A DNA stretch of 36,871 nt. It comes from Gallionella sp. (lineage in GTDB: Bacteria > Pseudomonadota > Gammaproteobacteria > Burkholderiales > Gallionellaceae). Below, piece after piece: positions 1-36,871 of this stretch (position 1 is the stretch's first letter; every line of letters starts with the position of its first letter). A program made the position numbers and the translations under genes. The notes beneath the pieces are model-generated. The model was not told the DNA's origin and searched no databases. It saw only the letters and a program-made list of their open reading frames with translations. The stretch covers positions 1 through 36,871 of the forward strand of contig JAURZN010000203.1 of assembly GCA_030653355.1 (NCBI GenBank), given 5' to 3'.

Positions 1-69
1 GGGGCTGCCGCCCTCGGCCTGCTTAAGAATTGCGATGATCTGGCTATCTGAAAAGCGTGATAACTTCAT
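1..69 (-). CDS. IS3-family transposase OrfA, N-terminal 23 residues (cut by window edge)
   Basis: The minus-strand frame opening at ATG 69..67 translates to MKLSRFSDSQIIAILKQAEG and continues off the window. This is the characteristic opening of IS3-family OrfA proteins, which usually read MK-x-S/K-R-F-S/T-x-x-Q-I-I-x-I-L-K-x-A-E-x-G. In the family this small protein carries a helix-turn-helix and binds the IS ends. The catalytic DDE part comes from OrfB after a programmed frameshift and is not visible here. Only 23 codons are present, so intactness cannot be judged. Confidence 0.75.
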   Translation of the reverse strand, partial: MKLSRFSDSQIIAILKQAEGGSP

Positions 70-127
70 GTAAAAATTCCTCTATTCCCAAGTGAGAAAA
101 TTCTACTTCTAATCGCAACTAATTTCA
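1..127 (-). mobile_element. End of an IS3-family insertion sequence (partial)
   Basis: The minus strand from 69 to the window edge encodes the start of an IS3-type OrfA. The 58 bases between that start codon and position 127 look like the terminal region of the element. The proposed tip reads TGAAATTAGTTGCGATTAG on the minus strand from position 127. IS3 elements commonly begin with TG, and homology of the neighbouring Mrr-like protein stops exactly there. The other end lies outside the window, so the inverted repeat and target duplication cannot be confirmed. The boundary is inferred and the family call is moderately firm. Confidence 0.55.
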
Positions 128-364
128 GGGGGGATTACCAAGTAATCCTTCCCAAACCAGATATTGCCTTGCCCAAGCTACTTGATTGTGAAATCTATTG
201 CTTCCTGATTTTAGTGTCTGATCAAGAATCTCATCGGAAAGATTTAAATTTGTTGCTATGCGTGTAGATACTTCTCTTGGTTTGCCAGAATCGCCTAAGT
301 CGCGAAGTGCGTCTAATAATGGACCAAACCATTTTACGAACTCCGCAGACTGTTTTTTATTCAC
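125..364 (-). pseudogene. Mrr N-terminal (winged-helix) domain fragment interrupted by the IS element
   Basis: The 79-residue product contains FVKWFGPLLDALRDLG, a P-R-E-V segment, then LKSGSNRFHNQVAWARQYLV and GLL. This matches the Mrr_N winged-helix domain that precedes the catalytic domain in Mrr-type restriction enzymes. Full Mrr proteins are about 300 residues, so the nuclease half is absent. The reading frame ends at a TGA (127..125) that coincides with the apparent tip of the IS element, so the stop codon seems to be supplied by the insertion. The start is GTG (364..362), overlapping the ubiE stop as GTGA, which implies translational coupling. It could instead be a short stand-alone Mrr_N protein. 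The context favours a truncated gene. Confidence 0.6.
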
Positions 365-1095
365 AGCTTATACCCTCTATGCACCGCCACCACGCCGCCT
401 GTCAGGTTGAAGTATTCGACGCGTTCCAGGCCGGCATCGACCATCATTTGTTTCAGTTCTTCCTGTCCGGGGTGCATGCGGATGGATTCGGCGAGGTATT
501 TGTAGCTGTCGGCATCGCCCGCGATCAGTTGGCCCATCTTCGGCAGCAGTTTGAAGGAGTACAGGTCATAAACTTTTTCCAGCGGTTTGGCGACCTTGGA
601 GAATTCCAGCACGATGACGCGTCCGCCCGGTTTCAGCACGCGCTTCATTTCGCGCAGCGCGGCTTCCTTGTGGGTGACGTTGCGCAGGCCGAAGGCGATG
701 CTCACGCAATCGAAGTAATTGTCCGGGAAGGGCAGGTGTTCGGCATCGCATTGCGTGGTCGGCGTATTGATGCCTTCGTCGAGCAGGCGGTCACGTCCCA
801 CGCGCAGCATAGCGTTGTTGATGTCGGTGAGCACTACTTGTCCGGTGCCCCCGACCGCTTTCAGGAACAGCCGTGACAGGTCGGCCGAGCCGCCCGCTAC
901 ATCCAGCACGCGCTGTCCTGCACGCACGCCGCTGACGCCAACCGCGAAGCGTTTCCAGATGCGGTGCAGCCCGGCGGACATCAGGTCGTTCATGATGTCG
1001 TATTTGCTGGCGACCGAGGTAAACACGCCCGCAACGCGGCGCGCCTTATCGGTTTCATCTACAGTTTCGAAACCGAAGTGGGTGGTTTTGCTCAT
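361..1095 (-). CDS. ubiE: Bifunctional demethylmenaquinone / 2-methoxy-6-polyprenyl-benzoquinol methyltransferase
   Basis: UbiE transfers a methyl group from S-adenosylmethionine to carbon of the quinone ring in ubiquinone (and, where present, menaquinone) synthesis. The 244 residues are the normal family length. The protein opens with THFGFETV and continues with the SAM motif [12 protein letters not shown] (usually V-A-G-G-T-G-D). Later come [24 protein letters not shown] and VLEFSK, and it ends in [13 protein letters not shown], all hallmark UbiE segments. An AGGAAA ribosome site lies just before the ATG. It is the last complete gene of the minus-strand operon. The usual beta/gammaproteobacterial followers ubiJ and ubiB are not next; the Mrr fragment and IS stand there instead. 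Confidence 0.97.
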
Positions 1096-1139
1096 GGCGT
1101 TTCCTTTTGCTTAAAAACTTTGTTGCGGGGCAGCAGGGT

Positions 1140-1505
1140 TTATTTCGGATCGCGGCTGGCGTTAGCTGCTTCCATTCTGGTCAGATAGTCGTGCCACATG
1201 CCATTCTGGTATTTTCCCATTTCACGCAAATATTCCCATGTGTACAGGCCGCTGTCATGTCCATCATCGAACACCAGGTTGATTGCATAGCTGCCTACGG
1301 GCTCGACCCCGGTGATAACCACATTGCGTTTGCCGACTTGCAGCACTTCTTCGCCGGGGCCGTGGCCGCGGACTTCGGCAGATGGTGAGAACACGCGCAA
1401 AAATTCGAAGGGCAGCACGTAACGCAAGCCGTCATCGAAAGCGAGTTCCAGTGATTTTGATTGCTGGTGCAGGGTGATTTCGATGGGTACAGGGGTGGTG
1501 TTCAT
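1140..1505 (-). CDS. DUF971 protein (gamma-butyrobetaine hydroxylase-like N-terminal domain)
   Basis: This 121-residue protein consists of one DUF971 domain. It contains [22 protein letters not shown] near residues 16-37, a central GR/GHGPG segment, then [25 protein letters not shown] and WEYLREMG. The fold is also found at the N-terminus of gamma-butyrobetaine hydroxylase, where it binds zinc in some members; the Cys ligands are not obvious here. The biochemical role of the free-standing family is unknown. A DUF971 gene directly upstream of ubiE is a recurrent arrangement in betaproteobacteria. The start codon overlaps the rfaE2 stop by four bases (ATGA), so the two are probably translationally coupled. 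Confidence 0.93.
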
Positions 1506-1986
1506 AATGAGCGGATCTTCCTTAATAAAGCGGTGGTTGAACGTTGATGCAGGAACGGGAGGCTGTGCACCGTTCCGCCCCAGCCTTGCACTTCCTTGTG
1601 GCCTACAATATTTTCCGGTTTCCAGTCGCCGCCCTTCACCAGTACGTCGGGCTGGCAGGCGAGAATCAGCTTGAGCGGGGTATCTTCCTCGAAGGGAATG
1701 ACCAGACTGACGGATTCCAGTGCGGCGAGCACAGCCAGGCGATCCTCCTCGGCATTGATAGGGCGGTCCTCTCCCTTGCCTTGTCGTTTAACGGACGCAT
1801 CGCTGTTCACGCCCACCACCAGTGATGCGCCCAATGCGCGTGCCTGCGCCAGAAAAGTGACATGACCGCGATGCAATACATCAAAACAGCCGTTGGTGAA
1901 CACCAGCGGGCGGGGTAATTCGGCAAGCCGCAGCGCCAGCTGGTCGGGCTGGCATAGCTTGGCTTCAAAGACAGGGCCGGGATACA

Positions 1987-1987
<1 letters not shown>
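1502..1987 (-). CDS. rfaE2: D-glycero-beta-D-manno-heptose 1-phosphate adenylyltransferase
   Basis: It is predicted to convert heptose 1-phosphate plus ATP to ADP-heptose, the precursor of the lipopolysaccharide inner core. The roughly 161 residues form a single nucleotidyltransferase domain: [17 protein letters not shown] supplies the H-x-G-H ATP site, [15 protein letters not shown] the substrate loop, [14 protein letters not shown] the central segment, and [10 protein letters not shown] the C-terminal signature. In E. coli this activity is the C-terminal half of HldE; here it is a separate protein. The chosen ATG (1987..1985) overlaps the preceding dolP stop as TGATG; an in-frame TTG one codon upstream is possible. 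It sits two genes after a sedoheptulose-7-phosphate isomerase-like protein from the same pathway. Confidence 0.95.
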
Positions 1988-3513
<1,526 letters not shown>

Positions 3514-3517
<4 letters not shown>

Positions 3518-4764
3518 GGCTTGCGAGGCAGGTCGGCAGACGGTGCCTCTGTAGCGGCATGACCGGGAAACATGGATGCGGCGGGTGTAATAGGCGCGTC
3601 GGCTGATTGTGCGCGGCCTTGCATGAAAAGCGCCGGAAGCGCTACACGCTCAAAGGTGTGTTCATTCAGTTGTATGCGTCCGGTGACGCCGTCCAGCGGC
3701 AGGGCCGTTAGCTGATGGGCAAGCAGCATCTGCATCAGACGATATGCGTCTATGCCCAGCGCGTACAGTCGCTCCTGATCTATGGCCAACGGTGGATGGG
3801 CGCGTGGATAGAGCATGACGGCCGGATGATCGGCTTGCAACAACCAGGGCATATCAGCAAATCGAATGCCGTCCAGATCGAAATTGATCAGGGTTGCGAC
3901 ATCGCCAGTGTAGAGCAGGGAAGTGGCGTAAATCGTCAGGCTGTTCGGCAAATAAGGACGAATTTGTCGCGCATGTGTGACATCGGCGGCAATAAACACC
4001 AAGGTGTCTGGCTGCGCGACGATGCTCGCGAATACCGCCGCGTCATCGCCGGCGTCGATTTCGCGCGTTATCGTGCCGCCTGTAGCAATCCATTGTTCTT
4101 CAAAGGCGAATTGCAATCTCCTGGCAAGTTGCGCGTGAGAGGTGATCACGATGGCATGATGAAAACCCTGCTGTCTGGCCAGTTGCGCCACTTGCCGCGC
4201 TTCCATTTCTACGGCCATGCCAAAGAAATACAGGTTGTTAACAGGTTGGCTATCCAGTATGTTCAGACTCAGGGTAGGCACCGGGAAATATTGCGTTTCC
4301 GCCAGCGCTGTGACCCCATTCCGGGTCAGCGGCCCCACCACGGCACGTGCGCCGTTTGCGATGGCGTGACGATAAACCGCTGTAATGCTACTGTTTTCAT
4401 CTACATTGCTATACGCTCGCACCGGCAGCGCCCGCGGGTTAAGATGGGCTGCCGCCATAAACCCCTGCTGAACGGCGGCGGCTGCCGCGCCGAAATTGAC
4501 CGATTGCAGGGGCAACAAGAGCGCGATGTGCGCGCTGGAATCTTGTTCTGCGCGCAGCGGGACGCTGGATGTTTCGGGCGTAACAGTGACGGGGGCGGGT
4601 TTTTTGATGACGGCTGTTACGGGTGCGGGCCTGTTGATTTCGGCATGCGGCACGGCGGGACGCACTGTACTGGGCTTGATGTCAGCGCCGGGCTTGTGCA
4701 CCTGAGCGGGGGTACAAGCGTATAGTGCGAATATGGTCGAAAGTATTAGGAGTACACGTTGCAT
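3514..4764 (-). CDS. lpoA: Penicillin-binding protein activator LpoA/LppC family lipoprotein (short form)
   Basis: The signal peptide MQRVLLILSTIFALYAC ends in a lipobox with the acceptor Cys at residue 17, followed by a Pro/Lys-rich linker to about residue 80. The remainder is a periplasmic-binding-protein-like LppC domain (ALLLPLQS, then ARAVVGPLTRNGVTAL and the GIDAYRL segment near the end). In E. coli LpoA is an outer-membrane lipoprotein of nearly 680 residues with an N-terminal TPR region, and it activates PBP1A. This protein is about 416 residues and lacks the TPR region, a form common in betaproteobacteria, so partner contacts may differ. Upstream in-frame starts at 4773 (ATG) and 4779 (TTG) are possible. 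None has a clear ribosome site. Confidence 0.88.
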
Positions 4765-5625
4765 AACGAACATCTGCAAAAAATAGAGCCTGCATTATAT
4801 GTAGTTGCCACCCCAATAGGAAATCTGCGCGACATTACCCTGCGCGCACTCGACGTGTTAGCAGGGGTCGATGTGGTCGCCGCAGAGGACACGCGCAATA
4901 CCTCACATCTGCTGAAACATCACGGAATTTACGCGAAGCAACTGATCGCGGTGCACCAGCATAACGAACGCGGTGCGGCTGACAAGCTCGTCTCCCTGTT
5001 GCTGGCGGGACAAAGCGTGGCCTTCGTTAGCGACGCGGGTACGCCTGCCGTCAGCGACCCCGGTGCATTGCTGGTGCAGGCCGTGCAAGCAGCAGGAGTG
5101 CGCGTGATACCGATTCCGGGGGCGAGTGCGGCAGTCGCGGCTTTGTCCTCATCGGGATTAGCCACGCCGCACTTTCATTTTTACGGCTTCCTGCCCAATA
5201 AATCAGCCGCGCGTCGTACGGTTATGCAAGGCTTGAGCGGCCATCCTTATACGCTGGTGTTTTACGAAGCACCGCATCGCATCGTCGAATGCATCACCGA
5301 TCTGCACGCGGTATTGGGCGGTGAGCGGACTATCGTGCTGGCGCGTGAAGTCACCAAACTGTTTGAGACCATCCATACTTGCAAGCTTTGCGAGGCGGAG
5401 GCTTGGCTGCAATCGGACAGCAACCAGCAGCGCGGTGAATTTGTGGTGCTGGTTTCCGGTGCGCAGCCTGAAGAAGGCCTGTCCACTGAGACGTTGAACA
5501 CGCTCAATTTATTGCTGGAAGACTTGCCGCTCAAACAAGCCGCGCAACTCGCCGCTAAAATCACCGGAGCGAATCGTAGCGAGCTTTATCAACATGCGCT
5601 GGCGCTCAAGACGGCAAAAGAGTGA
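4759..5625 (+). CDS. rsmI: 16S rRNA (cytidine-1402-2'-O)-methyltransferase
   Basis: RsmI methylates the 2'-hydroxyl of C1402 in the decoding centre of 16S rRNA. The 288-residue product shows the family's tetrapyrrole-methylase-type fold: LYVVATPIGNLRDITLRAL near the N-terminus, AEDTRNTSHLLKHHGI, SDAGTPAVSDPG, and IPGASAAVAALSSSGL. FYEAPHRI follows, and a C-terminal extension ends in KITGANRSELYQHAL. The start is TTG at 4759, supported by TAGGAG seven bases upstream; the next in-frame starts would remove the conserved opening. The start codon overlaps that of the divergent lpoA gene, so each promoter probably lies inside the other's coding region. Confidence 0.96.
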   Translation: MHNEHLQKIEPALYVVATPIGNLRDITLRALDVLAGVDVVAAEDTRNTSHLLKHHGIYAKQLIAVHQHNERGAADKLVSLLLAGQSVAFVSDAGTPAVSDPGALLVQAVQAAGVRVIPIPGASAAVAALSSSGLATPHFHFYGFLPNKSAARRTVMQGLSGHPYTLVFYEAPHRIVECITDLHAVLGGERTIVLAREVTKLFETIHTCKLCEAEAWLQSDSNQQRGEFVVLVSGAQPEEGLSTETLNTLNLLLEDLPLKQAAQLAAKITGANRSELYQHALALKTAKE

Positions 5626-5661
5626 GACGCCCTGGCAGTTCATTTAATCTCAAGGCCCCCC

Positions 5662-6315
5662 GTGACCCATAAACCTACCCCCGGCAAGGCCGAAACGGCG
5701 CTCATGCCACCCTTTAAGGCGCTGACGCTGGAGCATATTTTCATACCGGACACTCAGGAAGCCTTGTCGTCAGCAAGCGCCGAAATTTTTGCGGCAGGCG
5801 TGGTGGGCTTCGACACCGAATCAAAGCCGACCTTTAACCGGGGCGATGTCAGCGAGGGGCCGCATGTCCTGCAATTCGCGATTCAGGATAAGGCGTTTAT
5901 CTTTCAACTCAATCGCCCCGAGTGTCTGCCCTATGTTATTGAAATTCTGCAATCGGAAGCCGTGCTCAAGGTGGGCTTTGGCTTGCAGTCGGATCATGCG
6001 CAAATTCATCACAAGCTGGGCGTGAAGCTGGCGGCGGTTCTGGATATGAATCACGTATTCCGCCAGGATGGCTATGGCAGTTCCACCGGGGTCAGGGCGG
6101 CAGTCGGACTCGCCATGCAGCAAAAATTTCATAAATCCAAGCGCGTCACGACCTCCAACTGGGCCGCTTTGCAACTCAACGACAAGCAGCTGATCTATGC
6201 AGCCAATGACGCTTACGCCGCCCTTGAAGTCTTGAACGCCCTGGACCGGCGGCGCGAAGATCTGCCGATCCGCTGGCAGATGCCGCTTTTCGAACAGGAT
6301 GTTTGTAATGGCTGA
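5662..6315 (+). CDS. RNase D-like 3'-5' exonuclease (DEDDy)
   Basis: The 217-residue protein is a single DEDD-superfamily exonuclease domain. The first motif is VVGFDTESKP (Asp and Glu), the second VGFGLQSD (Asp), and the third YAANDAYAALEV, which has the Tyr-x3-Asp of the DEDDy subgroup. It lacks the HRDC domains of classical RNase D, so it belongs with the short exonucleases whose substrate (DNA or RNA 3' ends) is not known. The start is GTG 5662 with a modest AAGG upstream; ATG 5704 is an alternative that keeps the domain. The stop overlaps the start of the following kinase gene, so the two are likely co-translated. Confidence 0.88.
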   Translation: MTHKPTPGKAETALMPPFKALTLEHIFIPDTQEALSSASAEIFAAGVVGFDTESKPTFNRGDVSEGPHVLQFAIQDKAFIFQLNRPECLPYVIEILQSEAVLKVGFGLQSDHAQIHHKLGVKLAAVLDMNHVFRQDGYGSSTGVRAAVGLAMQQKFHKSKRVTTSNWAALQLNDKQLIYAANDAYAALEVLNALDRRREDLPIRWQMPLFEQDVCNG

Positions 6316-7906
6316 CGCACTGCCGCCGCTGATCCGGACATTGCTGGCAGCACCGGCGTGTTACGAGCACGCGGTGGAAAAGCTGGAGCTGATCGAGACG
6401 CATATTTCCTGGGTGTTGCTGACGGGTTTGTATGCTTACAAGATAAAAAAACCGGTCAATCCGGGTTTTCTGGATTTCAGCACGCTGGAGCGGCGGCGGC
6501 AGGACTGCCTTGAAGAGCTGCGTCTGAACCGGCGACTGGCTGCTGACATTTATCTGGACGTGGTTGCCATTACCGGAACTACTGATGCGCCGCGCGTCAA
6601 CGGCGCGGGCGAGGCTCTGGAATATGCGGTGAAGTTGCGCCAGTTCCCGGCGGATGCCACGCTGGACAGGCTTGCGGCTCGCGGCGAACTGGGTAATCTG
6701 CAAATAGACGCGCTGGCTGTGCGGCTGGCGCATTTTCATCTTTTCGAATGCGAGCATGCGGCTAGCGATAGTCCGTGGGGCGAGCCGGACGCGGTCGCGC
6801 AGCCCGTTACGGAAAATTTCCGGATACTGGCAGCCCGGCTGGACAATCCGGCGGAAATGCAGCGTCTGGCAGATTTGCAGGACTGGTGTAATGCCGAACA
6901 TGCGCGTCTCGTGCCGCTGATGTCAGCCCGCAAACAGCTGGGTTTTGTGCGTGAATGTCATGGCGACCTGCATCTGGCAAACCTGGCCTGGTTCGACGGT
7001 CAATTGCTGATATTTGACTGTCTGGAATTCAACCCCGCGCTGCGCTGGATAGACGTCATCTCGGAAGTGGCCTTCTGTTACATGGATCTACTGCAAAAAA
7101 ACTACCAATCCCCCCTTCACATTGAAGTGGAAGGGGACGATTGCCCCCTCTCCCGCCTGCGGGAGAGGGTTGAGGTGAGGGCTGGCGGTTATGCTGGTCT
7201 GGCTTTCCGCTTCCTGAATGCCTGGCTGGAGGTCACGGGTGACTACGAGGGCGTGGCCTTGTTGCGTTATTACGCCGTATATCGTGCGCTGGTGCGCGCC
7301 AAGGTGGCGGCATTGCGCGCCGAACAGGGCTGTAATACCAGTCGTGCCGAGGTGACGAGCTGTCTGCAACTGGCCGCGCAACTGTCGCAATCTGCGCCAC
7401 TGCAACTCTGGATCACCCACGGTCTGTCCGGTTCCGGCAAGACCACACACTCTCAGCATATGTTAGAAAAGCACGGCATGATACGCCTGCGCTCCGATGT
7501 CGAGCGCAAGCGCCTGGCCGGGCTGGATGCGCGCGCGCGCGGTGGTGAGGCATCGGGGCTATACAGCACATCGTTTGGCCTGCGCACCTATCAATATCTG
7601 GCCGAGCGTGCGGAAGATTTGCTGGCCTCCGGCTGGAGCGTGGTTGTCGACGCAGCCTTTCTGCAACGCCGGGAGCGGGACAGGTTCCGCGATCTGGCAA
7701 GGCGAACCGGAGCAGATTTCAGGATACTGGACATGCCAGCCGACCCTGCTGTGTTGCGCGAGCGGGTCAGGCAGCGGCAGGCGGAGGGCAACGATGCTTC
7801 GGATGCCGATCTGCGCGTGCTGGAACAGCAGCTGGCAACCGCCCGCCCGCTGGATGCGGACGAGCTGGACGAGGTGATGCAAGCCGGGCTGACTGGACAG
7901 GTTTAG
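6308..7906 (+). CDS. Aminoglycoside phosphotransferase-like / AAA-type P-loop kinase fusion protein
   Basis: The protein joins two phosphotransfer domains. The N-terminal part (about 1-340) is an aminoglycoside phosphotransferase-like kinase with the catalytic loop E-C-H-G-D-L-H-L-A-N-L at His218-Asp220 and the metal-binding segment IFDCLEFNPALRWIDV. The C-terminal part (about 365-532) is an AAA_33-type P-loop kinase with GLSGSGKTT at 372-380. This two-domain architecture is common in proteobacteria; the substrate is unknown. ATG 6308 is preferred over 6299 because AGG lies nine bases before it. Residues of about 267-294 are encoded by a REP-like palindrome inserted in frame, an extra loop between the MDL and AFRFLNAWLE segments. 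Confidence 0.88.
   Translation: MADALPPLIRTLLAAPACYEHAVEKLELIETHISWVLLTGLYAYKIKKPVNPGFLDFSTLERRRQDCLEELRLNRRLAADIYLDVVAITGTTDAPRVNGAGEALEYAVKLRQFPADATLDRLAARGELGNLQIDALAVRLAHFHLFECEHAASDSPWGEPDAVAQPVTENFRILAARLDNPAEMQRLADLQDWCNAEHARLVPLMSARKQLGFVRECHGDLHLANLAWFDGQLLIFDCLEFNPALRWIDVISEVAFCYMDLLQKNYQSPLHIEVEGDDCPLSRLRERVEVRAGGYAGLAFRFLNAWLEVTGDYEGVALLRYYAVYRALVRAKVAALRAEQGCNTSRAEVTSCLQLAAQLSQSAPLQLWITHGLSGSGKTTHSQHMLEKHGMIRLRSDVERKRLAGLDARARGGEASGLYSTSFGLRTYQYLAERAEDLLASGWSVVVDAAFLQRRERDRFRDLARRTGADFRILDMPADPAVLRERVRQRQAEGNDASDADLRVLEQQLATARPLDADELDEVMQAGLTGQV
7108..7180. repeat. REP-like palindromic element inserted in frame within the kinase gene
   Basis: The segment contains CCCTCTCCCGC (7146-7156), a two-base spacer and GCGGGAGAGGG (7159-7169): a perfect 11-base inverted repeat. 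It is followed by TTGAGGTGAGGG and preceded by a second imperfect palindrome around CCCCTTCACATTGAAGTGG. The CCCTCTCCC...GGGAGAGGG...TGAGGG pattern is a widespread proteobacterial intergenic repeat. Its usual translation products, LSRLRERV on this strand and NPLPQAGEG on the other, are both seen. Here it lies entirely inside an open reading frame without breaking it. Confidence 0.8.
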
Positions 7907-7974
7907 GGCAATTCGGGAAGACAGTTGTCCGGTTTTGCTGTCACACTATGTTTTTTCGCAACGTGATCGAACCG

Positions 7975-10602
7975 ATGACACAAGACATTCCGCAAACCAT
8001 ACGTCTGGCTGACTATGCGCCGCCGTCATTTTTGATCGATACGGTCGATCTGGACATCAGTTTTCTACAGAATGAGACGATCGTGACGGCGCAGCTGGCG
8101 GTGCGCCGCAATCCGGCTGCGAACACGCCGGATGCGCCGCTGGTGCTCGACGGCGAAGAGCTGGAGCTGATTGCCGTGAGTCTCGATGGCATGGAACTGC
8201 CCGCCGAGCGTTACGCCTTGAGCGCCACCCGGCTGAGTCTGGATAATCTGCCCGATGCCTGTAGCCTGACTACGGTGTCGCGCATTCATCCCGATGGCAA
8301 CACCCGTTTATCCGGCCTTTACCGATCAAACAACGGCTATTTCACCCAGTGCGAAGCGCAGGGATTTCGCCGCATCAGCTGGTTTGCGGACAGGCCGGAT
8401 GTGATGTCGCGCTATACCGTCACTCTGCACGCCGACAAGGCATCCCTGCCGCATTTGCTGTCCAATGGGAATCCGCTCGCCAGCGGCGACGAGGCGGGCG
8501 GGCGACACTGGGCCAGATGGCATGACCCCTTCCCCAAGCCCTGCTACCTGTTCGCGCTGGTCGCCGCACGGCTGGATGTGTTGCGCGACCGCTACCGCAC
8601 CGCGTCGGGGCGCGATGTACAGCTGGCGATTTACGTCGAGCACGGCAAGCTAGACCAGTGCGAACACGCTATGGATGCACTGAAAAAATCCATGCGCTGG
8701 GATGAACAAACCTTTGGGCTGGAGTGCGACCTCGATCACTACATGATCGTTGCGGTCGGCGACTTCAACATGGGCGCGATGGAAAACAAGGGCCTGAACA
8801 TATTCAATACCAAATTTGTGCTGGCGCGGCCCGACATCGCGACCGATCTCGATTACGAGAACATCGACCGGGTGGTGGCGCACGAATATTTCCACAACTG
8901 GACCGGCAACCGCGTCACCTGCCGTGACTGGTTCCAGTTATCGCTCAAGGAAGGGCTGACGGTGTTCCGCGATCAGGAATTCGGCGCGGACGTGCATACT
9001 CGCTCGGTCGCCCGCATCCGCGAGGTGCGCGGTCTGCGCGCAGCCCAGTTTCCCGAGGATGCCGGGCCGATGGCGCATCCGGTACGCCCGTCCTCCTACA
9101 TCGAAATCAACAATTTCTACACTGCTACGGTCTATCAGAAGGGTGCGGAGGTGGTGCGCATGATACGCACGCTGATCGGCAAACAGGCTTTCCGTCGCGG
9201 TATGGATCTGTATTTTGCGCGGCACGATGGCCAGGCGGTGACCTGCGATGATTTCGTCGCTGCCATGAGTGACGCATCGGGTACTGATTTCAGTCAGTTT
9301 ATGTACTGGTATCAGTACAGCGGTACACCGCATGTTCATGCTACGGGCCGCTACGAGGCTGCCGAACAGCGCTATGTGCTGAGTTTGGGCCAGTCCTGCA
9401 CTGCGCCGGATAAACAGCTCTACCATATTCCTGTTGCCGTCGCGCTGATCGGCCCTGACGGGCGGGATCTGCCTCTGCATATGGCGGGTGAGCGCGCTGC
9501 TCCCTGCCAGCGTGTGCTGTCGCTGTGCGATGCAGCGCAGGAATTTGTCTTTGAAGACATCGCTGTCGCGCCGGTTCCTTCGCTGCTGCGTGATTTTTCG
9601 GCACCCGTGATACTCGATTTTGCCTACAGCGATGCAGAGCTCGCGCACTTGCTGGCGCATGATGCTGACCCCTTCAATCGCTGGGAGGCCGGGCAGCGTC
9701 TGTATAGTCGTCTGATCATCAAGGCGACCGCCGCGATCAGCGCAGGCGGCACGCCGGAGTGGCCTGTCAGTGTCGCTGCGGCTGCGGCCCGGGTGCTGGA
9801 GGATGCGGAGGCAGACCCGGCCTTTGCAGCAGAAGCGCTCTCGCTACCTGGGGAAGCGACGCTGGCCGAACAACTGGAAGTGGTTGACCCGGATGCCTTG
9901 CACGCCGCCCGCAACGGCTTGCGCCAGTTTCTGAATGATCAGCTGGGCGCGCAATTGATGGCCTGCTACCAGCGGCTGACGCCGACTGAGGCCTATCGTC
10001 CTGCACCGGCGGATGCTGCGCGCCGCGCCCTGCGTAATTTATGTCTGGGCTATTTGTGCGAAGCCGACAGCACAGCTCGCCGCGCACTGGCACGGCAACA
10101 GTTCGATAGCGCCGATAATATGACCGATCAATTCGCCGCTCTTGCCACGCTGGCGCAGAGCGAAGGCGAGGAACGCCGGCAGGTGATGGATGCTTTTTAT
10201 CAACGTTGGCAGGGCGAGCCGCTGGTGGTTGACAAGTGGTTGCAGGTTCAGGCCGGCAGTCGTTGTCCCGGCACACTGGCGGAAGTCGAGCGGCTGGTCA
10301 GCCATCCCGCCTTCGACTTGCGCAATCCGAACAAGGTCTATGCCTTGTTGCGCGCCTTCGGCAGCAATCATGTGCATTTTCATGCGGCGGACGGCAGCGG
10401 TTATCGTTTCCTGGCAGCGCAAACCATCAGGCTGGATGCCATCAATCCGCAGGTGGCTTCACGGCTGGCGCGTTGTTTTGATCGCTGGCGCAAGTTCGAC
10501 TCGGGCCGACAGGCGCACGCGCGCGCCGCGCTGGAAAAGTTGCGCAATCATGCCGGTCTTTCGCGTGATGTGTTTGAAGTTGTCGAGAGATCGCTGGGAT
10601 AA
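7975..10602 (+). CDS. pepN: Aminopeptidase N (M1 zinc metallopeptidase)
   Basis: PepN removes N-terminal amino acids from peptides in the cytoplasm. The 875 residues match the E. coli length of 870. Visible landmarks are the exopeptidase motif GAMENKG starting at Gly267 and the zinc site HEYFH at 303-307, with the third ligand Glu326 (H-E-x2-H-x18-E). FHNWTGNRVTCRDWFQLSLKEG surrounds these residues. The C-terminal helical domain continues to the end. The open frame begins at 7948, but M-T-Q at 7975 lines up with the E. coli N-terminus and is chosen, although neither start has a strong ribosome site. It stands alone, convergent with the next gene. Confidence 0.96.
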   Translation: MTQDIPQTIRLADYAPPSFLIDTVDLDISFLQNETIVTAQLAVRRNPAANTPDAPLVLDGEELELIAVSLDGMELPAERYALSATRLSLDNLPDACSLTTVSRIHPDGNTRLSGLYRSNNGYFTQCEAQGFRRISWFADRPDVMSRYTVTLHADKASLPHLLSNGNPLASGDEAGGRHWARWHDPFPKPCYLFALVAARLDVLRDRYRTASGRDVQLAIYVEHGKLDQCEHAMDALKKSMRWDEQTFGLECDLDHYMIVAVGDFNMGAMENKGLNIFNTKFVLARPDIATDLDYENIDRVVAHEYFHNWTGNRVTCRDWFQLSLKEGLTVFRDQEFGADVHTRSVARIREVRGLRAAQFPEDAGPMAHPVRPSSYIEINNFYTATVYQKGAEVVRMIRTLIGKQAFRRGMDLYFARHDGQAVTCDDFVAAMSDASGTDFSQFMYWYQYSGTPHVHATGRYEAAEQRYVLSLGQSCTAPDKQLYHIPVAVALIGPDGRDLPLHMAGERAAPCQRVLSLCDAAQEFVFEDIAVAPVPSLLRDFSAPVILDFAYSDAELAHLLAHDADPFNRWEAGQRLYSRLIIKATAAISAGGTPEWPVSVAAAAARVLEDAEADPAFAAEALSLPGEATLAEQLEVVDPDALHAARNGLRQFLNDQLGAQLMACYQRLTPTEAYRPAPADAARRALRNLCLGYLCEADSTARRALARQQFDSADNMTDQFAALATLAQSEGEERRQVMDAFYQRWQGEPLVVDKWLQVQAGSRCPGTLAEVERLVSHPAFDLRNPNKVYALLRAFGSNHVHFHAADGSGYRFLAAQTIRLDAINPQVASRLARCFDRWRKFDSGRQAHARAALEKLRNHAGLSRDVFEVVERSLG

Positions 10603-10620
10603 CGGCAGGGGCTTAGCGGA

Positions 10621-10812
10621 TTATTTCTGGTCTGGTTTCTTGCGGAAGTAGAGACAGGACTGACCGCTTGCCGCGATGACCTCAAGGATGGGCTGTCGCT
10701 GGCTTTTGAAGTCCAGCGCACGGCAGCCATATCTGAAACTGACATCGTGGGTAATGTAATAGTGGGTGCAGCCTTTGCAGCTTGCGAGGGTGTCGCCGGG
10801 TGCGGTATCCAT
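10621..10812 (-). CDS. Small conserved four-cysteine hypothetical protein
   Basis: This 63-residue protein contains ASCKGCTHYYITHDVSFRYGC, a basic F-K-S-Q-R-Q-P segment, and then ASGQSCLYF. The pattern C-x2-C, later Y-G-C-R-A, then S-G-x-x-C resembles a small family I recall from other betaproteobacteria, where the four cysteines could bind a metal. That family memory is not verified and no function is known. There is no signal peptide. The gene converges with pepN, 18 bases from its stop, and shows no strong ribosome site. Good conservation of the pattern argues for a real gene. Confidence 0.65.
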   Translation of the reverse strand: MDTAPGDTLASCKGCTHYYITHDVSFRYGCRALDFKSQRQPILEVIAASGQSCLYFRKKPDQK

Positions 10813-10879
10813 AACGTGTTGGCGTGAGTTAAATACGGGTACTTGATTGAATTCGTTTGAATAAGAACGGTATTAATGG

Positions 10880-10904
10880 ATAACGCCGCTTATTGCGGCG
10901 TTAT
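10880..10904. terminator. Perfect 10-base-pair hairpin in the 10813-11091 gap
   Basis: ATAACGCCGC and GCGGCGTTAT flank a five-base TTATT loop. The stem is perfect and GC-rich, but no T-run follows on either strand, so this is either a weak or factor-assisted terminator for the minus-strand gene ending at 11092 or another structured site. Nothing else recognisable was seen in the 279-base gap. Confidence 0.4.
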
Positions 10905-11091
10905 GTGTCAGCTTATGGGGAGCCGACTTTGTCAGCACGAATGCTGAAGCGGTAACAGCTTAAAGATGAACACTCATTGAGTTCTCGATACGCGCCTCCT
11001 TGCAATGGTTAACTTTTCCAAACTCCTGCTTCTGCCAACCCCAGTTATTTTATACGCCTAATTCTCGGCAAATTCAACTGGATTGTGCGTG

Positions 11092-11571
11092 CTAGCGCCG
11101 GCGTTTAACCAAAGGTTTGCGTTTTCCCGGACGCTTGCTGTCGATCTCTGCCGGTTTGGGCTTGGGCACAAACAGGTTTCGGACAGCTGAATTTTTGGCA
11201 GTCTGGTGTGCCAGAACGGCCGCAGCGATTTGCTCTGAGCCAGGCTGGCTCGCGGGATGCTCTCCTTTGGGATCGTACGCGGAAAGCTTGCCTTTGATGC
11301 TGCCGACGCGTTCATGGGCATCTGCGCTCTTGCGCTGAGCGGCCAGAATGAGCTGCGCATCCGGCGTCAGCGTGTAACCGCCATCCAGCTCACAGATCAG
11401 GCCGTTCCCGGAAAGCCGAGAAAATGACTCTATCAGATCCAGTTCGGAACAGACCGCGCCCTGAATCAGATCGCCTGCCGCAATAATCTCGACGAGTTCA
11501 GCCGGGCGCCGCTTGGATGAAACGGCTATGGCGAGTAAAAGAAATGCATCAACATCGTGGACTGGGAACAT
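11092..11571 (-). CDS. Hypothetical protein with winged-helix-like N-terminus and basic tail
   Basis: I do not recognise this 159-residue protein. Residues 1-75 (opening MFPVHDVDAFLLLAIAVSSK, later L-I-C-E-L-D-G-G-Y-T-L-T-P-D-A-Q) read like a winged helix-turn-helix with a beta wing. The middle is helical and polar, and the last 25 residues are strongly basic (KPLVKRRR). That layout fits a DNA- or RNA-binding protein, but this is inference only. ATG 11571 is preferred because AAAGG lies eight bases upstream. The open frame continues to 11709 without obvious domain content. It is divergent from the efflux operon about 250 bases away, but the acrA-proximal palindrome is adjacent to acrA, not to this gene. 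Confidence 0.55.
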   Translation of the reverse strand: MFPVHDVDAFLLLAIAVSSKRRPAELVEIIAAGDLIQGAVCSELDLIESFSRLSGNGLICELDGGYTLTPDAQLILAAQRKSADAHERVGSIKGKLSAYDPKGEHPASQPGSEQIAAAVLAHQTAKNSAVRNLFVPKPKPAEIDSKRPGKRKPLVKRRR

Positions 11572-11760
11572 CGCGTTACCTTTGAATAAATTTGCAACAG
11601 GAGCAGGCGCGTCTGACGCGCTGTGACGGAAAAAGGCCATCCGGAGATCAGACGGTTTTCCGTGAGGACGAGAGTGTAATGGTTTTACGCGCATTTGTTG
11701 ATTCGGCATGAGCAGATAGCGAAAAATAGGCTGGTTTTTTGCAAAAATAAGTTAACTCAC

Positions 11761-11789
11761 TTTACTTTCAAACAAGCGTTTGATATGTT
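11761..11789 (+). promoter_or_regulatory. Probable efflux-operon promoter with palindromic operator in the spacer
   Basis: A -35-like TTTACT (11761-11766) and a -10-like TATGTT (11784-11789) are separated by 17 bases. The perfect palindrome TCAAACAAGCGTTTGA (11768-11783, arms of six around AAGC) fills that spacer. The CAAAC-N4-GTTTG pattern is typical of TetR-family operators such as the PsrA type. The operon ends with its own TetR-family gene, which makes it the natural candidate to bind here. The promoter boxes are by eye and the TetR link is inference. Confidence 0.6.
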
Positions 11790-11818
11790 GCACGCCATTC
11801 CTTCATCATGGAAAAAAC

Positions 11819-12979
11819 ATGAACCCAATTACCAAATCATTTGCTCCTGCGTTTTTGCTGATTGCGCTGTTGTCCGGTTGTAGCGGCGGGGGCGACAAGC
11901 CAGCCGGCGGGGGTGCGATGCCGCCGCCTGAAGTGGACGTGATTACTGTGGGCAAGGGCAATGCGATGCTCACGCAGGATTTGCCGGGGCGGTTGCAGGC
12001 TTATCGCAGCGCGCAAGTGCGTGCGCGGGTCGAAGGTGTGATCGAAAAGCGTTTGTTTGAGGAAGGCAGCGACGTGAAGGCGGGGATGCCTCTGTTCCGG
12101 ATTAACGCGCGCACCTATCAGGCGACTGCGGATGCTGCACAGGCGGAACTCGCGATTGCACGGCAAACTGTCGAGCGTTACAAACCGCTACTGACGATCA
12201 AGGCGGTAAGCCAGCAGGAGTACGATCTGGCGGTTGCAAAGGTCAAACAGGCTGAAGCTGCATGGGTTCGTGCCGGTGAAGACCTGGAGAATGCGGCTGT
12301 TCCCGCCGCGATTTCCGGACGCATAGGCCGCACGCTGGTGACGGAAGGGGCATTTGTCGGCAAGGGCGAACCCACACTGCTGGCGACCATCGAACAGCTG
12401 GACCCCATTTATGCCAATTTTACCCAGTCGGGTGAGGACATGTTGCGTCTGAAACAGGCCATCAGGACGGGCAAGCTCAAGCGCGCTGAATCTGTACGCG
12501 TCGAATTGCTGCTTGCGGATGGCAGCGTCTATCCGCATGCGGGCCGGATTTTCTTTACCGATATGGCGGTTGACCCGACTACGGGCGCAGTGTCTTTGCG
12601 GGCGGAATTCGCCAATCCTCAGCGCGAACTGCTGCCCGGCATGTTTGTGCGCATCCGTTTCCCCGAAGCGATGGCAGAAAATACGATACGTGTCCCGCAA
12701 CGCGCGGTGCAATCCGGGCCGCAGGGACAATTCGTGATGGTGGTGGGCGAAGAAAGCAAGGCTACGCCCGTGCCGGTGAAGACCGGCAGCATGGCGGGCA
12801 ATGATTTCATCATCGCCGAAGGGCTGAAAGGCGGCGAGCAGGTGATCGTGAATGGCTTGCAAAAAGCGCGCCCCGGTACACAGGTCGCGCCCGTGCCGTG
12901 GGATGCTTCCGCTCCGCCGATGGCAGCGCAGCCAGCCGCCCGGAAAGCGGATGACAAACAAGCAGAAGCAAAGAAATAG
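11819..12979 (+). CDS. acrA: RND efflux periplasmic adaptor lipoprotein (AcrA-like)
   Basis: This membrane-fusion protein bridges the inner-membrane pump and the outer-membrane channel. The signal peptide ends in lipobox L-L-S-G-C (Cys21). Next come the paired lipoyl half-motif (DLPGRLQAYRSAQVRARVEG), the alpha-hairpin around residues 90-155, the second half-motif (AAISGRIGRTLVTEGAFV), beta-barrel segments and a Lys/Ala-rich tail. At 386 residues it has the usual length. ATG 11819 is chosen because it starts a proper lipoprotein signal, with GGA six bases before. acrB follows after nine bases. Expression is probably repressed through the palindrome at 11768. Confidence 0.95.
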   Translation: MNPITKSFAPAFLLIALLSGCSGGGDKPAGGGAMPPPEVDVITVGKGNAMLTQDLPGRLQAYRSAQVRARVEGVIEKRLFEEGSDVKAGMPLFRINARTYQATADAAQAELAIARQTVERYKPLLTIKAVSQQEYDLAVAKVKQAEAAWVRAGEDLENAAVPAAISGRIGRTLVTEGAFVGKGEPTLLATIEQLDPIYANFTQSGEDMLRLKQAIRTGKLKRAESVRVELLLADGSVYPHAGRIFFTDMAVDPTTGAVSLRAEFANPQRELLPGMFVRIRFPEAMAENTIRVPQRAVQSGPQGQFVMVVGEESKATPVPVKTGSMAGNDFIIAEGLKGGEQVIVNGLQKARPGTQVAPVPWDASAPPMAAQPAARKADDKQAEAKK

Positions 12980-12988
12980 GGCCGGGCC

Positions 12989-15900
12989 ATGTTCGCAAAA
13001 TTCTTTATTGATCGTCCTATTTTTGCCTGGGTCATTGCGCTGATTATTTTGCTCGGCGGTGCCTTGGCGCTGAAGAATCTGCCGGTCGCGCAATATCCCG
13101 CGGTGGCGCCGCCCGCCCTGTCCGTTTCTGTCAGTTATCCCGGCGCTTCGGCGCAGGTCGTCGAGGAGACGGCCGTGGCGCTGCTGGAACAGGAAATGAA
13201 CGGCATCGAACATCTGCTGTACATGGAATCGGCGGCGGAACTGGGCAGCGGCAGTATCACGCTGACCTTCAAGCCGGGCACCAATCTTGATTTGGCCTCG
13301 GTCGAAACGCAGAACCGTATCAAACGCGCCGAGGCGCGTTTGCCCGAAGCGGTGCGCCGTCTGGGTATCACGGTGGCCAAGACCGCGCGTAACTATGTGA
13401 TGTTCATCGCGCTGTTTTCTCCGGACAAGAGCTTGGAAGATGTCGCGCTGGGCAGCTATGCCAGCGCCAATGTGCTCGATAATATCCGGCGCGTGCCGGG
13501 TGTGGGCGAGGCGCTGTTATTCGGTACCGAATATTCCATGCGGCTGTGGCTCAAGATGGACAAGCTGCAACACTACAATTTGTCTCCGAGCGATGTGGCG
13601 GCGGCGGTGCGCGCACAAAATGTGGAACTCGCGACCGGCGAGCTGGGACAAGTCCCCGCCCTGCCCGGTCAGCAACTCAATGCGGTGATCGTTACAAAAG
13701 GACGGTTGTCCACGCCTGAGGAATTCGGCAACATCATCGTGCGTACCAACCCGGATGGTTCTTCGTTGCGTGTCAGGGATGTGGCGCGCGTCGAACTCGG
13801 TGCGCAGGACTATACCCGCAGTGCGCGCATAGACGGTCAGCCGACCGCCGCGATTGCGATCCGTCTGTCGCCGGGCGCGAATGCGCTGGAAACGGTCGGG
13901 CAGGTCAAAGCCAAAATGACCGAGCTGGCTAAATTTTTCCCGGCTGGCATCAGTTGGGCTGTGCCTTACGACACGTCCAAGTTCATTGATATTTCCATCA
14001 AGGAAGTGCTGAAGAGTCTGGCCGAAGCCTTGCTGCTGGTGGTACTGGTGATGTATCTGTTCCTCGGTAATATCAGGGCGACGATTATTCCTGCCATCGT
14101 CATCCCGATTGCACTGGTGGGTGCGCTGGTCGGGCTGTATCTGCTGGGTTATTCGATCAATGTGCTGACCCTGTTTGCGATGGTGCTGGCCATCGGCATC
14201 GTGGTGGATGATGCCATCGTGGTGGTGGAGAACGTTGAACGCATCATGACGACCGAGGGTTTGTCCGCGCGCGACGCGACGCGCAAGGCAATGGATCAGA
14301 TAGTCGGCGCGATTATCGCGATCACACTGGTGTTGATGGCAGTGTTCATCCCGATGGCGTTCTTTCCCGGCTCAACAGGGGCGATTTATCGTCAGTTTGC
14401 CGTCACCCTGTTACTGACCATGATGTTCTCGGCATTGATGGCACTGACGCTGACCCCCGCACTGTGTGCGTCTTTGCTCAGGCACTCACCGGGCAAGGAA
14501 ATGCTCCCTACCACGGGTTTTATGGGCTGGTTCAATCGCTTGTTTGCGCGCACCACGAAAAGTTATATCAGCACTGTGGGCAGGATGACCCGTAAAACCA
14601 CGCGCTATCTGCTGGTTTATCTGGTGATCTTTATGGCAATGGGCTGGATGTTCGCCAAATTGCCCGGCAGTTTCCTGCCGGAAGAGGACCAAGGCTATTT
14701 CATCAATGTAATCCAGCTGCCGTCCGGGGCGAGCAAGGAACGCACGCTGGAAGTGTTGGGTCAGGTCGAGCAGTATTATCTGGCACAAGCGGAAGTCGAG
14801 CATGTGGTCGGTGTGGCAGGGTTCTCGTTCTTCGGGCGAGGGCAGAATATGGCCATTGCGTTTGTGCGTCTCAAGGGCTGGGATGAGCGCACTGCCGATG
14901 GCAGTTCCTCTACCGCGCTGGTGCGCAAGGCGAATATGACGTTCTTCCAGATCAAGCAGGCGATGATTTTCGCGATCAATCCGCCGCCGATACCTGAGCT
15001 GGCGGCCGTCGGCGGGTTCGATTTCCGCTTGCCGGACCGGGGCGGGGTGGGGCGTGAGAAGCTGCTGGAAGCGCGCAATATGGTGCTGGGCATGGCATCG
15101 CAAAATCCGCTGCTGGCGGGTGTTCGCCCCGAAGGGCAGGAGGCCGGGCCGCAACTGCTGCTTGATATCGACAGGCTGAAGGCGGAAACGCTGGGCGTGT
15201 CCATCGCCGATCTCAATGAGACGCTGCAATCCACGCTGGGCGTGGCTTACATTAATGATTTCGAGCGTCAGGGACGTATTTTGCGCGTGCAGATGCAGGC
15301 GGAAGCCGATATCCGCCGGACGCCCGATGACATCATGAAGCTGTCGATACGCAACCGGCAAGGCAATATGGTGCCGCTGTCCGAACTGGCTGCGCCGCGC
15401 TGGGTGGTGGGCGCGCCCAAGCTGGATCGCTTCAACGGCTTGCCTGCGATGAAAATCTCCGGCGGTTCGGCACCGGGCCGCAGCTCGGGCGAGGCCGTGG
15501 CGGTGATGGAAGACATCGCAAAGCAATTGCCGCCCGGCATTGGTTTCGAGTGGTCGGGGACCTCGTTCGAAGAACGGCAGTCCGGCGCTCAGGCACCCTT
15601 GTTGTTCGGCCTTTCGCTGTTCGTAGTGTTTCTGTGTCTGGCGGCGCTGTACGAGAGCTGGTCCATCCCGTTCGCGGTGTTGCTGGTTGTGCCGCTGGGT
15701 ATCTTCGGCGCGGTGCTGGCGGTGACCTTGCGCGAGTTGCCCAATGACGTGTACTTCAAGGTTGGTCTGATCGCCATCATCGGCCTGTCGTCCAAAAACG
15801 CCATACTGATTATCGAGTTTGCGCGCAAATTGCAGGACGAGGGCATGAGTCTGATGGACGCTACGTTGGAAGCCTGCCGATTGCGCTTCAGGCCTATCCT

Positions 15901-16120
15901 GATGACTTCCATCGCCTTCATCGCCGGTGTGTTGCCGCTGGCGATTTCCAGCGGAGCAGGCGCGCAAAGTCGCCATGCGATCGGCACGGGCGTGATGGGC
16001 GGCATGATCGCGGCCACTCTGCTGGCGGTGTTTCTGGTGCCGGTGTTTTTTGTCGTGGTGCGGCGTATTTTCCCCGGACATGCGCGCAGCCATGTCGAGC
16101 CCGAGGAGGTGCCAAAATGA
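12989..16120 (+). CDS. acrB: RND (HAE1 family) multidrug efflux pump, inner-membrane subunit
   Basis: A proton-driven trimeric exporter of hydrophobic and amphiphilic compounds. The 1043 residues, the opening MFAKFFIDRPIFAWVIA and the periplasmic PAVAPPALSVSVSYPGASA are typical of HAE1 pumps. The proton relay is intact: Asp407 and Asp408 within G-I-V-V-D-D-A-I-V-V-V-E-N, and Lys936 in GLSSKNAILIIEFA (Lys940 in E. coli). It shares ATGA with the oprM start, and an AGGAGG site near its 3' end serves that gene. Substrates cannot be predicted from sequence, but the family with a TetR repressor usually handles dyes, detergents, antibiotics or solvents. Confidence 0.97.
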   Translation: MFAKFFIDRPIFAWVIALIILLGGALALKNLPVAQYPAVAPPALSVSVSYPGASAQVVEETAVALLEQEMNGIEHLLYMESAAELGSGSITLTFKPGTNLDLASVETQNRIKRAEARLPEAVRRLGITVAKTARNYVMFIALFSPDKSLEDVALGSYASANVLDNIRRVPGVGEALLFGTEYSMRLWLKMDKLQHYNLSPSDVAAAVRAQNVELATGELGQVPALPGQQLNAVIVTKGRLSTPEEFGNIIVRTNPDGSSLRVRDVARVELGAQDYTRSARIDGQPTAAIAIRLSPGANALETVGQVKAKMTELAKFFPAGISWAVPYDTSKFIDISIKEVLKSLAEALLLVVLVMYLFLGNIRATIIPAIVIPIALVGALVGLYLLGYSINVLTLFAMVLAIGIVVDDAIVVVENVERIMTTEGLSARDATRKAMDQIVGAIIAITLVLMAVFIPMAFFPGSTGAIYRQFAVTLLLTMMFSALMALTLTPALCASLLRHSPGKEMLPTTGFMGWFNRLFARTTKSYISTVGRMTRKTTRYLLVYLVIFMAMGWMFAKLPGSFLPEEDQGYFINVIQLPSGASKERTLEVLGQVEQYYLAQAEVEHVVGVAGFSFFGRGQNMAIAFVRLKGWDERTADGSSSTALVRKANMTFFQIKQAMIFAINPPPIPELAAVGGFDFRLPDRGGVGREKLLEARNMVLGMASQNPLLAGVRPEGQEAGPQLLLDIDRLKAETLGVSIADLNETLQSTLGVAYINDFERQGRILRVQMQAEADIRRTPDDIMKLSIRNRQGNMVPLSELAAPRWVVGAPKLDRFNGLPAMKISGGSAPGRSSGEAVAVMEDIAKQLPPGIGFEWSGTSFEERQSGAQAPLLFGLSLFVVFLCLAALYESWSIPFAVLLVVPLGIFGAVLAVTLRELPNDVYFKVGLIAIIGLSSKNAILIIEFARKLQDEGMSLMDATLEACRLRFRPILMTSIAFIAGVLPLAISSGAGAQSRHAIGTGVMGGMIAATLLAVFLVPVFFVVVRRIFPGHARSHVEPEEVPK

Positions 16121-17607
16121 AAAAATCTAAAGCAATATCCGCAGATTACGCAGATGGCCGCAGATTAAGAGCCAAATCTGGCCAGGATTTAATCTGTGTG
16201 AATCCGTTTAATCTGCGGACAAGGGTTTCGCTTTGTACGGCCTTGGTCGTGCTATTGGGCGGTTGTTCAATGATGCCGGACTATCAGCGCCCCGTCGCAC
16301 CGGTTCCTGCGGCCTGGCCCGATACCGCAAAACCACACGGGATACGGGCCATGCCGGACTGGCAGGTTTATTTTCCCGATCCGCGCCTGCAGGCATTGAT
16401 TGCGGCGGCGCTGAAAAATAACCGTGACCTGCGCATCGCCACTGCGCGCATTGCGGAGGCGCGTGCGCAATATGGCATACAGCAGGCGGATCGCCTGCCG
16501 AATGTGAGTCTGGATGCCTCTCGCAACGCGTCCTTGTCTCCGGCCAGCACGTCATTTACCGGCAGGCCGTTTCAGGCGCAACGCTATGATGTGAAAGTGA
16601 GTCTGGTGTCGTTCGAGCTGGATTTCTGGGGGCGGGTGAGCAGCCTGAATGCGGCGGCCAAGGCCAGCTATTTTTCGACCGAAGCGGCGCAGCGCAGTTT
16701 CCGTTTGTCGCTGATCGCCGACGTGGCGAACGCCTATCTCTCGGTGCTGGAGCTGAGTGAGCGCGTTCAACTGGCGAGCGCCACGGTGCAGGGGCGCGCC
16801 GAGATGCGGGAATTGGTCGTGCGCCGTCGTGATGCGGGTGTTTCCAGCGAGCTGGATGCGTTGCTGTCGGAGGGCGAGTATCAGGCTGCGCTGGCCGACA
16901 AGGCGAATCTGCAGCGTCAGCAGGCCGCCGCAGAGAACCTGCTCGCATTGCTGGTCGGCGAAATGCCCGTACAGTTACCGGAGGGGCGCAGCCTTGACCG
17001 GCAGGGCATAACGCCCGACCTGATTGCCGGTCTGCCCGGCGAGGTACTGCTGCAACGTCCGGATGTGCTGGCTGCCGAACAACGGCTGATCGCGGCGAAC
17101 GCCAATATCGGTGCGGCGCGCGCCGCCTTTTTGCCGCGCATCAGCCTGACCGGCAGTATGGGTACGGCCAGTCGTCAGCTGAGTGGCTTGTTCGGTGCAG
17201 GCAGCGATGCCTGGAGTTTTCAGCCGGCGCTGACACTGCCGCTGTTCGATGCCGGACGGAACTCGGCTAATCTCGATGTGGCCGAAGCACGCAAGGTGGT
17301 GGCGGTCGCCGAATATGAAAAGACCCTGCAACAGGCATTCCGCGAAGTGGCAGATTTGCTGAGCGCGCGCGATAGTCTGGCAAACCAGCTTGCTGCCGGG
17401 CAGGCTCAGGCTCATGCGCAGCGGCAGCGGCAGGCATTGGTTGACGCGCGCTATCAGTCAGGCATCGCTAATCATCTGGAGTTGCTGGATGCACAACGCG
17501 ATGCTTATAACGCAGGACAGGGCGAGCTACAGATCAGGCGTGCGCAGCTAGTCGCTGCGACGCAACTGTACAAGGCGCTGGCGGGTGAAGTGGCTGAAAA
17601 CAAGTGA
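16117..17607 (+). CDS. oprM: RND efflux outer-membrane channel lipoprotein (OprM/NodT family)
   Basis: This outer-membrane factor forms the exit duct of the pump. The lipoprotein signal core ends in L-L-G-G-C followed by SMMPDYQRP. Two outer-membrane efflux repeats come next, including DWQVYFPDPRLQALIAAALKNNRDLRIATARIAEARAQY (quoted by its ends: DWQVYFPDP and RIAEARAQY) and LLQRPDVLAAEQRLIAANANIGAARAA (LLQRPDVLAAE and NIGAARAA). It is unusual at the front: about 33 residues precede the hydrophobic core instead of a few, and they are encoded by a dispersed palindromic repeat (16131-16220). The strong AGGAGG and the ATGA overlap with acrB support the 16117 start. Without the repeat the protein would begin near R-T-R-V-S-L-C. 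Confidence 0.94.
   Translation: MKKSKAISADYADGRRLRAKSGQDLICVNPFNLRTRVSLCTALVVLLGGCSMMPDYQRPVAPVPAAWPDTAKPHGIRAMPDWQVYFPDPRLQALIAAALKNNRDLRIATARIAEARAQYGIQQADRLPNVSLDASRNASLSPASTSFTGRPFQAQRYDVKVSLVSFELDFWGRVSSLNAAAKASYFSTEAAQRSFRLSLIADVANAYLSVLELSERVQLASATVQGRAEMRELVVRRRDAGVSSELDALLSEGEYQAALADKANLQRQQAAAENLLALLVGEMPVQLPEGRSLDRQGITPDLIAGLPGEVLLQRPDVLAAEQRLIAANANIGAARAAFLPRISLTGSMGTASRQLSGLFGAGSDAWSFQPALTLPLFDAGRNSANLDVAEARKVVAVAEYEKTLQQAFREVADLLSARDSLANQLAAGQAQAHAQRQRQALVDARYQSGIANHLELLDAQRDAYNAGQGELQIRRAQLVAATQLYKALAGEVAENK
16131..16220. repeat. Dispersed palindromic repeat forming the oprM N-terminal extension
   Basis: CCGCAGATTA occurs at 16139-16148 and again at 16158-16167, and its exact inverse TAATCTGCGG at 16209-16218, with related CGCAGAT and AATCTG copies between them. 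Such CGCAGATTACGCAGAT/AATCTGCGG units are common multi-copy intergenic repeats in proteobacterial genomes. Here the unit is translated in frame (SADYADGRRLR ... NPFNLRTR) ahead of the lipoprotein signal core. Copy number elsewhere in the genome cannot be seen. Confidence 0.7.
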
Positions 17608-18239
17608 TGAGCGATATTCAAAGTGGCAGTGAACAAACACGCGCGCGCCTGATTGAAGCTGCGCGCGAGGTATTTGCACAATACGGATTTCAGGGGGCGA
17701 CGGTGCGCGAGATTTGCCGCCGCGCGGGGGCCAATGTCGCAGCCGTGAATTATCACTTTGGCAGCAAGGATGGTTTGCTCGCCGAAGCGTTAAATTTCAG
17801 CGGACTCAAGACACTGCAAACAAATAATCTGTCAGCCGACCCCTGTCCTGAAAAGCGTTTACGTCTGTTCCTGAAGGATTTTATGCTGATGCTGCTGGAC
17901 GAGAACAGCGCCTCCCGGCAATGCCGCATCATGGCGCGCGAACTGGCCGACCCGACCCCCGCGCTGGACAAAATCGTGTCTGAGGCCATCGCGCCACTGC
18001 ACGAATTTCTGGGCAGGATGGTGGGCGAGATCGTTGGTGACAAAATGAGCGCGGCGCAGCAATTGCGCTGCGTGTTCAGCATCCTCGGCCAATGTTCGTT
18101 CTATTATCATACGGAACCCGTGTTACAGCGCCTGCACCCGGAGTTGCGCTACGATGCTGCCGAGATCGAGGCCATTGCCGCGCACATCGCGGATTTCTCA
18201 CTGGCCGCGATGAATCAGCTTGCCCGCAGGACGGCTTAG
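17607..18239 (+). CDS. TetR-family transcriptional regulator (CecR/DUF1956-like)
   Basis: The 210-residue protein has an N-terminal TetR helix-turn-helix (TRARLIEAAREVFAQYGFQG, then VREICRRAGANVAAVNYHFGSKDGL, given here by its ends) and a C-terminal ligand domain resembling DUF1956, as in E. coli CecR (YbiH). It includes L-H-E-F-L-G-R-M and a C-F-S-I-L-G-Q-C-S-F-Y segment. It is the last gene of the efflux operon, its ATG overlapping the oprM stop as TGATG, so it probably autoregulates acrAB-oprM. The palindrome in the acrA promoter is the likely operator. The inducing ligand is unknown. Confidence 0.92.
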   Translation: MSDIQSGSEQTRARLIEAAREVFAQYGFQGATVREICRRAGANVAAVNYHFGSKDGLLAEALNFSGLKTLQTNNLSADPCPEKRLRLFLKDFMLMLLDENSASRQCRIMARELADPTPALDKIVSEAIAPLHEFLGRMVGEIVGDKMSAAQQLRCVFSILGQCSFYYHTEPVLQRLHPELRYDAAEIEAIAAHIADFSLAAMNQLARRTA

Positions 18240-18371
18240 CCTTTCTATCTTCTTCTGGAAAATTGAAATCACACGTCTGAACGGCTCGCTGTGACAGCGC
18301 CCGTTGCCAGTCTGCGCAGAAAATGCGCTATCATCCGGCAAAAACTCGTGCGGCGAACGACAATTCAGACC

Positions 18372-20228
18372 ATGATCAGCACATTCAGGGCAAACGACAC
18401 AATGCCTGTTAAAAATTGCACCAATTCAAATACGTTAATCGGGTGGCTTTGGTTGCCCGGCATCGCCGTCCTTTACTCGCTATTGGTCTATATCGGTGAA
18501 TTCTATTTCGAGAGCGATGCTGTTGTCGGGCATTTCGAACCGGCGAGCGGATTGGCGTTAGCTGCGGTGCTGCTGGGCGGGAAGCGATACGTCTGGAGTG
18601 TATTGCTGGGTGCGATTCTGATACACACTATTCAGGATGATACGCTGTGGGAAGTTGTCATCATTGCCCTGAGCGACACGCTGCAAGTATTTTGCGGTGT
18701 CTGGCTGCTGACCCGCACTGGCAAATTCGATGTGTCTCTTGGATCGTTAAATGACTATCTGCGCCTGATTATGCTGGGCGGGTGCGCCAGCATTTTCATG
18801 GGCGCACTGGTTGCGAACACGGCCTTGCTGGTTTTCGGGGTGCTGAACGCGGAGCATTATTTTTATGGCCTGCTCCAATGGTGGATGAGTGATACGTTGG
18901 GGGTCATTCTTATTACCCCATTGGTTCTGGTCTGCTGGGGGGCAAAAAATGACAGGCGCAAACACGGGCAGATAGTGGAGACAGCATTATTGTTCGGCTT
19001 GACGGCTCTGGTTGGCGGCGCAGTTTTTCTCGATTGGTGGCATGATGCCATTGGCCCGGTGGCTCAAAATTACTGGCTATTTCTGATTGTCACCTGGGCT
19101 GCAGTGCGTCTCGGAGCGCCTGAAGCCATGATTGTTCTGGTTATGACGGCAATTTATGCCTTGTTGGGCGCAATTCGTGGAACTGGTTTCTTTGCCGATG
19201 ACATCGTCCAGACCCATTTAATCAATTACTGGTTCTACATGGTGACTTTGTCCGTGGTTGGCATGGCATTGGCGACCTATTTCGCCGAAAAAAAACGGGC
19301 GGAAGACGCTTTGCGCATTGCCGCAACAGCCTTCGAATCGCAAGAAAGCATGATCATTACCGATACCAACGGCGTGATTCTGCGGGTCAACCAGGCATTC
19401 ACCGAGACTACCGGCTATACGGCCGAGGAAGCAGTCGGCCAGACGACGCGATTGCTCAAATCCGGTCGTCACGATGCGGATTTTTACCGCGAGATGTGGG
19501 AAAACGTGCAGCGCGTCGGAAAGTGGCAGGGGGAAATCTGGGATCGCCGCAAAAATGGCGAGGTATACCCGAAATTACTCACCATTTCTGCCGTCAAAGG
19601 GCGCGATGGAATGGTCACCCATTATGTCGGAGCAGATCACGATATTTCCAAACGCAAAGCGGCGGAAGAAGAAATCAACAATCTGGCCTTTTACGACAGC
19701 TTGACGCGGCTCCCCAATCGTCGCCTATTGAATGACAGACTGGGTAAAGCCTTGGCCGTCAGCAAGCGCAGTGGCCGCTATGGTGCGGTGATGTTCCTCG
19801 ATCTGGATAATTTTAAACCGCTCAATGATCTGCACGGACATAACGTGGGTGACTTGTTGTTGATAGAAGCGGCTCGTCGCATTGCATGCTGCGTGTGTGA
19901 AATGGATACCGTGGGGCGTTTCGGCGGAGACGAGTTCGTGGTGCTGCTCAGCGAATTGGGCGATGGCAAGGCCGAGTCCACTGCACAGGCCGGCGTCGTC
20001 GCGGAAAAAATACGCGCCAGCCTGAACGATCCCTATTGGCTGACAGTTCAGCACGAGGGTAAGGCGGAAATCATAGTCCGGCATCATTGCACCTCGAGTA
20101 TTGGCGTAGTGATGTTTGCCAATCACGAATCAGGCATGGAAGATATTCTCAAGTGGGCGGATATGGCGATGTATCAGGCCAAGGAAGCAGGACGCAATTT
20201 GATTAGGTTTTATGAGCCGGGGACTTGA
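18372..20228 (+). CDS. Membrane diguanylate cyclase: MASE1 - PAS - GGDEF
   Basis: Predicted to make cyclic di-GMP in response to a membrane or PAS signal. An N-terminal MASE1 region of about eight transmembrane helices (I-G-E-F, H-F-E-P-A-S-G-L-A-L-A, then L-Q-W-W-M-S-D-T-L-G-V) is followed by a PAS domain (ESQESMIITDTNGVILRVNQ, GYTAEEAVGQ) and a GGDEF domain. The active site R-F-G-G-D-E-F lies at 518-522. The inhibitory I-site R-x-x-D, five residues ahead, reads C-E-M-D, so product inhibition is probably lost. No EAL domain is present. Starts at 18372 or 18402 are both possible (the latter has AGGG 11 bases upstream). A weak TTGCCA/TATCAT promoter-like pair lies at 18304-18334. Confidence 0.9.
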   Translation: MISTFRANDTMPVKNCTNSNTLIGWLWLPGIAVLYSLLVYIGEFYFESDAVVGHFEPASGLALAAVLLGGKRYVWSVLLGAILIHTIQDDTLWEVVIIALSDTLQVFCGVWLLTRTGKFDVSLGSLNDYLRLIMLGGCASIFMGALVANTALLVFGVLNAEHYFYGLLQWWMSDTLGVILITPLVLVCWGAKNDRRKHGQIVETALLFGLTALVGGAVFLDWWHDAIGPVAQNYWLFLIVTWAAVRLGAPEAMIVLVMTAIYALLGAIRGTGFFADDIVQTHLINYWFYMVTLSVVGMALATYFAEKKRAEDALRIAATAFESQESMIITDTNGVILRVNQAFTETTGYTAEEAVGQTTRLLKSGRHDADFYREMWENVQRVGKWQGEIWDRRKNGEVYPKLLTISAVKGRDGMVTHYVGADHDISKRKAAEEEINNLAFYDSLTRLPNRRLLNDRLGKALAVSKRSGRYGAVMFLDLDNFKPLNDLHGHNVGDLLLIEAARRIACCVCEMDTVGRFGGDEFVVLLSELGDGKAESTAQAGVVAEKIRASLNDPYWLTVQHEGKAEIIVRHHCTSSIGVVMFANHESGMEDILKWADMAMYQAKEAGRNLIRFYEPGT

Positions 20229-20341
20229 CCGGCAGCGGGCATCGCAAAAATCGCCGGAATTTGTCATGCCTGAGTGGTGAGAAAGGAGTGCGGTTGTTAG
20301 CGGCGTTTCCGCATGTCAAGGCGGCGCACGGGCCTTTGACT

Positions 20342-20347
20342 TATAAT
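20342..20347 (+). promoter_or_regulatory. Consensus -10 box (TATAAT) upstream of pyrC
   Basis: TATAAT stands 30 bases before the pyrC ATG, which would give a leader of roughly two dozen bases. No good -35 hexamer is visible at 16-18 bases upstream. Only the -10 match is supported. Confidence 0.45.
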
Positions 20348-20376
20348 CTCGCCTACTTATCCCGCCGGAAACCATC

Positions 20377-21408
20377 ATGCAACAACTCACTCTCACACGC
20401 CCAGACGATTGGCATCTGCATTTGCGCGATGATGCGCTGATGCAATCGGTGCTGCCTGATACCGCACGGCAATTCGCCCGCGCCATCGTCATGCCCAACC
20501 TCAGACCGCCGGTCACCACGACCGCACAGGCGCTGGAATATCGTGCACGCATTCTCGCCGCACTGCCTGCGGGCGCTGTGTTCGAGCCGCTGATGACGCT
20601 TTATCTGACCGATGTAACCGGTGCGGAAGAGATACGCCGTGCCAGGGATAGCGGTGTCGTGCATGCGGTGAAGCTGTATCCGGCCGGGGCGACCACCAAT
20701 TCCGACGCGGGTGTGACCGACATCCGCAAGACTTACGCCGCGCTGGAAGAGATGCAAGCATGCGGCATGCCGCTGCTGGTGCATGGTGAAGTGACGGACA
20801 GTCACATCGACGTGTTCGACCGCGAGGCCGTGTTTATCGAGCGCGTGATGCAACCCTTGCTCAAAGACATGCCGGGATTGCGCGTGGTTTTCGAGCATAT
20901 TACCACCCTGGATGCGGCGCAATTTGTGATGAGCGCGCCTGCCACCATCGCCGCAACCCTCACGCCGCAACACCTGCTCTATAACCGCAACGCCATGCTG
21001 GTCGGCGGCATTCGCCCGCATTTTTATTGCCTGCCGATTCTGAAACGCGAGACGCATCGCGAGGCGCTGGTCAAAGCTGCCACCAGCGGTAGTCCCAAAT
21101 TCTTCCTCGGCACCGACAGCGCCCCGCACGCACAGCACACCAAAGAGAACGCCTGCGGCTGTGCGGGTTGCTATTCCGCGCACAGCGCCATCGAATTGTA
21201 TGCCGAGGCGTTCGAGGCAGCGGGTGCGCTGGACAAGCTGGAAGGTTTTGCCAGCTTCTATGGCGCGGATTATTATGGTCTCCCGCGCAACACTGGCAAG
21301 GTCACGCTGCGCAAAGAAGAGTGGCAAGTGCCTGCATCGGTGGGGTTTGGTGAGCATCAGCTCGTGCCGTTGAGGGCGGGGGAGATGATGAAGTGGAAGT
21401 TGGTGTAA
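20377..21408 (+). CDS. pyrC: Dihydroorotase (class II)
   Basis: PyrC closes carbamoyl-aspartate to dihydroorotate in pyrimidine synthesis. All metal-site elements of the E. coli-type enzyme are visible: D-W-H-L-H-L-R-D-D near the N-terminus (His13, His15), the carboxylated Lys99 in [28 protein letters not shown], and the catalytic G-T-D-S-A-P-H. The [15 protein letters not shown] loop and P-R-N-T-G-K-V-T-L are also family features. Length is 343 residues, normal for the family. The gamma-carbonic anhydrase gene follows seven bases after the stop, so they are probably cotranscribed. Confidence 0.97.
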
Positions 21409-21414
21409 AGAGCT

Positions 21415-21948
21415 ATGTCTCTGAGTCCTTACCTCGACACCACGCCAGTAATGGGTGAACGCATTTATTTGCATCCCTCCTGTCAGGTCATCGGAGATGT
21501 GAGGATAGGGGACGACAGTTCGGTGTGGTGCAACACCGTTTTGCGCGGCGATGTGAACCGCATCGTGATCGGAAAAGGCAGCAACGTGCAGGATCTGAGC
21601 ATGGGGCATGTGTCGCACAAGACCCCCGAAAAACCGGACGGTTCGCCGTTGATCATCGGCGACTATGTGACCGTCGGTCACTCGGTGATATTGCATGGTT
21701 GTACCATCGGTAATGACTGCCTGATAGGCATGGGCTCCATCATCATGGACGATGTAGTGATCCCCGAACGCGTGATGATAGGCGCGGGCAGCCTGGTGTC
21801 GCCCGGCAAGGTGCTGGAGAGCGGGATGCTCTACATGGGGCATCCGGCCCGTGCGGTACGCGCGCTGACGCAGGAAGAGATCAGCTATCTGCGTTATTCG
21901 GCCGAACATTACATTCGGCTGAAGGATAATTACCTGAACAAAACGTAA
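21415..21948 (+). CDS. Gamma-carbonic anhydrase-like hexapeptide-repeat protein (YrdA family)
   Basis: The 177 residues form a left-handed parallel beta-helix of hexapeptide repeats. It contains VWCNTVLRGDVNRIVIGKGSN (given without its last residues), MGHVSHKTP, then V-G-H-S-V-I-L-H-G-C-T-I-G-N-D-C-L-I-G-M-G, and MLYMGHPARAVR. His65 (or His68), His89 and His94 correspond to the three metal ligands of gamma-carbonic anhydrases, with the five-residue spacing of the last two conserved. Whether this YrdA-type member hydrates CO2 is unproven; many lack measurable activity. It sits between pyrC and a DUF2288 gene. Confidence 0.9.
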   Translation: MSLSPYLDTTPVMGERIYLHPSCQVIGDVRIGDDSSVWCNTVLRGDVNRIVIGKGSNVQDLSMGHVSHKTPEKPDGSPLIIGDYVTVGHSVILHGCTIGNDCLIGMGSIIMDDVVIPERVMIGAGSLVSPGKVLESGMLYMGHPARAVRALTQEEISYLRYSAEHYIRLKDNYLNKT

Positions 21949-21966
21949 ATCAGAAAGAACGAAAGA

Positions 21967-22275
21967 ATGAGCGACCCGAAAGAAATCATACGTGCCAAGG
22001 TAAATCTGGAAACTGCGCAAATGCACTGGAGTGAAATGCAGCGCTATTTCGCCAGTGGTGCTGCGCTGTTTGTCTCTCCCGATCTGGATCTGGTCGAGAC
22101 GGCGTTTCAGATGTCCGAAGACAATGCCGTGCTGATCCAGCAGTGGATGGCGGCAGGTCAGTTCGGCAAGGTGACGGATGAGCAGGCGCGTGTCTGGTCG
22201 GCGAATGACGCGATGCACTGGGTCGTGGTCGTCAGCCCTTGGGTGCTGGTGCAGCCGGTTTCATCAAAGAGTTAA
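21967..22275 (+). CDS. DUF2288 family protein
   Basis: A 102-residue protein matching the DUF2288 family: L-N-x-E-T-A-x-x-x-W-x-E-M-Q-R-Y-F-A-S-G near the N-terminus (seen as NLETAQMHWSEMQRYFASG), VSPDLDLVETAF, and W...MHWVVVVSPWVLVQ at the end. No function is established. It is small, probably cytoplasmic, and starts 18 bases after the carbonic anhydrase-like gene, with a GAAAGA ribosome site. It ends the plus-strand unit and converges with pap. Confidence 0.85.
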   Translation: MSDPKEIIRAKVNLETAQMHWSEMQRYFASGAALFVSPDLDLVETAFQMSEDNAVLIQQWMAAGQFGKVTDEQARVWSANDAMHWVVVVSPWVLVQPVSSKS

Positions 22276-22306
22276 ACCGGAGGTGGCCATCAGCCTCAGG
22301 CGTTAG

Positions 22307-23833
22307 CTAGGCCTTGACCGGTGGACGCATCTTTTTTATCACGATGCCTTTCTTTTTCAGCATGGTCTCGACCTGCTCGCACAGTGTCTTCAGTATCTTG
22401 ATACGAGCGAAATTCTTGTCGTTCGCCTCTACCAGCGTCCACGGGGCGGTAGTCGTGCTGGTTCTGTCCACCATGTCAGATACGGCTTGTTCGTATTCGT
22501 CCCATTTTTCACGATTACGCCAGTCTTCGGCGGTTATTTTAAAGTGTTTGAAGCCTATCGCCTCACGCTCTTTGAAGCGTTTGAGTTGTTCGTCCTTGCT
22601 GATGGACAGCCAGAATTTAACGACGACGATATTGTGGCGCACCAGTTGTGCTTCAAAATCGTTGATCTCGCTGTAAGCCCGCATCCAGTCCGCTTCGGTG
22701 CAGAAATTTTCCACGCGCTCTACCAGCACACGGCCATACCATGAGCGGTCGAAAATCGTCACACGGCCGCGCCGTGGAATGTGCCGCCAGAAACGCCATA
22801 AATAGGGTTGTGCCCGTTCTTCCTCGGTGGGCGCCGCGACCGGAATGATGTTGTAATAGCGCGCGTCCAGTGCGCCGGTGATGCGGCGAATTGCGCCGCC
22901 CTTGCCGGCCGCATCGTTGCCTTCGAACATGGCGATGACGGTGATATTTTTGAATTTTGCGCTGCGGGTCAGCAGTGCAAGCTTCCCCTGATATTTTTCC
23001 AGCTCGGCCTGATAGTCCTTCTTGTCAATTTTCTGGCTGAGATCCAGCGTCTTCAGTATATTCAGCTGATCGATGGAAGGCAGCGGCGGGGGGGCGGAAA
23101 CTTCAGTTTTTTTCGTGTCGGCATCGTCAAGGCGTTTGCGTATCGCATCCAGAATAACCTTGCCCACGGTAAGGCTGCGGTAGTTCGCATCGTAACCTTC
23201 GACGATGGTCCAGGGCGCCTCTGCCGTGCTGGTGTGGCGGATGACGCTTTCGCTGACAGCAAAAAATTTGTCGTACATATTGAAATGTTCCCAGTCGCGT
23301 TTAGTGACGCGCCAGCGGGTCTTCGGATCTTTTTCGAGGAGTTTGAGGCGTTTTTCCTGCTTGTCTTTGGACAGATGCATCCAGAACTTGAGTATCAGGG
23401 CGCCCTCATCGGTGAGCATTTTTTCCAGCCGTTTGGCACGCTCCAGGCTCTGGTCCAGATCGGCTGTCTTTATGCGGCCCTGCACCCGGTTGATAATCGG
23501 CCAGGTGTACCAGGAACCCAGGAATATGCCGGCTCGGCCTTTGGGCGGCAGTTCGCGCCAGAAACGCCACATCATCGGCCTATCCAGCTCTTCATCTGAT
23601 GGATCGCCCATGCCGTGGGTCTGCAAGAAGCGCGGATCCATCCATTCGTTGAGCAGATTGACGGTCTCGCCTCGCCCTGCACCATCTACACCGCCAACCA
23701 GAATGATGACGGGAAATTTTGCCAGCTTGGACAGTTCCATCTGCGCATCCAGCAGGGCTACGCGCAAAGGCGGCACATCCTTGTCGTAAGTGCGCTTGTC
23801 TATCGTGTGACCGAGTTCAGCGGATTCAAACAT
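22307..23833 (-). CDS. pap: Polyphosphate:AMP phosphotransferase (two-domain PPK2, class II)
   Basis: Predicted to transfer phosphate from polyphosphate to AMP, giving ADP. The 508 residues are two fused PPK2 domains. The first has the P-loop G-G-V-D-G-A-G-R-G-E (47-56) and the W-x-x-F/R-W-R-E-L-P lid. The second has F-E-G-N-D-A-A-G-K-G-G (303-313), followed by LWRFWRHIPRRGRVTIFDRSWYGRV (quoted by its ends LWRFWRHIP and FDRSWYGRV). The N-terminal Walker Lys is replaced by Arg, consistent with the known pattern that the C-terminal domain is the catalytic one in class II enzymes. A GGGAG site precedes ATG 23833. It follows sixA by 30 bases. Confidence 0.94.
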   Translation of the reverse strand: MFESAELGHTIDKRTYDKDVPPLRVALLDAQMELSKLAKFPVIILVGGVDGAGRGETVNLLNEWMDPRFLQTHGMGDPSDEELDRPMMWRFWRELPPKGRAGIFLGSWYTWPIINRVQGRIKTADLDQSLERAKRLEKMLTDEGALILKFWMHLSKDKQEKRLKLLEKDPKTRWRVTKRDWEHFNMYDKFFAVSESVIRHTSTAEAPWTIVEGYDANYRSLTVGKVILDAIRKRLDDADTKKTEVSAPPPLPSIDQLNILKTLDLSQKIDKKDYQAELEKYQGKLALLTRSAKFKNITVIAMFEGNDAAGKGGAIRRITGALDARYYNIIPVAAPTEEERAQPYLWRFWRHIPRRGRVTIFDRSWYGRVLVERVENFCTEADWMRAYSEINDFEAQLVRHNIVVVKFWLSISKDEQLKRFKEREAIGFKHFKITAEDWRNREKWDEYEQAVSDMVDRTSTTTAPWTLVEANDKNFARIKILKTLCEQVETMLKKKGIVIKKMRPPVKA

Positions 23834-23863
23834 GTTGGTCTCCCAAGTGTAATGTAATTGCGC

Positions 23864-24310
23864 TTATAAAAAATCAGAGGTAATAGCCAGACGCAAGCTG
23901 GTTTCGGACGAGCCTTCAGCGCGGCTCAGCCATACCAGCCCGCTTTTCTTGATGCGCAAGGATTCGTTACCGCAGCCCAGCAACTGTGCCGCGACTGAGC
24001 CCAGTGTCGGCTGGTGTCCGACCACCAGCACGGCTCCTCCGGCGTTAGGCCAGCGCACCGCTTGCAGCACGGCATGCACGGATGCGCCGGGCGCGATAGT
24101 GGGAACAAGAGTGAAATCGGGGCTCAGTGCCGTTGCCGTTTGCTGTGTGCGGGTCGCCGGGCTGACCAGAATGCGTGTATGGGCGGGTAAATGCTGGCGC
24201 AGGAAGGTTGCCATTTTATCGGCCTGTTTGCGGCCCTTCTCGGTCAGTTCGCGCGTAAGGTCGGGCGGGCCGTCTTCAGCTTCGGCATGGCGCCATAAAA
24301 TCAGATCCAT
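23864..24310 (-). CDS. sixA: SixA-like histidine phosphatase
   Basis: A short histidine-phosphatase domain of 148 residues. L-I-L-W-R-H-A-E-A-E carries the catalytic His8 in an RHA rather than RHG motif, as in SixA; LVSPATRTQQTA supplies the second phosphate-binding segment, and V-V-G-H-Q-P-T-L the second His. E. coli SixA dephosphorylates a phosphohistidine of the nitrogen phosphotransferase system. Whether that is the substrate here is unknown. ATG 24310 is preferred over 24322 because GGAGG sits five bases ahead of it. It is likely cotranscribed with pap, giving a polyphosphate-linked context. Confidence 0.9.
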   Translation of the reverse strand: MDLILWRHAEAEDGPPDLTRELTEKGRKQADKMATFLRQHLPAHTRILVSPATRTQQTATALSPDFTLVPTIAPGASVHAVLQAVRWPNAGGAVLVVGHQPTLGSVAAQLLGCGNESLRIKKSGLVWLSRAEGSSETSLRLAITSDFL

Positions 24311-24343
24311 TATGTCCTCCAAATATTACGTTTTATTTCTTAA

Positions 24344-24360
24344 AGTATACTGTATATACT
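24344..24360. promoter_or_regulatory. AT-rich inverted repeat in the divergent sixA / Lys-rich gene promoter region
   Basis: AGTATA (24344-24349) and TATACT (24355-24360) are exact inverses around CTGTA. Both TATACT copies (24346-24351 and 24355-24360) also resemble a -10 box for the plus-strand gene starting at 24392. The repeat therefore lies where either a promoter or a regulator site for both divergent genes would be expected. No family-specific operator is recognised. Confidence 0.4.
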
Positions 24361-24391
24361 GTTTAAGGCATTTTATTCCAAGGAGACAATC

Positions 24392-24847
24392 ATGAAAACC
24401 AAAAAGTTGGACAAGGTCGAAGAAGTTGCCGCACCCAAGGTTGCAGTTGCCGCCAAACCGTTGAGCAAGCCCGCGCCCGCAACGGTTGGCAGATCGGCAA
24501 GCAAGCCGGCACCCGTTGCGGCGCGTAAGCCGGCTGTGAAGAAGGTTGCGGCTGCTGCCGTGGTTGTTGAAGACAAAGTGGTTAAAGATGCTAAGCCGGT
24601 TAAAGAGGCTAAAGCGGTGAAAAAGCCGAAATTGAAGGTGGTGCGTGACAGTTTTACCATGCCACAGAGCGAATATCAGAAAATCGCCGAGATCAAAGAG
24701 CTGTGCCAGAAAGCCGGATTACCTGTGAAGAAAAGCGAAGTGCTGCGAGCCGGTTTACAGGTATTGAGTGCCATGGCTGACGCGCAAATGTTGAACACCT
24801 TGAACGGTCTGGATAAGATTAAAACCGGACGTCCGAACAAGCATTAA
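24392..24847 (+). CDS. Histone H1-like Lys/Ala/Pro-rich protein with ribbon-helix-helix-like C-terminus
   Basis: The 151-residue protein has two parts. Residues 1-83 are a low-complexity basic tail of Lys, Ala, Pro and Val (for example SKPAPATVGRSASKPAPVAA and KAVKKPKLK). Residues 84-151 look folded: VVRDSFTMPQSEYQKIAEIK, a helix, then KKSEVLRAGLQVLSAMADAQ and K-T-G-R-P-N-K-H. A strand followed by two helices is the ribbon-helix-helix layout, so DNA binding is plausible. It stands inside the polyphosphate gene cluster between sixA-pap and ppk1. Lys-rich AlgP-type proteins and polyphosphate-granule proteins are known elsewhere; a link here is inference. An AGGAG site precedes the ATG. Its stop overlaps the ppk1 stop by four bases. 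Confidence 0.8.
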   Translation: MKTKKLDKVEEVAAPKVAVAAKPLSKPAPATVGRSASKPAPVAARKPAVKKVAAAAVVVEDKVVKDAKPVKEAKAVKKPKLKVVRDSFTMPQSEYQKIAEIKELCQKAGLPVKKSEVLRAGLQVLSAMADAQMLNTLNGLDKIKTGRPNKH

Positions 24848-26931
24848 TTAGGCAGCTTGAACGAAGTGCTGGCGAGTTGCCTGAGCAGCTCGCTTTGCGC
24901 ACATTTCCGTGCGGCGCGGCGCAGTTGTTTGTGGCGATATTGCCCTTCGCTATCCATGTCCCACGCCTGGCTGTTGTCCTGCAGGTATATCTTCAATCCC
25001 TCATCTATCACGCGTTTCTTGAGTTTCTTGTCGAGTACGGGGAAGCAAACCTCAATACGCCGGAAGAAGTTTCTGTCCATCCAGTCAGCCGAAGCCAGAT
25101 AGACGTCATGCTGTAAATCATTGCGGAAATAGAAGATGCGGGTGTGTTCGAGGAAACGTCCGATGATGGAGCGCACCTTGATGTTTTCCGAAAGTCCGGC
25201 AACGCCGGGACGCAGTGCGCATACCCCGCGCACGATCAAATCCACTTTTACCCCGGCCTGAGAGGCTTCATACAGCGCTGCGATGGTTTCCGGTTCCAGC
25301 AAGGCATTCATCTTGGCGATGATATGCGCGCGTTTGCCGGCTTTGGCGAGAGCGGTTTCGTTCTGGATGGCAAGCAAGACCCGTGCGTGCAGCGTAAACG
25401 GCGATTGCCACAGATGATTGAGCGTACGTGCGCGACCGAGGCTGGTGAGCTGACCGAATACCTCGTTCGCATCGGCGCAGACTGCTTCGTTGCTGGTGAA
25501 TAAGCCAAAGTCGGTATACAGCCGCGCGGTACGCGGATGGTAGTTGCCCGTGCCCAGATGTACATAACGGCGCAGTTTGCCGTCTTCGCGGCGTACCACC
25601 ATCAGCATTTTGGCATGGGTCTTGTGTCCCACCACGCCGTAAACCACATGGGCGCCGACTTCTTCCAGACGATTAGCCCAGCCGATGTTGGCTTCTTCGT
25701 CAAATCGAGCCAGCAATTCCACCACCACCGTGACTTCCTTGCCACGCTGGGCGGCGGCAATTAATGCCTCCATTAGCGCGGAATCTGCGCCGGTGCGATA
25801 GACGGTCTGCTTGATCGCCACCACGTCAGGATCACTGGCGGCCTGCTGAATGAAATCGATCACCGGTTTGAAGGACTGGTAAGGATGATGCAGCAGTACA
25901 TCGCTCTTGCGGATGACCTTGAACATGTCCGCCCCCTTCTTTTGCAACACCAGCGGTACGCCGGGCACAAAGGCTGGAAACTTGAGATCGTCGCGCGCCA
26001 CCATGTCCGGGATTTGCATCAGCCTGACCAGATTAACAGGGCCGTGAACGCGATACAGGTCATCGGGTGTCAGCTTGAATTCCTTGAGTAATAACTCGGC
26101 GATTTGTGGTGAGCAATTGTCGGCGATTTCCAGACGCACGGCATCGCCGAAATGGCGCTGCGGCAATTCACCCTGCAAGCTGAGGCGCAGGTTTTTGACT
26201 TCTTCTTCATCCACGAACAGATTGCTGTTGCGTGTCACGCGAAACTGGAAACAGCCCAGCACTTCCATGCCGCTGAACAACTCATCGACATGGGCATGCA
26301 AAATAGAGGAAAGAAACACGAAACCATGTTCGCAGCCGCTGATTTCGGGCGGCATCGCGATGGTGCGCGGCAATACGCGCGGCGCCTGTACGATGGCGCG
26401 CGTGGAGTTGCGCCCGAAAGCATCCTTGCCTTGCAGTTCCACGGCAAAATTCAGACTTTTGTTGAGCACGCGCGGGAACGGATGCACAGGGTCGAGCCCG
26501 ATGGGTGTCAATACCGGCATGACCTCACGAAAGAAAAAATCCTTCACCCAGGCTTGTTGCGCCTCATTCCAGTGCGTGCGGCGCAGGAATTTGATGCCAT
26601 TCGCGGCCAGTGCAGGTGTGATATCGGCGTTGAATAGCTGATACTGGTGCTTGATCAGCTGGTGCGCCTGTTCACGCACCAGCTTGAGCGTCATCTGCGC
26701 GGTCATGCCATCCGCAGCGGTGGCAATGCCGCCCAGCTTGATTTGTTCCATCAGACCGGCCACGCGGATCTCGAAAAATTCATCGAGATTGCTGCTGACG
26801 ATGCACAGGTATTTCAATCGTTCCAGCAACGGGATGCTGGCGTCTTCGGCCTGAGACAGCACGCGACGATTGAACTCGAGTTGGCCGAGTTCACGATTGA
26901 GAAATTGCTGCGCGGTAAATTTTTTAGACAA
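24844..26931 (-). CDS. ppk1: Polyphosphate kinase 1
   Basis: PPK1 reversibly makes inorganic polyphosphate from ATP through a phosphohistidine intermediate. The 695 residues match the family: NRELGQLEFNRRVLSQA at the N-terminus, NLDEFFEIRVAGL, and V-V-A-I-K-Q-T-V-Y-R-T-G. The active-site Y-V-H-L-G-T-G-N-Y-H-P-R-T-A-R-L-Y-T-D-F follows, with its His the probable phosphorylation site, and then F-L-E-H-T-R-I-F-Y-F. The frame is open up to 27102, but the family similarity begins at S-K-K-F-T-A-Q-Q-F-L. TTG 26931 with AAGG eight bases upstream is therefore taken as the start. It begins 11 bases after yggX, so the two probably form an operon. Confidence 0.95.
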   Translation of the reverse strand: MSKKFTAQQFLNRELGQLEFNRRVLSQAEDASIPLLERLKYLCIVSSNLDEFFEIRVAGLMEQIKLGGIATAADGMTAQMTLKLVREQAHQLIKHQYQLFNADITPALAANGIKFLRRTHWNEAQQAWVKDFFFREVMPVLTPIGLDPVHPFPRVLNKSLNFAVELQGKDAFGRNSTRAIVQAPRVLPRTIAMPPEISGCEHGFVFLSSILHAHVDELFSGMEVLGCFQFRVTRNSNLFVDEEEVKNLRLSLQGELPQRHFGDAVRLEIADNCSPQIAELLLKEFKLTPDDLYRVHGPVNLVRLMQIPDMVARDDLKFPAFVPGVPLVLQKKGADMFKVIRKSDVLLHHPYQSFKPVIDFIQQAASDPDVVAIKQTVYRTGADSALMEALIAAAQRGKEVTVVVELLARFDEEANIGWANRLEEVGAHVVYGVVGHKTHAKMLMVVRREDGKLRRYVHLGTGNYHPRTARLYTDFGLFTSNEAVCADANEVFGQLTSLGRARTLNHLWQSPFTLHARVLLAIQNETALAKAGKRAHIIAKMNALLEPETIAALYEASQAGVKVDLIVRGVCALRPGVAGLSENIKVRSIIGRFLEHTRIFYFRNDLQHDVYLASADWMDRNFFRRIEVCFPVLDKKLKKRVIDEGLKIYLQDNSQAWDMDSEGQYRHKQLRRAARKCAQSELLRQLASTSFKLPN

Positions 26932-26942
26932 GAGTTTGCACC

Positions 26943-27215
26943 TTAACTTTTGGGCGGTACGTAGCCTTCCGGCATTTGCGTGCTCCCGCTGAAGAAATAA
27001 CCTTCCATTTGTGCGGCCAGATACTTGCGTGCTGCCGCATCGGCCAGGTTGAGGCGATTCTCGTTTACCAGCATGGTCTGGAATTTGATCCAGCCTTGCC
27101 AAGCTTCTTTGGACACGTTGTCAAAAATCCGCTGACCCAGCGGGCCGGGATAGGTCGGACGATCCAGACCTTCGGCCTCACGACCCAGTTTTACGCATTG
27201 AACGATTCTTGTCAT
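26943..27215 (-). CDS. yggX: Probable Fe(2+)-trafficking protein (YggX family)
   Basis: A 90-residue protein with [38 protein letters not shown] and [20 protein letters not shown], each a YggX signature, and length equal to the E. coli protein (91). YggX protects iron-sulfur proteins from oxidative damage and is thought to handle labile iron in the cytosol. ATG 27215 with GGAG upstream is used; the open frame extends 12 codons further without similarity. It is the likely first gene of a yggX-ppk1 unit, an association I would not assume to be functional. Confidence 0.94.
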
Positions 27216-27435
27216 GTTGTCTATCTCCGTGTCAGTAATTATGTGACGCAATTATGACATTAACGTGACAGTCGCGCAGCGCTACATTTTTTCACATGTT
27301 TTCCTGTTACGACTTGAGCCGTCACGATGAAAGCCGGGTCGGGGGCCCGCCGGTACGGGGGTGCGACAATATGACGCATTCTCATGAAGCACGCATTCGG
27401 CGACAATCAGGCACATTTTTAAGAGAGGTCGAATA

Positions 27436-29670
27436 ATGCAACTCAAACGTATATCTATCTGTATCGCGTTGGCTTTTGCGCCTGGCGTGTTTGCGGCTGA
27501 GGCCGCTGATGTGACCTTGCCCGATGTGGAAGTGACCGGGAAAAAAATCCAGCCGCTGCCCGCCTTGAGCGATTCGGCGCTCGGTGGCGCTGACCTTGTC
27601 CGTCTGCGCGCTTCTACCAGCGATACGGCAAAACTGCTCGACGGACAACCGGGCGTCAGTCTTTACGGCGCCGGTGGTGTGTCCAGCCTGCCCGTGATTC
27701 ACGGTATGGCAGACGACAGGGTGCGCGTCAAAGTGGACGGCATGGACCTGATTTCCGCCTGCGGCAACCACATGAACCCCGCGCTTTCCTACATTGACCC
27801 CAGCAACGTGGGCAGCATCCAGGTATTTTCAGGGATCGCGCCGGTAAGCGTGAGCGGCGACAGCATTGGTGGCGCAATACTGGTGAAATCGCCAGAGCCG
27901 GAGTTTGCCGCGGCAGGGCAGGGCACGCTGCTCAAGGGCCAGGCCGGCGCTTTTTATCGCAGCAACGGCAACGTCACGGGCGGCAATCTTTCGGCAACGG
28001 TCGCAAACGAGAAATTGAGCATGACCTATAGCGGCTCAACCGTCGAATCCGGAAACTACAAGGCTGGAGGGGATTTCAAGCCCGCTGGGCCGGCTTTCAG
28101 GGCGGACGGCAGATCACTTTACACTTCGACCAAATGGCTGCCCGGAGACGAGGTTGGGTCCTCCATGTATAAATCGACGAATCAGTCCCTTGGCTTTGCG
28201 TTGCGCCATGAGAATCATCTGGTTGAACTGAAACTGGGCGTGCAAGATATTCCCTATCAAGGTTACCCCAACCAGCGCATGGACATGACCGGCAATGACA
28301 GCAAACAGGTCAATCTGCGCTATACCGGCCAATACGACTGGGGCACCCTGCAAGCGCGCGCATATAGCGAACATACGCGGCACAAGATGAATTTCCTTGA
28401 GGACAAGGCATTCTGGTACAAGACTGCAACCCAAACGATCGCTGCGCCCGGCATGCCGATGGACACGGAAGGAAGAAATACCGGCGCCGTGCTCAAGGCG
28501 GATATCACGCTTTCCGCGCGCGACATTCTCAAGGTGGGCGGGGAGTATCAGCGATATCGTCTGAATGACTGGTGGGACCCATCCGGTAACGGCGGAATGT
28601 CCCCGAATACATTCTGGAATATCAATGACGGCGAACGCGACCGTTTCGCCGCCTTCGCCGAATGGGAAGCACGCTGGAATCCCCAATGGCTGAGCCTGCT
28701 CGGCGTGCGCAGCGAAACAGTGAAGATGGATACGGGCACGGTGCAAGGCTATAACACCGGCCCCACGTATTTGGCCGATGCGACAGCGTTCAACTCCAGC
28801 AACCGCAGCCGCACCGACAACAACCTGGACTTGACCGCGCTGGCACGCTACACGCCCGATAACAGCAAGACCTATGAATTCGGCTATGCCAGAAAGACGC
28901 GTTCGCCCAACCTCTATGAGCGCTATACCTGGTCAACGGGCGGCATGGCCATGAACATGATCAACATGGTCGGCGATGGCAATGGCTACGTGGGCAACCT
29001 GGATCTGAAGCCCGAAGTCGCGAATACCCTCAGCGCAACCGCTGCCTGGCATGACGCAGCGCAGCAGAACTGGGGGCTGAAAATCACGCCTTTCTATACC
29101 CATGTTCAGGATTACATCAATGCACAGCGTTTGCCCAGCTCGGCCACGTCGACGGGCTTTGTGTTTCTCAAATACGTTAACCAGGATGCACGCCTTTACG
29201 GCCTGGATATTTCAGGGTATTTCCCCCTCGCCAAAAACACCGGCTATGGCAGCTTCAAGGCCACCGGCATGCTGAATTACGTCAGGGGGGAAACCACCAG
29301 CGGCACGGACGACAACCTGTACAACATGATGCCGCTGAACGCGAAACTGGCCGTAGTGCAAAGCCTGGGCAACTGGACCAACACGGTTGAGGCGCAATTC
29401 GTGGACGCCAAGGAGGATATATCGCAAGTGCGCAACGAGCTTAAAACCACCGGCTACGGCTTGCTGAATCTGCGCAGCAGCTATGCGTGGAAACAGGCGC
29501 GGTTTGATGTGGGCATCGATAACGTGTTTGATAGATTCTACAACTACCCCCTGGGTGGCGCCTATGTCGGGCAGGGGACGACCATGCCCCCAATGGGAGG
29601 CGCGCCTTACGGAATCGCGGTTCCCGGCATGGGCCGTTCGATCTATGCCGGCGTAAACGTGAAGTTCTGA
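27436..29670 (+). CDS. TonB-dependent outer-membrane copper receptor (OprC/NosA-like)
   Basis: The 744-residue protein has a signal peptide ending near A-F-A-P-G-V-F-A-A-E-A, a plug domain (LLDGQPGVSLYGAGGVSSLP, then DDRVRVKVDGMDLISACGNH) and a 22-strand-type barrel ending in Phe. It is very close in wording to OprC/NosA, the TonB copper receptors. The copper site described for OprC, CxxxM plus HxM, is visible as Cys109-Met113 (C-G-N-H-M) and His316-Met318 (H-K-M). Methionine clusters occur late in the barrel (GGMAMNMINM and TTMPPMGG). In Pseudomonas stutzeri NosA serves nitrous oxide reductase maturation; no nos genes lie here. An AGAGAGG site precedes the ATG, and a terminator hairpin follows. 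Confidence 0.9.
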   Translation: MQLKRISICIALAFAPGVFAAEAADVTLPDVEVTGKKIQPLPALSDSALGGADLVRLRASTSDTAKLLDGQPGVSLYGAGGVSSLPVIHGMADDRVRVKVDGMDLISACGNHMNPALSYIDPSNVGSIQVFSGIAPVSVSGDSIGGAILVKSPEPEFAAAGQGTLLKGQAGAFYRSNGNVTGGNLSATVANEKLSMTYSGSTVESGNYKAGGDFKPAGPAFRADGRSLYTSTKWLPGDEVGSSMYKSTNQSLGFALRHENHLVELKLGVQDIPYQGYPNQRMDMTGNDSKQVNLRYTGQYDWGTLQARAYSEHTRHKMNFLEDKAFWYKTATQTIAAPGMPMDTEGRNTGAVLKADITLSARDILKVGGEYQRYRLNDWWDPSGNGGMSPNTFWNINDGERDRFAAFAEWEARWNPQWLSLLGVRSETVKMDTGTVQGYNTGPTYLADATAFNSSNRSRTDNNLDLTALARYTPDNSKTYEFGYARKTRSPNLYERYTWSTGGMAMNMINMVGDGNGYVGNLDLKPEVANTLSATAAWHDAAQQNWGLKITPFYTHVQDYINAQRLPSSATSTGFVFLKYVNQDARLYGLDISGYFPLAKNTGYGSFKATGMLNYVRGETTSGTDDNLYNMMPLNAKLAVVQSLGNWTNTVEAQFVDAKEDISQVRNELKTTGYGLLNLRSSYAWKQARFDVGIDNVFDRFYNYPLGGAYVGQGTTMPPMGGAPYGIAVPGMGRSIYAGVNVKF

Positions 29671-29690
29671 TTTAAAACGGAGCCGTGCTG

Positions 29691-29714
29691 AAATGGGCGC
29701 GTCTGCGCCCATTT
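29691..29714 (+). terminator. Hairpin terminator of the copper receptor gene
   Basis: AAATGGGCGC and GCGCCCATTT pair perfectly (10 base pairs) around a GTCT loop, 21 bases after the receptor stop codon. Only a short T-run (TTT) follows, so termination may be moderate. Confidence 0.65.
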
Positions 29715-29799
29715 CCTTGCCCGGAAAAAACGCCCCGGTAACACATTGTTACATTCCCGCTCCGGGACGAAATGTTTTGGTAACCCAACGGGTTCATTA

Positions 29800-29908
29800 T
29801 GAGACCCATGCAGCAAGTTCAGGTCATTGCCGTTACCGGCATGTAGTTTCCTCCTCTCTACCATCCCCATGGTAGTTTCAACGGGCACCTCGGTGCCCGT
29901 TTTTTTTG
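29800..29908 (+). ncRNA. Candidate small RNA or msrPQ leader ending in a strong terminator
   Basis: Between the receptor terminator and msrP lies a 109-base segment with three ordered stem-loops: TGCCG/CGGCA (29828-29841), CTACCAT/ATGGTAG (29858-29875), and the terminator ACGGGCAC/GTGCCCGT with CTCG loop (29881-29900) followed by eight T residues. A pyrimidine-rich single-stranded run, TTTCCTCCTCTC, lies between the first two and resembles an anti-Shine-Dalgarno seed. No sizeable open frame exists (only a 12-codon ATGCAGCAA... frame). The 5' end is uncertain and no family was recognised. It could be a trans-acting sRNA or a terminated leader for msrPQ, whose ATG is 120 bases further on. Confidence 0.35.
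29881..29908 (+). terminator. Strong Rho-independent terminator upstream of msrP
   Basis: ACGGGCAC, tetraloop CTCG, GTGCCCGT, then TTTTTTTT: a canonical intrinsic terminator on the plus strand. The nearest upstream gene already has its own hairpin at 29691, so this one most likely ends a separate short transcript or attenuates transcription into msrPQ. Confidence 0.85.
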
Positions 29909-30027
29909 CGCATAGCGGCCAAGCATGAGCGGAATGAACTTTCGGCGGGCTTTCGCAGTCCTTCAAGTAGGATGAAAACAGTCTGTTTTTTTCCTTACAA
30001 TAGCGCCATCTCCCACCGAGAAACAAC

Positions 30028-30972
30028 ATGCTCATCAAACGCCCCAGCGACATTCTCCCTTCGGAAATCACCGACCGCGAAATCTACCGCAGCCGCCGCC
30101 AGTTCCTGCAAAGCGTACCTGCCGCGCTGGCAGTTGCCACGCTGCCGGGCTTGTTCTCCACCCCTGTCTTCGCTGCCGAAAAGCTGCCGGGCGCAAGAAA
30201 AAGCCCGTTCAGCACGGGCGAGCCGGCAACGCCTTACAAGGAAGTGACCACTTACAACAACTTCTACGAATTCGGCACCGACAAGGCCGACCCGGCACGG
30301 GCGGCCAAGACCCTGACCACCCGCCCCTGGACGGTGACGGTTGAAGGCGAGGTCAAAAATCCAAGGACCTACGCGATCGAAGACCTGCTGCGCCTGGCAC
30401 CGCTGGAAGAACGCATCTATCGCCTGCGCTGTGTCGAGGGCTGGTCCATGGTCATCCCGTGGCAGGGGTTCTCCCTCAGCGAACTCATCCGCCGCGCGGA
30501 ACCCACCGGCAATGCGAAATATGTCGAATTCGTCTCGCTGCACGACCCCAAACAGATGCCGGGGCAGCGCTCCGGGGTACTGGACTGGCCGTATGTCGAG
30601 GGCCTGCGCCTGGACGAGGCCATGCACCCGCTCACGCTGCTTGCATTCGGCCTCTATGGCGAGGTGCTGCCGCAGCAGAACGGCGCCCCGCTGCGCCTGG
30701 TGGTGCCGTGGAAATACGGCTTCAAGAGCGCCAAATCCATCGTCAAGATCCGCTTGGTCGAGAAACCGCCGGTCAGCGCCTGGATGCGCGCCGCGCCGAG
30801 CGAGTACGGCTTCTTTTCCAACGTCAACCCGGCCGTGGACCACCCGCGCTGGAGCCAGGCAAAGGAGCGCCGCATCGGCGAATTCCTCAAACGACCCACG
30901 CTGCCCTTCAACGGTTACGGCGACCAGGTGGCGCAGCTATATGCAGGCATGGACCTGAAGAAATTCTTCTGA
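30028..30972 (+). CDS. msrP: Protein-methionine-sulfoxide reductase catalytic subunit
   Basis: MsrP (formerly YedY) is a periplasmic molybdopterin enzyme that repairs oxidised methionine in proteins, receiving electrons through MsrQ. The 314 residues begin with a Tat signal (S-R-R-Q-F-L at 22-27) and contain the sulfite-oxidase-type fold. Cys135 in [15 protein letters not shown] is the molybdenum ligand. [32 protein letters not shown] and [13 protein letters not shown] are family segments. The start is an ATG after a GAGAAACAAC sequence with little Shine-Dalgarno character. msrQ overlaps its stop codon. A copper receptor gene stands upstream, and copper stress is a known source of oxidised methionine. 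Confidence 0.96.
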
Positions 30973-31616
30973 TGCGCTTCCTGTCCGGCTTGAAGATCAG
31001 CCTTTTCCTGGCCTGCCTCCTCCCGCTGGCGCGGCTCCTGTGGCTGGGATTCAACGACGGCCTGGGCGCCAACCCGATCGAATTCATCACCCGCTCCACC
31101 GGCACCTGGACCCTGAGCTTCCTGCTCATCACGCTGGCCATCACGCCGCTGCGCCGCCTCTCGGGCTGGCAATGGCCCATCCGCGTGCGCCGCATGCTCG
31201 GCCTGTTCGCCTTCTTTTACGCCTGCCTGCATTTCACCACCTATGTCTGGCTCGACCAGTTCTTCGATCCGACCAGCATCTACCAGGACATTTTCAAGCG
31301 CCCCTTCATCACCATCGGCTTCGCCAGCTTCCTCCTGCTGATCCCGCTGGCCGCAACCTCCACCCAGGCCATGATGCGCCGCCTCGGCGGCAGGAACTGG
31401 CAGCGCCTGCACCGGCTGGTGTATCTCGTTACTATCGGGGGCGTGGTGCATTACTGGTGGCTGGTGAAAAAGGATGTCACCCAGCCGGCAATCTACGCCG
31501 CCGTGCTGGCGGTGTTGCTGGGCTACCGGCTGTGGCGCAAACGATCCGGCCCGGCATTCCTCAACGGCGCTTCAACGCAAAGTACATCGAGGCCTGCACA
31601 GGAAAACCAGCGCTGA
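30972..31616 (+). CDS. msrQ: Haem-binding membrane subunit of methionine-sulfoxide reductase
   Basis: MsrQ (YedZ) is an inner-membrane b-haem protein that passes electrons to MsrP. The 214 residues hold about six hydrophobic helices in the ferric-reductase-like fold. The helix-borne histidines are visible in F-Y-A-C-L-H-F-T-T-Y, W-Q-R-L-H-R-L-V-Y and V-V-H-Y-W-W-L-V. The ATG overlaps the msrP stop as TGATG. The frame is open upstream into msrP, but M-R-F-L-S-G-L-K matches the family start. After it, 31617-31846 contains nothing recognisable except a 6-base-pair palindrome at 31840-31853 across the neighbouring stop codon. Confidence 0.94.
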   Translation: MRFLSGLKISLFLACLLPLARLLWLGFNDGLGANPIEFITRSTGTWTLSFLLITLAITPLRRLSGWQWPIRVRRMLGLFAFFYACLHFTTYVWLDQFFDPTSIYQDIFKRPFITIGFASFLLLIPLAATSTQAMMRRLGGRNWQRLHRLVYLVTIGGVVHYWWLVKKDVTQPAIYAAVLAVLLGYRLWRKRSGPAFLNGASTQSTSRPAQENQR

Positions 31617-31846
31617 TCATGTAGTAGCGTGGGGTTGGACAGTCAATGCCCACTTTGATGGTGATTTAGCGGTGGCTGCCATGTACCGAGAGCGGAAGTT
31701 AAATCCGAATAGTGGCGACGGTCACTTCTCGGCCACAGCGGTCGGTGACGCACGCTATCAATTAAGTCCGCTTCGCAATCCTAAGCTGCCCCAATAAATC
31801 GTAAAGCAAGCCTTCAAAACATCTGTTCAGCGGAGGGTGCCGATAA

Positions 31847-33013
31847 CTATCGGTTGCCTTTGGCCCGATTGTGAGTGATGCAAAGCATTTGGCAGTTATT
31901 CGCCGAGCTTCCGCCCCCCTTGCTCCATGCGGCAACGTGATCCGCGTCCATCTCGGGAAAATTCCATATCTTGTTTTTATTGGCCCCATGGCCGACTGCA
32001 CAGAGCGGGCAATTTGATTTGCCATTGGCTTTCGCATCTGCGGTCTGCTTGGTGTAGACGGACTTCTTGGTCGCGTCGTCGAATACTCGCACATCCAGAA
32101 GCTTCGAATCTTGGCTGCCGTCGAGAATATATTCGAAGACCCCGCGACGGTTCTTGATGTACGGGTCGCCATAAAGCCGCTTGACCTCGTCAGATACTTT
32201 GGCCGGATCAAATGACTTGGAGTGGTGTTGCTCGTAGAGTCGCCCCCACTCAAGCCCCTGCATCTCCTTTTCTACATCTATAAATACGCTCGACACCCAG
32301 TCGATGACGCTGTTGAAGTGGTTTTTCAGTTCGGTAATATTGTCTTTGGTGCGATGGCTGCTCATGTAGCCGCCGACATCCCCCTTGCTTACCCAGTCCA
32401 GTGCCTGTTCCAGAAAGTCCTGTCGGTTTGCGCTGCCCTTGATATATGCGCTCCATTTCTGGATGTTCGCGTTCTGGCTGTTGCTGAACTCGGACTTGGC
32501 CAGCGTTACGTATGGTCCGGAGTAGATGGCGTTCAACAGTTCTTGCTGATTGAGTGGCACACCCGCGATGTTGATGGTCTGAAACCATTGCTTGATCTCG
32601 GTCTCCGTGCCCTCACACTCGTAAATCAGTAATGTCGACTCGCGAATTCTGGCTTGCTGATCGGCGGGCAGGCTGTCGAAGTTCTTCGGATTACCATTAT
32701 CCATGATCGCGAATTTATTGGTCACGAACCGCCCGATACTGGTGATGCGCTGCTGTCCATCGAGCACCTCGAACTTGTCCTGCGCGACTTTGTTGAAGTA
32801 GATCAGCCCGAGCGGATACCCCTTGAGCAGGGATTCGATGACCGCCTGCTCTTTCTTGCCGCCGCCGTCCGCATAGATGTAGTTGCGCTGGTACTCCGGT
32901 TGGATAGTGAGCTTGCCGGCCAACCCGAACAGCCCTTTGCCCTCCAGTTGGTTGTACACAAAACCGTTACAGATGTCGGCAACGGTGATGTCGGTTTTTA
33001 AGGTGGTTTTCAA
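31847..33013 (-). CDS. DUF262 - HNH nuclease protein (GmrSD-like)
   Basis: The 388-residue protein joins a DUF262 domain to an HNH nuclease. DUF262 shows [11 protein letters not shown] (Gln42-Arg43) and [11 protein letters not shown] (85-89 D-G-Q-Q-R), the nucleotide-binding and hydrolysis signatures. The C-terminus from residue 335 has C-P-L-C, then M-D-A-D-H-V (His359), [16 protein letters not shown], a complete zinc HNH site (Cys335, Cys338, Cys374, Cys378). Known GmrSD and related enzymes use DUF262 for NTP-driven restriction of modified or foreign DNA. It follows an EcoRI-type methyltransferase by 20 bases on the same strand. Restriction activity is inferred. Confidence 0.88.
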
Positions 33014-33033
33014 TTTATGGACCTTGATTGTGG

Positions 33034-34311
33034 CTAACTACTGCGGCGGTGACTGATGAGAATCCGTTTGTATGGCGCAATGAAAAACTCATCTTCAACG
33101 ATGTAATAAGTCTGGTTATAAGGAGCTTCCGTTACTTTTATCGCACAGGCATCATTAAGCTTTGTCACCTTGCTCCGTTTTCCATTCGTATCAACCTGAA
33201 CCTGTTGGGGGTAATCCCTTATGTGGAGATCATAGCTGTGCTCATAGCCATGAATCTCAAACTGATCTGGGTTGTACTTATCAAGGAAAGTAATCGGGAC
33301 ACCCATCATGCCTTCGTAATCGCTGGGAATTTCCTTGTACGTGCAAACTTCAATGGCGTCGAAGTTGTCGTAACGGTCATAGGCGGTCTTGCCCTTCAGG
33401 TTTTTGCTGAACTTCAGATTCTCGGCCATGGTCATTAGGGCTAGTTTTTGGTGTCGGCGGCCATGGTCCAAGTTTGTGAACCACATAATGCTTCCCATGC
33501 TGAAATATTTGACCCCATTCACAATCTTCTTTCGTGACTCAGTTTTGATGTCGTAGTCCTTTTGGACTTCAAACCACTTGGTTCCTCCGTTATCAACGCC
33601 AAGCCAAAGCTTGTTGTCCTTGATTAACGGGAATATCTCCTTATAGGTAATCGCGTTCTGGTTGCCGATGATAAGGAACTTCTTGTTGTACCCTGCAAGT
33701 TGGGCTACATATTCGCGGAAGAGAGAGAAAGGCGGGTTGGTGACAACGATATCTGCTTCATTCAGGAGGTCGATACACTCGGGGCTACGGAAATCTCCCC
33801 CTGGGTACTCCATGTTGCCCTTCAATGCCATCCGAGCTGCTTTATTGCGCTTTAGAAAAAGTTCGACGTCGGTTACGTCCACGGCACCGTCGCCATTTTC
33901 GTCTTTCACCTGATCGAGAACAACGGCTAGCGCCTTGGGCTTCTGGCGCTTGTCATTACCTTCATCATATTCAGGGAACAAGGTGTACTGGCCTGCAATG
34001 GGGGAGCCATCGTAGCTGGTGGTGATCAGTTTTTTGAGGCCGAGCTTGTTGAAATTGGCGGCAAAATATTTGAAAAAGTTGCTCTCGAAAGGGTCGTCGC
34101 AGTTGCAGTAAACGACCTTGCCACGGAAGGTGTCGGGGTCAAATTCGAGGTAGGCTTCAACCTCTTTCTGGATGTCAATGTACTGAGTGTAGAACTCGTC
34201 CTGCTTGGCCGCCTTTGCGGCATGCAGGCCTCGATTCATCGACGCGTTTTCCGTTTTCGGCGGCTCAACCATCTTCGATGCAATCTTCGCCATGGCCTTA
34301 GCGTGCTCCAT
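33034..34311 (-). CDS. Adenine-specific DNA methyltransferase, EcoRI type
   Basis: The 425-residue product matches the EcoRI methylase family (M.EcoRI): Q-D-E-F-Y-T-Q-Y near residue 37, [20 protein letters not shown] at 65-84, [20 protein letters not shown], and the catalytic N-P-P-F (192-195) in [28 protein letters not shown] and Y-D-N-F-D-A-I-E-V also fit. It should methylate N6 of adenine at a specific site, which cannot be read from sequence. EcoRI itself pairs with a very different endonuclease; here the neighbour is DUF262-HNH. No strong ribosome site precedes ATG 34311, and Met7 or later Met codons are alternatives. Confidence 0.88.
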
Positions 34312-34684
34312 TAGCGTTCGCCGATTTAGAAGTAGGGCACATTGATGAAGGGAAATCTTGCGTTATGAGAGAAAACATTGCGTCGTGCAGCCTAATATGT
34401 GAACTAAACGGGGCGAGTATGCCGCCGATGTTGGCTATTGGCAATGCCTCCTGCATTGCGAACGGCTGCTCAAGAGGAGAAGCATCAACGACAGGTTGCG
34501 GCAGCATATCGGCCATAGGGCAGCCAAGATGCCACCGTCTCCTTAGGCCGAGAAACAGCCGACCACAGCTACCTTCCTGAAGGCCTGCTTCGAGTCGTTG
34601 TGAGACATTCGAAGACTGTTCCGGAAATTAAGGCTTCCATCCCACGCCATTGCAGGCCTTTTCGGCAAACGGCTCTTGGCAAGC
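34312..34684. other. Unassigned 373-base stretch between the defence pair and the two-component system
   Basis: No coding region, RNA or repeat is supportable here. A 72-codon minus-strand frame (34298-34516) and a 71-codon plus-strand frame (34365-34580) lack recognisable domains and starts with ribosome sites, and the composition is mixed. Any promoter for the methyltransferase operon would be expected in 34312-34400, but no convincing -35/-10 pair was seen. The segment may contain a decayed insertion or gene remnant. Confidence 0.5.
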
Positions 34685-36043
34685 TCAGTTCAATGGAAAC
34701 ACCACGTTCACCCTGAGTCCGGCGCCGCTTTCGCCGGCGCCCAGATTCAATGTTGCCGCGTGAAAATCGGCAACACGCTTGACGATGGAGAGGCCCAGCC
34801 CACTGCCGGCGGCATCGCTGCCGAGGATGCGGTAAAAGCGATCAAGCACCCTTTGCCTCTCCTGTTCGGGGATGCCCGGCCCGCTATCCAGCACTTCCAG
34901 CCGTACCCGTTCCAGTTCTACCTGCAGCGACACGTTCACCCGCCCATGCTCGGGCGTATAGCGAATGGCGTTGTCCACCAGGTTACGCAGCAGGATGGCG
35001 AGCATGTCGGCATTGCCATTGATCATGGCCGCATCGGGGCTGGACAGGTCCAGCTCGATTTCCTTTTCCAGCGCAGCCGGGGCCAGGTCTGCCATCACCT
35101 GGCGGGCAATGGCTGCCAGGTCGCAACCCGGCTTGAGCTCAGCGCTGCCGCCCGATGGCTCAAGCCGCGCCAGGGTCAGCAATTGCTCAATCAGGCGGGT
35201 CGCGCGGTCGACACCCAGGATCAGGTTATCCAGGGCTGCGCGACGCTGTTCCGCGTTCTCGGCGCGTGAGGCGACCTGGGCCTGGATTTTGAGCGCAGCG
35301 AGCGGCGTGCGCAGTTCGTGCGCGGCATCGGCGGTGAATCGGCGTTCGCTTTCCAACGCCGTCTCCAGCCGGTCTAGCAGGGCATTGAGCGCATGCAGCA
35401 ACGGGGTAATTTCGACCGGAGCGGTGCGCTCTTCGAGCGGAGCGAGATTGGCGGGATCGCGTTGTGCGACTTCGCTGCCGATGCGCCGCAAGGGGCTCAG
35501 GCCCTTGCCGACCGCGAACCAGATCAGCAAGGCCAGCACCGGCAGGGCGATGCCCAGCGGTAGCAGCAGGCGCATGGCTACTGAGGCAGCCAGTTCATTG
35601 CGCACGGCATGACGCTCGCCCACCTGCACCCGGATTTCGCCATCATCATCGTGCTGGGTATATACCCGCCACGGCTTGCCCTCGATCACGGCGTCGGCAA
35701 AACCGCTCTCCTGCGCCGCCAGCGGGTCGACGGGCACACTGGCGGAGCGCAATAGCAGGCGCCCGTGCTCATCCCGGATCTGGAAGGCGATCTTGCGTTC
35801 ATACTTGTGGCCGGCGCCGGCAATTTCCGTTGCGATACCGTCATCGTCTTCGTCCTCGCGTGCATCCTTGAGATCATGCCCGGCCTGGGCCAGCAGCACC
35901 TGGGCCGACTGGGCAAGCTGGGCATCGAACAGTTCGTCGATCTCGTGGTGGGCGTCGAAATAGATGAATACGGCGGTCGTCAGCCAGGCAACCGAGATAA
36001 TGGCAAGAAGCAAAAGCAGCAGTTTGGTGCGCAGGGAGTTCAT
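34685..36043 (-). CDS. Sensor histidine kinase of a QseC-like two-component system
   Basis: The 452-residue protein has an N-terminal transmembrane helix, a periplasmic 2CSK_N-type region (about 30-155, with an acidic EDEDDDG segment), a second transmembrane helix (157-178) and a HAMP-like linker. Then come the dimerisation domain with F-T-A-D-A-A-H-E-L-R-T-P-L (phospho-acceptor His242) and an ATPase domain: LRNLVDNAIRYTP (N-box), D-S-G-P-G-I-P (G1) and G-S-G-L-G-L-S-I-V (G2). Architecture and N-terminus are those of QseC/PmrB/BasS-type kinases; the stimulus is unknown. The acidic periplasmic region could sense metal or cations, which is a guess. The start overlaps the regulator stop as ATGA. 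Confidence 0.92.
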   Translation of the reverse strand: MNSLRTKLLLLLLAIISVAWLTTAVFIYFDAHHEIDELFDAQLAQSAQVLLAQAGHDLKDAREDEDDDGIATEIAGAGHKYERKIAFQIRDEHGRLLLRSASVPVDPLAAQESGFADAVIEGKPWRVYTQHDDDGEIRVQVGERHAVRNELAASVAMRLLLPLGIALPVLALLIWFAVGKGLSPLRRIGSEVAQRDPANLAPLEERTAPVEITPLLHALNALLDRLETALESERRFTADAAHELRTPLAALKIQAQVASRAENAEQRRAALDNLILGVDRATRLIEQLLTLARLEPSGGSAELKPGCDLAAIARQVMADLAPAALEKEIELDLSSPDAAMINGNADMLAILLRNLVDNAIRYTPEHGRVNVSLQVELERVRLEVLDSGPGIPEQERQRVLDRFYRILGSDAAGSGLGLSIVKRVADFHAATLNLGAGESGAGLRVNVVFPLN

Positions 36044-36699
36044 GCCTTGTCCACCAGGTAACCCACCCCGCGCAGGGTGCGGATCAGCTCCGTGCCAAGC
36101 TTCTTGCGCAGATGATGGATGTGCACTTCAACCGCGTTGCTTTCCACTTCGTCGCCCCAGCCATACAGGCTCTGCTCCAGCTGCTCGCGCGACAGGGCGC
36201 GGCCGGCGCTTTCCAGCAGCACCAGCAGGATGGCGTATTCCCTGGGAGAAAGCTCCACCGGCTTGTCCGCCAGCGTCACCTGGCGGGTTGCCGGGTCGAC
36301 TTCCAGCTGGCCGTGTACAATCACCGGCGCGGCACGTCCTCCGGCGCGCCGCAACAGGGCGCGGACGCGTGCCGACAGCTCGTCCAGGTCGAAGGGTTTG
36401 ATCAGGTAGTCATCGGCGCCTGCATCGAGGCCGTTGACCCGGTCCGCCACGGTATCCCTGGCGGTCAGGACGAGCACCGGGGTGTCGTTGCCCGTGGTGC
36501 GCAGCCACTTCAGAACGTCCGTTCCGGACAGGCGCGGCAGGCCGAGATCCAGCACCACCAGCGCATAGGCCTCTGCTTCCAGCGCCAGTTTCGCGGCCAG
36601 CCCATCCTTCACCCAGTCCACAACGAAGCCGGACTGTTGCAGGCCGACACGGATGCCGTCGCCGAGCAGGCTGTCGTCTTCAACCAGTAGCAGGCGCAT
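36040..36699 (-). CDS. OmpR/PhoB-family response regulator (QseB/PmrA-like)
   Basis: The 219 residues contain a receiver domain (LLLVEDDSLLGDGIRVGL, phospho-acceptor Asp51 in V-V-L-D-L-G-L-P, then ADDYLIKPFDLDEL) and a winged-helix DNA-binding domain (L-S-P-R-E-Y-A-I-L-L, VEVHIHHLRKKLG, RTLRGVGYLV). ATG 36699 with AGGAAAG eight bases upstream is chosen over the open frame start at 36792, which adds 31 residues without similarity. The gene precedes its kinase with an overlapping stop. Targets are unknown. Confidence 0.94.
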   Translation of the reverse strand: MRLLLVEDDSLLGDGIRVGLQQSGFVVDWVKDGLAAKLALEAEAYALVVLDLGLPRLSGTDVLKWLRTTGNDTPVLVLTARDTVADRVNGLDAGADDYLIKPFDLDELSARVRALLRRAGGRAAPVIVHGQLEVDPATRQVTLADKPVELSPREYAILLVLLESAGRALSREQLEQSLYGWGDEVESNAVEVHIHHLRKKLGTELIRTLRGVGYLVDKA

Positions 36700-36775
36700 G
36701 ATTTCGCTTTCCTGTTTGCATGGAAACCAGTCTCTCAAGAAACACCACCCAAGTAACTGATTTTCCATGACGTAT

Positions 36776-36871
36776 TTAAGCGGGGTTTTCACTGGCGACG
36801 AGTTTCATGCCCATCTTTTCGGCACGCTGGGCCAGTTGCCGCAGAACCCGTTCGCGGTAGCGCTCCTCGTA
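36776..36871 (-). CDS. C-terminal 31 residues of an unidentified protein (cut by window edge)
   Basis: The minus-strand frame entering from the window edge reads YEERYRERVLRQLAQRAEKM and ends at TAA 36778..36776 (...V-A-S-E-N-P-A). It is a basic amphipathic helix. The wording recalls the C-termini of some transposases (R-x-R-V-x-x-x-L-x-x-R-A-x-x-L/M-G-x-x-L-V), but too little is present to decide. It lies 76 bases upstream of the response regulator on the same strand. Confidence 0.45.
   Translation of the reverse strand, partial: YEERYRERVLRQLAQRAEKMGMKLVASENPA

Follow-up and report, generated by a model that had tools for sequence, protein, structure and literature searches.

In the window, a 36,871-nucleotide contig of Gallionella sp. 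(JAURZN010000203.1), an EcoRI-family adenine-N6 methyltransferase (M) is followed by a DUF262-HNH nuclease (R). Across genomes, plasmids and viral contigs the two proteins are obligately paired, the methylase carrying discrete segments that are exchanged between systems and the nuclease being largely indifferent to which of them its partner holds. Judged from these patterns, the reading that we favour, by somewhat more than even confidence, is that M carries the specificity of the module and that R would be an effector acting through M.

Both genes lie on the minus strand. M (425 aa; 33034..34311) matches the Pfam family EcoRI_methylase (PF13651, E 1.3e-125), the methylase family of EcoRI restriction-modification (R-M), as well as the PADLOC profile MTase_II (PDLC03297, E 3.2e-107) over its full length; judging from its relatives, the true start may be further in, near residue 25. 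Its NPPF catalytic motif (residues 192-195; minus strand, 33730..33741) is kept almost without exception, the four residues occurring in 162, 163, 163 and 162 of the 163 aligned methylases. R (388 aa, TTG start; 31847..33013) begins 20 nt after M on the same strand and has only two Pfam matches, GmrSD_N/DUF262 at residues 36-164 (PF03235, E 3.1e-21) and HNH at residues 353-388 (PF01844, E 6.2e-5); the R.EcoRI family PF02963 is absent. Residues 8-387 match the PADLOC profile REase_II (PDLC03418, E 3.2e-86), a model that scores a subfamily of 360-aa proteins at 440-495 bits versus 287-303 bits for the subfamily of the window. The two open reading frames and their spacing are thus as the original prediction described them, and the motifs it named could all be located: DGQQR at R residues 85-89, His359 as the HNH histidine, and NPPF in M. 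As PADLOC holds profiles that label both genes Type II, the pairing itself is already catalogued and is no discovery, though such an entry names a family and says nothing of how it works.

The module was also said to look like an insertion, with msrQ on one side and a two-component system on the other, which is true as a description of position only. In relatives, where the best kinase homologues are at most 55% identical, msrP/msrQ was found at none of 23 such loci within about 1.5 kb of flank. In 1-kb windows, G+C is 47-54% over the pair versus 59-65% in the nearest flanking windows, a dip that is not unique to the pair, as other parts of the contig also go down to 53%. A 22-nt inverted repeat, 77% complementary, surrounds the whole two-gene module (31726-31747 and 34533-34554); it may have arisen by chance or may be what an insertion left behind. 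There is no spare piece of M in the window.

To place the pair among its relatives, we assembled 170 R loci from genomes, viral contigs, plasmids and one phage, with known duplicates removed; the genome loci, from named genomes of many phyla, are the best 80 of 369, and the viral-contig loci are 79 drawn from 115. M stands beside R in 162 of these 170 loci, and wherever the contig extends at least 1 kb upstream of R, M is upstream and co-directional (157/157). In the best 80 of 369 genome loci taken alone, M is upstream on the same strand in 77, and in the other three the contig ends less than 180 nt upstream of R. The genes overlap or adjoin, with a gap mostly between -4 and +20 nt in the first locus set. 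Of 398 sampled Pseudomonadota genomes, four hold full-length R, and a methylase above the Pfam cut-off for M was found in the same four, and so the co-occurrence of the two genes exceeds chance. The distant DUF262 loci of a contrast set, where the stretches were short, gave no match to M. The outcome named beforehand as refuting, that the two genes seldom occur together elsewhere, was thus not observed, and the statement that a DUF262 enzyme is here preceded by an adenine methylase, unlike ordinary GmrSD, is borne out: this is an R-M-like module with an obligate methylase partner.

Full-length R is present in 9 of 99 genomes of the order Bacteroidales (the order of the genome at locus L073) and in none of 36 genomes of the same genus as the window's host, six of which hold distant, partial DUF262 matches only. 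A tblastn search of 72,556 plasmid records found R in 275, 43 of them with at least 80% cover, and a Flavobacterium phage carries R with M adjoining. Because R occurs in plasmids and a phage and in none of the 36 same-genus genomes, the M-R pair is a mobile module.

A Bro-N domain protein lies between M and R at L258:2469-3320 and L259:3127-3978, and other open reading frames separate the genes at L122 and L144. On the Enterococcus faecium plasmid pBN83-1 (L043:518-9161), genes close to the pair include erm(A) and one whose annotation is a type ISP enzyme. At L088 an open frame of 802 residues was considered as a fusion of M and R and rejected, as the M frame ends at 5817 and the start of R is at 6001; in the R locus set there was no M frame above 600 aa and no R frame above 520 aa.

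The DGQQR motif (minus strand, 32747..32761), which is predicted to form a nucleotide pocket in the DUF262 (ParB/Srx) domain, is kept in 151/151 R proteins, and the HNH core (minus strand, 31850..31957) is nearly as constant, with D358 in 150, H359 in 151, N373 in 150 and N382 in 149 of the same proteins. Four cysteines, C335 (151), C338 (151), C374 (141) and C378 (150), likely form a zinc knuckle. In the predicted fold of R (pLDDT 86.7), residues 4-152 resemble BrxU (VIA Z 8.9, rmsd 3.3, 128 residues aligned, 19% identity), which was also the only structure that Foldseek matched at or below E 0.001, and the model resembles SspE (Z 7.0). Two HNH domains, that of EcoKMcrA and that of the Gme nicking enzyme, bear a weak likeness to the C-terminus (Z 5.6 each), and the middle of the protein, residues ~160-305, has no clear PDB match among the matches listed, an absence of little weight. 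By analogy with DUF262 families (PMC10952713, PMC4619093), R would use nucleotide and cleave DNA, and the intact DGQQR likewise suggests nucleotide use.

The methylase alignment agrees along its length except in one segment, which lies between LWLG and a stretch of 11 residues and corresponds to residues 238-276 of the window's M (segment 1; minus strand, 33484..33600, limits computed from residue numbers). Pairwise identities in this segment are two-humped, with a trough near 0.4-0.5, and they resolve 163 methylases into 26 discrete types (10 to 34 under other clustering thresholds). All 26 are present among 151 DUF262-HNH systems, with an effective number of 11.3; the segment of the window is of type 15, which it shares with L041, L272 and L298. 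A second variable segment at the C-terminus (segment 2, residues 354-412; minus strand, 33076..33252, limits likewise computed) falls into 64 types among 162 methylases, the window having type 56. The two segments are combined in 119 distinct ways in 150 systems and are nearly, though not wholly, independent (mutual information 1.84 versus 1.70 +/- 0.03 for shuffled labels). The length limits placed on the M or R open reading frame left 11 of 162 two-gene loci out of this segment analysis.

Segment 1 is presumed to be a target-recognition element, on the basis of its pattern of variability and of M.EcoRI, in which Tyr204 was reportedly cross-linked to DNA. Mutants of M.EcoRI at H235 (H235N) and Trp183 have also been reported; Y204, W183, W225 and H235, in a numbering that omits the first Met, do fit the M.EcoRI sequence. 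The predicted model of M is of low confidence (pLDDT 66.5) and was not used to place the segment; Foldseek gave it no match at or below E 0.001, and its weak matches are methyltransferase folds, with M.BseCI at rank 11. Different segment types may overlap in target, and some of the sampled systems may be inactive.

To ask how R relates to these segments, we compared pairs of systems at equal R identity, column by column, in 147 dereplicated systems. Segment-1 type was followed by 38 of the 40 columns of segment 1 itself (mean effect 0.44), by 4 of 342 other M columns, residue 218 most strongly, and by a single R column, which barely passed (z 4.42 versus a family-wise threshold of 4.3, effect 0.05). 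No R column followed the C-terminal type (maximum z 4.15, threshold 4.2). A first, uncorrected test on 84 systems had placed three R columns over threshold, with R residues 106-117 weakly associated (window z 6.8, effect 0.09) and effects in M reaching 0.9.

On the R tree of 151 systems, segment-1 type has changed at least 86 times, as against a mean of 112 changes (minimum 107) for shuffled labels and a floor of 25, which indicates some inheritance and much exchange. The nearest neighbour by R has the same segment-1 type in 25 of 87 systems versus 8 expected, so that some association between R and segment type persists. Segment-1 type differs in 19 of the 27 pairs whose R proteins share 85% identity or more. 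In L121 and L119, R is 90% identical and M outside the segment 93%, versus 20% in the segment. The R genes of L258 and L259 differ by 17 synonymous codons and one non-synonymous change, at codon 2, and in their methylases both segments differ (segment-1 types 13 and 5). If R read a site of its own, its sites would lose their protection at every swap of this kind. Both segments of M thus reassort much faster than R changes.

Several loci hold more than one set of methylase segments. L239 has two full M genes of types 13 and 7 before one R, and L252 two of types 18 and 13, all with intact NPPF. Extra M-like pieces occur in 11 of 175 M loci, and in four these are inverted spare 3' ends of M (L256:3405-3990, L258:1860-2470, L259:2625-3110 and L296:2860-3095), at whose borders stand inverted repeats, 18-25 nt long and 91-100% complementary, in the codons for QFEI(L/I)G. 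A tyrosine recombinase follows R by ~50 nt in L256, L258 and L259, and no recombinase match was found after R in L296. The arrangement of these loci looks like a small shufflon.

M belongs to the same Pfam family as M.EcoRI, and over 345 aligned columns it shares 45% identity with the EcoRI methylase of the E. coli plasmid pMB5823_5, whereas R, a DUF262-HNH protein, is unrelated to R.EcoRI (PF02963), and the M-R gene order differs from the R-M order of five plasmid EcoRI loci checked. In those five loci the PF02963 nuclease stands before M (the Raoultella nuclease being known from annotation only), and so one methylase family is joined to two unrelated nucleases. The 11 methylases paired with R.EcoRI are all of segment-1 type 18, in place of type 15 in the window, and share a single common C-terminal type, with R.EcoRI proteins that go down to 54% identity and are less than 85% identical in 51 of 55 pairs. 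Type 18 is also found in nine DUF262-HNH systems. In ten further R.EcoRI loci there was no M-family methylase within the stretch examined. On an Acinetobacter plasmid (L207:1917-3807), an R.EcoRI-family nuclease accompanies a methylase that does not match the M family, a reverse exchange of partners, and on a Campylobacter plasmid (L128:4968-5573) the gene after an EcoRI-family methylase encodes a 201-aa protein that matches no Pfam family and may be a nuclease partner of a third kind.

We also looked for target sites by the avoidance of palindromes. In the flanks of the best 80 of 369 genome loci, GAATTC was not avoided (160 observed, 155.7 expected), and CATATG was avoided (64 versus 134 expected). 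In Bacteroidales, CATATG stood at 98 of 190 expected in non-carriers (0.52; L147-L166 and L187-L206) and at 22 of 74 in carriers (0.30), the lowest carrier-to-control ratio of 64 palindromes; this count left out four control regions below 3,000 bases, one carrier region below 2,500 and L183, a carrier with both subfamilies. The signal was judged weak as a target, because it fails to track segment type. By segment type, the positive control was itself weak (type 18, GAATTC 34 versus 40.7 expected), and the strongest cell, TTTAAA for type 20 (37 versus 66.8 expected), is unconvincing among 9 types and 64 palindromes. We claim no target from the avoidance test.

We therefore consider how such a module could work. 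In the mechanism that we propose, M would be both the modifier and the specificity subunit of a mobile two-gene R-M module, reading DNA through its two exchangeable segments and methylating a target adenine in self DNA (adenine being predicted from the family). R itself would read no sequence that has to agree with the one read by M. At unmethylated targets M would recruit or license it, probably with nucleotide as a control through the DUF262 domain, and R would cut with its HNH domain. We infer that the segments set DNA specificity and that R acts through M, and likewise the nucleotide step and the cleavage.

The work would be divided much as it is in Type III (Mod/Res) or Type I systems, but between other components. 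As in Type III systems and in Type I systems with HsdS, exchangeable segments sit on the modification side and the nuclease side is constant, and the invertible segments of some M loci recall those of phase-variable hsdS loci (PMC4948785). The M-R pair has neither a helicase nor a separate S subunit, the helicase-nuclease Res domain being absent from R, and its nuclease is of the DUF262-HNH kind. The SspE/DndI systems of phosphorothioation offer another likeness, a DUF262 nuclease beside a DNA-modifying partner (PMC10952713), but there the partner is the Dnd/Ssp sulphur chemistry, in place of an adenine methylase with exchangeable segments, and the C-terminal nuclease is a different one. With the Type IV enzymes GmrSD and BrxU, R shares DUF262 with DGQQR; it differs in having HNH (PF01844) where they have DUF1524 (PF07510), in its length of 388 aa versus about 560-580 aa and in always having M beside it, where GmrSD lacks a cognate methylase. 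DUF1524 is absent from R; a 596-aa Rhodococcus DUF262 protein scanned alongside has a match to it below the cut-off. The neighbours enriched in a survey of GmrSD include parts of Type I and Type III systems (PMC4619093).

The most familiar alternative is an ordinary Type II system, in which R independently reads the short sequence that M methylates and cuts it when unmethylated. The filing of both genes as Type II by PADLOC, the position of M as a sister of the EcoRI methylase and the strict pairing of adjacent methylase and nuclease genes, as in Type II systems, all agree with it. Yet R stays constant when the segments of M change, where the methylases paired with R.EcoRI keep a single type, and in L239 and L252 two types of M share one R; the sequence evidence for R thus points away from independent reading, and we regard this alternative as improbable. 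The original prediction had offered a nuclease that cuts unmethylated DNA, which in this ordinary sense, with sequence reading of its own, is a poor fit because R is unchanged when the presumed recognition segments change. Its second suggestion, that methylation guides the nuclease, comes closer to the sequences: guidance from the methylase side agrees with them, with the methylase protein as the guide and not the methyl mark.

In a different arrangement, M would restrain R by protein contact, much as an antitoxin does, R being a weakly specific DNA-damaging nuclease freed when M is lost or titrated and the target of M being free to drift. Obligate pairing, the order of M before R with overlapping or adjacent genes, and the indifference of R to the segments of M are explained equally well in this way, but it leaves unexplained why M keeps its catalytic motif and why its segments diversify and invert, and we consider it unlikely. 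More doubtful still is a Type IV-like role, in which R senses modification of foreign DNA and M is kept for another purpose, such as self-marking or phase-variable gene control. The DUF262 domain and the fold kinship with BrxU and SspE speak for such a role, as does the action of known DUF262 enzymes on modified DNA (PMC10952713, PMC12707154); the usual DUF1524 nuclease domain is missing, however, and no R stands without M in the 157 loci with room for one.

Returning to M as the carrier of specificity, we raise tentatively, at slightly less than even confidence, the possibility that these systems form a separate R-M class, in which a compact DUF262-HNH nuclease that reads no sequence takes its aim from a stand-alone EcoRI-family methylase. 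Lineages would exchange the two recognition segments of this methylase, and a dedicated tyrosine recombinase would reshuffle them in place at some loci. In the literature searched, with most subscription journals and REBASE outside its scope, we did not find this division of specificity between M and R described, nor a paper joining 'DUF262' and 'EcoRI family', nor any account of M segments being exchanged while R stays constant. Should R not take its target from M, the question stays of how an unchanged nuclease lives with a methylase of ever-changing recognition segments.

If R does take its target from M, the label 'Type II' would misstate how these genes work, EcoRI-family methylases would gain a role beyond protection, and the origin of a DUF262 effector that attacks unmodified DNA would be explained. 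Natural variation would then offer a large swap set, 26 segment-1 and 64 C-terminal types on one nuclease scaffold, with which re-targetable restriction by two genes would be directly testable. As a separate class, with one nuclease serving several methylases, the module would be a phase-variable, re-targetable immune system.
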